Origin: an uncultured Pseudomonadota bacterium
Lineage (GTDB): Bacteria > Pseudomonadota > Gammaproteobacteria > Methylococcales > Methylomonadaceae
Reading direction: 5' to 3'
DNA: 64,000 bases
Assembly (NCBI GenBank): GCA_903848935.1
Contig: CAINHO010000030.1
Coordinates: 62,001 to 126,000 of the forward strand
This document shows positions 1 through 64,000 of the stretch, in pieces (positions within the stretch are counted from its first letter, which is position 1; every line of letters starts with the position of its first letter). The notes under the pieces are model-generated. The model searched no databases. It was not told where the DNA came from and worked only from the letters and a program-made list of their open reading frames with translations. The position numbers and the translations under genes are program-made.

Positions 1-2
1 AA

Positions 3-1040
3 TTGCGAATCACGGACGACGTGGCGTTGCAATGCGTCAAAGAAGCTGCCGGTTTTGTTCGCGTAGAAATTGAAGCATTACTTTCGATGGGATTAGCGAA
101 TTCTCCGATGGCGAATTCTGAACTCAACGTTGTATCGGGTAATTTCGTTGTCGCGAAACCGATTGGCGTAATTGATGGCATTGATTACGCCAATACTGGC
201 GCGGTGCGGCGCATTAACAGTGATGCGATTCACGCCCAACTCGAACACAATAATCTGGTGTTAATTTCACCCGTGGGTTATTCGCCCAGCGGTGACGTGT
301 TTAATTTGTCAGCAGAACAAGTTGCAACAGCAGTGGCGATTGCGTTGAATGCCGAAAAATTGATTTTTCTTACCGAAGCGAGTTGTGTGGATACAAACGG
401 TGAGTTGATTGCTCAATTAACGACAGACGAATTAAAACAAATTCCCATGGGATTTGCTTTAAACGCCGCGATTGAAAGCTGTGATGCGGGTATTGCTCGA
501 GTTCATTTAATCAATCGGCACATTGATGGTGCGTTGTTACAAGAACTTTTTACCCGCGACGGTGTCGGCACGTTAATCAGTTCTGCACCGTATGAAATTT
601 GCCGTGCAGCGACATTGAACGACATTGGTGGCATTTTAGAATTGATTAAACCGCTCGAACAACAAGGCATTTTGGCAAAACGTTCCCGCGAAAAAATTGA
701 AATGGAAATCGCAGATTATGTGGTTATTGAACGTGATGGTTTGATTATTGGTTGTACCGCATTACACGTCAACATGATGGAAAATTGTGCGGTTCTCGCG
801 TGTCTTGCGGTACATCACGATTATCGTGGTGGCGCACGCGGACAACGTTTGTTTTCAACCGCCTTAACATTGGCAAAAACGCGCGGCGCAAAAATGGTCT
901 TTGTATTATCAACGCAAACGGTGCAATGGTTTGTCGAGCGCGATTTCATACGTTGCGAATGGGCGAATGTTCCCGATTTTTTGAAAGCTCTTTATAATCC
1001 ACAACGAAATTCTAAAATTCTTTTTAAAACTCTTGAGTAA
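3..1040 (+). CDS. argA: Amino-acid N-acetyltransferase (N-acetylglutamate synthase), AAK-fold plus C-terminal GNAT domain; 5' end lies outside the window
   Basis: Translation has ArgA-like kinase-fold segment (NFVVAKPIGVIDGIDYANTGAVRRI...) and GNAT C-terminus (HHDYRGGARGQRLF, FIRCEW..); starts at window edge. Confidence 0.9.
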   Translation: MRITDDVALQCVKEAAGFVRVEIEALLSMGLANSPMANSELNVVSGNFVVAKPIGVIDGIDYANTGAVRRINSDAIHAQLEHNNLVLISPVGYSPSGDVFNLSAEQVATAVAIALNAEKLIFLTEASCVDTNGELIAQLTTDELKQIPMGFALNAAIESCDAGIARVHLINRHIDGALLQELFTRDGVGTLISSAPYEICRAATLNDIGGILELIKPLEQQGILAKRSREKIEMEIADYVVIERDGLIIGCTALHVNMMENCAVLACLAVHHDYRGGARGQRLFSTALTLAKTRGAKMVFVLSTQTVQWFVERDFIRCEWANVPDFLKALYNPQRNSKILFKTLE

Positions 1041-1047
1041 TTCCTAA

Positions 1048-1845
1048 ATGAAATCGCCTTGTTTGTCGTTGTTACAACTCACCGATTTGCACATTTTACC
1101 GACATTAGAAAGTACGTTGTTAGGTGTGAAAACAGAGCATTATTTTCATGCTGTTTTGGCACACGCATTTGAGCGTCGGTCAGATTATGACTTGTTATTA
1201 TTGACGGGTGATTTGGCACAATCGCCTTGCGAGGCAAGCTATAATCGTATTTTGCAAACGATTGAAGAATACAACATACCGACTTTATGCTTGCCTGGAA
1301 ATCATGATGATTATTCATTGATGCAACAAATTTTTAACACACCTAAAGTGAATTGCCATAAACAAGCGATTTTGGGTGTATGGCAAATTATCATGCTCAA
1401 CAGTCAGATTGTCGGGAGTGAAGCGGGACGTTTAGCGCAAACGGAATTGGATTTTTTAGAAACTTGTTTACAAGAAAACAGCGATTTATTTACGTTAATC
1501 GCGGTGCATCATAATTGTTTGCCAACGGATAGCGCGTGGTTGGACACGATGCAAATTAAAAATAGTCAGGCGTTTTTAGAAATTGTGGTGCGTTATCCAG
1601 ACGTGCGCGTGATTACGACAGGGCATATTCATCAAGAAATGAATAAGAAATTTGATAAGATTGCCGTATTTGGTACACCATCAACGTGTTTTCAGTTTGC
1701 AGTGAATAGCGTGAATTTTGCGATGGATAGAACACCGCCTGGTTATCGAATTATTGATTTATATGAAGATGGTAACGTGGTTTCAAATGTGCATCGAATT
1801 GATACGTCGCTGAATGAATTGGAATTGAATGTGGCGGGTTACTGA
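1048..1845 (+). CDS. cpdA: Metallophosphoesterase, 3',5'-cAMP phosphodiesterase CpdA-like
   Basis: Calcineurin-like motifs LTDLHI, LTGDLAQ, GNHDD, GHIHQE. Confidence 0.8.
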   Translation: MKSPCLSLLQLTDLHILPTLESTLLGVKTEHYFHAVLAHAFERRSDYDLLLLTGDLAQSPCEASYNRILQTIEEYNIPTLCLPGNHDDYSLMQQIFNTPKVNCHKQAILGVWQIIMLNSQIVGSEAGRLAQTELDFLETCLQENSDLFTLIAVHHNCLPTDSAWLDTMQIKNSQAFLEIVVRYPDVRVITTGHIHQEMNKKFDKIAVFGTPSTCFQFAVNSVNFAMDRTPPGYRIIDLYEDGNVVSNVHRIDTSLNELELNVAGY

Positions 1846-1859
1846 GTTTATTGATTTAA

Positions 1860-1936
1860 TGGGGTGAACGATGGGGCTCGAACCCACGACAACCGGAATC
1901 ACAATCCGGGACTCTACCAACTGAGCTACGCTCACC
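1860..1936 (-). tRNA. tRNA-His (anticodon GTG), CCA encoded
   Basis: Reverse complement folds as cloverleaf GTGAGCG-TAGCTCAG...CCGGA-TTGTGAT-TCCGG...GGTTCGAGCCC..CGTTCAC-C-CCA with G-1. Confidence 0.93.
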
Positions 1937-1969
1937 ATAGCGTATAACAATGAAAAAACGAGGATTTTT

Positions 1970-2046
1970 TGGTGCGCTTGGCAGGACTCGAACCTGCGAC
2001 CCCCGACTTAGAAGGTCGGTGCTCTATCCAGTTGAGCTACAAGCGC
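1970..2046 (-). tRNA. tRNA-Arg (anticodon TCT), CCA encoded
   Basis: Reverse complement GCGCTTGTAGCTCAACTGGATAGAGCACCGACCTTCTAAGTCGG...GGTTCGAGTCCTGCCAAGCGCACCA. Confidence 0.93.
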
Positions 2047-2054
2047 AAAGAAAT

Positions 2055-2131
2055 TGGTCGGGGTAGAGAGATTCGAACTCCCGACATCCTGCTCCCAAAG
2101 CAGGCGCGCTACCAGACTGCGCTATACCCCG
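2055..2131 (-). tRNA. tRNA-Pro (anticodon TGG), CCA encoded
   Basis: Reverse complement CGGGGTATAGCGCAGTCTGGTAGCGCGCCTGCTTTGGGAGCAGG...AGTTCGAATCTCTCTACCCCGACCA. Confidence 0.93.
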
Positions 2132-2273
2132 AATAATCTTTGTTTGAAATTCTTAATCCGTAAGACCAAGAGCGCATATAATAATTTCCCAACGTTTTAG
2201 CGTCAATTTTTATTTTTAATAATCTAATTATTTTCAGCGTGATAGAACCATATTTTTTTTCAAAAACAAATAA

Positions 2274-3293
2274 TTAAACCATTTTCCATCGTAGCGTTTC
2301 ACCCGATTTTAACGGTATAGTTTCGTCATAGCTTGCGGGAATCATCCAATCACATTTTTCTAACGTCATCGTTCCGCTATTTCGCGATAAACCATAAAAA
2401 TCCGCGCCATAAAAACTCGCAAAACCTTCCAATTTATCCAACGCATTCGCTTGTTCAAAGGCTTCTGTATAAAGTTCTAATGCTGCAAAAGCACTGTAAC
2501 ATCCTGCACACCCACAACTATTTTCTTTTAAATGCGTTAAATGTGGCGCACTGTCCGTGCCTAAAAAAAACTTCGGATTGCCACTCGTTGCAGCTTTGAC
2601 CAACGCCAAACGATGTGTTTCCCGTTTCAAAATCGGCAAACAATAATAATGTGGCTTAATTCCACCCGCTAACATCGCATTGCGATTAAATAACAAATGC
2701 TGCGGTGTAATCGTTGCGGCAATCTTATCGCTCGCAGATTCGACAAATTCAACCGCCTCTTTTGTCGTGACGTGTTCTAAAACGATTCGCAATGCGGGAA
2801 AATTCGTCACAATTGCCAACAAATAACGCTCAATAAAAACCCGTTCACGATCAAAAATATCACAATCTTCGTCTGTCACTTCGCCATGAATTAACAACGG
2901 CAAATCATATTTTTCCAATGCCGCCAACAACGGATAAATTTTTGTTACATCCGCCACACCTGCATCAGAATTCGTCGTCGCACCCGCTGGATAAAGTTTA
3001 AACGCATGAATATGTTCACATTCTGCCGCACGTTTGATTTCATCAATCGTGGTCGAAGCCGTTAAATATAACGTCATCAACGGCGTAAAATTCACACCGT
3101 CGGGAATCGCCTGCAAAATCTCTTCTCGATACGCCAACGCTTGTGCCACCGTTGTTACGGGCGGTTTCAAATTCGGCATAATAATCGCCCGCGCAAATTG
3201 ACGAGCCGTATGCGGCAAAACGGTTTTCAACATCGCACCATTGCGAACGTGTAAATGACAATCGTCGGGGCGAGTAATAGTCAATGTTTTCAT
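2274..3293 (-). CDS. pyrC: Dihydroorotase
   Basis: [42 protein letters not shown] motifs. Confidence 0.95.
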
Positions 3294-3391
3294 AATTGTG
3301 TCCTAAGTCTGTAAAATAGGCACATTCTATAGGCTATCGCCTTGAAAAATGAATAGTTAGCGTCATCTTTTTTATTTTTGGAGTTACAAAA

Positions 3392-3631
3392 ATGCCCATT
3401 TACGAATATGTGTGCAAAGCGTGCGGTCACGAACACGAAGCCTTGCAAAAATTAAGTGCTGAACCGCTTAAAGATTGTCCCATTTGCGAAAAAACCGAAT
3501 TGGTAAAAAAAATATCAGCGGCTGGTTTTCGCTTAAAAGGCACGGGCTGGTATGAAACGGATTTCAAAAGCGGCACGAAAAAAAATGTCGTCAATGACTC
3601 CGCGCCAAGTTCGACCCCAACGACTTCTTAA
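3392..3631 (+). CDS. FmdB-family zinc ribbon protein
   Basis: MPIYEYVCKACGHEHE...CPICEK two CxxC motifs. Confidence 0.85.
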   Translation: MPIYEYVCKACGHEHEALQKLSAEPLKDCPICEKTELVKKISAAGFRLKGTGWYETDFKSGTKKNVVNDSAPSSTPTTS

Positions 3632-3666
3632 AACATCTTACTTTTTAAACTCAACAGGAAAATCCT

Positions 3667-5454
3667 ATGCGAACCCACAAATGTGGCGAAATAAACACCC
3701 AACAACTTGACCAAACTGTAACGATTTGCGGCTGGGTTCATCGCCGACGCGATCACGGTGGCGTGATTTTTATTGATTTACGCGACCGTGCAGGCTTGGT
3801 TCAAGTCGTTTTTGATCCCGATGTTCCCGAAATGTTTGCCGTCGCAGAACACGTTCGCAGCGAATACGTTTTGCAAATTACAGGTGTAGTTCGTCCACGT
3901 CCCGAAGGTACGATTAACAAAAACATGCACTCGGGCGAAATCGAAATTTTGGCGAAAGGTATCGAAGTTCTGAACGAATCTGAAACGCCGCCCTTCCCGA
4001 TTGAAAGCGACATCGAAGTAAACGAAGAATTGCGTTTGCGTTACCGTTATTTGGATTTGCGTAAAGTTGCGATGCAAGAAAAAATGCGGGTTCGTCGTGA
4101 CGTGACGCGCGTGTTGCGGAATTATTTGGACGACAACGACTTCTTTGAAATTGAAACGCCGTATTTGACCAAAGCCACGCCCGAAGGCGCACGCGATTAC
4201 ATTGTTCCGAGTCGTACACACGAAAATTCATTCTTCGCGCTGCCACAATCACCACAACTTTATAAACAAATGCTGATGATTGCGGGTTTTGACCGTTATT
4301 ACCAAGTCGTGCGCTGTTTCCGTGACGAAGATTTACGCGCCGACCGCCAGCCTGAATTTACCCAGCTTGATATTGAAACCTCGTTCATGACTGAAAACCA
4401 AATCATGAGCATCATGGAAGAAATGATTCGTCAGTTATTTGCGAAAGTGATTAACGTCGAACTCGATGCCGTTTTCCCGCGTATGACTTATGCAGAATCC
4501 ATGTCGCGTTTTGGTGTGGATCGTCCAGATTTGCGAATTCCATTGGAATTAGTGGATATTGGCGACGATATGAAACACGTCGATTTCAAAGTATTTTCTG
4601 CACCAGCAAATGATGAAAAAGGACGTGTTGTCGCAATGCGTGTGCCGAATGGCGGCGAATTATTAAGCCGTAAAGACATCGACGATTTAACCAAATTCGT
4701 CAGCATTTACGGTGCGAAAGGCTTGGCGTATATCAAGGTCAACGACTTAAACGCAGGCATCGAAGGTTTGCAATCACCAATTGTAAAATTCGCACCTGCT
4801 GACGTTTGGGCAAGCGTTTTAGCAAAAACTAACGCACAAAATGGTGATTTAATTTTCTTCGGGGCAGATAAAAGCAACGTCGTGAATGAAGCAATGGGTG
4901 CGTTGCGGATTAAATTAGGTCACGATTTAAATTTGATTCAAGGCGATTGGAAACCTGTTTGGGTGATTGATTTCCCGATGTTTGATTGGGACGACAAAGC
5001 GGGACGTTTCACCGCGATTCATCACCCGTTCACCGCGCCAAGTTGCTCGGTTGAAAAATTGAAAGCCAATCCAGGTGCGGCATTATCGCAAGCTTATGAT
5101 TTGGTGTTGAACGGCACGGAAGTCGGCGGCGGTTCGATTCGTATCAATCGTTCAGCAATGCAACAAACGGTGTTTGAAATTTTGGGCATCGGCGAAGAAG
5201 AAGCGCGTGAAAAATTCGGTTTCTTGCTTGATGCGTTGAAATTCGGTGCGCCACCACATGGCGGTTTGGCATTTGGTTTGGATCGTTTGGTGATGTTAAT
5301 GACGAATTCAACATCGATTCGTGACGTGATAGCCTTCCCAAAAACTCAATCTGCGGCGTGTCCGTTAGTGAGTGCGCCTGCGGTTGTGACCGATGAACAA
5401 TTGAAAGAGTTGGGTATTCGACTAATTAAACCAGCAGGAAAAGAAAAGGTTTAA
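3667..5454 (+). CDS. aspS: Aspartyl-tRNA synthetase
   Basis: Full-length class II synthetase: [58 protein letters not shown]. Confidence 0.97.
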
Positions 5455-5463
5455 ATTTTTGCG

Positions 5464-5493
5464 GCAGGCGATTTTATAAAAAGAATCGCCTGC
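5464..5493. terminator. Inverted repeat between convergent aspS and hflX, likely bidirectional terminator
   Basis: GCAGGCGATT...AATCGCCTGC 10-bp arms. Confidence 0.7.
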
Positions 5494-5500
5494 GGTGACT

Positions 5501-6775
5501 TTAAATTTCTTCGGTTTGTACGTCTTTAAGTAAACCCAAATGTTTTAGGTCGATTTCGATGAACAATTCGGTGTCACCGAATTCGTCAATGGTTTCATCA
5601 AGAATTTGCGCGTGTTCAAACAGATTGGCGCGAATGCTACCTTGTTGCGGTGTTAAAAAACAGCGACGACGGACTTTGGTATTGGCAAATTTTTCGACTA
5701 AAACCTCAAGTAGTAACTCAATCCCCTGCCCTGTCACTGCCGATAACCATACACGAATTGCGTTGCCTTCCTCGTCGCGGTCAATGTGCGGCACGACATT
5801 TTCGAGCAAATCTATTTTGTTAAAAATTTCTAAACGCGGAATTTGCGCTGCACCAATATCTTCTAAAACCAAATCAACTTGTTTCATTAAATCATCGCGG
5901 TCTTCAGCCGCCGCATCAACAACGTGCAGTAATAATTCCGCTTCGCAAGCTTCTTGAAGGGTAGATTTAAACGCAGCAACTAATTCGTGCGGCAATTGGC
6001 GAATAAATCCAACCGTATCGGCAAAAACAACTTCGGCATTATTCGGCAACGGACAACGGCGCAATGTGGGGTCTAACGTAGCGAATAATAAATCGGCGGC
6101 GTAAATTTCTGAACCCGTCAGCGTATTAAACAACGTCGATTTGCCCGCATTCGTATAACCCACCAACGAAATCGTCGGTGTTTCACTTTTTTTACGTTGA
6201 CTACGCCCTTGATGACGCTGTTTATCTACTTTATCAAGCCGCTGCTGAATTTGTTTTAGACGGACGGCGAGCAAACGACGATCCGTTTCTAACTGTGTTT
6301 CACCAGGCCCGCGCATTCCGATACCACCTTTTTGGCGTTCTAAATGTGTCCAACCGCGAACTAAGCGCGTCGATAAATGTTTCAACTGCGCCAGTTCAAC
6401 CTGCAATTTACCTTCAAACGACTGCGCTCGTTGGGCGAAAATGTCCAAAATCAGCCCATTTCTATCCACAACTCGAACACCCAAAAAACGTTCCAAATTA
6501 CGTTCTTGGCTGGGCGAAAGCGCGTGATTAAACAGCACCACATCTGCCTCAAACATTTCAATCGCAGACTTTAATTCATCGAGTTTGCCAGTGCCAATAA
6601 AGTATTTCGGATCGGGACGTTGCCGACCACCCGTAATAACGTGAACTGGTTCAGTGCTTGCCGATTTTGCCAGTTCTTTAAGTTCGGGCAAATTCGCTTG
6701 TCCATGATGAAAAAGTATATGGACTAAAACGGCACGTTCACCCGTGTCAGGGCGTTCTGAAACTAAATCTTGCAT
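5501..6775 (-). CDS. hflX: GTPase HflX
   Basis: GYTNAGKSTLFN, LFATLDPTLRR, DTVGFIRQLPHEL; adjacent to hfq. Confidence 0.95.
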   Translation of the reverse strand: MQDLVSERPDTGERAVLVHILFHHGQANLPELKELAKSASTEPVHVITGGRQRPDPKYFIGTGKLDELKSAIEMFEADVVLFNHALSPSQERNLERFLGVRVVDRNGLILDIFAQRAQSFEGKLQVELAQLKHLSTRLVRGWTHLERQKGGIGMRGPGETQLETDRRLLAVRLKQIQQRLDKVDKQRHQGRSQRKKSETPTISLVGYTNAGKSTLFNTLTGSEIYAADLLFATLDPTLRRCPLPNNAEVVFADTVGFIRQLPHELVAAFKSTLQEACEAELLLHVVDAAAEDRDDLMKQVDLVLEDIGAAQIPRLEIFNKIDLLENVVPHIDRDEEGNAIRVWLSAVTGQGIELLLEVLVEKFANTKVRRRCFLTPQQGSIRANLFEHAQILDETIDEFGDTELFIEIDLKHLGLLKDVQTEEI

Positions 6776-6781
6776 GATTTT

Positions 6782-7021
6782 TTAACCATCGTTTTCATCG
6801 TTTTCACTACCTAAACGCACCATTTTGCTCGGCACAATCGTCGAAATTGCGTGTTTATAAACCATTTGGCTAACGGTATTTTTCAGCATCACAACGTATT
6901 GATCGAACGAATCGATTTTGCCTTGTAACTTAATTCCATTCACCAAAAAAATGGAAACAGGTGTGTGTTCTTTTCTAAGTACATTCAAAAAGTTATCTTG
7001 TAAATTTTGACTTTTGGACAT
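6782..7021 (-). CDS. hfq: RNA chaperone Hfq
   Basis: [42 protein letters not shown]...[11 protein letters not shown]. Confidence 0.97.
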
Positions 7022-7067
7022 CCGATTTCTCCTTTGTTATTTTTATTTTTTCAAACCAAGGTTTGTA

Positions 7068-7763
7068 TTATACGATATTCATGCGAGCGTGAACGTGCAA
7101 CGTCGCGGCAATCACAGCGGCTGGCGCAATCACAATGTTAATAATCGGCAAGGCTTGTCCCAACGTCACCAACCCGCCAAAACTCAACGCGCTTATTTTC
7201 ATCGTTTTCAAATTCGCTTGTTGTTCAGGAAATAACACACCGCGATTTTCTTGTGGATACGCGAAGTATTCCAACGCCACGCACCACGCGCTAAATCCTA
7301 ACCAAAGCACCGGCGCGATTAAATTCACCACCGGAATCACAAACACAATCAACAACGGCAAGGTGTGCGTCATCGAATAACGCAGCCGTTTGAGTTCCGC
7401 TTGCCAAACTTGTTTTGCGCTCGGTTCAAAGGTCGATAATCGCGGCGCGTCAATAACTTCAAGCGTTTTCGCCGCGAGTTTCGAATAAAACGGTGCGGCA
7501 ATCAGATTCGCCAACAATGAAAATGTGAAAAAGCCAATGAAGCAAAAACTGGTAAAAAATAGCGGATAAATTAGCCATTTCGACCAAAACAACCACTGCG
7601 GAATCATCTGTTCAACCAAGTGATTCAAATATAAAAATCCCAGTCCCAACGCCACGCTATACAACACCAAGTTAATCAACAACGGCATCAATACAAACGG
7701 ACGTAACGCTGGCGAAGTCAGCATTTTCAAGCCCTGCCATAAATACGAAACCGCGTTAATCAT
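7068..7763 (-). CDS. EI24-domain (CysZ-like) membrane protein
   Basis: Hydrophobic protein, CysZ-like N-term MINAVSYLWQGLKMLTSPALRPFVLMPLLINLVLY; a longer start at 7784 is possible. Confidence 0.75.
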   Translation of the reverse strand: MINAVSYLWQGLKMLTSPALRPFVLMPLLINLVLYSVALGLGFLYLNHLVEQMIPQWLFWSKWLIYPLFFTSFCFIGFFTFSLLANLIAAPFYSKLAAKTLEVIDAPRLSTFEPSAKQVWQAELKRLRYSMTHTLPLLIVFVIPVVNLIAPVLWLGFSAWCVALEYFAYPQENRGVLFPEQQANLKTMKISALSFGGLVTLGQALPIINIVIAPAAVIAATLHVHARMNIV

Positions 7764-8793
7764 GTTGCAAACTCCGAATGCCATTTGCGTGTTCAGAAGG
7801 ATTTAAAACGATACCATTTTCGGTGACGATTGCGCTGATTAACGCGGCGGGCGTGACATCGAAAACAGGATTCCACGCGCCAACTAATGAATTCGGCCCG
7901 TCGTAACACGCGGGCAAAAGTTCGCGCGGTTCGCGGCATTCGATTTCAATGTTGTCGCCGTTTTCTAAACTCCAATCAATCGTTGAAGTCGGTGCAACCA
8001 CCATAAATTTTACGCCGTGTTGTTTCGCCAATGTTGCGAGTGAATATGTACCGATTTTATTTGCCGTATCGCCGTTCGCGGCAATTCTATCTGCGCCGAC
8101 AATAACCCAATCAATCACTCCAGATTTCATCAACCACGCCGCCGCCGAATCAGCGATTAACGTCGATGGAATACCATCTTGCGCGAGTTCCCAAACGGTT
8201 AACCGTGCGCCTTGCAACCACGGGCGTGTTTCGCCTGCAAAGATTTTTAAATGTTGATTTTGTGCCACCGCGCTGCGAATCACACCTAACGCCGTGCCAT
8301 AACCGCCCGTCGCTAAACTGCCCGTGTTGCAATGTGTCATAACACCTTTTGCGCCAACCAATAATGTCGCGCCAAAATCGCCCATTTTTTGATTGGCCGC
8401 TAAATCGTCGGCGTGAATCATGACGGCGCATTCGGTCACAGCATCAACTAAATTTTCATGCGTTTGCGTTAAAACGGCTTTCATTTTGTCCAATGCCCAA
8501 AATAAATTAACCGCCGTGGGACGCGATTGCGCCAGAGTTTCGATGTCAGCCGCAACGGCATTGTGCCAATTCGCAGAATCAGAAAAATGTTGCTGCACTG
8601 ATAAAACAATGCCATACGCTGCCGCGATTCCAATAGCAGGCGCACCTCGAACACGCATTGATTTAATAGCTTCGGCAACACCGGCGGCATCGGTGTAACT
8701 ATCGTAGCGCGTAATTTCTGGTAATTGACGTTGATCTAAAACATCTAAATTGTTGCCTGTCCAAATCAAGGCTTGTGCGGTTGAATTTGTCAT
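7756..8793 (-). CDS. mtnA: S-methyl-5-thioribose-1-phosphate isomerase
   Basis: VRGAPAIGIAAAYG, THCNTGSLATGGYGTALGVIR, GADRIAANGDTANKIGTY. Confidence 0.92.
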   Translation of the reverse strand: MTNSTAQALIWTGNNLDVLDQRQLPEITRYDSYTDAAGVAEAIKSMRVRGAPAIGIAAAYGIVLSVQQHFSDSANWHNAVAADIETLAQSRPTAVNLFWALDKMKAVLTQTHENLVDAVTECAVMIHADDLAANQKMGDFGATLLVGAKGVMTHCNTGSLATGGYGTALGVIRSAVAQNQHLKIFAGETRPWLQGARLTVWELAQDGIPSTLIADSAAAWLMKSGVIDWVIVGADRIAANGDTANKIGTYSLATLAKQHGVKFMVVAPTSTIDWSLENGDNIEIECREPRELLPACYDGPNSLVGAWNPVFDVTPAALISAIVTENGIVLNPSEHANGIRSLQHD

Positions 8794-8957
8794 AATTTTT
8801 AAAGCGAGTGAAATTTAAAGTTGCATCTAGTTTAATCGAAAGTCTAGTTAAGCCCTATATTTCGCCGTCTAAAAATTGAGCTGATTTTTTTCAGTGACTG
8901 TTAGATAATGGCACGCAGTAACTCAATAAGAATAACTACAAAAAGGTTTTAAGACTC

Positions 8958-9473
8958 ATGCAGAGACAATCCAGTTTCACCCGCGAGGAATTACTTCAAT
9001 CTGGTCGTGGCGAATTATACGGGCCAGCAAACGCCCAACTTCCGTTACCGAATATGTTGATGATGGACAGAATCACACATATTTCTGACGAAGGCGGCAC
9101 GTTTGGTAAAGGCGAAATCGTCGCAGAACTCGATATTACGCCCGATTTATGGTTTTTCGATTGCCATTTTCAAGGTGATCCCGTGATGCCAGGTTGTTTA
9201 GGTTTAGACGCAATGTGGCAAATCGTGGGCTTTTATTTGTGCTGGATGGGCGGCCCTGGAAAAGGTCGTGCGCTCGGTGTGGGCGAAGTGAAATTCACCG
9301 GTCAAGTTTTACCAACGGCAAAAAAAGTGACTTATCGCGTGAATTTAAAACGTGTGATTATGCGTAAATTAGTCATGGGCATTGCAGACGCGACGATGGA
9401 AGTGGACGGCAAAGTCATTTACGAAGCCACCGATTTGCGTGTGGGTTTATTTACGTCTACAGAAAATTTTTGA
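8958..9473 (+). CDS. fabA: 3-hydroxydecanoyl-ACP dehydratase/isomerase
   Basis: [23 protein letters not shown] motif; followed by fabB. Confidence 0.95.
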
Positions 9474-9484
9474 GGGTGAAAACA

Positions 9485-10705
9485 ATGAAACGGGTGGTCG
9501 TTACAGGCTTGGGCATTGTCTCTAGCATCGGAAATAATCAACAAGAAGTCGTCGAATCGTTAAAAAACGGACGTTCAGGCATCGTTTTTTCCGAAATTTA
9601 CAAAGAAATGGGGTTGCGTAGTCAAGTAGAAGGCGCAATCAAAATCGAATTGGATAATTTAATCGACCGCAAAGTGCGTCGTTTTATGGGCGATGGCGCG
9701 GCGTTTAATTACGTTGCCATGCAGCAAGCGATTGATGATTCGGGTTTAGAAGAAAGTGAAATTTCAAATTTCCGCACGGGTTTAGTCATGGGTTCGGGTG
9801 GTCCTTCGACGGCGAACATTGTTGAAGCGGCAGATATTTTGCGTGAAAAAGGCGTGAAACAAGTTGGGCCTTATCGCGTGCCACGCACCATGTCGAGTAC
9901 GAATACCGCGTGTTTGGCGACTCCGTTCAAAATCAAAGGCGTGAATTATTCGATTACATCGGCTTGCGCGACCAGCGCACATTGCATCGGTCACGCCATG
10001 GAATTGATTCAAATGGGCAAGCAAGACGTGGTTTTTGCAGGCGGTGGCGAAGAAGTGCATTGGACGATGTCAGTGTTATTCGATGCGATGGGGGCGATGT
10101 CTTCAAAATATAATGATGCGCCAACAACCGCGTCACGTCCTTACGACGAAAGTCGTGATGGGTTTGTGATTTCAGGTGGTGGTGGTGTTTTAGTAATTGA
10201 AGAACTCGAACATGCTAAAGCGCGTGGTGCGAAAATTTACGCGGAACTCGTCGGTTATGGTGCGACTTCTGACGGTTACGATATGGTTCAACCGTCAGGC
10301 GAAGGCGCAGTGCGTTGTATGCAACAAGCGATGGCAACCGTCGATGGGAAAATTGATTACATCAACGCACACGGCACGAGTACGCCCGTCGGTGATACGA
10401 AAGAATTAGGCGCGTTGCGTGAAGTATTTTCAGGTGCAAACGTGCCGTGGGTCAGTTCGACAAAATCATTAACCGGTCACGCATTAGGTGCGGCGGGTGT
10501 GAATGAAGCGATTTATTCGTTGTTGATGATGCGCGACAATTTCTTGAGTGCGTCGGCAAATATCACTAATTTAGACGCGGGTGCGGAAGGTATTCCCATC
10601 GTTCGCGAACGCCAAGACAATGTCACATTAAACACGATTATGTCGAACAGTTTTGGTTTTGGCGGCACAAATGCAACGCTTATTTTTCAACGTTACAACG
10701 GCTAA
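9485..10705 (+). CDS. fabB: Beta-ketoacyl-ACP synthase I
   Basis: [27 protein letters not shown] active site, [26 protein letters not shown]. Confidence 0.95.
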
Positions 10706-10730
10706 TATCCTGTTTTTTAATTCGCAAATA

Positions 10731-10770
10731 AAAAGGTTCAAGACAAAAATCTTGAACCTTTTACTTTTTT
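10731..10770 (+). terminator. Rho-independent terminator after fabB
   Basis: AAAAGGTTCAAGA-caaaaa-TCTTGAACCTTTT followed by T-rich tract. Confidence 0.85.
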
Positions 10771-10787
10771 AGCCCAACCATTTTTCT

Positions 10788-11636
10788 ATGACTGAAAATT
10801 CCGATTTAAACCAAAAAACACGTTATCAATTTAACAAACTTCAAAAACGTTTACGTCACACCGTCGGCGACGCGATTGCGGATTTCAATATGATTGAAAA
10901 CGGCGACAAAATTATGGTGTGTTTGTCGGGCGGCAAAGATTCTTACACGATGCTCGATGTGTTGCTCAATTTACAAAAAACCGCGCCCGTTGATTTTGAA
11001 TTATTGGCAGTGAATTTAGACCAAAAACAGCCGAATTTTCCTGAACACGTTTTGCCTGAATACCTTGAAACGCTCGGCGTGCCATATCACATTATCGAAA
11101 AAGATACTTACAGCGTCGTGAAACGGGTGATTCCAGAAGGGCAAACGACGTGCGGATTATGTTCACGTTTGCGGCGCGGTACGTTGTACGGTTACGCTGA
11201 AGCAAATAACATCACCAAAATTGCGCTCGGACATCATCGAGATGATATTTTAGAAACATTTTTTTTGAACATTTTTTACGGCGGCAAACTCAAAGCGATG
11301 CCGCCGAAATTACTCAGTGACGACAAAAAAAATATCATCATTCGTCCGCTCGCTTACACCCGTGAAAAAGATATTGAACGTTTTGCCGCGTTTAAAAAAT
11401 TTCCGATTATTCCGTGTAATTTATGTGGTTCACAACAAAATTTACAGCGGCAAGCGATGAAAGAGATGTTGAAAATTTGGGATAGACAATTTCCGGGACG
11501 TTTAGAAACTATTTTTACCAGTTTGCAAAACGTCTCGCCATCGCAATTAGCCGATAGAAATTTGTTTGATTTCGTAAATTTATTGCGTGAACCGACGGCG
11601 GTTGCCGATAAAGACCTAGACTTGTTGTCGTTGTAA
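10788..11636 (+). CDS. ttcA: tRNA 2-thiocytidine(32) synthetase
   Basis: [12 protein letters not shown]-loop, [17 protein letters not shown]. Confidence 0.93.
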
Positions 11637-11743
11637 CCTGCCGTACTGCCGCATTGTGACTGCAAAAACAGTCGGATTCTGCGATAATGCGCCTCGAAAT
11701 CGCGGCAACGCTCCTTTTATCTTCTCAACTAAGCGAGTTAAAA

Positions 11744-12391
11744 ATGAACAATAATCAGTGGAAAATCCAATCTAAAGACGTTTTAAACGCCAGCCCAGTC
11801 ATGCCAGTGATGGTCATTCAAGATTTAGAAAACGCTGTGCCGTTAGCGAAAGCTCTTGTTGCTGGTGGCATTCGCGTTTTAGAAATTACGTTACGCACCA
11901 CTGTGGCATTAGAAGCGATTCGTCAAATCAGCCAAGAAGTTCCTGAAGCAATTGTCGGCGCAGGCACAATTTTAACGCCAGAACAATTGAAAGCGGCTGA
12001 AGAAGCGGGGGCTGTTTTTGCAATCAGCCCAGGTTTAACGCCACTTTTATTAGCCGCTGCACAAAAAAGTTCGATTGCGTTAATTCCAGGAATTTCGAGT
12101 TTGTCAGAATTGATGCTCGGCATGGAATACGGTTTAGACCATTTCAAATTTTTCCCAGCTGAAAATGCGGGTGGCATTCCAATGTTAAAAGCCATCGCCG
12201 GGCCAATTCCACAAGTGACATTTTGCCCAACTGGCGGCATTTCATTAGCGAATTACAACGATTATTTAAAACTTAGTAACGTCGCTTGCGTAGGCGGTTC
12301 ATGGCTTGCACCGGCTGATGTCGTGAAAAACAAAGATTGGGCGAAAGTCACTGAACTTGCTCAACAAGCGATTGCTGGCGTAAATCGTTAA
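11744..12391 (+). CDS. eda: KDPG/KHG aldolase (Entner-Doudoroff)
   Basis: [39 protein letters not shown]; start corrected to ATG 11744. Confidence 0.93.
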
Positions 12392-12408
12392 TCCAAAAAG
12401 TGGGCTTT

Positions 12409-12442
12409 AAGGGCAAGTATCCTTGAATGGGTGCTTGCCCTT
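12409..12442 (+). terminator. Rho-independent terminator after eda
   Basis: AAGGGCAAG...CTTGCCCTT hairpin. Confidence 0.75.
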
Positions 12443-12473
12443 ATATTTGTAAAATTACAATCGAGAAAAAATC

Positions 12474-13769
12474 ATGACCCAAACACGCACACTTACTTTG
12501 CTCGACGAGAATTCACAGCTGCTGTGTGAATTACCCGTTTTGAAAGGCACAATCGGGCCAGACGTTATCGATGTTCAAGCCTTGTACAAAAAAACAGGAA
12601 TGTTTACTTACGACCCCGGTTTCACGTCAACGGCAAGTTGTGCATCGGATATTACTTATATCGACGGCGAAAAAGGCATTTTGTTATATCGTGGTTATCC
12701 GATTGAGCAACTCGCCGAACGTGGTACATTTTTAGAAGTGTGTCATTTATTGCTGCACAGTGAATTGCCTACGCCTGGAGAATTAACCGCGTTTGAGCAA
12801 AATATCACCATGCACACGATGGTGCATGACCAATTGACCAATTTTTTCAAAGGTTTCCGCCGCGATGCACATCCGATGGCGATTATGGTCGGCGTGGTCG
12901 GTGCGTTATCGGCTTTTTATCATGACGCACTCGATATTACCTCTAAAAAAGACCGCGATTTAAGTGCGATTCGGTTGATTGCGAAAGTGCCGACGATTGT
13001 AGCGATGTGTTACAAATACAGCATCGGTTTGCCGTTTATGTATCCGAATAACAAATTAAGCTACGTCGAAAACTTCATGCGAATGATGTTCGCCACGCCG
13101 TGTGATGATTACGTTCCGAATCCTGTTTTGGTTCATGCGTTAGAGCGTATTTTGATTTTGCACGCCGATCATGAACAAAATGCGTCAACTTCGACTGTGC
13201 GTTTGGCGGGTTCAAGTGGCGCGAATCCTTATGCCTGTATTACAGCGGGCATTGCTTGTTTATGGGGTGCGGCACACGGTGGCGCGAATGAAGCCGTGTT
13301 AAATATGTTGAAACAAATTGGTGACGTGTCCGAAATCCCAAAATTTATCGCGCGTGCGAAAGATAAAAACGATCCGTTCCGTTTGATGGGTTTTGGACAT
13401 CGCGTTTATAAAAACTACGATCCGCGTGCAAAATTGATGCGAGCGACATGTTACGAAGTGTTGGAAGAACTCGGTTTGCACGATGATAAATTATTCAAAC
13501 TCGCGTTAGCTCTCGAACAATTTGCGTTAGAAGATTCGTATTTTATTGAGAAAAAACTCTATCCAAACGTCGATTTTTATTCGGGTATTGTGTTGCACGC
13601 GCTGGGAATTCCGACAAATATGTTCACCGCGATTTTCGCAATGGGACGCACGATTGGCTGGATTGCTCATTGGGACGAAATGATTTCTGATCCTGAACAA
13701 CGCATTGGTCGTCCACGTCAGTTATTTGTCGGTGCAACGCAACGCGATTTACCGCCTCAACATCGTTAA
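12474..13769 (+). CDS. gltA: Type II citrate synthase
   Basis: [62 protein letters not shown]. Confidence 0.95.
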
Positions 13770-14678
<909 letters not shown>

Positions 14679-14707
14679 ACCCCCACATTATTCACCACCG
14701 CACTCAG

Positions 14708-14785
14708 CTAACGTTCAATCAAAAATTCAACATTAACGGGTGCAGCGGTGAGTAATTCATCGCCCCAATGTTGTACTGTTTCAAA
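14708..14785 (-). pseudogene. Short gene remnant (C-terminal coding fragment FETVQHWGDELLTAAPVNVEFLIER*)
   Basis: Protein-like 25-codon stretch ending in TAG, preceded by an in-frame TAA, no start; family not identified. Confidence 0.3.
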
Positions 14786-14805
14786 TTAACGCATTGACTG
14801 GAAGT

Positions 14806-15204
14806 TTAAGCGTATTCTTGAATCGGTAATTCCATAATCCCGTCCATTTCAACGCCCGCATTTTTTGGCAATGCTGCCACGCCAATCGCCGCGCGTGCTG
14901 GATAAGGTTCATCAAAATAACGCCCCATGATTTCATTCACAATCGGAAAATGTGCCAAATCGGTTAAAAAAACATTCAATTTCACGATGTCATTTAAATT
15001 GCCGCCCGCCGCATGAGCCACCGCTTGGATATTTTCAAAAACTTGCGTAATTTCCGCAATAATGTCGCCTTCCACCATCATCATCGTCGCGGGAACGAGT
15101 GGAATTTGACCCGATAAATAAACGGTGTGATTCACTTTCACGGCTTGGGAATAAGTGCCAATCGCTTGCGGTGCAAGGACTGTGTGGATAATTTCTTTCG
15201 TCAT
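14806..15204 (-). CDS. ridA: RidA/YjgF/TdcF family enamine/imine deaminase
   Basis: [42 protein letters not shown]. Confidence 0.93.
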
Positions 15205-15231
15205 CTTTAGGTTTCCTCTATGTATAAAAAA

Positions 15232-16425
15232 TTAAAAAGTGGATTCAACGAGTAACTGCTGAAAAGCGGTAAATAATTTTGCCATGTACGCGGGTTTATA
15301 AGGAAATAAATCAACTGGATCAATCGCGTGAACAATCATGCAGCTGTCGATTTCAAAAATCAGCAATTCGCCATCGGGCGTTTCGCTGCAATCAATCCCT
15401 AAATAATCCAAACCCGTGCGTTCATAAATTATTTTGAAAGCAGCAGCGTGTTTTTTAGCAAACGTGTCGTCAAAATCGAGCATTGCTTGCGCTTCTTCGG
15501 CACGTTTTGCGGCATCTTCCGCCATTCCAGCATTCAAATAATGAATCATCCAATGCTCAGAAATTGCCAAATGCGCTAAAAACGGTTGCCCTGAAATTAG
15601 CACCACGCGATATTTGCGAAATAACCCGTCAGCATTACGATAATCGACAAATTTCGCCACGAAAAACTCGTTATAACATTGCCGTTCAACGTAATCATTT
15701 AAGGCGGGTTGCGATTCTATTTTTTCTAAATCATGACCGGCGTGCGAATCAACTGGGCGAATAATTAACGGATAATCAAAATTTTCTGGTTGGATATTTT
15801 CAGCCAAATAACGCACAGTTTCTGGCATCAAAATTCCTGCCACGTTCGCCAATAATTGACACGCCGCATCACGCGACATTTTAGTAATGCGTTCGGGTTT
15901 ATTCAGAACTGGTTTGTTCCATTTTATCAAAAGTGGTTCGAGTTGTTTTAACAGCGACAAATTTTCTTCAGATTCGGCAATCGCTACGAATAACACATCG
16001 TGTTCAGGCAAATCTTCATTCAACGCGCCCGCCACCGTGAACAAGTCCTCGGTCACATAAAACTGTGTCAATTCAATGCTCGAATTTTCGAGCAAAAATT
16101 CAATCGGTGTATTCGCCATCAAATCGCCAGCACTCATTAACGCTAACACCCGCATGGTCGGATTTTCTACAGACTGTGTGTAAGTACGTTGTAAAACAAT
16201 CGCTTCGGCTTGCATTTGCAACGCGAGTTCCCGATTTCCACATAATTGCAAAACCGTCGCCAAATCCATCAACGCATTCGCTTCGTGATGATTTTCAGCC
16301 GATTTTTCAATTAACATTTGTCCGAGCGGCGTAATATCAATGCCTGCGTGCGCTAATCGCATCAATTCCACTAAACCAATAAAAGGGGTTTGTGTCAGCG
16401 TGTTTAAATCTAAAGTAGGTTTCAT
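15232..16425 (-). CDS. TPR-like N-terminal region plus ATP-grasp (RimK-like) domain protein
   Basis: N-term helical repeat (MDLATVLQLCGNRELALQMQAEAIVLQ), C-term ATP-grasp-like YPLIIRPVDSHAGHDLEKI ... FRKYRVVLISGQPFLAHLAIS ... LDYLGIDCSETPDGELLIFEID. Confidence 0.75.
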   Translation of the reverse strand: MKPTLDLNTLTQTPFIGLVELMRLAHAGIDITPLGQMLIEKSAENHHEANALMDLATVLQLCGNRELALQMQAEAIVLQRTYTQSVENPTMRVLALMSAGDLMANTPIEFLLENSSIELTQFYVTEDLFTVAGALNEDLPEHDVLFVAIAESEENLSLLKQLEPLLIKWNKPVLNKPERITKMSRDAACQLLANVAGILMPETVRYLAENIQPENFDYPLIIRPVDSHAGHDLEKIESQPALNDYVERQCYNEFFVAKFVDYRNADGLFRKYRVVLISGQPFLAHLAISEHWMIHYLNAGMAEDAAKRAEEAQAMLDFDDTFAKKHAAAFKIIYERTGLDYLGIDCSETPDGELLIFEIDSCMIVHAIDPVDLFPYKPAYMAKLFTAFQQLLVESTF

Positions 16426-16446
16426 AAATTATTTTTCAAGTAGTTT

Positions 16447-16860
16447 TTAAGTCGCGTCTTTTTTCAAAATGGCAGATGAATAACGCAAAAAATCGTCTAA
16501 ATGTTGCGTAATCACATTCACCGTTATCACAAGCTGCAACTTTTTGTAATCATGCACGGCGATATTCCGAAATCCAACCATGCGTTTCATCGTTTCTGCC
16601 AATTCTGAATCTATCCAATGGGCTTGCGCTAATAGTGTAAACACATCACGCGAACTTTGCGGCACGCCTAAATTGTCACGTCGAATCAAATGTTGTCCCA
16701 TATCTAATGCGGCTTCACACGCGCGTTGAATGTTCAAAATCGCCGCATCTTGGCGGGTGAAATTAGTTGCAAAACTTTCGGGTTCGCTGTCGTATTCTTC
16801 CCGAACCCGCACCACACAACGTTCAATTGTATCGGCTTTGTTAATTAAAACATCATCCAT
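16447..16860 (-). CDS. hepT: HepT-like HEPN-domain RNase toxin (DUF86)
   Basis: RNIAVHDY = RX4HXY catalytic motif; paired with MNT nucleotidyltransferase with overlapping start/stop. Confidence 0.85.
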   Translation of the reverse strand: MDDVLINKADTIERCVVRVREEYDSEPESFATNFTRQDAAILNIQRACEAALDMGQHLIRRDNLGVPQSSRDVFTLLAQAHWIDSELAETMKRMVGFRNIAVHDYKKLQLVITVNVITQHLDDFLRYSSAILKKDAT

Positions 16861-17239
16861 AAATACGCCCTCGTTGCTGAATATCGGCTAATAAAGCGGC
16901 GCGTGCTTCATCGAATTCCAGTTTTTCACTGAGAACAAAACACTCGAATAAACCTGCTTCCAATTCTCGCGCCCATAAACGCCGCCCAGTTTGTAAAATT
17001 TGATATTGCATCACGGTGGAAGCCGCTCGCATATCCAATAAATCCACGTCACAACCGGCGATTTCTGCCAAATCACTCGCCACCTCCCAAAGTCGTAATG
17101 GTTCCGCATAACCGGCAACTAAGATGGCTAAATCTAAATCACTGTCAGCGTTCGCCGTGCCGTTGACCCGACTGCCGAAAGCGTAAATTGCTAATGCGTT
17201 GGGAAATGCGATGTGAATAAGATCGCAAAGATTTTTCAT
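16853..17239 (-). CDS. mntA: MntA-like minimal nucleotidyltransferase antitoxin
   Basis: GSRVNGTANADSDLDLAIL = GSX10DXD motif; ATG at 17239 overlaps upstream stop (ATGA). Confidence 0.85.
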   Translation of the reverse strand: MKNLCDLIHIAFPNALAIYAFGSRVNGTANADSDLDLAILVAGYAEPLRLWEVASDLAEIAGCDVDLLDMRAASTVMQYQILQTGRRLWARELEAGLFECFVLSEKLEFDEARAALLADIQQRGRIYG

Positions 17240-18633
17240 CTCAAGCCGCGCCCACAAGACAACGTTGCCGCAATCAAAATATCAATATCATTTTCAGTCG
17301 TGCGGTGATTCACAATGGCGGCACGAATCGCCACCTGTCCATTTAACGTTGTCGAAGACGGCGCGACAATTCCCGACTCTTGCAATCGAATCACGATTTC
17401 AGTATTTACACGATTTGCATCGTCGCAACGATAACGAAAACACACGATATTTAATGCGACGGGCGCGAGCAATTCTAAATCAGGTGACGTTTCAATTTCA
17501 CGTTTTAGATATTGCGCCAATTCACAAGTATGCGCGACAACTTGACCCAGTTTTTCTTTGCCATAAACGCTCAAAGTGAACCACGTTTTTAAAGCCCGAA
17601 AACCGCGTGATAAATCCAAACCTAAATCGCACGCCCACGGTGAATTTGCTGACAACCCGCGTTCTTGACGTTGTAAATAAGCGGCAGGTGAAGCGAAGGT
17701 TTTTTGATGAATGTCGCCATCTCGAACCAATACAAACCCCGCATCATAAGGCACTTGTCCCCATTTATGAAAATCGAAGGCTATCGAATCGGCACGTTCA
17801 ATTCCCACTAAACGTGGTGCAATTTCGGGTGCTAGCATTGCCAACGCGCCAAACGCGCCATCGATATGAAACCAAACATTTTCACGCTGACACAACGCGG
17901 CAATTTTTTGTAAATCGTCAATCGCGCCAACGTCCACCGTTCCAATGGTTGCCACGACTAAAAATGGCATTTTACCTGCGTCTTTGTCCGCAATAATCGC
18001 TGCTTCCAGTGCAACAACATCGATTTCGTAATTTGAATTAACAGGAATTTTCCGCAAAGAATTTGTACCAATGCCAGAAATATCGAGAGCTTGCGCGACG
18101 CTGACGTGTGCAGCGGTTGACGTGTAAGCAGCTAATTGTTCGCCGTGATTTGTTTTGGATTTTGCACACAAACACCCAATCAAATTTGCCATCGACGTTC
18201 CCGTGACAAACAAACCGCTTGCCGTTTCAGGAAAACCAAATAAATCGCGTACCCAACGCATGACTTGGCGTTCAATTTCGACCGGAGCTTGATTACGTCC
18301 GCCGAGATTTGCATTCAATCCCGCCGCAAGCATTTCTGCCATCATACCAACTGGCGTGCCGCCGCCGTGAACCCAACCCATAAAACGCGGATGCGCGTTG
18401 CCGACGGCATAAGGCAAAATGTTTTGCATGAAATCGGAGTGAGCTTCGACTAAGGTTTTTTCAGTCAATGGCTGACGCAAATGTGCTTGAACGTCAGCAG
18501 GCATCGGTTGCCACACATCGCGCGAATTCAAACCTTCGGTGTAATCCAACATATCATCGAGCATCTGATGCGCTTGTTTACGAAACGCCGTCCAATCTTG
18601 TGGGTCTAAAGATTTGCCAGCGGTTTCAAACAT
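17236..18633 (-). CDS. PLP-dependent group II amino-acid decarboxylase
   Basis: HPRFMGWVHGGGTPVGMMAEMLAAGLNANLGG, FHIDGAFGALA, DFHKWGQVPYDAG (PLP-Lys). Confidence 0.88.
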   Translation of the reverse strand: MFETAGKSLDPQDWTAFRKQAHQMLDDMLDYTEGLNSRDVWQPMPADVQAHLRQPLTEKTLVEAHSDFMQNILPYAVGNAHPRFMGWVHGGGTPVGMMAEMLAAGLNANLGGRNQAPVEIERQVMRWVRDLFGFPETASGLFVTGTSMANLIGCLCAKSKTNHGEQLAAYTSTAAHVSVAQALDISGIGTNSLRKIPVNSNYEIDVVALEAAIIADKDAGKMPFLVVATIGTVDVGAIDDLQKIAALCQRENVWFHIDGAFGALAMLAPEIAPRLVGIERADSIAFDFHKWGQVPYDAGFVLVRDGDIHQKTFASPAAYLQRQERGLSANSPWACDLGLDLSRGFRALKTWFTLSVYGKEKLGQVVAHTCELAQYLKREIETSPDLELLAPVALNIVCFRYRCDDANRVNTEIVIRLQESGIVAPSSTTLNGQVAIRAAIVNHRTTENDIDILIAATLSCGRGLR

Positions 18634-19105
18634 CGTCGCGCCATTGACTATAAGGATTTCGCGCTAAATTATTATTGTAATAACGCACATCTTGCGTCAC
18701 TTCCGCACCAACCCAATCGGGTTTTACAAAGGTTTCGTCCAGCGCGTCTAATTCGATTTCAGCCACAATCAAGCCCGCATTTTCGCCGTCGAATTCGTCA
18801 ATTTCCCACAAATTATTTTCGTGCGTGACGAAGTGGCGTGTTTTTTCAATGACGGGTTTTAAACACAAATTATTCAGAATTTCATGCGCGTCATAAAGTG
18901 GAATTTCGTATTCATATTCATGGCGTTGCGTGCCAATAGTCGCACTTTTGATATTCAGCCACGCTTGTTTGTCGCTGATTCGGACACGAATCGAACTGGT
19001 CGCTTGCGAACTCAAATAACCTTGTTTGTAAATGACAGAATGGCTGACGTGTTCACGCCAGCCATCGTTTGCAGGTAAAAATTTGTGTTCGATTTCAATT
19101 GCCAT
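18626..19105 (-). CDS. CYTH domain protein (triphosphatase-like)
   Basis: EIEHKFLP N-terminal EXEXK motif and later charged strands; overlaps decarboxylase start. Confidence 0.85.
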   Translation of the reverse strand: MAIEIEHKFLPANDGWREHVSHSVIYKQGYLSSQATSSIRVRISDKQAWLNIKSATIGTQRHEYEYEIPLYDAHEILNNLCLKPVIEKTRHFVTHENNLWEIDEFDGENAGLIVAEIELDALDETFVKPDWVGAEVTQDVRYYNNNLARNPYSQWRDDV

Positions 19106-19114
19106 ATTGCAAAC

Positions 19115-19348
19115 CTAACGCGAATGACTGCCGTCACAATACGGTGCGGTGCCCGTTTTACCGCACGCACATAAATAAGCCGTTTTGGATTCTTCAGCGA
19201 CAAATTTTAATGAGCGTTTTTCAGTGTCAGCGGTTTTGTGTGTGCCGTCACAAAGTGGCATCGTGCCGCTTAAACCACAACTGCACCAGCTGTAAGTTTC
19301 GCCTTTTTCAATATCGATAGCGATGGGCGCGTTATATTTTTCAGTCAT
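19115..19348 (-). CDS. CDGSH-type iron-sulfur protein with two CDGSH motifs
   Basis: WCSCGLSGTMPLCDGTHK and YLCACGKTGTAPYCDGSH. Confidence 0.92.
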   Translation of the reverse strand: MTEKYNAPIAIDIEKGETYSWCSCGLSGTMPLCDGTHKTADTEKRSLKFVAEESKTAYLCACGKTGTAPYCDGSHSR

Positions 19349-19469
19349 TTTGATTTTTTTAGTAAGAAATTTAAGAGTGCGTAAATTATAAGGCAAATCT
19401 TGATTGAATTACCGGATTACGCGAGGTTGCCAACATCCTCCACTCGAAAGCAGAGGTGTTTGCGATATT

Positions 19470-20120
19470 TTAAGCAGATACGACCTGAACAAAAAAAGAA
19501 AGTCCTTCCGTTGAAGCATCAACATTGCCGTCTGCATCCGTGATATTCCACGAAGATAAAACGCTGCATGGATACGCCGGTGCGGTAAATTCAACACTCA
19601 CCGATACCGAATTTCCGACTTTGGTATTTTTAATCGGCACTTCACGCAAGGTCGGTTTCAAACCGCGACACGTTGATAAAATTTTTGATTTTGGTGGGAA
19701 ATACGACGGATCCATCGGCTGATCCATGCACACTAATTTTCGATTAGTCCAAGCCGTTGTACCGGTATTTTTAATTTCCCATGTTTTAGTAAACACAGCA
19801 CCCGTAGCGACACTAGAATTATCAGGCATTGTGACATCACGAATGAACGTCATTTCTGCTACGCTATCTTTGGATTGAATTGCGTTAGTGCGTGGTGATT
19901 CCACTTGATCCAAGACTTGACGCAATAAATAAATGGGATGCACTTGCAGCGCATTCGCAAGATTGACGACGGTTGATAATTTCGCTTGTTCAGTCGCACC
20001 ACTGAATAAATCGTAGAGCGATTGGCGTGAAATATGAGTTTGTTGAGCCAGTGCCGTAATGCTCAAACCTAATTCTTTTGCGCGAGTTCTAATATATTTA
20101 GCAAATTCTTCTTTTTGCAT
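19470..20120 (-). CDS. XRE-family HTH protein fused to C-terminal NBR1-type Ig-like domain
   Basis: N-term HTH (LSITALAQQTHISRQSLYDLFSG); C-term FTKTWEIKNTGTTAW ... SVSVEFTAPAYPCSVLSSWNITDADGN ... FFVQV, typical of NBR1 central-domain repeats. Confidence 0.75.
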   Translation of the reverse strand: MQKEEFAKYIRTRAKELGLSITALAQQTHISRQSLYDLFSGATEQAKLSTVVNLANALQVHPIYLLRQVLDQVESPRTNAIQSKDSVAEMTFIRDVTMPDNSSVATGAVFTKTWEIKNTGTTAWTNRKLVCMDQPMDPSYFPPKSKILSTCRGLKPTLREVPIKNTKVGNSVSVSVEFTAPAYPCSVLSSWNITDADGNVDASTEGLSFFVQVVSA

Positions 20121-20329
20121 GGTTAAAGTCTTTAATCCTAAATCGAATGATAAGTTGAAGTCATACGATGCAATAAAGTTGTCACAATGTCAAAGTGAAC
20201 TGACTTAAAAATGAATCTTCATGTGCGGACAACGTCATTCATTACAAAATAAAATTTAATGTAAATACTACGGTTATTATTCTATAATTATGTTTTATTT
20301 GATAAATTTTAAACAACGGTATTTGAATT

Positions 20330-22852
20330 ATGGCAGCAGTGATGGAAGAGAAAACGTTTCGAGGTTTGCGCGAAGTGGCATTATTGAGCGTGGTTGCCGG
20401 TGCTTTATTTTTTCTCATTTCACTTCTCACGTTCAATAACGACGATGCCGGTTGGACACACAGTGGTTCGGTGCAAACTATCTCCAATGCGTGCGGCGTA
20501 TTTGGTGCATGGCTGGCGGATTTTATACTCAGTTTTTTTGGGCTATGCGCTTACACCTTCCCATTTATTCTCGTGTGGCAAGGCTATCTCACTTACAGTC
20601 AACGTCGCATCGAACAATCACGCACCATGTTAACGCTGCATTGGCTCGGCGCAATTGCCACGATTATTTCTGCCGACGCATTGTTTAATTTTTATTTGTT
20701 ACACACCGGCATTGAATTACCACGCAATGCTGGCGGAATTTTGGGGCAAGAAATTGGTACATTATTAGCGATAGCGTTTGGTAATTCTGGCGCAACGCTA
20801 TTTTTACTGGTGATTTTATTTGCCGGTTTGCGACTAGTCACCGAAATTTCGCTGCTCGCCGTATTAGATTTTATTGGTAAACACAGTTTCGCGCTTGCCG
20901 GTGCGTTTTATCGAAATTTTTTAGATGCCCTGCATCAACACGCATCTAAACCTACCACGTTGCAATTGGTCAATGAATCCGAAAAGCCCGTGGCTCGCAA
21001 AAAAAATCTTCCAAAAACAAAACCCGTCGAAGAATTTTTTGATGCCGAAGATGCCGACTTCGATGAATTATTGGGTGAATTTGAAGACGAAGAAGAACCG
21101 GTAGCTGAAAAAAAAACAGTAAAAAAAGCCAAGCCGAAATCTGCGCCCGCGCAATTAGATACAGTCGAAAAAATCGATAAGCCGGCAAAAACGCCACTCA
21201 GCAAAAAGTTCGATAAATTAGTCGAAACTGTCAAACACGTTAAAACAGAAGTCATTGAACACGCTGAAAAAGCCGTCGAGAAAATAGCGACAGTTGAAAA
21301 GAAAACGCCTAAAAAATCCGCTGAAAAGAAACCAAAAGCCGTCGTTTATCCAAAGAAAAATAAATTGCCGACCCTCGAATTGCTCGACGAAATCGACACG
21401 AAAGTCATTGGTTATTCACAAGATGATTTAGAAGATATGTCGCGCCTCGTCGAAGATATTCTGGCGGATTTCAATGTTGCTGTGACGGTAGTCGGTTTTC
21501 ATCCAGGGCCAGTGATTACACGCTTTGAATTGCAACTTGCAGCGGGTGTAAAAGTCAGTCGAATTAGCAGTTTATCGAAAGATTTGGCGCGTTCTTTGTC
21601 GGTCACAAGCGTGCGAATTGTTGAAATTATTCCAGGCAAACCCGTCGTCGGGTTAGAAATTCCAAATCGTGAACGCGAAATGGTGACATTGCGCGAACTG
21701 TTGAAATCCGCCGCGTTTGAAAAATCAAAATCGATGCTGACGTTGGCGATGGGCAAAGATATTGCAGGCATTCCGATTTGCGCGGACTTAGGTAAAATGC
21801 CGCATGCGCTGGTCGCTGGTACTACCGGTTCGGGTAAATCGGTCGCAATTAACACTATGATTTTGAGTTTGTTGTATAAAGCTACGCCGGATCAAGTGCG
21901 CTTAATTATGATTGACCCAAAAATGTTGGAATTGTCGGTTTACGAAGGCATTCCGCATTTGCTTACGCCCGTCGTCACCGATATGAAAGAGGCGAGTAAT
22001 TCGCTACGCTGGGCGGTCGGCGAAATGGAACGACGTTATAAATTGATGTCGAAAATGGGCGTGCGAAATTTAGCCGGTTTTAATCAAGTCATTGAAGACG
22101 CTGCGGAACGGGGCGAAACGATTCGTGACCCGATGTTCCAACAGATTAACCCGCTCGAAGACGACGAAGATTTTCCGACGCTTTCGACTTTGCCGAGCAT
22201 CGTCATTGTCATCGATGAGTTGGCGGACATGATGATGATTGTCGGCAAAAAAGTCGAAGAACTCATTGCGAGATTGGCGCAGAAAGCTCGAGCAGCGGGG
22301 ATTCATCTGATTTTAGCGACGCAACGCCCGTCGGTCGATGTGTTAACGGGGTTGATTAAAGCGAACGTGCCGACACGGATTTCATTTCAAGTGTCGTCGC
22401 GGATTGATTCGCGCACGATTTTAGATCAAGGCGGCGCAGAAACACTGTTGGGAAATGGCGATATGTTATTTTTACCGTCTGGCACGAGTATTCCAATTCG
22501 CGCCCATGGGGCATTTGTCGATGATCACGAAGTGCATCGCGTGGTGGAATTTTTGAAACAAACTGGCCCGACGAATTATCTCAAAGAAATTCTGCAAGAA
22601 AGTTCCGATTCGAGCGATAGTTTTGGAAGCGGTAATGTTCACGGTGGCGGTTCAGAATCCGACCCGTTGTATGATGAAGCGGTGCGGTTTGTGACCGAAT
22701 CCCGCAAAGCCTCGATTTCGAGTGTGCAACGTCGTTTCAAAGTGGGTTACAACCGTGCCGCGACGATGATTGAAGATATGGAAAATGCGGGCGTGGTCAG
22801 TACCGCAGAAAATAATGGCACGCGAACGGTTTTAGCTCCGCCGGTGGGTTAA
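20330..22852 (+). CDS. ftsK: DNA translocase FtsK
   Basis: N-terminal TM segments, K/E-rich linker, [28 protein letters not shown]-terminal winged-helix gamma domain. Confidence 0.96.
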
Positions 22853-22908
22853 ATCATGGCGTATGGTTTTTCTGGCTATCTGCACACCGCCGTTTTTGGA
22901 GGAGGTTT

Positions 22909-22968
22909 ATGTTGATGTTAAAAGTAGCTAATATACAGCGTAACAATCAATTTCATAAGGGGTTTTAA
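22909..22968 (+). CDS. Candidate 19-aa small ORF/leader peptide MLMLKVANIQRNNQFHKGF
   Basis: GGAGGAGG Shine-Dalgarno at 22898-22905; TAA stop immediately abuts ATG of 22969 gene; not in supplied track. Confidence 0.35.
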   Translation: MLMLKVANIQRNNQFHKGF

Positions 22969-23655
22969 ATGATGCCAACAGGTATTACAGTAATCGTGTC
23001 AGCGTTCTTTGCTTTAATTGGCATCATCATTAGCAAAGAAAATAAAGTTTCTGAATTCCGTCAAAAATGGATTGATGAATTTAGGGAAGAGACAAGCCTT
23101 ATTATTTCTCACTCCTTGGTGATACAAGGGATTTCTATAGATATTGCATTCGTTTTAAAAGAAACACTATCAGGAGAAACACCTGAAGATAAGGAAAAAT
23201 ATCGTAGGGAAAAAAATAAAGAAATACAGGAACATTACTCAATTGTGAATAAATCAGCCGCCAGCATTAAGTTGCGAGTTAATGAAACCAAATTCTTGTC
23301 TCAACTAGACAAACTACTAAATTCTTTTACTGCATTTATTCAACATCTTTATGAACAAAATCAGACATCATCGCAAAACTCTAGCATTTCAACAGAAATG
23401 CAAAAAGTTGTATTCGAACTAAATGAATTTATACCTATGTCAAAAATACTTTTAGATTCGGAATGGGAAAAAGTTGAGAAAGGGGAAAAAGTATTTTCCA
23501 GCGCAACGAAATGGGTCAAAACCCTTTTAATTTCAGCAACCATGGTTGTTATGCTTTCATGGATTTCAGAATTACCTCAGATAAAGAAATTATTTATATC
23601 TGATTCAATTTCAAAATCAGAAATTACATTGCGGGTGATAGAAGAAACATCTTAA
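22969..23655 (+). CDS. Hypothetical membrane protein with N- and C-terminal TM helices and long helical centre
   Basis: Open frame with SD AAGGGG; TM segments TVIVSAFFALIGIII and TLLISATMVVMLSWI. Confidence 0.7.
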   Translation: MMPTGITVIVSAFFALIGIIISKENKVSEFRQKWIDEFREETSLIISHSLVIQGISIDIAFVLKETLSGETPEDKEKYRREKNKEIQEHYSIVNKSAASIKLRVNETKFLSQLDKLLNSFTAFIQHLYEQNQTSSQNSSISTEMQKVVFELNEFIPMSKILLDSEWEKVEKGEKVFSSATKWVKTLLISATMVVMLSWISELPQIKKLFISDSISKSEITLRVIEETS

Positions 23656-23699
23656 ACGAAACAAGCACCTACAGAGACAAAATAAAAAAGGAGATTTTT

Positions 23700-23900
23700 A
23701 TGGTCGCAATTGAATTACTAGAACAACACATTGCAGAATTAGACGATGATTCATTTTCTAAACTTCGGGCATGGTTTAAAGAATTTGAACAAACCCGCTG
23801 GGACAAAAAAATTGAATCTGATTCAAACGCGGGAAAACTGAATTTTTTGATTGATGCCGCACTCATTGAACATCGTGCAGGTAAAACGAGGGCATTGTGA
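23700..23900 (+). CDS. Putative type II antitoxin
   Basis: Small acidic protein, SD AGGAG, overlaps downstream toxin start. Confidence 0.75.
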   Translation: MVAIELLEQHIAELDDDSFSKLRAWFKEFEQTRWDKKIESDSNAGKLNFLIDAALIEHRAGKTRAL

Positions 23901-24151
23901 AACACGAAACAACGTCAAGTTTTTGGGCGTGTTATGACGATTTGCCTGTTGATGTTCGTAAACTTGCAGACAAAAATTTTCAATTGTTAAAAAATAATGC
24001 CGCGCATCCATCGCTTCAATTTAAAAAAGTCGGAAAACTTTGGTCAGCACGAGTTGGTTCAGATTATCGCGCTCTTGCGACACACATTGAGGGGGGATTT
24101 CTTTGGATTTGGATTGGCACTCACGCAGAATACGACAGATTAATTGCCTGA
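23897..24151 (+). CDS. ParE/RelE-superfamily toxin
   Basis: RelE-like fold signature LQFKKVGKLWSARVGSDYRALATHIEGGFLWIWIGTHAEYDRLI; GTG start overlapping antitoxin stop. Confidence 0.8.
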   Translation: MKHETTSSFWACYDDLPVDVRKLADKNFQLLKNNAAHPSLQFKKVGKLWSARVGSDYRALATHIEGGFLWIWIGTHAEYDRLIA

Positions 24152-24172
24152 TTTAATTTTATGACGATACAA

Positions 24173-24199
24173 AAAACGCCCACATAAAGCAGGCGTTTT
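24173..24199. terminator. Hairpin between toxin gene and convergent guaA
   Basis: AAAACGCC...GGCGTTTT. Confidence 0.7.
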
Positions 24200-24216
24200 C
24201 TTTAAACTTTAAAAAC

Positions 24217-25791
24217 TTATTCCCACTCAATCGTAGCAGGTGGTTTTCCAGAAATATCGTAAGTGACCCGCGAAATCCCCGCGACTTCGTTAATAATGCG
24301 CCGCGAAATCAAATCTAAAAATTCATACGGCAAATGCGCCCAACGCGCCGTCATAAAATCAATGGTTTCCACCGCACGAATCGCAATCACATAATCATAA
24401 CGTCGCCCGTCGCCCATTACACCGACGGATTTCACTGGCAAAAACACCGCAAACGCTTGGCTCACTTTGTCATACAAATCATTTTTGTAAAGTTCTTCGA
24501 TAAAAATCGCATCGGCTTGACGCAATAAATCGGCAAATTCTTTCTTCACTTCGCCCAAAATCCGCACGCCCAAACCCGGCCCTGGGAAGGGATGACGATA
24601 AACCATATCCGCAGATAAACCGAGTTCCACGCCTAATTTACGCACTTCATCTTTGAACAATTCGCGCAACGGTTCAACCAATTTCATTTTCATATTTTCA
24701 GGCAAACCGCCGACATTGTGATGCGATTTGATAAGATGCGCTTTGCCACTTTTTGCGCCCGCCGATTCAATCACGTCAGGATAAATCGTGCCTTGTGCGA
24801 GCCATTTTGCGTTGGAAAGTTTCGCGGCTTCGTCGTCGAAAATTTCGATGAACAAATTGCCGATGATTTTGCGTTTTTTCTCTGGGTCATTTACGCCCGC
24901 TAATGCGGTCAAATAACGTTCTTCGGCATTCACGCGAATCACTTTCACACCTAAATGTTGCGCGAAAATTGCCATGACTTGGTCGCCTTCATTCAAACGC
25001 AATAAACCGGTGTCAACAAAAACGCAGGTCAATTGTGTGCCAATGGCTTTGTGCAATAACGCCGCAACCACTGACGAATCTACGCCGCCGGAAAGTCCTA
25101 AAATGACTTCGTCCGTACCGACTTTTTCCCGCACGGCTTTGATGCTGTCGTCGATGATATTGCTCGAATTCCACAACGCCGCACAGCCGCAAATTTCTAA
25201 CGCAAAACGTGACAAAATCCGTCCGCCTTGTTTGGTGTGCGTGACTTCAGGATGGAATTGCAGCGCGTAGAAGTTTTTATCTTCGTTTGCCATGCCCGCA
25301 ATCGGCGCACCATCCGAACTGGCGATGAGTTTGAACCCTTCGGGCAAATCCACCACGCGGTCGCCGTGACTCATCCACACGTCGAGCAAACCGAAACCTT
25401 CCTCTGAAAGATGGTCTTCGATACCCGATAACAATTTGGAATGTCCACGCGCTCGAATTTGCGCGTAACCAAATTCGCGGTGGTCGGACGTTTCGACTTT
25501 GCCGCCGAGTTGTTCCGTCATGGTCTGCATACCGTAGCAAATGCCCAAAACTGGAACGCCTAATTCAAAAACACTTTGTGGCGCACGCGGCGTATTACCT
25601 TTGGTAACGCTTTCAGGACCGCCCGATAAAATGATACCGTTCGGCGCGAAGTTTTGAATTTCTGCGTCGGTGCATTCGCACGAATAAATTTCGCAATACA
25701 CACCGATTTCACGAATTCGGCGAGCGATTAACTGCGTATATTGCGAGCCGAAATCGAGGATTAAAATTTTGTCTGAATGAATGTTTGTCAT
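24217..25791 (-). CDS. guaA: GMP synthase (glutamine-hydrolysing)
   Basis: [43 protein letters not shown]-term [12 protein letters not shown]. Confidence 0.97.
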
Positions 25792-25868
25792 GAAGTTTTA
25801 AGGTGAAAGGTGAAAAGGCTTTGAATTTTAGCGAAAACGACTGCGTAATAATAGGCGCGGGGTGTATT

Positions 25869-26261
25869 TTACGTTGATGGGCGTGGATTTAATGCTTTCA
25901 TCAATTCGATAATTTCTTTGAGATGAGCGATTTCTGAACGTTGAGCGTCAATAATTATCTGAGATTTTTCGAGGTCGTGTTTAAAATCAGTTGGTGCAAT
26001 GTTTAAAATAATTCCAAGATTGTTATAGCTATGATTCTCACCAGTCAAAAACACAACATTTCGCTCACCAAAACTGACCAATTCCATAAAATCTGAATCT
26101 AACACGTCGGCGATTTGTTGAATTCTTGATGCGGCAACATCTGTTTCACCGCGTTCAATGTTGGCGTAACCGTTAAGTGATAAACCGAGTTTTTCTGCCA
26201 TTTGTTCTTGTGACAATTCTTTCGCTTGCCGCATGAATTTAATTTTGTCGCACATTTTCAT
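25869..26261 (-). CDS. XRE-family transcriptional regulator
   Basis: HTH RQAKELSQEQMAEKLGLSLNGYANIERGET, C-terminal coiled coil. Confidence 0.85.
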   Translation of the reverse strand: MKMCDKIKFMRQAKELSQEQMAEKLGLSLNGYANIERGETDVAASRIQQIADVLDSDFMELVSFGERNVVFLTGENHSYNNLGIILNIAPTDFKHDLEKSQIIIDAQRSEIAHLKEIIELMKALNPRPST

Positions 26262-26367
26262 AAATACCCACTCAGACTATGTAAATCAACAGTTTTGCTT
26301 GATTGTAGCAGGTTGAAGGCGGATTTATAATTTGGGCGGTTAAATTTTTGAAAAACTAGAGGAATTT

Positions 26368-27156
26368 ATGAGTAATAACACAGAGAATCAAAATGAGGAA
26401 TCGGGTAATAATCCCAGCGATTCAACCATTACCGCTGGGCATCGATTGCTTAATTTGAGTAGAACGGTGACTTTAAAATTGGCTAAATTTGTCGCATCAT
26501 TAGGTATGACGGTTTTTGCCGCAACATTAACAACCGCCGCTGTTGGCGTTCTTGCTCCACTTGCAATAACTACAGCATTGGTAGGAACACTTGCAATTGG
26601 AGCTAATGTCGTAAAAGTTAAATTATTTCCACCACCTATTGAAAGTAAAGTCGTGGATTTTGTAGGAACTTTTGAGACTGATAAATTATTTACATCTTAC
26701 GCAATCATGCCAGTTGTACTTTTGGAGCTTTTAGATAATCAAGATCATCAACAGAAAGTGTTTCCAGATTTGCATTTTCCTGATGGAAAAATTCCAGGTA
26801 ATTTGAAACCTGCTGCTTATTGTTCAATGCAATATAAAGTTTCATTTGGTTATGAAAATGTACAAAATTTGATTACTGATGACAAAAATATAAAAGCTGC
26901 TTGTGCTGGAAAATTCAGTGAATTGCCACAGCCTAAGATTCTTAGTAAAAAGCTATTGCATACAGCCGAAAGTAATTTAACAGAATATGACTGTGATCAA
27001 TATGGTTCACGAAAAAGTGAAGATGGCGAGTTAGTACTCGATAGTTACATAGGTATAGCTTTGAATGTTCAAACGAAATCGCTCTCTAGCTTAATAGATA
27101 AAAGCCAAAAAGCACTTGGTGCATTTATAAAAATAAATTGCCCAGACCAAAAATAA
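26368..27156 (+). CDS. Hypothetical membrane-associated protein
   Basis: Open frame with SD AGAGGAA; hydrophobic LAKFVASLGMTVFAATLTTAAVGVLAPLAITTALVGTLAI. Confidence 0.65.
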   Translation: MSNNTENQNEESGNNPSDSTITAGHRLLNLSRTVTLKLAKFVASLGMTVFAATLTTAAVGVLAPLAITTALVGTLAIGANVVKVKLFPPPIESKVVDFVGTFETDKLFTSYAIMPVVLLELLDNQDHQQKVFPDLHFPDGKIPGNLKPAAYCSMQYKVSFGYENVQNLITDDKNIKAACAGKFSELPQPKILSKKLLHTAESNLTEYDCDQYGSRKSEDGELVLDSYIGIALNVQTKSLSSLIDKSQKALGAFIKINCPDQK

Positions 27157-27173
27157 TACTTAGGGGTATATCA

Positions 27174-27761
27174 ATGAAAACTAATTTTTTTACAGTGTGC
27201 GGTTTATTAGTTCTTACAAGTATGATTACAGCTTGTGAAACTGACAAAACAATGGAAAATAAAATTCGCGCTAAGGTTGCAACGGATTTACCACAACTAG
27301 CCGTAATGGATGCTGTTTATTTGGTTCAATATACTAACTTGGACACTCATTGGTATAGAGGAGATGATTTTTATATCAACAAAAGCAAAGCAACTCGTTC
27401 TTATGGTTTTGAAATGAAAGATGTATTGAAAAACTTGAAAATAGAGGACGTTAATGGAAAGCGTGTTTTGTCCGTTAGGATTCCTATGCCAAAAAAAATA
27501 AATGGCGATGGTGCTGAGAATCGTGAGCCAGTGTTATTGGTAAAAACCAAAGATTTTAAACCGAAATCAGATGATAAAACGATTCCAAAAATAGCAGATG
27601 GTTCTGTTGACGTAGAAGCTGTTTTCGACGACATGATAGACAAACAAGAGCGTGGGCTTAGTCCTGTACTTATGGCGGATGCAAAAAGATATACACAGAT
27701 ATATTTCGATAAATTGGCTAAAAAGTTTGAATTGGACAAAGCCAATGTTGATTTTGATTAA
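27174..27761 (+). CDS. Hypothetical lipoprotein
   Basis: Signal peptide with lipobox-like ITAC; SD AGGGG; ATG 27174. Confidence 0.65.
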   Translation: MKTNFFTVCGLLVLTSMITACETDKTMENKIRAKVATDLPQLAVMDAVYLVQYTNLDTHWYRGDDFYINKSKATRSYGFEMKDVLKNLKIEDVNGKRVLSVRIPMPKKINGDGAENREPVLLVKTKDFKPKSDDKTIPKIADGSVDVEAVFDDMIDKQERGLSPVLMADAKRYTQIYFDKLAKKFELDKANVDFD

Positions 27762-27776
27762 GTAATCGAGGTTTTC

Positions 27777-27998
27777 ATGTCCATAAAATGCCCAAGCTGC
27801 CAACAAAACGTCCTCACCATTTTCAAATGCAATTTTTGTGGTGATATGCGTTGCAATGCCACGTTTTCAAACGGCGACAAAGGCGCGTGCGGTACGCAAA
27901 AAAGTCCATTCGGTAAAGCACAAGCGGCTTCGGAAGGAAAAACGTGTTACGTTTGTCAAAAAGGCAAATACAAAAAGCCGCATAACGTGGTGAAGTAA
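27777..27998 (+). CDS. Small zinc-ribbon-like Cys-rich protein
   Basis: CPSCQQ...CNFCGDMRC...CYVCQKGK. Confidence 0.65.
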   Translation: MSIKCPSCQQNVLTIFKCNFCGDMRCNATFSNGDKGACGTQKSPFGKAQAASEGKTCYVCQKGKYKKPHNVVK

Positions 27999-28044
27999 AA
28001 AAGCCGTTTGTTATGAATTGAAATTCACAACAAACGGCTTTTTT
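27999..28044. terminator. Strong bidirectional terminator
   Basis: AAAGCCGTTTGTT...AACAAACGGCTTTTTT. Confidence 0.88.
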
Positions 28045-28067
28045 ATGCAGGCATAAATTTCAAATAA

Positions 28068-28778
28068 TCATTGCCGCCACACGCATTCTTTAATCGAATC
28101 TAAACGCGCTTCGTGGATTTGTAATTCTTCGTCGTCGCAGCGCAAAACCAATAATGGCGGACGATTTGCCAATGTACGGACGATGATTTCAGTGGACGCA
28201 TTTACGTTTGATTCGGTGGCACTGCTTTCGTTCATTAACGAAAACTGCCCGCCCGTCATCATCAAAAATACTTCGGCGAGAATCTGCGCGTCTAACAACG
28301 CGCCATGCAATTCACGGTGCGCGTTGTCCACCCCGTAACGTTTACACAGCGCGTCTAAATTATTGCGTTGAGCTGGATGACGTTTTTTGGCATCGGCAAG
28401 TGTATCAAAAACGCTGCTGTAGGTTTCAATCGCTTGCTGATTGAGCAAATCAACTAATTCATAATTCAAAAAACCGACATCGAATGGTGCGTTGTGAATA
28501 ATTAACTCGCTGCCTTGAATGTAGTCAATAAATGCCGTCGCAATGTCGGAAAATTTTGGTTTATCGGCTAAAAATGCCGTTGTCAAACCATGAACGCGCA
28601 ACGCACCTTCTTCGCTGTCGCGTTCTGGATTGATGTAAACATGAAAATTGTTGCCTGTTAATCGGCGATCAATCAATTCTACACAACCAATTTCAACAAT
28701 TCGATTGCCGTCTTTGGTGCTTAAACCGGTCGTTTCAGTGTCGAGTACGATGAGGCGACTTGCGTGGGTGTGTTCCAT
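28068..28778 (-). CDS. dnaQ: DNA polymerase III epsilon subunit (3'-5' exonuclease)
   Basis: IVLDTETTGLSTKDGNRIVEIGCVE, HNAPFDVGFLN, RELHGALLDAQILAEVFL. Confidence 0.93.
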   Translation of the reverse strand: MEHTHASRLIVLDTETTGLSTKDGNRIVEIGCVELIDRRLTGNNFHVYINPERDSEEGALRVHGLTTAFLADKPKFSDIATAFIDYIQGSELIIHNAPFDVGFLNYELVDLLNQQAIETYSSVFDTLADAKKRHPAQRNNLDALCKRYGVDNAHRELHGALLDAQILAEVFLMMTGGQFSLMNESSATESNVNASTEIIVRTLANRPPLLVLRCDDEELQIHEARLDSIKECVWRQ

Positions 28779-30517
28779 TATTTTTCTTCATTGTCTGTAA
28801 ATTGAATTGCGTGCAAACGAGTGTACGCGCCATTTTTCGCCAGTAATTCGCTATGCGTACCTTCTTCAACAATTCTCCCCGCATCAATCACCAAAATTTT
28901 GTCGGCATTTTCAATTGTCGATAATCGATGTGCAATAACGAGCGTGGTGCGATTACCCATCACTTTTTGCAACGCCGCTTGAATATAACGCTCTGATTCG
29001 GTATCTAATGCGGAAGTCGCTTCATCTAAAATTAACAGCGGCGCGTCTTTCAACAAAGCTCGCGCTAAGGCTAAACGTTGCCGTTGACCGCCTGAAAGTT
29101 TCACACCATTCTCGCCAATTTCAGTATCTAAGCCTGCGTCGAATTTGTTGATAAATTCGATTGCATACGCATCGGTCGCGGCTTGCGTAATTGCTTCACG
29201 GCTTGCACCCGCCAACGCGCCATAAGCGATATTGTTAGCAATCGTATCGTTAAATAGCGTGACTTGTTGATTCACCAGCGCAATTTGATTGCGTAAATTA
29301 TTCAACTGATAAGTGTTAATGTTCACGCCATCGAGCAAAATTTCGCCGTGTTCATAACAATAAAACCGTGAAACTAAATTCACCAGCGTACTTTTGCCAC
29401 CACCTGACGCGCCAACTAACGCAATTGTTTCACCTGCTTTTGCCGTAAAACTGATGTTATTTAACGCGGGTTCTTCCGTACCTTCGTAACAAAACGTAAC
29501 ATGTTTAAATTCTAAATCACCGTGACAACGTGCCACGTTATAAACGCCTTCGTCGATTTCAGTCGCTTCGTCTAAAACTTCGAAAAGCGATTCGGCGGCA
29601 ACAATTCCTCGTTGAATATCGCTATTTGCGTCGCTGAGTTGGCGAATTGGACGCGGCAATAAAAATGCGGCAGTTAAATAACCGACAAATGAACCGACGC
29701 TGGCTTGTTCCATAAAAAATAATGCGGCATACATCAAAACGGCTAACGCAATCGCAATAATCAGCTGCATCAGTTGGTTATGAATCGCCGAAGTGCTGAT
29801 GAGTTTCAATGATTGCCGACGATTGTATTCGCTACTATCGACAAAGCGTTGGCGTTCATAATTTTCACCGCCATAACTGCGAACCACCCGATGCCCATTC
29901 ACCAATTCAGACGTGATATGCGTCATATCGCCAATCGATTCTTGAATTTTTTTACTGAGTATTCGGAGACGTTTGCTGACGTAACGCACCAGCCACGCAA
30001 TAACTGGAGCGATTACTAAAAAAATAAGCGACAAACGCCAATCCATATAAAACAAATAGCCCAATAAACCAACAGCCGTTAAACCTTCTTGCACCACTTT
30101 TCGGACGGCATCAGTCGTCGCTTGCGCGACTTGATTCACGTTATGGGTGATGCGCGAAATCATGTAGCCACTATTGTTAGAATCGAAATGTGCGGTGGGA
30201 AGTTGTGTGTATTTTTCAAAAATTTCACAACGTAACGTGTGAATCACGTTTGATGAGACTTTGGCTAAAAAGTAATTACCAAAATACGAACCGATGCCAC
30301 GCACGATAATCAAACCGCTAAATAACAACGGCAAGTAATATAATCTTTCGTGAGATTTCGCTTTCAGCGTATCAATGATTTCTTGAATCATCTGCGCGAA
30401 TAATGGTGCTGTCGCAGAATAAATCAAAAAACCAATAATGCTGATAAAAAATAATCCGTAATGAGGTTTGACGTAAACGAGCAAGCGTTTATAAATTTCT
30501 AAATTGGTTTTTTGCAT
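28778..30517 (-). CDS. msbA: Lipid A export ABC transporter permease/ATPase
   Basis: GASGGGKSTLVNLVSRFY, LSGGQRQRLALARALLKDAPLLILDEATSALD. Confidence 0.92.
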   Translation of the reverse strand: MQKTNLEIYKRLLVYVKPHYGLFFISIIGFLIYSATAPLFAQMIQEIIDTLKAKSHERLYYLPLLFSGLIIVRGIGSYFGNYFLAKVSSNVIHTLRCEIFEKYTQLPTAHFDSNNSGYMISRITHNVNQVAQATTDAVRKVVQEGLTAVGLLGYLFYMDWRLSLIFLVIAPVIAWLVRYVSKRLRILSKKIQESIGDMTHITSELVNGHRVVRSYGGENYERQRFVDSSEYNRRQSLKLISTSAIHNQLMQLIIAIALAVLMYAALFFMEQASVGSFVGYLTAAFLLPRPIRQLSDANSDIQRGIVAAESLFEVLDEATEIDEGVYNVARCHGDLEFKHVTFCYEGTEEPALNNISFTAKAGETIALVGASGGGKSTLVNLVSRFYCYEHGEILLDGVNINTYQLNNLRNQIALVNQQVTLFNDTIANNIAYGALAGASREAITQAATDAYAIEFINKFDAGLDTEIGENGVKLSGGQRQRLALARALLKDAPLLILDEATSALDTESERYIQAALQKVMGNRTTLVIAHRLSTIENADKILVIDAGRIVEEGTHSELLAKNGAYTRLHAIQFTDNEEK

Positions 30518-30568
30518 GAGTTGAATTTTAGCCGATGTCGCCTAATTTTTAGTAATGAAGTAATCGCT

Positions 30569-31327
30569 TCAGAATGTTGAATACACATTTTTCAGTGTCG
30601 TTACCGTGTTGCCCACAACATAAAGCCATTTGAAAATAAATCGTTTGATTTGCAAAACAACTCCTTTTTCACGATGCTGCCTAATTGTCATTCCGATAAC
30701 GGAATTAGCGTGTGTAGGATAAACGATGTTTGGTGTTAGTGCGTACATGGGTTGTTTATGAATAAATGTGTATTTCAAATAAAGGTCGATTGGATAACGA
30801 ATTTCTCTACCATTTTTTAAAAATGCGCCTGCACCTTGTGGCGTAATCATATAGCCTGTTGCACACATCGCAATTCTCAATTGTTTAACGAGAGAAAATT
30901 CTTCACCGTGATATGACGTTAAAAACATTTTTGATTCTAACGGTTCTAACCGAATAAAAGGTACTCTATCGGCAAAATTCGCTACAAATTTTAAGCCCTC
31001 AGCAAAATTATCCGTCAATTCAAAATCGTCTTCCAACACAACAATCGGTTCGTTTAAGGCAACGCATTTTTCCCATGCTAATAAGTGACTTACATAACAA
31101 CCTAATTCGCCTAACGCCGCTTTTCGACGACGATTTATCAAAAACTGGGACTCATTGTAATTTTTTAAGTAAGGATGATTGCTCGTTCGCCCATCTATGG
31201 CATTTAAAAATTCAAATTTAATTTTTTTAGCGTCAAGTTGGCGCGTGACTTTTTCCCGACGACTTTTACTATCGGTCAAGCTAATCACAAATACTTTTAA
31301 CCCCGAATCATTTAATGATTCCTTCAT
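30569..31327 (-). CDS. Glycosyltransferase family 25 (LPS galactosyltransferase-like)
   Basis: VFVISLTDSKSRREKVTRQLD..FEFLNAIDGR, GELGCYVSHLLAWEKCVALNEPIVVLEDDFE. Confidence 0.88.
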   Translation of the reverse strand: MKESLNDSGLKVFVISLTDSKSRREKVTRQLDAKKIKFEFLNAIDGRTSNHPYLKNYNESQFLINRRRKAALGELGCYVSHLLAWEKCVALNEPIVVLEDDFELTDNFAEGLKFVANFADRVPFIRLEPLESKMFLTSYHGEEFSLVKQLRIAMCATGYMITPQGAGAFLKNGREIRYPIDLYLKYTFIHKQPMYALTPNIVYPTHANSVIGMTIRQHREKGVVLQIKRFIFKWLYVVGNTVTTLKNVYSTF

Positions 31328-31441
31328 TGTAAAGCTCCCAAAATTTGAGGGTAAAACAAAGAGTTGTGTGATTTATTTAGAGCCTTACTGCTATGGGCTA
31401 TAATGAACTCACCATGTTTAACTCGCAATTGTAATACAACC

Positions 31442-32386
31442 ATGAACATACCTATAAAACCTCCGTTAGTTTCGATTGTTATCGCAACATATAACGGCGA
31501 AAAATTTCTACGAAAACAATTAGACAGCGTTTTTAATCAGACGTATAAAAACATTGAAATTATTGCCGTTGATGATTGTTCTACTGATAATACAGTAGAT
31601 ATATTGAACGAATATGCCGCACAACATGACAGTTTTACCGTTGTCAGAAATGAACATAACTTGGGTTACGTCAAAAATTTTGAAAAAGGATTTTTACTTG
31701 CAAACGGCAACTATATTGCCCCGTGTGATCAAGATGATGTGTGGTTATCAACTAAAATCGAAGTTTTAGTTAATCACATCGGTGATCATGCCATTGTGTA
31801 TTGTGATTCTGAATTTATAGATGGTACGGGGCAATCACTAAACACAAAAATGAGTGAAACTAAAACGCTGACAGATTTTGATAGTCCGCTTATGTATATC
31901 GAAGTTGGAATATCTGCACTGGGTCACGCAATACTTATCCAAAAAGAGGTTGTTCTCGCGGCAATGCCATTTCCAATTCTTTTTTCGCACGATAATTGGC
32001 TCGGTTTTGTGGCAACTTTCGATAGCTCGGTAAAATTTGTCAACGAGGTACTCGTTCAGTATCGTCGCCATGATACGAATTTAACAAATGCGCTTCTTAA
32101 AAAAGATAGAAAGAAAAATATCCCGAAAAGAACACGGCAAGAACGCATAGAAAATGCACAACAACGTTTGCAAACCCTGTACGAAAAATGCCCCGTTCAC
32201 TTGCCTGAAAAAGAAATTATCGGTCAGTTACGCAAAAGCCATGACGATTATTCACTTCGTAATAATTTTTTGAGAATGCGTTTATTTTTTCAACACCGCG
32301 ACAAGATTCTCCTGCATAAAAAATATCGTCACACCGAATTAAAACGCTGTTTGCACTGTATTAAGACTTTTTTTAAAACGATTTGA
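31442..32386 (+). CDS. Glycosyltransferase family 2
   Basis: VSIVIATYNGEKFLRKQLDSVFNQTYKNIEIIAVDDCSTDNT; ATG 31442. Confidence 0.9.
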   Translation: MNIPIKPPLVSIVIATYNGEKFLRKQLDSVFNQTYKNIEIIAVDDCSTDNTVDILNEYAAQHDSFTVVRNEHNLGYVKNFEKGFLLANGNYIAPCDQDDVWLSTKIEVLVNHIGDHAIVYCDSEFIDGTGQSLNTKMSETKTLTDFDSPLMYIEVGISALGHAILIQKEVVLAAMPFPILFSHDNWLGFVATFDSSVKFVNEVLVQYRRHDTNLTNALLKKDRKKNIPKRTRQERIENAQQRLQTLYEKCPVHLPEKEIIGQLRKSHDDYSLRNNFLRMRLFFQHRDKILLHKKYRHTELKRCLHCIKTFFKTI

Positions 32387-32391
32387 AACTT

Positions 32392-33399
32392 ATGAAAATA
32401 CCTACCAATGTCATCATTAGTCGCACCGACAGCATCGGCGATGTTGTTTTATCCTTGCCTTTAGCGGTGATATTAAAACAACATTTTCCAAATATGGTTA
32501 TCGGTTTTATGGGAACAAAATACACGCAGGCAATTGTCGAGACCTGTAGTGCCATTGATGTTTTCATAGATGTCGATGATTTTTTAACGAAGGAAATCAC
32601 CTTAGCGGGTGAAAAACCTCAATGTATATTGCACGTCAAACCCCGTTCTAATCTTGCACGTCGCGCCAAAGAATTAAAAATCCCTTCACGCATAGGAACA
32701 ACTAATAGACTTTTTCATTGGTTGACGTGTAACAACCTTGTTCGATTAAGTCGTAAAAACTCGCCATTGCATGAAGCCCAATTAAATCTGAAATTGCTCA
32801 AACCTTTTGGGATAAAAGTGGATTATTCACTGCAAGAAATTGCCGATTTGGATGTGATGACTAACATTCCCGATTTGCCAAAACAATTCGCTGATTTATT
32901 GGAACCAGATAAATTTAAATTGATTTTGCATCCTAAATCACGCGGCAGTGCAAGAGAATGGGATTTAGCTTATTACGAGGAGTTGGTTAATTCTTTGGAT
33001 ACCAATAAATTTCAGATTTTTATTTCGGGTACTGCCACTGAAAAACTAGAACTGCAACCCTTGTTAAAAGCAGTAGAAAATCGCGTCACCGATATTAGTG
33101 GCTTAATGAATTTATCGGAATTTATTGCGTTGGTTGCCTCTTGCGATGGCTTAATAGCGTGCAGCACGGGGCCTTTACATATCGCGGCAACATTGCAAAA
33201 ACACGCTTTGGGAATTTATCCGCCCATGCAACCCCTTCATCCCGCGCGTTGGCAACCTATTGGTAAAAAAGCGCAAACTTTCGTGTTGGATAAAAATTGC
33301 AATACTTGCCGGCACGACAAAACGATTTGTTTTTGTATGCAAGCGATTCAACCGCAACAAATAAAAAAAGCGTTGGAACTGATTTGTCCGACTGCCTAA
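32392..33399 (+). CDS. Glycosyltransferase family 9 (heptosyltransferase-like)
   Basis: ISRTDSIGDVVLSLPLAVILKQHFP, LHPKSRGSAREWD, ACSTGPLHIAATL. Confidence 0.87.
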   Translation: MKIPTNVIISRTDSIGDVVLSLPLAVILKQHFPNMVIGFMGTKYTQAIVETCSAIDVFIDVDDFLTKEITLAGEKPQCILHVKPRSNLARRAKELKIPSRIGTTNRLFHWLTCNNLVRLSRKNSPLHEAQLNLKLLKPFGIKVDYSLQEIADLDVMTNIPDLPKQFADLLEPDKFKLILHPKSRGSAREWDLAYYEELVNSLDTNKFQIFISGTATEKLELQPLLKAVENRVTDISGLMNLSEFIALVASCDGLIACSTGPLHIAATLQKHALGIYPPMQPLHPARWQPIGKKAQTFVLDKNCNTCRHDKTICFCMQAIQPQQIKKALELICPTA

Positions 33400-35360
33400 A
33401 GTTGTAAATGTTCAGCAAGATAAACGGCTCCCTCAACACTCAGATGATGGCTATCGATATAAAGCATTTTGTTTTCTTTAACCGCCCAGCAATAGTCATC
33501 ATCACAAAGTAACGGTATCGGATCTAACACTTTTACAGTAGGAAATTCCCTCAAGATGGGCATGACTATTTCAAGATATTTTTTGCGCTGTAAATCAATT
33601 TGCGAACGCGGCACTGCACAAGGTGTTTTGGCTAATGACGCACCAATAATCCGCCACGGACGGCCAATGCAAGCGGTCGGATTAAATTCCAATTCTGGTA
33701 CATCAAGCACAAAAACCACTTTCTTTTTAGCATCAGTTAAACGTTGTAACGTTTTTTGCATTCCGTTTTGAAAAATAATATACGGATTATTTTCTACTGT
33801 TTGATTCGCTGGATTAAAGTATTCCAACACCGTTATTTCACTTATTGCACGTCCTGCTAGAATAACTGTTTCAATTGATGATGTAGCAATTGCCATCTCT
33901 AAAAATTCATCAATTACCCACGGACAATTTTTTTCTCTATTTATTATTGGCGGATTATCAAAGAAGGGCATACAGCCACCCAAGGCACGATTTAAAAGAT
34001 TCCCACCTGTTAGATTCGTATGTTTAACTAAGCCGTGATAAAAGTGATGGGCATGACTATCGCCTACCAGCAATGTTGTGGGTGGTAATTGATAATTCTG
34101 AAAAAGGCAAAATTCATTTTTAGACAATTTTTCATGGGTAGTTTTCATATATTTGTCTGCACAACCTTTTTCAATAGACGCTGCTTTTTTCCCCGCAACC
34201 AAATTTGAATCTAATGAATAACGCCCAGAATATCCTTTGTGTTGTTGAACAACATAGCCCGCTGAACCGATTAACAGCAAGACCGCTAACAATCCCAAAC
34301 TAATAAATTTTGATTTTTGAAAACGCACATTTTTTTCAACAAAATAATATGTCAACCACGCCAAAATCATGCTGATAATTAAAATAGAGACTCTCAATAA
34401 TGCGCTAGGTTTTTCAATTTCAGTGATGCGCGTAAAACTCAATAAAACCCAATGCCACAAATACAGCGGGTAACTAATTATGCCAATAAAAATAGCGATT
34501 TTACTTGCTAAAATTTTGCGATTAAACCACGCGGTTTCACCTGCAAAAATTAAACAAGCCGCGCCCACCGTTGGCATCAACGCCCACCATGCTGGAAATA
34601 AGATTTTTTTGCTGTCTAAAAAAATCCAGGCTGTAAAAATTAACAAAACGCCAAACCACGCCAGCCAATTTGAAAATCGCTCGGCTTGTTTTTTACCAAT
34701 CGAATGAATACTTAAATACGCAATCAAACTACCAATCAATAATTCCCAAGCGCGTGAAGTCGGAAAAAAGAAAACTTCGGTGGGTTTGTCGTCAATTTGA
34801 ATTACATTGCACAAAAACGAAATGCTCAAACAGGTTGCAATAATCACCAACGGATTAACGCGAAAACGTCCGCCCAAAATCAACAGCAATGGAAAAACCA
34901 AATAAAATTGCTCTTCAATTGCCAGCGACCAAAGATGCAATAACGGTTTGAGTTCGGCATCGGTATCGAAATAACCTGATTCACTTTGCAACACAAAATT
35001 TGAAATATAAACCGAACCCGCCGCAATATGCTTTCCTAAAAATTCATATTCATTTCCCAACAAAATATACCAGCCAGCGACTAACGCAAACGTCAGCACC
35101 ACAATTAAAGATGGAAAAATACGTTTAATTCGGCGGCTATAAAAATCAACTAAACTGAAATTATTTTGGCTTTGCCCTTTGAGAATAATGCTCGTAATTA
35201 AATAACCTGAAATTACAAAAAATATGTCAACGCCAATAAATCCGCCTCTTAAAAATTTCGGGAAGGCGTGAAAAATAATCACCAAAAGAATTGCTAACGC
35301 ACGTAATCCATCAATATCGGGACGATAACTGAGGTGAGGATTGGGTTTTGTATTGGACAT
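33396..35360 (-). CDS. Acyltransferase 3 with C-terminal SGNH domain (OafA/YrhL-like)
   Basis: YRPDIDGLRALAILLVIIFHAFPKFLRGGFIGVDIFFVISGYLIT, LLVGDSHAHHF, YIDSHHLS. Confidence 0.92.
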   Translation of the reverse strand: MSNTKPNPHLSYRPDIDGLRALAILLVIIFHAFPKFLRGGFIGVDIFFVISGYLITSIILKGQSQNNFSLVDFYSRRIKRIFPSLIVVLTFALVAGWYILLGNEYEFLGKHIAAGSVYISNFVLQSESGYFDTDAELKPLLHLWSLAIEEQFYLVFPLLLILGGRFRVNPLVIIATCLSISFLCNVIQIDDKPTEVFFFPTSRAWELLIGSLIAYLSIHSIGKKQAERFSNWLAWFGVLLIFTAWIFLDSKKILFPAWWALMPTVGAACLIFAGETAWFNRKILASKIAIFIGIISYPLYLWHWVLLSFTRITEIEKPSALLRVSILIISMILAWLTYYFVEKNVRFQKSKFISLGLLAVLLLIGSAGYVVQQHKGYSGRYSLDSNLVAGKKAASIEKGCADKYMKTTHEKLSKNEFCLFQNYQLPPTTLLVGDSHAHHFYHGLVKHTNLTGGNLLNRALGGCMPFFDNPPIINREKNCPWVIDEFLEMAIATSSIETVILAGRAISEITVLEYFNPANQTVENNPYIIFQNGMQKTLQRLTDAKKKVVFVLDVPELEFNPTACIGRPWRIIGASLAKTPCAVPRSQIDLQRKKYLEIVMPILREFPTVKVLDPIPLLCDDDYCWAVKENKMLYIDSHHLSVEGAVYLAEHLQL

Positions 35361-35374
35361 AATGAAAGGGAAAT

Positions 35375-35467
35375 TTACTCAGTATTTTGCGAAATCGCGG
35401 TGTTGATATGCCACGAATTGTAAAGCCTATCAAAATCGATTTCACCTTGTCGGTTGATAAATGCCAT
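35375..35467 (-). pseudogene. Possible remnant ORF overlapping the murJ 3' end out of frame (MAFINRQGEIDFDRLYNSWHINTAISQNTE)
   Basis: 31-codon frame with protein-like composition filling the murJ to acyltransferase gap. Confidence 0.25.
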
Positions 35468-36755
35468 TTTTTCGTAAAAATCGCAGCAACAATCCTGCGT
35501 TTAACATCGCCGCTAATGCTGTTGCTAACGCAATACCACCATGCGCCAATGGAATAATGAACAACAAATTAAAAATCACATTTGCTGCCAACGAATACCA
35601 TGCGTAACGCACAGCGATTGACTGAGCATGGCGCGTAGTAAAAGCGGGCATTAAAACTTTTATCGTCAAAAAACCTACTAATCCCAATGCGTAACCTTGC
35701 AAACTTTGCGCGGACGCATGCACATCGTGAACGGTAAATTCTGCCGATTGAAATAACAAACTTAAAATCGGTTCTGCAAGAAAAATCAAACCCAACGTTG
35801 CGGGAATGCCTAACAAAATCACCCACCGTAATCCCCAATCGATGGTCGATGAGAAACTTTTCGTATCTTGCTCGGCGTGACTTTGTGCCAATTTAGGTAA
35901 CATCACCGTCGCCAACGCTGAACCCAAAATGCCAATCGGGAATTCCAATAATCTATCCGCGTAATACAACCACGAAACACTGCCTGTCGTTAAAAATGAT
36001 GCAACAAAAGTGTTAATTAGCAAATTGATTTGCGTCGCCGAAGTCGCAAAAATAGTCGGCAACAGGTTTTTCATAACTCGTTTGATAATGACATCGTGAA
36101 AATCGAGTTGAAAACGCGGCAATAAACCTAATCGCCACAAAGCGGGGAGTTGAAACGCACATTGAATAATTCCGCCAATCAAAACGCCAACTGCCAATGC
36201 AATAATGGGTTGTTCAAAATGTGGCGCAAGCCAAATCGTCGCGCCAATCATCGACAAATTCAGCAACGCGGGTGTAAATGCAGGAATCGCAAACTTTGTG
36301 TGAGCGTTCAAAATACTGCTGAAAAAAGCAACTAACGTAATGAAAAAACCGTAAGGCAACATGATTTGCAATAAGCGTGTCGCTAAAATGTGCTGTTCAC
36401 TTTGCCACTCAAAACCCGCTGCACATAACGTAATTAGCAGCGGCGCAACGATAATTCCAATCAGCGTTAATATCGCGAGCAATAACGTTAAATGCCCGAA
36501 GATTTTATTGATAATGGGTTGCAAGTTTTGAGTTTTATGCTTACTGATTAACGGCACAAAGGCTTGCGCGAATGCACCTTCAGCAAATAATCGGCGCAAA
36601 AAATTGGGGAATCGAAACGCAACAAAAAACGCATCGGTCGCGGCATTCACGCCAAAATAATGAGCAATCAGCATATCGCGCACAAAACCGAGTATTCGTG
36701 AAAACAAGGTTAAACTGCTGACGAGTAACGTGGATTTTAAAAGCTTTTTGCTCAA
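35442..36755 (-). CDS. murJ: Lipid II flippase MurJ, apparently lacking the C-terminal segment
   Basis: SSLTLFSRILGFVRDMLIAHYFG, FRFPNFLRRLFAEGAFAQAFVPL; ends at LLRFLRKNGIYQPTR. Confidence 0.92.
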   Translation of the reverse strand: MSKKLLKSTLLVSSLTLFSRILGFVRDMLIAHYFGVNAATDAFFVAFRFPNFLRRLFAEGAFAQAFVPLISKHKTQNLQPIINKIFGHLTLLLAILTLIGIIVAPLLITLCAAGFEWQSEQHILATRLLQIMLPYGFFITLVAFFSSILNAHTKFAIPAFTPALLNLSMIGATIWLAPHFEQPIIALAVGVLIGGIIQCAFQLPALWRLGLLPRFQLDFHDVIIKRVMKNLLPTIFATSATQINLLINTFVASFLTTGSVSWLYYADRLLEFPIGILGSALATVMLPKLAQSHAEQDTKSFSSTIDWGLRWVILLGIPATLGLIFLAEPILSLLFQSAEFTVHDVHASAQSLQGYALGLVGFLTIKVLMPAFTTRHAQSIAVRYAWYSLAANVIFNLLFIIPLAHGGIALATALAAMLNAGLLLRFLRKNGIYQPTR

Positions 36756-36869
36756 GAGTTGCGCCGCCTGTAAGTGTTTAAAATGCCGTTAAATGATTGA
36801 CAATCATAGCATTTAGCAACATAATTTGCGCCTTTCAAATCCTTTTAAAATTAACTTCATAGAGACATC

Positions 36870-37142
36870 ATGGCCAATTCACCACAAGCAAAAAAACGTG
36901 CAAGACAATCTGAAAACAACCGCATTCGTAACGGTGGTCAACGTAGTAAATTACGCACTTTCGTTAAAAAAGTGTTAGTTGCAATTAAAGCGGGCGACAA
37001 AGAACAAGCTGTAGCTGCATTTAAAGTTGCCGAATCTATTTTAGATTCATCAGCAAGCAAAGGTATTATTCACAAAAACAAAGCGGCTCGCGGTAAAAGC
37101 CGTTTGAACTTAAAAGTTAAAAATTTAGTTTTAGCTGCGTAA
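36870..37142 (+). CDS. rpsT: 30S ribosomal protein S20
   Basis: [48 protein letters not shown]. Confidence 0.97.
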
Positions 37143-37152
37143 GTTTCAAATC

Positions 37153-37181
37153 TGTAGAGGCGTTGCGCCGCAGCGTCTCCA
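37153..37181. repeat. Imperfect palindromic REP-like element
   Basis: TGTAGAGGCGTTGCG-CCGCAGCGTCTCCA, about 10 of 13 arm positions pair. Confidence 0.4.
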
Positions 37182-37207
37182 GGCAACAAAATTTTCATTT
37201 ACTCCTA

Positions 37208-37226
37208 GCCGCTTGCGGCTTTTTTC
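37208..37226 (+). terminator. Short terminator after rpsT
   Basis: AGCCGC-TT-GCGGCT followed by T tract. Confidence 0.7.
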
Positions 37227-37248
37227 ATTTCTAGCCCCCCGAAAAATC

Positions 37249-38433
37249 ATGAACGAAATCGATTGGAATCAATACGCTTTAGAAACGCAAGCCATCCGTG
37301 CTGGTCAACATCGTACCCACGAAGATGAACACAGTATGCCGATTTTTATGACTTCAAGTTATGTGTTCAAAAGTGCGGCAGATGCGGCGTTGCGATTCAC
37401 TGGTCAACAGGCGGGCAACATTTATTCTCGTTTCACGAATCCAACCGTGGCGGCATTTCAAGATCGGTTGGCGTTAATGGAAAAAGGTGAGCGGTGTTTA
37501 GCATTTTCGTCAGGCATGGCAGCGATTATGGCGGTGGGCATGGGATTGTTGAAATCGGGCGACCATGTTGTTTGTTCTCGCGGCGTGTTTGGCAACACGG
37601 TGTTGATGTTCCAAAATTATTTTGGCAAATTCGGCGTTGAAACGGATTTTGTGGATTTGACCGACGTGAATGCGTGGGAAGCGGCAATTAAACCAAATAC
37701 GCGCTTTTTGTTTTTAGAAACACCGTCAAATCCGTTGATTGAAATTGCTGACATTCGCGCGTTGGCTGACGTGGCTCACGCGCACAATTGCCTGTTAATC
37801 GTTGATAATTGTTTCTGCACGCCGGCGTTGCAAAAACCATTGGAATTGGGTGCGGATATTGTGGTGCATTCCGCCACGAAATATATCGACGGGCAAGGTC
37901 GTTGTGTCGGTGGCGCGGTGGTGGCGAGTGACGAAATTATTGAAAAATATATTTACCCATATTTAAGAACCGGTGGCGCAACAATGAGTGCATTTAATGC
38001 GTGGATATTTTTGGGTGGATTGGAAACGCTTGCTGTTCGGATGAAAGCGCATTGCGATAATTCCACCGCATTGGCGAATTGGTTAGTTGAGCAGCCTGCG
38101 ATTTTAAAAGTAAATTATCCTGCCTTAAAAACCCACGCCCAGCATGAATTGGCAAAAGCGCAGCAAAGTCATTTTGGCGGTGTAGTGAGTTTTGAAGTAC
38201 AAGGCGGAAAAGAAGCGGCGTGGCGATTGATTGATTCGACGCAAATGTTGTCGATTACTGCGAATTTGGGAGACGTGAAAACCACCATCACCCATCCTGC
38301 GACAACAACACATGGTCGTTTAACACCTGAAGTTCGCGCCAAAGCTGGCATTACCGATAATTTAGTGCGAATTTCAGTCGGCTTAGAAGCCATCGAAGAT
38401 ATTAAAGCGGATTTGGCGCGTGGCTTGGAATAG
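37249..38433 (+). CDS. metZ: O-succinylhomoserine sulfhydrylase
   Basis: Cys/Met PLP enzyme: SMPIFMTSSYVF, YSRFTNPTV, VVHSATKYIDGQGR, HPATTTHGRL; ATG 37249. Confidence 0.88.
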   Translation: MNEIDWNQYALETQAIRAGQHRTHEDEHSMPIFMTSSYVFKSAADAALRFTGQQAGNIYSRFTNPTVAAFQDRLALMEKGERCLAFSSGMAAIMAVGMGLLKSGDHVVCSRGVFGNTVLMFQNYFGKFGVETDFVDLTDVNAWEAAIKPNTRFLFLETPSNPLIEIADIRALADVAHAHNCLLIVDNCFCTPALQKPLELGADIVVHSATKYIDGQGRCVGGAVVASDEIIEKYIYPYLRTGGATMSAFNAWIFLGGLETLAVRMKAHCDNSTALANWLVEQPAILKVNYPALKTHAQHELAKAQQSHFGGVVSFEVQGGKEAAWRLIDSTQMLSITANLGDVKTTITHPATTTHGRLTPEVRAKAGITDNLVRISVGLEAIEDIKADLARGLE

Positions 38434-38487
38434 TTTTAAATCGGATAACTCTTTTTGTATTCACCATAACCAAACAACTTAAACCAA

Positions 38488-40521
38488 ATGAAGCTAATTT
38501 CAATTTTTGTTTTTCTTACAATTGCATTTTCACCAGTGGCTTATTCGGAAGAAAAATCCGATATATCAAAAAATGTTAGTTACACAAAAATTGCAAATGA
38601 CGGCTCAGAACTCCCTGATGGCGCACAACTCGGCACAAACCCAAAAGATTGGGCTTGCACACGCGACAACGAAACAGGCTTAACGTGGGAAGTTAAAACA
38701 ACTGAAGGCGGTTTGCATCATTACAAAAATCGTTACACTTGGTACGACCCAAGCGCAGGCAAACACGGCGCGAAATGTTGTGATGCAGGTTTTCAAAATG
38801 GCTCAAACCATTATGATAAAACAGGTCATTTGGCTTCAACGCTAACGAGTCATCCAGAGATTTGCAAAGGTAGTCAATGTGACACATTCGCGTTTAAAAA
38901 TGCGATGAATGCACAAGGTTTATGCGGCGCGAAAGATTGGCGATTACCGACGATTGGTGAATTAAAAAGTTTAGTTTATTGTTCTGATGGCAAATACGCT
39001 AATTTAGATTCAACTCATGGTGGTTCTATTTGTTTAAGTAACGACGGATTTAATAACATTTTAACGACCCAATCTCCAACCATCGATATAAGGTATTTCC
39101 CGAACACAATAGACGGTATGTTTTGGTCTTCTTCGCTTAATACTTCCACAAATAACAATGGTTCGCCTCTTGATATTTACGGTAACTATATGGGCGACTT
39201 TGTGCCTTCTCAGGTCTATTTCGATTACGGTGGGGTGGGGGGATGGGTTACAGATGGTGCCATTGCAGCTCGGTTAGTGCGTGACACTGCAATGGCAAAG
39301 ATACTTGATAAAAAATATGTATCGAACGAATCAAATAACAACGCAGAAAAATTTGTGCTTCAAATGGTCGAATATGCGAATGGTCATGAAAATGAATTTT
39401 TATCAGCAAAAAAGAATTTAGATAAATTACCCAAAGCCCCAAAAGGTGATAAAAAAACCGCACGAACGCTAAATGATGAAGCGTTGGTATTGTTAAAAGC
39501 ATCTAATTATGACGACGCGATTATGATATTTGACAATGCACATAAAGCGTCCCCATCAGATATAGAAATTGCTAATAATTTAGCTTCGGCTTATGAAATG
39601 CGATTTGGTTCAACATCCGATAACGCCGATTTAGAAAATGCTACGAATGCTTTAATTGAAACGCTTGCGTTAAATTCAGAACGAAATTTAGCGTGGGCAG
39701 ATTTTGGGCGTGTATTTACAGAAAAAGAAGATTTTGAATCCGCAAAAAATTGTTATTTAAATTTCTATCGGTTTTCAAAAAATAAAGCGAAAACCTTAGA
39801 TTACTTGAAAAATGTAAATCAGCGAGAATCTAATCCAAAACTTTTACAAGTCATGCAATCTGCTTATGCTGCTTTAAAAGATGACGATAAATCGCAATCG
39901 AAACAAGATACAAAAACTAAAGAATTGCCTCAAACTGAATCGAAAAAACCGCAAAAGGATGATGATTTTGGAAACTGGATTTTCATTGCGGTACTTTTGT
40001 TGTTGGTAGCGCATATTTATGTATCTAAGAAAATCTATCTTGGGGTAATTGTCTTGTTTTTACTTTTCATTCATGACTGGAGTGGGGGTGACGTAACGAA
40101 CAATTCAGAAGATGTAACAAAAGACGTAACGAACAATTCAGAAAAAGAAATAAAACCTCAAGAAACAGACGCGGAACGTAATTATAGAACTTCTTGTTCC
40201 AACGATTATAAATTTTGCAAAAACAATGCAGATGTTATCAATTTAAACAAGAAAGTAAGTGCTGAAATTAGCGTGAGCTGTAAGCTAGCAGCAGAAAAAA
40301 AAGCAATATCAACAGTAGATTGGGGAGGATGGCTAAAATATAATTTTGGTATGTTTTCAGTTGGAAATTCAGCTTTAAAAGACGGCAAAATTGTTGTTAC
40401 AGACGATGTTGCCATGTATCAAAATGAGTTTGGCGCAAAGATAAAGAAAAAAACGAGGTGCGAATACAACTTGAGAGAACAGAAAGTTGAACTATTATGG
40501 TTTGAAGATTACGAAAATTAA
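38488..40521 (+). CDS. DUF1566/Lcl-domain protein with TPR region and TM helices
   Basis: Signal peptide; ETGLTWEVKT, DWRLPTIGELKSLV, FWSSS, AARLVRD (Lcl_C-like); TPR-like NDEALVLLKASNYDDAIMIFDNAHKASPSDIEIANNLASAYE; TM WIFIAVLLLLVAHIYV. Confidence 0.75.
   Translation: MKLISIFVFLTIAFSPVAYSEEKSDISKNVSYTKIANDGSELPDGAQLGTNPKDWACTRDNETGLTWEVKTTEGGLHHYKNRYTWYDPSAGKHGAKCCDAGFQNGSNHYDKTGHLASTLTSHPEICKGSQCDTFAFKNAMNAQGLCGAKDWRLPTIGELKSLVYCSDGKYANLDSTHGGSICLSNDGFNNILTTQSPTIDIRYFPNTIDGMFWSSSLNTSTNNNGSPLDIYGNYMGDFVPSQVYFDYGGVGGWVTDGAIAARLVRDTAMAKILDKKYVSNESNNNAEKFVLQMVEYANGHENEFLSAKKNLDKLPKAPKGDKKTARTLNDEALVLLKASNYDDAIMIFDNAHKASPSDIEIANNLASAYEMRFGSTSDNADLENATNALIETLALNSERNLAWADFGRVFTEKEDFESAKNCYLNFYRFSKNKAKTLDYLKNVNQRESNPKLLQVMQSAYAALKDDDKSQSKQDTKTKELPQTESKKPQKDDDFGNWIFIAVLLLLVAHIYVSKKIYLGVIVLFLLFIHDWSGGDVTNNSEDVTKDVTNNSEKEIKPQETDAERNYRTSCSNDYKFCKNNADVINLNKKVSAEISVSCKLAAEKKAISTVDWGGWLKYNFGMFSVGNSALKDGKIVVTDDVAMYQNEFGAKIKKKTRCEYNLREQKVELLWFEDYEN
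40090..40143 (+). repeat. Two 21-bp direct repeats inside the Lcl/TPR gene
   Basis: GACGTAACGAACAATTCAGAA at 40090-40110 and 40123-40143 (encodes VTNNSE twice). Confidence 0.85.
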
Positions 40522-40626
40522 GAGAATCAAAGCCGTATTTCAGCTAAACAAATTGCCAATTCCACAGGCGTTTATTTATTGCATTATTCGGAATTACCTG
40601 ATTTTGCAGAGAAATTGAATATATAA
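40522..40626 (+). pseudogene. C-terminal remnant in frame after the stop of the Lcl/TPR gene
   Basis: ENQSRISAKQIANSTGVYLLHYSELPDFAEKLNI*, resembles the tail of Mrr-like restriction endonucleases. Confidence 0.35.
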
Positions 40627-40675
40627 AAAGACTCGCAATTTTTTATTTATCAGAAAAATCATCGAGTCTTTTTAT
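40625..40675. terminator. Hairpin with long loop between convergent genes
   Basis: AAAGACTCG...CGAGTCTTT followed by T-rich tract. Confidence 0.55.
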
Positions 40676-40693
40676 TTTTATTGGTTATTTATA

Positions 40694-40945
40694 TCAATTT
40701 AAAAGCCCATCCAATTTCCCCGCTTTGTTCAAGGCATTCAAATCGTCAAAACCCCCAACGTGGAAATCGCCGATATAAATTTGCGGCACGGTTCGACGTT
40801 GGGTTTTTCGCATCATTTCCTCGCGTTGCTCTTCCCTTTCATCAATGTTAATTTCGGTATAAGTGACGTTTTTGCTGTCGAGCAAGCGTTTCGCCATTAC
40901 GCAATAACCACAACCGTTTGCGGTATAAATTAGAATTTCTTTCAT
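40694..40945 (-). CDS. grxC: Glutaredoxin 3
   Basis: ILIYTANGCGYCVMAKRLLDSKNV, RRTVPQIYIGDFHVGGFDDL; ATG 40945. Confidence 0.93.
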   Translation of the reverse strand: MKEILIYTANGCGYCVMAKRLLDSKNVTYTEINIDEREEQREEMMRKTQRRTVPQIYIGDFHVGGFDDLNALNKAGKLDGLLN

Positions 40946-41066
40946 TGTCAACTCGTTCCAAAAGTTTGTGTTGTAATTCACAAAGTATACGCGCGTTATC
41001 ATTTAACGAATAACGACAGCCACGACACAAGGAGAAATCATGATACAAAAACAATGGGAGGTAAAA

Positions 41067-41141
41067 ATGATTGAATTAGTAAAAGGTGAAAATAGATCAT
41101 TAAAAAATGCGGGAATTTCGAACGATAAAAATACGAAGTGA
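41067..41141 (+). pseudogene. Short ORF resembling a TerD-family N-terminus (MIELVKGENRSLKNAGISNDKNTK)
   Basis: GGGAGG SD at 41056-41061; similarity to TerD N-terminal LxKGxxxSL pattern. Confidence 0.25.
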
Positions 41142-41211
41142 AACGAACAAAAAACCATCTGGTCTTATAAATGGTTCGATTTACAAATGCTTAACCTATT
41201 GATTCTATTAC

Positions 41212-41294
41212 TACCGAGAAAAGGACTTGAACCTTCACGGGCTTGCGCCCACTAGCACCTGAAGCTAGCGTGTCTACCATTCCACCACCTCGGC
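41212..41294 (-). tRNA. tRNA-Leu (anticodon CAG)
   Basis: Reverse complement GCCGAGGTGGTGGAATGGTAGACACG CTAGC-TTCAGGT-GCTAG ... long variable arm ... GGTTCAAGTCC. Confidence 0.92.
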
Positions 41295-41441
41295 GAATCG
41301 GGGCAGACTATAAGCGGCAAGCCCAATTTTGTCAATTCAAAGCCCCCCGGTTTTTCACGTTTCACCTTTTACCATGCACGTTAAACCTGTATGATAAACG
41401 CTAATTTTTATCGATTTTCTCCTAAAAGAAGCTGCCTACAA

Positions 41442-43847
41442 ATGCCCTCAAAGTCTAAAACTCCCCTTGATTTCGCGTCAAAAAACGATCCTTTCGCAGA
41501 ACGTGAAGCCGAAAAATACGACAACCCGATTCCGAGCCGTGAACTGATTTTGCAATTACTCGAAGACACGGGGCGACCGCTTGGACGTGAAGATATTGCT
41601 GCTACGTTCGTATTGGAAGACGAAGAACGCTTGGAAGCCTTACGCCGACGGTTACGCGCGATGGAACGTGATGGACAGTTATTATTCAATCGTGGTGGAC
41701 GTTATTGTTTGGTGAACAACAAAGACTTAATTGTCGGGCGCGTGATTGGTCATGCCGACGGTTTTGGTTTTATTCGCCCTGACGATGGTTCGGATGATTT
41801 GTATTTGTCTCCGCGTGAAATGAACGTTTTGTTACATAACGACCGTGCAATGGTGCGGATTGTGGGCATGGACAGAAAAAATCGTCGCGAAGGCGCGGTT
41901 GTTGAAATTTTAGAACGCAACACGCATCAAATTGTCGGGCGTTTATACAGCGAAGATGGCTTCACTTACGTTATTCCCGATAACAAAAACATCGCGCAAA
42001 CTGTTCTCATTGAAACAGGTAAAACAGAAAATGCTCAACAAGGGCAAATTGTGGTCGCTGAAATCACCCAACAACCCACGAAATTGCATCAACCGTTTGG
42101 CAAAATCGTTGAAGTTCTGGGCGATCATCTTGCACCAGGAATGGAAATTGAGATGGCGATTCGTACCCACGATTTGCCCAACGTTTGGTCAGCCGAATTA
42201 CTCACTGAAATCGCACCGCTCACCGCTGAAGTTCCGGAATCAGCAAAAGAAGGACGTGTCGATTTACGCGCCACGCCGTTAGTAACCATTGATGGTGAAG
42301 ATGCTCGCGATTTCGACGATGCAGTTTATTGCAAAAAAACCCCCAAAGGTTGGAAATTATTGGTAGCGATTGCGGACGTTTCGCATTATGTAACGCTCGG
42401 CAGTGAACTCGATAACGAAGCCCATAAACGCAGCACATCGGTTTATTTTCCAGAACAAGTCATTCCCATGTTGCCAGAGATTTTGTCGAACGGTTTGTGT
42501 TCGCTGAATCCGCACGTTGATCGTTTGTGCATGGTTTGCGAAATGCTGATTGATGCTGATGGCGAAGTCACTCGCGCTAAATTTTATGATGCCGTAATGC
42601 AATCGCACGCCCGTTTGACCTATAACGATGTGGCGAAAATGTTGGTCGAAGGTGATACGGTTTTAGCTGAAAAACACGCCAATTTAATGCCTGATTTACG
42701 CGAGTTGTACGCGCTTTATCAAGCGATGCGAGTGGCGCGTGAAAAGCGTGGTGCAATGGATTTTGACACGCAAGAAACCAAAATCGTATTTGGGGGAAAT
42801 CGCAAAATAGAAAAAATTGTTCCTGTCGTTCGCAATGATGCACACAAGCTGATTGAAGAATTCATGATTGCGGCAAATGGTTCAGCCGCACGATATTTGA
42901 ACAGTAAAAATATGCCGAAATTGCTGCGTGTTCATGAAGCTCCAAGCGAAGAAAAGTTAGTCAACTTGCGAACATTTTTAGGTGAAATGGGCTTGAAAAT
43001 GTCGGGTGAAAGTGAACCCACGCCCATCGATTACATGAATTTAATCGAAAGTATCAAAGATCGTCCCGACGCGCATTTGATTCAAACCGTCTTATTGCGT
43101 TCGATGTCGCAAGCGGTGTATAGCGCAGAAGAAAAAGGGCATTTTGGTTTAGCTCTCGATGCTTACGCACATTTCACATCGCCGATTCGCCGCTATCCAG
43201 ATTTACTGATTCATCGAGCGATTCGTCACGTTTTACAAGGTAAAAAAGCGGACAGTTTTGTTTATGGTATTCCCGACATGGTAATTTTGGGCGAGCATTG
43301 TTCAGCAAATGAACGTCGTGCCGACGATGCGACCCGTGATGTGACGAGTTGGCTCAAATGCGAATACATGATGGACAAAATTGGCGAGGATTTCACGGGG
43401 GTAATTTCCGCCGTGACTTCGTTTGGATTCTTTGTGGAATTGAATGATATTTACGTTGAAGGTTTGGTACATATCAGCAGTTTAGGACAAGATTATTTCC
43501 ATTTTGACCCGCTCAGTCATCAGCTCAAAGGCGAACACAGTAACACTCGTTACCGTTTAGGCGACACGGTAAAAGTAAAAGTGGCTCGGGTGGATTTGGA
43601 CGAAAAGAAAATGGATTTTGCTTTGGTGGGTGTAACAGCAAAGTCGAAATCAAATTCCGAAATGTCTTTTAAGCAAGCAGAGTCCAAACCGAAACCGAAA
43701 CCGAAACGCAAATCAGCAAAAAAACCTGCTGCGAAAAAACCTGAACCTGTGAAAGCAAAAATCGATTCCGATAGTGCTGCACCAGCGAAGAAAAAACGTC
43801 GTAGACGAAATAAAACGGCTAAAAAAACCATTTCAATCGAATCATGA
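41442..43847 (+). CDS. rnr: Ribonuclease R
   Basis: TIDGEDARDFDDAVYC, YAHFTSPIRRYPDLLIHRAI, S1 domain, basic C-terminal tail; ATG 41442. Confidence 0.94.
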   Translation: MPSKSKTPLDFASKNDPFAEREAEKYDNPIPSRELILQLLEDTGRPLGREDIAATFVLEDEERLEALRRRLRAMERDGQLLFNRGGRYCLVNNKDLIVGRVIGHADGFGFIRPDDGSDDLYLSPREMNVLLHNDRAMVRIVGMDRKNRREGAVVEILERNTHQIVGRLYSEDGFTYVIPDNKNIAQTVLIETGKTENAQQGQIVVAEITQQPTKLHQPFGKIVEVLGDHLAPGMEIEMAIRTHDLPNVWSAELLTEIAPLTAEVPESAKEGRVDLRATPLVTIDGEDARDFDDAVYCKKTPKGWKLLVAIADVSHYVTLGSELDNEAHKRSTSVYFPEQVIPMLPEILSNGLCSLNPHVDRLCMVCEMLIDADGEVTRAKFYDAVMQSHARLTYNDVAKMLVEGDTVLAEKHANLMPDLRELYALYQAMRVAREKRGAMDFDTQETKIVFGGNRKIEKIVPVVRNDAHKLIEEFMIAANGSAARYLNSKNMPKLLRVHEAPSEEKLVNLRTFLGEMGLKMSGESEPTPIDYMNLIESIKDRPDAHLIQTVLLRSMSQAVYSAEEKGHFGLALDAYAHFTSPIRRYPDLLIHRAIRHVLQGKKADSFVYGIPDMVILGEHCSANERRADDATRDVTSWLKCEYMMDKIGEDFTGVISAVTSFGFFVELNDIYVEGLVHISSLGQDYFHFDPLSHQLKGEHSNTRYRLGDTVKVKVARVDLDEKKMDFALVGVTAKSKSNSEMSFKQAESKPKPKPKRKSAKKPAAKKPEPVKAKIDSDSAAPAKKKRRRRNKTAKKTISIES

Positions 43848-43954
43848 AAAAAATCATTTTTACTGTCATTTTGGCGTTATTTCTAACGGCTTGCGGACAA
43901 ACGGGCAAACTCGTTTTGCCTGCTAAAACATCTGAATCTACCGCCCACCCTTAA
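43844..43954 (+). CDS. lptM: LptM-like (YifL) small lipoprotein
   Basis: MKKIIFTVILALFLTACGQTGKLVLPAKTSESTAHP: lipobox LTAC plus CGQTGxLxLP; ATGA overlap with rnr; precedes lysA; absent from track because under 60 aa. Confidence 0.8.
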   Translation: MKKIIFTVILALFLTACGQTGKLVLPAKTSESTAHP

Positions 43955-43971
43955 AATTTTAAAACTCGTTT

Positions 43972-45228
43972 ATGAACCATTTTACTTACCACGACAATCA
44001 ACTTTTTGCTGAAAACGTAGCCATTAAATCGATTGTCGAAAAACACGGCAGTCCTTGTTATGTCTATTCACGCGCCACATTGGAACGCCATTGGCACGCT
44101 TTCAATAATGCTTTTGGTACGCAAGCACATTTAATTTGTTATGCCGTCAAAGCCAATTCAAATTTAGGCGTGTTAAATGTGTTGGCACGATTAGGTTCAG
44201 GGTTCGATATTGTGTCAATCGGTGAATTACAGCGTGTTTTACAAGCGGGTGGCGACGCGAAAAAAGTCGTGTTTTCGGGTGTCGGTAAACGTGAAGACGA
44301 AATTCGTGCTGCGTTAACGCTTGGCATTTGCTGTTTTAACATTGAAGTTTTCGACGAACTTGAACGGATTAACAAAGTCGCAGGCGAATTAAACGTCGTT
44401 GCACCTGTTTCATTTCGCGTCAATCCTGACGTGGATGCAAAAACACATCCGTATATTTCTACTGGTTTGAAAGAAAATAAATTCGGGATTGCAATTGAAG
44501 ATGCTTTTGCCGCTTATCAACACGCAGCTTCATTGCCAAATATAAACATCGTGGGAATTGATTGTCATATTGGCTCGCAACTCACCGAAACTCGCCCATT
44601 TTTAGATGCGCTCGATAAAGTTTTAGCGTTGATTGAGAAATTAAAAAACGCGGGAATTTCACTTAAACATTTAGATTTAGGTGGCGGTTTGGGTATTCAA
44701 TATCGTGATGAACAACCACCCGAACCTGCTGAATATATTGCCGCAATTTTGGCACGTTTGGGTGAAACGGATTTAGAAATCATGCTTGAGCCTGGTCGCG
44801 CAATTGTTGGCAATGCGGGGATTTTAGTGACGCGAGTGGAATACTTAAAACCGACTGAACACAAAAATTTTGCAATTGTCGATGCGGCAATGAATGATTT
44901 GGTACGTCCGGCGTTATATGGCGCGTGGCAAGATATTGTACCTGTTCAATTGAACAGCACAGCGGCAGAAATAATTTGGGACATTGTTGGCCCTGTTTGC
45001 GAAACAGGTGATTTTTTGGGCAAAGAACGCGCGTTGAAATTAACGGCTGGTGATTTACTTGCTGTGCGTTCATCTGGAGCTTACGGTTTCACAATGAGTT
45101 CAAATTACAATTCACGTCCGCGCGTAGCTGAAATTATGGTGGATGGTGACGAAATTCACGTTGTTCGTGAACGCGAAACGTTGGCGCAATTGTGGCAAGG
45201 TGAATCGGTGTTGCCAAAAGCGAAATGA
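43972..45228 (+). CDS. lysA: Diaminopimelate decarboxylase
   Basis: YAVKANSNLGVL, DIVSIGEL, HIGSQL, EPGRAIVGNAG, SSGAYGFTMSSNYNSRPR. Confidence 0.95.
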   Translation: MNHFTYHDNQLFAENVAIKSIVEKHGSPCYVYSRATLERHWHAFNNAFGTQAHLICYAVKANSNLGVLNVLARLGSGFDIVSIGELQRVLQAGGDAKKVVFSGVGKREDEIRAALTLGICCFNIEVFDELERINKVAGELNVVAPVSFRVNPDVDAKTHPYISTGLKENKFGIAIEDAFAAYQHAASLPNINIVGIDCHIGSQLTETRPFLDALDKVLALIEKLKNAGISLKHLDLGGGLGIQYRDEQPPEPAEYIAAILARLGETDLEIMLEPGRAIVGNAGILVTRVEYLKPTEHKNFAIVDAAMNDLVRPALYGAWQDIVPVQLNSTAAEIIWDIVGPVCETGDFLGKERALKLTAGDLLAVRSSGAYGFTMSSNYNSRPRVAEIMVDGDEIHVVRERETLAQLWQGESVLPKAK

Positions 45229-46574
45229 ATAATTCTGTTTTATCCCAACGCGACACGCGAGTTTTGTGGCATCCGTGTACGCAAATGCACGACCACGAAA
45301 ATTTTCCACTCATTCCAATAAAATCAGGTCAAGGCGTTTGGCTAGAAGATTTTGATGGTAATCGTTATTTAGATGCCATTAGTTCATGGTGGGTAAATCT
45401 GTTTGGTCATTCCAATCCAACAATTAACGCCGCGTTAAAAAATCAAATAGACACATTGGAACACGTTATTTTTGCTGGTTTCACGCACGAAGCTGCGATT
45501 GAACTCGCTGAAAAATTAGTAACGATTACGCCTGCTGGATTATCACGTTGTTTTTATGCCGATAATGGTTCAGCAGCCGTTGAAGTCGCATTGAAAATGA
45601 GTTTTCATTCTTGGCAAAACCGTGGACAAACTCAAAAAACAAAATTTATCACGCTCGAAAATAGTTATCACGGTGAAACATTAGGCGCATTAGCTGTGGG
45701 TGATGTGGCGTTATATAAAAAAACTTATGCGCCACTGCTCATGGACGTGATGACCGTTCCCAGTCCAGATTGTTACTTTCGGGAAGATGGCGAAAGTTGG
45801 GCAGATTATTCAACGCGCCAGTTCACCCATTTAGAAAAAATTTTAGAACAAAATTCGAATGAGGTTTGCGCCGTAATTGTTGAACCGCTTGTGCAATGTG
45901 CAGGTGGAATGCGAATGTATGATGCAGTTTATTTGAAATTGCTGCGAGCCGCGTGCGATAAGTACAACGTGCATTTAATCGCTGACGAAATAGCAGTCGG
46001 TTTTGGACGGACGGGAACGTTGTTTGCCTGCGAACAAGCCGAAATTTCACCCGACTTTTTGTGTTTATCGAAAGGATTGACTGGCGGTTATTTACCACTT
46101 TCGGCAGTTTTAACGACGGACGATATTTATGCAGCGTTTTATGACGATTATTCAAAACTCACGGCGTTTTTGCATTCGCACAGTTACACGGGAAATGCCC
46201 TAGCGTGTCGGGCGGCGTTAGCGACATTGGGGATTTTTGAAACTCAAAATATCCTTGAAAAAAATCAGGTTTTGGCGGCGCAAATGTCGAAGTTGTCGCA
46301 ACGTTTTCTGAATCATTCAAATGTTGCCGAAGTTCGCCAAACCGGCATGATTGTCGCCATTGAATTAGTCAAAAATAAACTGACCCGTGAACCGTATCCG
46401 TGGCAAGAACGACACGGTTTGCAGATTCATCGTTATGCGTTGTCGAAAGGTGTGTTGTTGCGACCATTGGGAAATGTGATTTATTTCATGCCGCCGTATG
46501 TGATTACGCCTGATGAATTAACGTTGATGTTTGATGTCGCTTGGCAAGCCATCACGCAAAATAACCAATTTTGA
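45225..46574 (+). CDS. bioA: Adenosylmethionine-8-amino-7-oxononanoate transaminase
   Basis: LWHPCTQMHDHE, YLDAISSWWVNLFGHSNP, LIADEIAVGFGRTG, LSKGLTGGYLPL. Confidence 0.95.
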   Translation: MNNSVLSQRDTRVLWHPCTQMHDHENFPLIPIKSGQGVWLEDFDGNRYLDAISSWWVNLFGHSNPTINAALKNQIDTLEHVIFAGFTHEAAIELAEKLVTITPAGLSRCFYADNGSAAVEVALKMSFHSWQNRGQTQKTKFITLENSYHGETLGALAVGDVALYKKTYAPLLMDVMTVPSPDCYFREDGESWADYSTRQFTHLEKILEQNSNEVCAVIVEPLVQCAGGMRMYDAVYLKLLRAACDKYNVHLIADEIAVGFGRTGTLFACEQAEISPDFLCLSKGLTGGYLPLSAVLTTDDIYAAFYDDYSKLTAFLHSHSYTGNALACRAALATLGIFETQNILEKNQVLAAQMSKLSQRFLNHSNVAEVRQTGMIVAIELVKNKLTREPYPWQERHGLQIHRYALSKGVLLRPLGNVIYFMPPYVITPDELTLMFDVAWQAITQNNQF

Positions 46575-47495
46575 TTTATGACGACGAATCGTCACGCCTT
46601 TTTTGTGTAATATCGGATGTCGGTCACTTTTTGCACCGACAACTTCCTTCAAAATCCGTTGTACAAAATCTTGTGACGGCATTTTTAAATCCAAAAATTC
46701 AAACCATTGGCGCAAAATTAAACGCTGTTCAGTTTGGGAATACGTTACTAATTTTGGAATGTTAAGCGTTTCATCGTCCACATTAAAAACGGTTTCAAAT
46801 TCGGTTTGAGCGATTTTCGAAATCAACGTTTCAGCTTCAGCACAATGCGTCGCGGTTCGTGCCACCGTTTTATCAAGCGATTGCCAACGTTGTTTTAAGT
46901 GTGGAATGATTTCTTGCCGTAAAAAATTTCGGTCATAAATCGAACTTTGATTGCTTGGATCTTCAATCCAAACAAGTTTATTTTCCAAAGCATAAGCGTT
47001 AATCATTTCTTTGCCGATATTGAGCAACGGACGCACTAAATTCCCTTTTCCAAACGGTATTCTTTCAGGCATTCCCGCCAAACCGCGTAAACCACTTCCG
47101 CGAAAAAGCTGCAATAAAACTGTTTCTAATTGGTCTTCCCGATGTTGTGCGATTAACAATACGTCGTTCTCGTTAATCAGATTTTTAAATGCACTGTAAC
47201 GCGCATCGCGAGCTGATTCTTCGGGACTTTCACCTTGATTAGCGGTGGCATTTACACGCAATTCTAAAAACGAAACGCCTAGATTTTCAGCAATTTTTTG
47301 ACAATGAATCGCCCACGCATCGGCTTCTTTTTGCAGTCCGTGATGAATATAAACGGCGGTTATTTTCGATTTAAATTCGAGCAACGCCGCGCAAGCGTGC
47401 AATAAAACGTGTGAATCTACGCCACCGCTGTAGCCAATAAAAACACGATTTAATAGCAAAAAATCTGCCAATGCAGAAACAATTGAACCTTTCAC
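46518..47495 (-). CDS. tilS: tRNA(Ile)-lysidine synthase
   Basis: GYSGGVDSHVLLHA PP-loop, IHHGLQKEADAWA, HREDQLETVLLQLFRGSGLRGLAGM. Confidence 0.92.
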   Translation of the reverse strand: MKGSIVSALADFLLLNRVFIGYSGGVDSHVLLHACAALLEFKSKITAVYIHHGLQKEADAWAIHCQKIAENLGVSFLELRVNATANQGESPEESARDARYSAFKNLINENDVLLIAQHREDQLETVLLQLFRGSGLRGLAGMPERIPFGKGNLVRPLLNIGKEMINAYALENKLVWIEDPSNQSSIYDRNFLRQEIIPHLKQRWQSLDKTVARTATHCAEAETLISKIAQTEFETVFNVDDETLNIPKLVTYSQTEQRLILRQWFEFLDLKMPSQDFVQRILKEVVGAKSDRHPILHKKGVTIRRHKSKLVILRDGLPSDIKHQR

Positions 47496-47568
47496 TTACT
47501 TACCTTGAGATTTGCATACTGTGAACCGATAATAACGTTTTTCAACGCCTTATAAAAATGAGGAAGTT

Positions 47569-48984
47569 ATGCGTCGCAAAGTCCGTGTGTATTTTTTTAG
47601 TTTATTTTTGTTGAGTTTCTTTAGTTTGCCGACGTGGGCGCAATTGCCCGATTTTACTGAAATGGTCAAAAGTAGTGGCGGAGCAGTAGTTAATATCAGC
47701 ACCACACAAAAAATTCCAGCAGGTGCAGAAGGTGGTGCAGAAATGCCACAATTCCCTGAAGGGTCAATGCCGCCAGAATTAGAGGAATTATTTCGACGTT
47801 TTAATGAACAACAAGGTGGTGGCGGTTACGCACCAAAAGAAGCGCGTTCATTAGGTTCAGGATTTATTATTTCGGCAGATGGTTACGTTTTAACTAATCA
47901 TCACGTCGTCAAAGATGCGACTGAAATTGTGGTGAAATTGTCCGACCGGCGCGAATTGGTTGCCAAGTTAATCGGTTCAGATGCACGGACAGACGTAGCG
48001 TTGTTGAAAATTGAAGCGCGTGATTTGCCTATCGTAACGATTGGCGCACCAGACAAATTACAAGTGGGCGAATGGGTATTGGCGATTGGGTCGCCATTTG
48101 GATTTGAACAATCCGTGACCGCTGGCATCGTGAGTGCGAAAGGACGCAGTTTGCCAGGTGGAAATTATGTGCCGTTCATTCAAACTGACGTAGCGATTAA
48201 CCCAGGAAATTCGGGGGGACCTCTGTTCAATATGGAAGGCAAAGTCGTCGGCATCAATTCGCAAATTTATAGCCGCACGGGTGGTTCGATGGGCTTGTCG
48301 TTTGCGATTCCGATGGATGTTGTTATGAATATCGTCGAACAAATTAAAGTGAAAGGTAAAGCATCGCACGGTTGGTTGGGCGTACAAATTCAAGATGTGA
48401 CTCGTGAACTCGCCGAATCATTCGGAATGAAAAAACCGCAAGGGGCGTTGGTCGCAAAAGTCATTCCTGGCGGTCCTGCGGAACAAGCAGGCGTTCAAAT
48501 TGGCGACGTGATTACGGAATTTAATGGGCAGCTCATCGACCATTCAGCGGATTTACCGCCGATGGTTGGCATTACGCCAATTAACAATGACGCGACGTTG
48601 AAAATTATTCGTCAAGGCGAAAACCGCATATTGCATTTCAATATCGGTTTGTTACCAGATGAAGAAGATAAATTAGCGGCAGCGAAAAGCCCGAATAAAT
48701 CGCCCGAAAACCAGTTAGGTATTACGGTTTCAGAATTGACTAATGAGCAACGGCAGTTGTTACAGATTCCGCACAATGGCGTATTAGTACAGGACGTAGC
48801 AAAAGGTGCGTCGCATGATGCGGGTCTTCAACGTGGTGATGTGATTTTACGCATTCAAAATATCATCGTGCGTGATTTGAGTGATTTTGACAAAATTGTC
48901 AAAAAATTGCCTACAGGCGTTTCGATTGCGATATTGATTCAACGCCAAGGAAATCCAGTATTTTTAGCATTGAAATTGAAATAG
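47569..48984 (+). CDS. degP: Do-family periplasmic serine protease with two PDZ domains (MucD/DegP-like)
   Basis: GSGFIISADGYVLTNHHVV, TDVALLKIE, NPGNSGGPLFN catalytic Ser; tandem PDZ. Confidence 0.92.
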   Translation: MRRKVRVYFFSLFLLSFFSLPTWAQLPDFTEMVKSSGGAVVNISTTQKIPAGAEGGAEMPQFPEGSMPPELEELFRRFNEQQGGGGYAPKEARSLGSGFIISADGYVLTNHHVVKDATEIVVKLSDRRELVAKLIGSDARTDVALLKIEARDLPIVTIGAPDKLQVGEWVLAIGSPFGFEQSVTAGIVSAKGRSLPGGNYVPFIQTDVAINPGNSGGPLFNMEGKVVGINSQIYSRTGGSMGLSFAIPMDVVMNIVEQIKVKGKASHGWLGVQIQDVTRELAESFGMKKPQGALVAKVIPGGPAEQAGVQIGDVITEFNGQLIDHSADLPPMVGITPINNDATLKIIRQGENRILHFNIGLLPDEEDKLAAAKSPNKSPENQLGITVSELTNEQRQLLQIPHNGVLVQDVAKGASHDAGLQRGDVILRIQNIIVRDLSDFDKIVKKLPTGVSIAILIQRQGNPVFLALKLK

Positions 48985-49031
48985 TATGTATTGGGTGACG
49001 TGATATTATCATTTCGCCAAGAGATGGTTTG

Positions 49032-49062
49032 AGCATTGGGCGACAAATAGCCCAATGCTTTT
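49032..49062 (+). terminator. Terminator after degP-like gene
   Basis: AGCATTGGGC-gacaaata-GCCCAATGCT-TTT. Confidence 0.8.
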
Positions 49063-49118
49063 CAGAAATCAACGGAAGCAAAATTTTAAAAATTTAATTC
49101 ACACAGAGGGACATTATC

Positions 49119-49721
49119 ATGCGTACCCAATTTTTATTATCAATCGCCGTCATTACTTTATTGAGCGGTTGTGCGAATCAAACGCCTACTTTAAGTTCAG
49201 GCAATGTCGAATACGGCGACCACAAAGCCGTTGAAACTTTGACCAACGAATTCGGTTCAACTGACTTACAAAGTATCGCACAAGCCATGACTAATTCATT
49301 GCTTCAATCCCCTGCCGTTGGCGCGAAACAACGTCCGCTCGTCACCATCGCCGAGGTAAAAAATCGTACCAGCGAATATATCGACACGAAATCCATCACC
49401 GATACCATTCGCACCAAGGTCATGAAAAGCGGTTTAGTACGGTTTGCCGTGGATACCAGCGGAATGCAAACGCAAACCGACGAAATTGTTCGCCAAAGCC
49501 AAAGTGGAATGTACAAAAAAAGTATGTCGAAAAAAATCGGGCAAATGGAAGGGGCAGATTTCCGAATCGAAGGCACGATTACTTCAATTGTGAAACAGAC
49601 TGACGATGTCAAAGACGTTTATTACAAGTTTAGTTTGCAGTTAATCGACAATGAAAGTGGTGTAATGGAATGGGCGGACGAAAAAGAAATCCGTAAAACG
49701 TCTACTAAATCGATGTTCTAA
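49119..49721 (+). CDS. lpoB: Penicillin-binding protein activator LpoB-like lipoprotein
   Basis: Lipobox LLSGC; STDLQSIAQAMTNSLLQS, TIAEVKNRTSEYIDTKSITDTIRT, DFRIEGTITSIV. Confidence 0.88.
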   Translation: MRTQFLLSIAVITLLSGCANQTPTLSSGNVEYGDHKAVETLTNEFGSTDLQSIAQAMTNSLLQSPAVGAKQRPLVTIAEVKNRTSEYIDTKSITDTIRTKVMKSGLVRFAVDTSGMQTQTDEIVRQSQSGMYKKSMSKKIGQMEGADFRIEGTITSIVKQTDDVKDVYYKFSLQLIDNESGVMEWADEKEIRKTSTKSMF

Positions 49722-49789
49722 AGCTGGGGAAGTGTAATAAATTCAGAAAACTAGTGAATTTCTCGGTACCATACAGTTAAAGCAAACGC

Positions 49790-49819
49790 CAAGTATCGAT
49801 AAATAATTATCGATACTTG
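49790..49819. repeat. Perfect 13-bp inverted repeat between convergent lpoB and pgi
   Basis: CAAGTATCGATAA-ataa-TTATCGATACTTG, no adjoining T tract. Confidence 0.75.
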
Positions 49820-49838
49820 AGACATCAAAAATTCCAAA

Positions 49839-51479
49839 TTAACCCTCGTGCGCCATTTTCTTATAAGCGTTAATCAAAGCATTCGTCGAACAATCGTGAC
49901 TGGTGATTTCGTCATTATTATTCAATTCAGGCAAAATAACTTTCGCTAATACCTTACCTAATTGCACACCCATTTGATCGTAAGAATTGATGTTCCAAAT
50001 CACGCCTTGAACAAAAATTTTGTGTTCATATAACGCAATCAAAGAACCTAATGTTTTAGGTGTTAATTTTTTAAACAAAAACGCATTCGATGGTTTGTTG
50101 CCATCAAATACTTTTGATGCCACCAAAACAGCATCTTTACATTCTTCTGCCGTTAAATCACGCTTCACTTCTTCAACCGTTTTACCGTGCATCAAGGCTT
50201 CGGGTTGCGCGAGAAAATTGGAAATCAAAATTTTGTGATGTTCTGGTAAATCATAGTAGCTAATCGCAGGTGCAAGAAAATCGCACGGAATCAATTTAGT
50301 ACCTTGATGAATCAACTGATAAAAAGCGTGTTGACCGTTCGTACCCGGATGTCCCCAAATAATGGGACCGGTACTGTAATCGACTTTTTTACCGGTAATG
50401 GTCACACTTTTACCGTTACTTTCCATATCACCTTGTTGAAAATAATCGGCGAAATAACGCATCGATTGGTCATAAGCGAGCATTGCGTGGGTTTCGGCAT
50501 TGAAGAAATTGTTATACCAAACGCCCAGCAATCCCATAATTACAGGAATGTTTTGTTCAAACGGCGTGTTTCTGAAATGGTTATCCGCTTCATGTGCGCC
50601 TTCTAATAACTCCTCAAATTTATCCATGCCGACATAAAGCGCAATCGATAAGCCAATCGCTGACCACAATGAATAACGCCCGCCGACCCAATCCCAAAAT
50701 TCAAACATATTATCGGTATCAATTCCAAACGCTTCGACACCTTTGGCGTTCGTGGATAACGCGGCAAAATGTTTCGCCACAGCAGAGCTGTCGGGGGCGA
50801 ATTTAAGCAACCATGCGCGAGCTGAGTTCGCATTAGTAATCGTTTCTTGGGTATTAAAAGTTTTTGAACCCACTAAAAATAACGTGGTTTCAGGTGATAA
50901 ATTTTCTAACGTTTCAATTAGGTCAGTTTGATCTACGTTTGATACAAAATGTACGCGCAACGCAGGAGTGGCATAAGGATGCAATGCCGCCGTGACCATT
51001 TTCGGCCCTAAATCTGAACCACCGATGCCGATATTCACAATATCCGTAATCGCTTTGTCGGTATAGCCTTTCCATTCGCCCGACCGCACGCGCTCACAAA
51101 AACGACGCATTTTTTCAAGAACCGCGTTAATTTGCGGCATCACATCTTTGCCATCAACAAAAACTGGCGTGTTAGCGCGGTTGCGTAGCGCGGTATGTAA
51201 CACCGCACGGTGTTCCGTAACATTGATTTTTTCACCCAAAAACATGGCGTTAATTTTCGCGTCTAAATTTGCTTGTTTCGCTAAATTGATCAACAAGGGC
51301 AAGGTGTCATCATCAATACGATTTTTAGAATAATCGAATAAAAGATCGCCAAACGAGAGCGAAAATTTTTCATGACGATGCGTGTCATTTTTAAAACTTT
51401 CAACCAAACTTTGATTGCGAATGTGATCATAATGATTTTGTAAATCCGCCCAAGCGGGCGTAGCGGTCAACGATGCCAT
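49839..51479 (-). CDS. pgi: Glucose-6-phosphate isomerase
   Basis: [54 protein letters not shown] 51479. Confidence 0.95.
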
Positions 51480-51635
51480 GTGGTAGAACTCCGATAAAAG
51501 AAAAATTGCCGCAAGTCTACGAAAATTAAGGGCAGATAGCAATAATACGCAGCGTAGTTCATTCCTTTTAACGTGCTGCAAATTTATCACCTCAGGCAGC
51601 TTTATTTGTGTAAATTGGCGTGTTAAAGTTAGCCG

Positions 51636-51661
51636 ATGCTATCACCTTGATGAGATAGCAT
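51636..51661. promoter_or_regulatory. Inverted repeat upstream of the copper-protein gene pair
   Basis: ATGCTATC-N10-GATAGCAT followed by TTTAAAAA. Confidence 0.35.
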
Positions 51662-51700
51662 TTTAAAAATAATAATTATCAAACAGGCAGAGAGGATTTT

Positions 51701-52291
51701 ATGAACATGAAACAATTTATCAAAAAAACATCACTCGGTTTAACCGCATTGCTGTTCTCATCCGCATTGTGGGCACATGGTGGCGCGGCAGGTACCGATA
51801 CCGATCAATGCAAATTTGAATTGGAACCGACGCATTGGATTCATTACACCGCCTATCAACCGAAAGCTTTTCCAGCAGAAGATTTTTGCGGCAACATTCC
51901 AAGCACTAACACCTTAACGCAGTTAGTTTTTGATTATCAAGATATGAAATACCGCAACATGGCGGTTGAATTTGAAGTCACGAAAGAACCTGAAGGCAAG
52001 CGTGTTTTCTTCCAAGAAGCAGCGAAACACAAGTCGGGAACAATTATGTTGTCATTACCTGAAGGCGTGCCAGAAGCAGGTAAATACTTGATTCACATCA
52101 CGCTTGTGCCTGATGCAGGTGAACGTTTAGATGCACACATGAGTTTCCAAGCGGGTAAAGGTCAATCTGCCACTCGCAACGAAATGTTCTTGTATGGTTT
52201 CTTTGCGTTCGCGGGTTTGTATATTGTGTATTTATCAAATGCCGGCTTCAAACGTACTGTTGACGGTATGTTAGGTAAATTAAAAGATTAA
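51701..52291 (+). CDS. Exported membrane-anchored protein with predicted mature N-terminal His (putative copper protein)
   Basis: Signal peptide ending SSALWA|HGGAAG; two Cys; HWIHYTAYQP; C-terminal TM MFLYGFFAFAGLYIVYLS. Confidence 0.7.
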   Translation: MNMKQFIKKTSLGLTALLFSSALWAHGGAAGTDTDQCKFELEPTHWIHYTAYQPKAFPAEDFCGNIPSTNTLTQLVFDYQDMKYRNMAVEFEVTKEPEGKRVFFQEAAKHKSGTIMLSLPEGVPEAGKYLIHITLVPDAGERLDAHMSFQAGKGQSATRNEMFLYGFFAFAGLYIVYLSNAGFKRTVDGMLGKLKD

Positions 52292-52344
52292 ATCGGCAAA
52301 TCACGACACGGATGTCGTTTTACTTCTTATGAGGCAATAAAGAG

Positions 52345-53214
52345 ATGATGAAATTAGTATCAGTCAGTGTATTTGCGGCGTTATTTTCGCTACCGTCATT
52401 TGCTCAAGAATTCCAAGACCACGATGCAGGAATGCTCATGAATCATGGTGATGGGCATTTGATGGATATGGCGGGCGGCATGGTCATGGGTAATAATCCC
52501 GACACGCTTCCGGGTGGTTGTGACAAAGTGGCTGAAACCAAAGAAATCACCGTCCACGCGGGTCATAAATATGCCGAGAAATTTCCTGGTCGAATGTTCG
52601 CGTTTGATACGCAAGAATTTCAATTTAAGCCTTGCACGAAACTGACGGTACATTTCATCAACGATGACAGCGTGCGTCATCAATGGATGATGCACGGTTT
52701 GCCGAAGTATTTATATCCCAAAGGGATGTTTCATTTAGAAGTTTCAGGGCCTGCAAAAATTTCAGGTACGTTGATTTTGCCACCTGGCGATAAAACCTAT
52801 TTGGTGCATTGCGACATCGCGCAACACATGGAAAAAGGCATGAAAGCCCAACTCAAAGTGGGCAAAGGAGATGGCGATTTACCGAGTATTCCGAATGTAA
52901 CAGCGAATATCGTAGCGGATGATTACAAAATTACCTTGCCCGAATTGCTCGCAAAAGCCCACGCAGAAGCGGATTTACCTGAACCTGCCGTTGTTGAAAC
53001 TGCGCCTGTTAAACCACCAGTTGTTATCGAAGAAAGCAGTATTTTTTCGGGCGTAACCGTGATTGGTTTAGCGTTAGGAATTTTAGTTGCCCCCATTTTG
53101 GCGCGTAAATTTAAAGGCATGAGCGTGACAGAAATTGTCTCGTATTTGTTTGATTTGACGAATTCTCTGATTGAATCAGTGATTAAAAAAGTTCAGCAGT
53201 TACTGAAAAAATAA
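52345..53214 (+). CDS. Membrane-anchored cupredoxin with His/Met-rich N-terminus
   Basis: Signal peptide; HDAGMLMNHGDGHLMDMAGGMVMG; type-1 Cu motif HQWMMHG ... HCDIAQHMEKGM (CX4HX4M); C-terminal TM VIGLALGILVAPILA. Confidence 0.85.
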   Translation: MMKLVSVSVFAALFSLPSFAQEFQDHDAGMLMNHGDGHLMDMAGGMVMGNNPDTLPGGCDKVAETKEITVHAGHKYAEKFPGRMFAFDTQEFQFKPCTKLTVHFINDDSVRHQWMMHGLPKYLYPKGMFHLEVSGPAKISGTLILPPGDKTYLVHCDIAQHMEKGMKAQLKVGKGDGDLPSIPNVTANIVADDYKITLPELLAKAHAEADLPEPAVVETAPVKPPVVIEESSIFSGVTVIGLALGILVAPILARKFKGMSVTEIVSYLFDLTNSLIESVIKKVQQLLKK

Positions 53215-53228
53215 AAGATTTTGAACAC

Positions 53229-53259
53229 AAAAAAAGCCCGCATGATGCGGGCTTTTTTG
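53229..53259. terminator. Bidirectional terminator
   Basis: AAAAAAGCCCGCATGATGCGGGCTTTTTT. Confidence 0.9.
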
Positions 53260-53279
53260 TACCACAAAAACAAATATTT

Positions 53280-54830
53280 TCAACCAATCACTGTCGGCGG
53301 AACACCCACAATCGTCAGTCCCATATCTTGGAGCATCGCTACATCCAACGCCGATATAGTTCGCACTTCGTCTGTCCCAATTGAATCCGACATCAAATCA
53401 TTGGCAACCGCAACATGATAATATGCAGAACCATCGCCAGCACTCGCTGCATCTAATGGAACAGGCTTATTACCGTTAGCCGCTTCAGCATGAGTCCCCG
53501 TAAAAACAGGCAAATTATTTTGCATTGAAACCAAGGCATCGTAAGGTGTTTTCAAACCACCCGTTACATCAAAATTTCCCGTAAATGCCAAACCGTGCAA
53601 AATTTCATGCGTCAAAATACTGGTCAAATCATATTTTCCAGCGGTAGCTGTGCCGCTAAATGACATTTGACTGAGATCATTGAGGTTAATGTACATTGTC
53701 GCATCGGGCGTTCCAGCATTTGAATTTACACCCGATGCCGAATCAGCCAAAAATGTAGTGGTTTCAGTCACACCATTTTGATTATTGCTAGAAGAAACGA
53801 GATTAGCATTCCCTTCTGCCAAGGTTGTTTGCGAAGTTTGTTCCGTTAAAACTTGAAGATTAAACGTCGCTTTTGAGCCGATATATTGCCCGATATTATC
53901 CAGAGCCGTTTTAATATCTGATTCAACATTTGCAAGATTAGCACCTAATAAATTGGCTTTACTAAAATCAATCGAATACAGAAGATTCGTGCCACCTGAA
54001 ATTGTAGTCGGCGTTGCGGGTGCCGTTGGATCAGTTACCGTCACACCCCATGAATTCCAACCTCCGAATGAACCTGTAATTTCCCACGATGCACTTAGCG
54101 TTTTGTCAACAAATTGAATTTGTGAACCGATTGCAGATTGATTCACATCAACAAACGCCACGTCATTTCCACTGTTGTCCGAAACCACTACTGTTCCGCC
54201 TTCGACGTTGTAGGAATAATCACTCAATTTTCCAGGCAATACCACAGTTTCAACGGTACTAGACACGTCTACGCCTGTTACACCAGGAGCCAACGTCACT
54301 ATTTCTTGCCCAGAATTGCCATAAACCTGCAAATCATTAGTGGCGGCGGTGAAATTTTGACCTTTATCTAATTGAATTTGAGACAAGTTAAAAACGCCAT
54401 TCCCTGAACTATCCAACGATAGCGTTCCGACGGCATTTGAAAAATTTAGAGCTTCGTTATGGTTAGCAGCAACACTCAGCGTCGCCAAATTCCCCGCCGT
54501 TGAATTGATAGCGAGGGTGCCTGAAGCTGAAACTAATACGCTCGGGTCGAATTTAATGCCACTCAATGTGACTGATTCCACCGTTGAATCGATTTTAATA
54601 CCGCTGACATTTTGAGCTATCGTGACTTTTTCAGAACCCGTATTGCCATGAATACTCAGACCGTTATTTTTCACGGTATAGGATTGATTCACGCCGATAT
54701 TTACATCTGTGCCAGTTAGCGTAGCGGGTGCAGCGGTTTTTCGGTGTGAAAAGGAGTTGAAAGGATTTAAATTAAACAGCGAATTAAAATTAAACATTGA
54801 GTTAAATAATGAATCGTAATTACTAAACAT
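53280..54830 (-). CDS. Putative secreted zinc metallopeptidase with repeated beta-rich N-terminal region
   Basis: TSILTHEILHGLAFTGNF (HEXXHXXXFXG); repeated GNTGSEKVTIAQNVSGIKIDSTVESVTL / GNSGQEIVTLAPGVTGVDVSSTVETVVL; SD GAGGT before ATG 54830. Confidence 0.65.
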   Translation of the reverse strand: MFSNYDSLFNSMFNFNSLFNLNPFNSFSHRKTAAPATLTGTDVNIGVNQSYTVKNNGLSIHGNTGSEKVTIAQNVSGIKIDSTVESVTLSGIKFDPSVLVSASGTLAINSTAGNLATLSVAANHNEALNFSNAVGTLSLDSSGNGVFNLSQIQLDKGQNFTAATNDLQVYGNSGQEIVTLAPGVTGVDVSSTVETVVLPGKLSDYSYNVEGGTVVVSDNSGNDVAFVDVNQSAIGSQIQFVDKTLSASWEITGSFGGWNSWGVTVTDPTAPATPTTISGGTNLLYSIDFSKANLLGANLANVESDIKTALDNIGQYIGSKATFNLQVLTEQTSQTTLAEGNANLVSSSNNQNGVTETTTFLADSASGVNSNAGTPDATMYINLNDLSQMSFSGTATAGKYDLTSILTHEILHGLAFTGNFDVTGGLKTPYDALVSMQNNLPVFTGTHAEAANGNKPVPLDAASAGDGSAYYHVAVANDLMSDSIGTDEVRTISALDVAMLQDMGLTIVGVPPTVIG

Positions 54831-54987
54831 AAAAGACCTCATTTAAAAAATTTCGGTTAATACAACTGTTAAAAAAGCATCTTTGTAAAAGGCTGCAAAT
54901 TTGCTTCAGCGAAAAGTATACCAAATTTCTTGAAATTATAACTATTTGATAATAATAATCTTTATAATGAATTCATTTAAAAAAAAT

Positions 54988-55022
54988 GGGTTAAAAGCAC
55001 CATCGCTGGTTTTTTTAACCCA
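54988..55022. terminator. Hairpin with T tract upstream of the metallopeptidase gene and downstream of the 55034-55786 gene
   Basis: TGGGTTAAAA...TTTTAACCCA. Confidence 0.65.
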
Positions 55023-55033
55023 AACATTAAAAC

Positions 55034-55786
55034 TTACAGCGAGTCGCCAATGGTTTTTTTATAAAATGGCCAATTCGTAACGTGCAGATATTTTCGTATC
55101 GGAGATTTGATGACTGACACGCAAAGCGCAATCGAAAATAAGCACCATACCGCCGCATATTCATTAGGATCGCTAGTCGTAATGTCGGAAATCCACGGCC
55201 CCATAAAGTAATGAAATAACACAAATTTCCACGAACCATAAAGCGTTGGCATAACAAACGCCACTAAAATATACGCCAAAACGTGCAAGCCCCAATTGAA
55301 ATTAAATAACCATTCCACTGGATGCGAAAGTAAGCCATTCAACGGCATTTGCCACGCAATATGCCACGCGCCAGAAACTGAACAAATATGCGGCCCACAG
55401 AAACCTTCCGTGCCAATCACACATTCTCCCGCCCATGCGAACGGATACATTTTAAACAGCATTAAAATCGAACCCACCGCGCTAATGGTGTAAACAGCGG
55501 TGCGGATTTTAAGTTTCACGCTTTCGGGAATGAAATACATCGCCACCATGTTGACAAAAAACGGCTGAAACGCGACGTGTAAATAACCCAGCATCGTCAG
55601 TATTTGATTATTCGGATTGTCACACAAATCGATATAAACGTAAGTGAACGCTTGCAATAATTCCATCAGCGCAAAATACGTCAATGGAATCCACAGCTCT
55701 TTGGACTCGCCTTTTTTAGCAATGTAATAAGCCGTACCCAAACCAACAGCCGCCAATACGCCCGATGCTTCACCACTCCAACACAT
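55034..55786 (-). CDS. Polytopic membrane protein (MCWS N-terminus, DUF5765-like)
   Basis: MCWSGEASGVLAAVGLGTAYYIAKKG..., multiple TM segments. Confidence 0.7.
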   Translation of the reverse strand: MCWSGEASGVLAAVGLGTAYYIAKKGESKELWIPLTYFALMELLQAFTYVYIDLCDNPNNQILTMLGYLHVAFQPFFVNMVAMYFIPESVKLKIRTAVYTISAVGSILMLFKMYPFAWAGECVIGTEGFCGPHICSVSGAWHIAWQMPLNGLLSHPVEWLFNFNWGLHVLAYILVAFVMPTLYGSWKFVLFHYFMGPWISDITTSDPNEYAAVWCLFSIALCVSVIKSPIRKYLHVTNWPFYKKTIGDSL

Positions 55787-55938
55787 GTTTGTTCCTCATT
55801 AAATTTTATAGTTTTAGTTATTTTTAGTTAAACGTGGCTCTTATTCACCACGCATCGCGAAAGTATATCACAGCCAAAAATCCCTGCTTTTCAATGTGCT
55901 ATACTTAAAAACTTTGTTAATTCTGCCTCCCTTTTTAA

Positions 55939-56790
55939 ATGTCTAATAAACTCACCGTAACTAATCATAATCGCAACATTACTGGTTTAACCTACGTTTA
56001 TCCGGTGCTTTCACGCCGTGCCGGTGGTTTATCGATTGGCATCAATTTCAATATCAACAACGCCTGCAATTGGCGGTGTATTTATTGCCAAGTACCAGAT
56101 TTAACTCTCGGTGCGGCACCTGAAATCAATTTAGATTTGCTAGCAAAAGAATTACGTTTGTTTTTGGAAGATGTTTTGCACGGTGATTTTTATGACCGCA
56201 TGGCTGTTCCGATTGAACAGCGTGTAATTAAAGATATTGCGATTGCGGGGAATGGTGAACCGACCAGTTTGACGAATTTTGATATTGCCGTTCAATTGAT
56301 TGGTGATATTGCGACGGAATTAGGCGTTTTCCCCGAAAGCCATTTTGTATTGATTACGAATGGCAGTTTGATTCACCGTTCAACAGTGCAAGCGGGTTTG
56401 AAAGTATTGAATCATTTTGGCGGTGAAGTGTGGTTTAAAATGGATAGCGGTACGCCCGAAGGTCGCGTGTTAATCAATAATTCTGCTCAAACTAATGACG
56501 CAGTTTTGAAAAATATCACGCTTGCCGCGCAATGCTGTTCGACGAAAATTCAAATTTGTTTAGTGGATTATCAGCAACACGGTTTTTCAACAAGCGAACG
56601 TGACGGTTTTTTAGAACTTTTGACGACGATTCGCGCCACAACCGCAATTCAAAATGTGACAATTTACACTTTAGCTCGTCCATCTCAACAACCCGAAGCG
56701 ATTGATTTACAACCGATGCCGTTGGGAATCATGCAAATTTTCGCGCATGATATTCGCCAATTGGATTTTGACGTGACTGTTACGGAATAG
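55939..56790 (+). CDS. Radical SAM protein
   Basis: CNWRCIYCQ (CX3CX2C), GNGEPT motif. Confidence 0.88.
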   Translation: MSNKLTVTNHNRNITGLTYVYPVLSRRAGGLSIGINFNINNACNWRCIYCQVPDLTLGAAPEINLDLLAKELRLFLEDVLHGDFYDRMAVPIEQRVIKDIAIAGNGEPTSLTNFDIAVQLIGDIATELGVFPESHFVLITNGSLIHRSTVQAGLKVLNHFGGEVWFKMDSGTPEGRVLINNSAQTNDAVLKNITLAAQCCSTKIQICLVDYQQHGFSTSERDGFLELLTTIRATTAIQNVTIYTLARPSQQPEAIDLQPMPLGIMQIFAHDIRQLDFDVTVTE

Positions 56791-57361
56791 CATTTAACTC
56801 GTCCAACGTATTGATATTTTCAAAGCCAATCGCGTCCGCCCCAAAATCGACAAAGTGCGTTCGATGTTGCTCAAACCATAAACGCACTTTGTGATTATCC
56901 GCCGCTAAATACGATTCCAAACTTGTTTGCAAACTGGTTTTCACCACCAAAAAAACCGAATGCACCTGTTCGCCTGTTCGCGTCACGGTAATTTCCGCAT
57001 CACTTTCGTTATGTTCCGAAAGTAAACGTTGTAATTGCGGCGTTGAAATAAAAGGCGCGTCACACGGTACGATAATCAACAAATCCGTGTTTGAATAATT
57101 CATTGCCGCTAGAATTCCCGCTAATGCGCCCGAAAAATTCTGCGTCAAATCTGGAATTACCGGCATACCAAATGTTTGATAAGCATCTAAATTTCGATTT
57201 GCGTTAATAATCAACTCATCAACCAACGGACGCAGCGCGTTAAGCGAATAGGAAATTAACGGTTGTCCTCGAAAAAGCTGCAAGCCTTTATCTTGATAAT
57301 TCATGCGCCGCGCTTGTCCACCTGCCAGAATCACGCCAGTTACTTTTGTTTGTAAAGTCAT
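56780..57361 (-). CDS. mobA: Molybdenum cofactor guanylyltransferase
   Basis: GVILAGGQARRMNYQDKGLQLFRGQPLI, IVPCDAPFI. Confidence 0.92.
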   Translation of the reverse strand: MTLQTKVTGVILAGGQARRMNYQDKGLQLFRGQPLISYSLNALRPLVDELIINANRNLDAYQTFGMPVIPDLTQNFSGALAGILAAMNYSNTDLLIIVPCDAPFISTPQLQRLLSEHNESDAEITVTRTGEQVHSVFLVVKTSLQTSLESYLAADNHKVRLWFEQHRTHFVDFGADAIGFENINTLDELNAIP

Positions 57362-57412
57362 AATGTTAAGCTGTAACCCTTATTTTTACTTGAATTGAAG
57401 GAACAAATTAAA

Positions 57413-57811
57413 ATGAAAAATCCATTAAAATCACTGCTTTTAACCGCTGCACTTTCGCTAATTATCGCCGGTTGTGCGACGAATCCTGAAAAAGAAGTTG
57501 AAGCGACAATTGCGCCCACGATTTTGACGAACGATTATCCAACCCGTGATCGCGTCGAATATGTGTTGAATTGCGTCGCACAACATGGCGGTTTGAGCTA
57601 TATCAATCAATATGCCTGCGGCTGCAAGCTAGACAAAATTGCTGAAAAATTGAGTTTCAATGAGTTTGAATCAGCAAAAACGTTTTCATATCTCAAATCA
57701 ATGGCGGGCGATGCAGGCAACATGGCGCGTGATCCTAAACAAAGTAAAGATTTACGCAAACAACTCAAAGAAGCCGAAGAATCTGCTGAAAAAAGCTGTT
57801 TCGTAAAATAA
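57413..57811 (+). CDS. Hypothetical lipoprotein
   Basis: Lipobox IIAGC; ATG 57413. Confidence 0.7.
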   Translation: MKNPLKSLLLTAALSLIIAGCATNPEKEVEATIAPTILTNDYPTRDRVEYVLNCVAQHGGLSYINQYACGCKLDKIAEKLSFNEFESAKTFSYLKSMAGDAGNMARDPKQSKDLRKQLKEAEESAEKSCFVK

Positions 57812-57859
57812 TACAAACCAAGGTTTGTGCGGCTATCTTTTAAATTTTCGAGTTTTCCT

Positions 57860-60268
57860 ATGCACAAAATTTCCATTCAAACATTGTTAATCGTCGTGAT
57901 GAGTTTCGTACTTGTTGCCGTATTCGCGCCAATGACATTTGTTGTGCTGAATGAAAATAAGGAAATTAACTTGTTGCGCCAAGAGCAAATCGGCACGGCT
58001 CTGATTCCTAAAATTCAACACATCAATATTTTGCTCGTACAACATCGCGGCACAGCAAATCGCTTTCTGAGTGGCAATCAAAATTTGCAGCCCGTATTAA
58101 CCGATTTGGAAAACCAAATTACTAACGCATTTGCCGAACGTATCATTCAATGCCAAGCTCAACATATTGATTTGCCTTGCAAGCAACTCAATAATTTTCA
58201 GGCAAAGTGGAATGGACTCAAAACCACTTATCACCAGCTCCCCGCCAATGAAAGTTTTGCCCAACATTCGTTGCTGATTACCGATATATTGGCATTTCTA
58301 ACGAATGTTGCGGACAGCAGTAATCTAAGTTTGGACAGTCAATTGTCTAGTTATTACCTCATGAAGAACATGGTGGAAACGTTGCCGAATTTGATTGAAA
58401 ACATCGGGCAATTACGCGGGTTTGGTAGTGGTTTAATGGTGAAATCACACACCATCACGACTAATGAACAAATTGAAATCGAAAAACTGTTATACGGTGT
58501 GCAATTATCGATGCAAACCGTTAATTTTCAATTCGATAAAGTGTTCACTGTTTTACCGTCGTTTGAACAAATACAACGTGAAAATTTTCAAAAAACGCAG
58601 TACAACGTCAATCAATTTTTATTGACCGCGAAACAATATGTCCTGCAACACGAAGACACATTGAGTGACGAAGTCTTTTACAATCAGGCGGTTAACGCGA
58701 TTAAACAAATCATGACGTTATACACACCGGTTGTGGACGCATTGAATCAAGAATTAAATAACCGGATTGAGGCGTTATTGTTCAAACGTTATTGTATTTT
58801 TGCCGGTGCATTTTTCTTGGTTGCATGGCTAGTCAGTTTTCTGTTTCATTTTAAAAAACGCTTGAACGCTTTAAATCATGCCATTATTTGTTTTGAACAG
58901 TTAAGTATCGAAAATTACGACCATCCAATTACCATTACATATCACGACGAAATTGGGCAATTTCTCAACGCCTTAATGTTAATGCGAAATCGATTAGCCA
59001 ATAACATCGACCAGTTAAAATACGGGATTTCTCGTTTGACTGAAGCTCAACGTATCGCGCAATTGGGCGACTGGGATTGGAATGTCCAAACCGATGAATT
59101 GCATTGTTCGCATGAAGGGTATCGAATTTTAGACATCGTAGAAGATATATCTGTGTGGAATCTTAACCGATTTCTGAATCGAATTAAAACGACAGATCGC
59201 GATAATGTTGCGGCAACATTCGTTCACGCACAACAAATAGCCGGGAATTACGATGTTGAATATCGGACAAATTGTGACAACAGTGAACAAAAAATAATTC
59301 ATCAACGTATTGAAAGTCATGCGAATGCTCAAGGGAAAATCGTGCGTTTAGTCGGCACAATACAAGATGTCACCGTCCAACGAGAAATGGAAGCTAAAAT
59401 CCGGCTGGCGGCTGAAGTTTTTGATAATGTTGGCGAGGCGATTGTCGTGACCGACGAAAATAACAAAATCACGTTAATTAACAAAATCTTCAGTAAAATC
59501 ACAGGTTATACGCAAAATGAAATGATTGGACACAATCCGAATTTTTTGAGTTCCGGAAAGCACGACTCTGATTTTTACAAAACCATGTGGAAAGATATTA
59601 ACGAAACCGGAATATGGAAAGGTGAAGTCTGGAATCACCGCAAGAACGGGACGCTTTATCCTGAAATGCTGACGATTACCACGATACGAAATCATGCCGG
59701 TGAAATCATCAATCACATTGGTATTTTTTCAGATATTACAATTCAAAAACACGCCATTGAACAAATCGAATATCTTGCGAATTACGATGGTTTGACCAGG
59801 TTAATGAATCGGAGGGCGTTAGAAGTTGCGACGAAACGCGCTTTAGCCGATGCTAAACGTCACAAACATTTGTTAGCCTTGTTATTCATTGATTTGGATG
59901 GATTCAAAGCGGTGAATGATAATTTTGGGCATGACGTGGGCGATGATGTATTGAAAAAAGCCGCTGAAAGTTTGAAGAAAACTGTGCGGGAATGCGACAT
60001 TATTGCTCGTTTAGGCGGTGACGAATTTGTGGTGGTGCTGACAAATTTGAGTGATTTCAACAGCATTTCACCGATAGCCGACAAAATTGTTTTGTCTTTA
60101 AATCAAACCGTCAGCGATGAAACACAAACACTTACCGTCACACCAAGTATTGGAATTTCTGTGTTTTCAGAAGCATGTGATGATTACGAAAAATTATTAA
60201 CTCGTGCGGATAAAGCGATGTATGCCGCGAAAACATACGGCAAAAACAATTATCAATTTGCGACCTGA
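57860..60268 (+). CDS. Sensory diguanylate cyclase (TM sensor, HAMP-like, PAS, GGDEF)
   Basis: TM helices, PAS (ENNKITLINKIFSKITGYTQNEMIGHNPNFLSSGKH), LFIDLDGFKAVNDNFGHDVGDDVL, ARLGGDEFVVVL. Confidence 0.93.
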   Translation: MHKISIQTLLIVVMSFVLVAVFAPMTFVVLNENKEINLLRQEQIGTALIPKIQHINILLVQHRGTANRFLSGNQNLQPVLTDLENQITNAFAERIIQCQAQHIDLPCKQLNNFQAKWNGLKTTYHQLPANESFAQHSLLITDILAFLTNVADSSNLSLDSQLSSYYLMKNMVETLPNLIENIGQLRGFGSGLMVKSHTITTNEQIEIEKLLYGVQLSMQTVNFQFDKVFTVLPSFEQIQRENFQKTQYNVNQFLLTAKQYVLQHEDTLSDEVFYNQAVNAIKQIMTLYTPVVDALNQELNNRIEALLFKRYCIFAGAFFLVAWLVSFLFHFKKRLNALNHAIICFEQLSIENYDHPITITYHDEIGQFLNALMLMRNRLANNIDQLKYGISRLTEAQRIAQLGDWDWNVQTDELHCSHEGYRILDIVEDISVWNLNRFLNRIKTTDRDNVAATFVHAQQIAGNYDVEYRTNCDNSEQKIIHQRIESHANAQGKIVRLVGTIQDVTVQREMEAKIRLAAEVFDNVGEAIVVTDENNKITLINKIFSKITGYTQNEMIGHNPNFLSSGKHDSDFYKTMWKDINETGIWKGEVWNHRKNGTLYPEMLTITTIRNHAGEIINHIGIFSDITIQKHAIEQIEYLANYDGLTRLMNRRALEVATKRALADAKRHKHLLALLFIDLDGFKAVNDNFGHDVGDDVLKKAAESLKKTVRECDIIARLGGDEFVVVLTNLSDFNSISPIADKIVLSLNQTVSDETQTLTVTPSIGISVFSEACDDYEKLLTRADKAMYAAKTYGKNNYQFAT

Positions 60269-60279
60269 CCTAGAAAATA

Positions 60280-61590
60280 ATGAGCGATTACAACGAAACC
60301 AACAACAAAGAAACTATTTTGAATGTGCGTAGCGTGTTAGCGCGGCATCGTTTAGTAGAAGAATTAGTACGGAAACAAAATTTAGTGGAACTGCAACGCT
60401 TACTCGAACAACTTGATGCCACCTCGATGGCGCAAATGTTGGAGATTTTTTCGCCGGAAGATCGCCAAATCATCTGGGATTTAATTGCTGAAGTGCGAAA
60501 AGAAGAGATTTTACTCGTGATGCCTTATGACACGCGGATTGAATTGGCGGCAGATTTTCGGTCGCGGAATCGTAATATGGTCATTCGGATTTTCGATTTG
60601 CACGACGGTTTGTTGCGGCAGATTCCTATCGAAACCAAAGCCGATTTAACGCACGCCAAACCGATTTGGATTGATTTGGTTATGCCCGAAGATGAGCATT
60701 TAAATTGGGCACAAGACATATTTGGCGTGGATTTACCGAATCCCAAAGAGCTGACGGATTTAGAAACCAGTGCGCGTTTTTATGTGGAAGATAATGGCGA
60801 AGTACATTTGCATTCGGACTTTTTGCTAGATAGAAAAGATGCGTCTCGCAACGTTGCCGTCGCATTTGTATTGAAAAAAGACACCTTGTTTTCGGTACGC
60901 AGCGAGGAATTACCCGCCTTTCGCTTGCAACGTTTACGCGCTCGCGCCGAATCGGATTACATTTCAAATGCTAAAGATTTGCTGCTGGATTTATATGCAG
61001 CAGATGTGGAGTATTCGGCGAACGCACTGGAAGATATTTACACAGAACTCGAAGCTGTTGGGCGACAGGTTTTCAAATCGTACATGACCGATGAAGAAGC
61101 GGCGAAAATTCTGGCAGCGATTGCTGAAGAGGAAGATTTAAACGGGCGCATTCGGCGCAATGTTTTGGATACACGGCGGGCGTTATCGTTTTTGATGCGC
61201 GGTAAATTTTTATCTGAAACGCAACATGAAGATGTGCGCGAAATTTTGCGAGACATTGAATCGCTCGATGGTCACACGTCGTTTTTAGTAAATAAAATCA
61301 ACTTCCAAATGGACGCAACGGTCGGTTTTATTAACGTGAATCAAAATAAAGATTTGAAACGTTTAACGGTAATTAGTTTGGTTTTTATGCCGCTGAATGT
61401 GATTGCTGGAATTGGCGGAATGTCGGAATTTTCGATGATGACCACGGGCATTCCTTGGCAATGGGCGTATAGCGGTTTGTTGGGCGGATTGGCGTTTGTG
61501 TCGTGGCTGACGTTTATGGGTGTGCAGTTTTTTGAGCGGCGCAAAATTCGACGTTTATCAATGGAAAATCGGAAAATCCAAGTCCGATGA
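60280..61590 (+). CDS. MgtE N-terminal domain fused to CorA-like divalent-cation transporter
   Basis: MgtE_N-like [35 protein letters not shown]; CorA C-term [17 protein letters not shown]..two TM..FFERRKI. Confidence 0.85.
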
Positions 61591-63593
61591 GCTATTGGTT
61601 AATTGTCGCTACGTCGGGACGAATGCTCGCACAAGCCTCGTGGTGTGAAGGTTTTGACGTGTTGGTGATTGATTGTTTTGCTGATATTGATACGTTGCGT
61701 TATGCGAAAAAAGTGGTTCGGGTGGATTCGCTTGCGATTGAAAATTTAACCGTCGCACTGACTAAATTAGCCACTTATGAAATCACAGGTGTGGTGTATG
61801 GCAGTGGATTTGAAACCTGCGTTGAAAGCCTTTATTTTTTAGAAAGTCGTTTTGAAATGGCTGGCAATTCCCCCGCTATTTTTGAACGGGTGCAGAATAA
61901 ACATGAATTTTTTGCTGCGTTGAATGTGTTGAAAATTCCGTATCCTGAAACGTGTTTTGAATTTCCAATTAACCAGAAGAATTGGTTATCGAAACCATTA
62001 AACGGTCAAGGCGGCGTGGGTATCAATTCACAAAAAACAGATATTTATTGGCAACGTTTTTGTGATGGACACGCGGGTTCTGTTTTATTTTTGGCGGACG
62101 GTGAAAGCGCGACGGTTATTGGTTTTAATTCCCAATGGACTCACCGAGATTTTCTTTTTGCAGGCATTTCAAATCACAATGACTTAACGGATTGCCAAAA
62201 ATCACGACTTCAATCGTGGTTACAAAAATTGGTTCAGTATTTCGATTTGCGCGGTTTGAATTCATTGGATTTTATGCAAACTGAAAACGAGATTTTCGTT
62301 TTAGAAATCAATCCGCGTCCGTCAGCGAGTATGCAGCTTTATGATTTAGCATTATTTGAAGCACATTTAACTCTAAATTTAGAATTGAATTGCACAACAA
62401 GTTTTTCAGTTTACGAAATCATTTACGCACCGCAAAACCTCATCATTCCAAAAAATTTCAACTGGTCAAAAAACTGCCAAGACTTGCCGCATGGGGGCGT
62501 GATAATTCGCAAAAATCAGCCTATTTGCAGTATGATTGCACGCGGCTTACAGCCTGATATGGTATTAAAAAAACTAAAAATTAACGCTCAACAATTAGAG
62601 GAAGATTTAACTATGAAACAAGCCAGTGTGAACAAACTCACCCAGCCATTAGTTCAAGAACTTATCGATAACGCGGCGAAGTTGCGAGTCGGAATCGAGA
62701 TTTTAGAAAACGGTTGCACCGTAATTGATGCGGGAATTAACCATTTGGGCGGATTGGAAGCGGGACGGATTATTGCTGAAATTTGTTTAGGTGGCATGGG
62801 AACGGTATCGATTTCGCACAGTCAATACACCACGAATTGGCCTTTATCGGTAAATGTTCACACGGGCAACCCTGTTTTAGGTTGTTTGGGTAGTCAATAT
62901 GCGGGTTGGAGTTTGTCGCACGAAAAATACTACGCTCTCGGTTCTGGCCCTGCGCGAGCCATGGCGACCAAACAAAAAGACGGTCAAACTGTACCGGTCG
63001 AAGAGTTATATCAAGAATTGGCATATCACGACGAAGCTGATGCGGCGACATTGGTCATCGAAAACGACGCGATTCCACCGTTGGCGATTATTGAAAAAGT
63101 GGCGGCAGCGTGTGGCATTTCACCTGCAAAATTAACCATTATCGTCACGCCCACCAGCAGTTTAGCGGGTGGTGTTCAAGTGGTGGCGCGAGTTTTAGAA
63201 GTCGCCATGCACAAAGCACACGCGCTACATTTTCCATTGGAAAATATCATCGATGGCAGCGGTTCTGCGCCAATTTGTCCGCCACATCCGAATTTTGTCA
63301 AAGCAATGGGACGCACGAATGACGCGATTTTGTTTGCCGGACAAGTGCATTTATTTGTGAAAGGTAGCGACGAAGCCGCCGAAAAATTAGCGAAAGAATT
63401 ACCAAGTTCAACGTCGAAAGATTATGGCAAACCGTTTGCTGAAATTTTCAAAGCCTGCGAATACGATTTCTTCAAAATCGACGCGATGTTGTTCAGTCCA
63501 GCAAGTGTGATTGTAACGGCGGTTGAATCGGGTAAAAGTTTCCGTGCCGGTCAATTGGATAATACGTTGTTAGATTTATCATTTGGTGCATGA
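61587..63593 (+). CDS. mch: ATP-grasp (COG2232-like) fused to methenyltetrahydromethanopterin cyclohydrolase (Mch)
   Basis: Residues 1-342: ATP-grasp ([43 protein letters not shown]). Residues 343-668: Mch ([67 protein letters not shown]). ATG start overlaps previous stop. Confidence 0.9.
62597..62615 (+). promoter_or_regulatory. Internal Shine-Dalgarno-like AGAGGAAG and in-frame ATG at the Mch domain start
   Basis: AGAGGAAG 62597-62604, 8-nt spacer, ATG 62613 = codon 343. Confidence 0.6.
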
Positions 63594-63675
63594 AAACACA
63601 AAACCGTCGAGGCTTGCAAGCCTTCCAAATGTGTGTAATAGCACGCCATTGAAGTAACTTAATACTAGTAAATTC

Positions 63676-63711
63676 AAGCCCTGCGTTGTATTTCAATGAC
63701 AGGGCTTTTTT
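63676..63711 (+). terminator. Hairpin plus T tract downstream of the fusion gene
   Basis: AAGCCCTG...CAGGGCTT-TTTT. Confidence 0.7.
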
Positions 63712-63719
63712 GCAGGGCA

Positions 63720-63840
63720 AAACTTCCCATTCTTCTGCGCCACTAATTACTGCACAGATTGTCAAAATTATAATATCGAGTAATTTTTGAATCCATTTAG
63801 GTTGGGATAACTTTATAGTCTCATGGGGGAAATCACTGGT
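63720..63840 (-). mobile_element. Decayed ISAs1-family transposase N-terminal fragment
   Basis: Reverse-strand SDFPHETIKLSQPKWIQKLLDIIILTICAVISGAEEWEV matches the conserved ISAs1 N-terminal pattern (LLDIIxLxICAVIxGAExWE); no start, similarity lost after EEWEV. Confidence 0.55.
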
Positions 63841-64000
63841 ATGACTTGATGGTATTTAATTTCAGTAAGCCTAAAATCCTGACCTCGGATGTCGGAAATA
63901 GTTATCCCGCTGTTTATGTCTAATTCCATTTTTAATTTTCAATCAAATGGACATCCAAAAGATTTAAAGACTTCGAGCAAGTGTATTCAAAGTTTCAAGC

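Follow-up and report, generated by a model that had tools for sequence, protein, structure and literature searches.

Genus-wide in-frame fusion of a probable MyfA/OrfY-type ligase to Mch in Methylomonadaceae, with a retained internal Mch start that looks used

The window, a stretch of 64,000 nucleotides from a Methylomonadaceae contig, carries near its end a stop-free ORF of 668 codons (61587-63593, + strand, as are all features of the window described here) in which an ATP-grasp ligase is joined in frame to methenyl-H4MPT cyclohydrolase (Mch). The ligase half comprises residues 1–342 (61587-62612) and is followed by a complete Mch, residues 343–668 (62613-63593). The Pfam ATP-grasp_3 profile matches residues 103–248 (8e-17) and the Pfam MCH profile is matched in its entirety by residues 347–666 (4e-127). 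The NCBIfam profile TIGR03120 is likewise covered from end to end (1–313 of 313), with 431.8 bits compared with a curated equivalog cutoff of 228.8. The Mch half begins with its own ATG (62613-62615), which lies 8 nt downstream of a Shine–Dalgarno (SD)-like AGAGGAAG (62597-62604, SD energy −6.0), and a TAA in another frame is located at 62608-62610. An earlier note, made from the letters of the sequence, had described the uninterrupted frame, the full ATP-grasp protein preceding a full-length Mch in that same frame, and the positions of the SD-like motif and of the out-of-frame TAA, and all of these descriptions proved correct on reading of the ORF and on comparison with the domain profiles. 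Within the genus, dN/dS is 0.17–0.23 for the ligase, 0.03–0.05 for Mch and ∼0.5 (0.49) for the linker between them, which is the least constrained part of the ORF and in which N333, L337 and L341 are conserved. Purifying selection therefore acts on the ligase half and on the Mch half, and since it acts on both, the fused ORF is more than a product of chance.

AlphaFold2 was run on 56 sequences. The prediction has a confident ligase fold that ends in a terminal helix (residues 323–341, 62553-62609), a stretch of about six residues, and the first Mch helix at residue 348, with the Mch part modelled with less confidence than the ligase. The terminal helix is the effective linker to Mch and its coding sequence contains the internal SD-like motif. 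A Foldseek search with the model ranked Mch structures first, followed by PurT, PylC and biotin carboxylase as matches to the ligase. The Mch half is homologous to the solved structures 1qlm, 4gvq and 4fio, and its RVLE segment, in which R and E are conserved, corresponds in the alignment to RIVE of 4gvq, the Glu of which is replaced by Gln in the variant 4gvr. We take this Arg and Glu to be active-site residues, as in A. fulgidus Mch. Hence the Mch half resembles the characterized enzymes in its full length, its score above the curated cutoff and its RVLE segment, and differs from them in the 342-residue in-frame extension that precedes it. The genome from which the window comes (∼91% complete) yielded neither a second Mch nor a second copy of the fused ligase.

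The role of the ATP-grasp protein, considered not well defined in the earlier note, appears to be less obscure than that. Based on gene context and partial sequence similarity, the ligase half is probably MyfA (OrfY) of methylofuran synthesis. MyfA is an ATP-grasp protein of which part of the sequence is MfnD-like; in M. flagellatus it is needed for methylofuran, where it is implicated in the addition of the second glutamate, and in many strains it occurs beside a more MfnD-like paralogue (PMC8141765). The same pattern is seen here, as the fused ligase matches the MfnD profile NF040722 partially and weakly (25 bits, similarity at residues 130–249) whereas a paralogue encoded in the same genome reaches 110 bits. 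In Azospirillum the order of genes is mptG-mtdB-ligase-mch-RimK(MyfB-like)-orf7-fae, Azoarcus has a closely similar cluster, and further along in each there is another ligase that is more MfnD-like. In the genome of the window the H4MPT and methylofuran set is divided among contigs, with the more MfnD-like ligase on contig C9 and MyfB-, Orf7-, Fae- and Orf17-like genes on contig C10, away from the contig of the fused ORF. The ligase thus shares with MyfA/OrfY (PMC8141765) its ATP-grasp type, its partial similarity to MfnD, the presence of a more MfnD-like paralogue in the genome, and homologues that lie directly upstream of mch in H4MPT gene clusters. It differs in lacking its own stop codon and in running on into Mch. 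Orf17 was considered as an identity for the ligase and was rejected, Orf17 being HisA-like. Between its Orf7-like and MyfB-like genes the methylofuran cluster contains two further ORFs (L200:8214-9920), one of which, judged by eye, resembles an Rpn/PD-(D/E)XK-type protein related to transposases.

The first start of the fused ORF overlaps the stop codon of an upstream CorA-like transporter gene (60280-61590; PF01544, 137 bits) in the four nucleotides ATGA (61587-61590). Such an overlap was present at 7 of 12 loci checked, among them locus L008, where the same 4-nt overlap at the ligase start is found with a different upstream gene encoding uracil-DNA glycosylase (L008:5270-6004). Overlaps of 4 nt are characteristic of coupled reinitiation (PMC10666635, PMC12548453). 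The fused ORF resembles overlapping, translationally coupled neighbours (PMC10666635, PMC12548453) in this classic overlap at its first start, and most members of the family resemble them in the short gaps or overlaps between ligase and mch. In the fused ORF, by contrast, the overlap of ligase and mch is total and in frame 0, so that ribosomes do not terminate in the vicinity of the mch start.

The alternative raised in the earlier note was that one message might yield both a fusion and free Mch, and this is consistent with several indirect lines of evidence for the internal Mch start. The internal ATG is kept in all 25 fused genes examined and the SD-like motif in 24 of them, although the linker residues encoded there vary; L021 has a weak motif and L039 has none. 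The latter gene (genome G141) is a fused relative with no recognisable SD upstream of its internal ATG. In the window gene, the internal SD is the strongest that precedes any in-frame ATG, and the SD of the first start was weaker than the internal one in six of seven genomes compared. The mean SD strength exceeds that of synonymous shuffles (p 0.002 for all fused genes and 0.012 for those of the genus, with related genes counted as independent), while in the shuffle test carried out gene by gene no single fused gene was significant. The last ten linker codons show the least synonymous divergence (dS of 0.50, compared with ∼1.1 in the enzyme parts), and within the genus the internal start ranks on average in the top 4% of the gene's 60-nt windows by openness. 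Taken together, these features of sequence suggest that the internal start is probably used, giving free Mch. Bacterial genes such as cheA and infB have in-frame internal starts and give long and short products. The fused genes are similar in that two starts share one frame, one message would be expected to give two nested products, and the in-frame start codon and its ribosome-binding site are conserved. They differ in that the short product predicted here is the whole enzyme of a formerly separate gene.

The fusion is general in the genus of the window (termed g1) and not peculiar to a single genome. When 301 Methylococcales genomes were searched, in the way proposed in the earlier note, the junction was open in the same frame in 17 of 17 sampled g1 genomes, so that the circumstance named there as damaging, two separate ORFs in all close relatives, does not apply. 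The g1 fused genes form a single clade in a tree of ligase plus Mch (SH-aLRT 98). Elsewhere in the order the fusion is sporadic. The ligase is directly upstream of mch in nearly all other Methylococcales examined, adjacent or overlapping in most relatives, in agreement with the prior view that the two are normally separate neighbouring genes. In the family outside g1, the matches listed include 7 fused, 29 overlapping out of frame and 32 non-overlapping pairs, and since these loci came from the top of the match list, the fused share is probably overstated. In the sister family (f4), the matches listed comprise 2 fused and 28 non-overlapping pairs, and none of 28 loci extracted from other orders was fused. 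Long open frames from the class-wide and f4 searches were considered as additional fusions and were rejected, as most of the loci extracted had an interdomain stop.

The end of the ligase gene is variable. In the family its stop codon may precede the mch ATG by up to 27 nt or fall as far as 43 nt into mch, and in f4 it lies 2–192 nt upstream of that ATG. At many split Methylomonadaceae loci, such as L069-L074 and L085-L096, the ligase reads 11–43 nt into mch in another frame, and its C-terminus is therefore encoded by the conserved 5′ end of mch. Nine changes between the fused and split states are required by the tree. G100, which is fused, and its close relative G180, in which the genes overlap by 17 nt, differ by a single A in the run just before the SD, so one base switches the frame between fused and split. 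Because changes of stop and frame recur among the relatives, in this case one base apart, the fused state is one outcome of a drifting ligase 3′ end. In the family outside g1, 36 of the ligase ORFs extracted extend beyond the mch ATG, and 7 of them are in frame with it, no more than the third that chance would give. Within g1 no junction change occurred over 4.1 branch units where ∼2.8 would be expected from the parsimony rate elsewhere (P∼0.06), a weak hint that the fusion is retained.

We therefore consider it probable that a drifting stop codon gave rise to a fusion now fixed in one genus, in which the internal start provides most of the Mch and some full-length fusion is made as well. The ancestral state would have been a neighbouring pair of genes, the ATP-grasp ligase (probably MyfA/OrfY) and mch. 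In the g1 ancestor, the drifting 3′ end of the ligase gene would have lost its stop, leaving a single frame that persisted. Initiation at the start of the long ORF, coupled to the upstream gene by the 4-nt overlap, would give a modest amount of ligase–Mch fusion that supplies the ligase activity. Ribosomes would initiate separately at the retained internal SD and ATG, giving free Mch, which would account for most of the Mch and is presumably required in larger amounts than the ligase. Such an unequal need fits the situation in M. trichosporium, since transcripts of H4MPT-pathway enzymes are there 5–10 fold above those of cofactor-synthesis genes (PMC3615186). According to this proposal, the fusion would be tolerated rather than beneficial.

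The possibility that the fusion is instead a selected bifunctional protein, in which one polypeptide couples cofactor synthesis to a C1-transfer enzyme or fixes their stoichiometry and the internal start is a relic or of minor use, we regard as unlikely. The uniformity of g1, with no reversion while the state often changes elsewhere, would be expected of a protein maintained by selection, as would a linker that is open and somewhat constrained at its three conserved positions and a predicted connection of only some six residues joining the ligase fold to that of Mch. However, the internal ribosome-binding site is retained, and the two enzymes would be expected to be needed in unequal amounts. 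They also probably act on different cofactors, the ligase on methylofuran and Mch on H4MPT, and there is therefore no obvious intermediate to be channeled. Together with the sporadic occurrence of in-frame run-on outside g1, no more often than by chance, the one-base toggle and the loose linker, this leaves physical coupling as the purpose of the fusion, one of the ideas of the earlier note, unsupported. A combination of the two readings, which we think distinctly unlikely, is that the genus has a working bifunctional methylofuran glutamate ligase–Mch in addition to free Mch from the internal start of the same message. Mixed Mch oligomers would then bear a small number of ligase arms, and cofactor synthesis would be linked to how much of the C1 enzyme is present.

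It is rather improbable that only the fusion is translated in quantity, with an obligatory 1:1 ratio of Mch to ligase and an SD-like motif that is a by-product of purine-rich linker codons. Synonymous shuffles of individual genes do often reach a similar SD strength, because the codons for E-G and E-R are purine-rich. However, the motif and the ATG stay while the encoded residues change, the minimum of dS falls exactly at the motif region, and the openness of the internal start is extreme, all of which speaks against a by-product. The least credible explanation is an error of sequencing or assembly by which a stop codon or a difference in frame was lost. It draws on the TAA at 62608-62610 that a +1 shift exposes and on the single base that can split relatives outside g1, but is refuted for the genus by the 17 separately assembled genomes that share the open frame with clearly diverged junctions. 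Returning to stop-codon drift with a retained internal start, both of its elements have precedents, in known in-frame internal starts and in known pairs of overlapping genes. No description of an ATP-grasp/Mch fusion, which is genus-wide and recurrent here, was found in the literature searched. The natural series of separate, overlapping and fused pairs, sometimes one base apart, shows neighbouring genes turning into a fusion and how the downstream gene retains its own start. It also bears on annotation, since automatic procedures will predict a 73-kDa fusion at loci whose working enzyme may for the most part be Mch of 35 kDa, a point relevant to marker, proteomic and metabolic-model work on methanotrophs that is based on Mch.

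Two other genes are of note on the same contig. Just downstream of the window, a 3033-residue ORF (L114:6040-15141) contains Ig-like domains and RTX calcium-binding repeats and probably encodes a large secreted adhesin. At L114:15232-17823 there is an AdhE-like fusion of an aldehyde dehydrogenase and an Fe-alcohol dehydrogenase (863 residues), which in a methanotroph suggests a fermentative ability.
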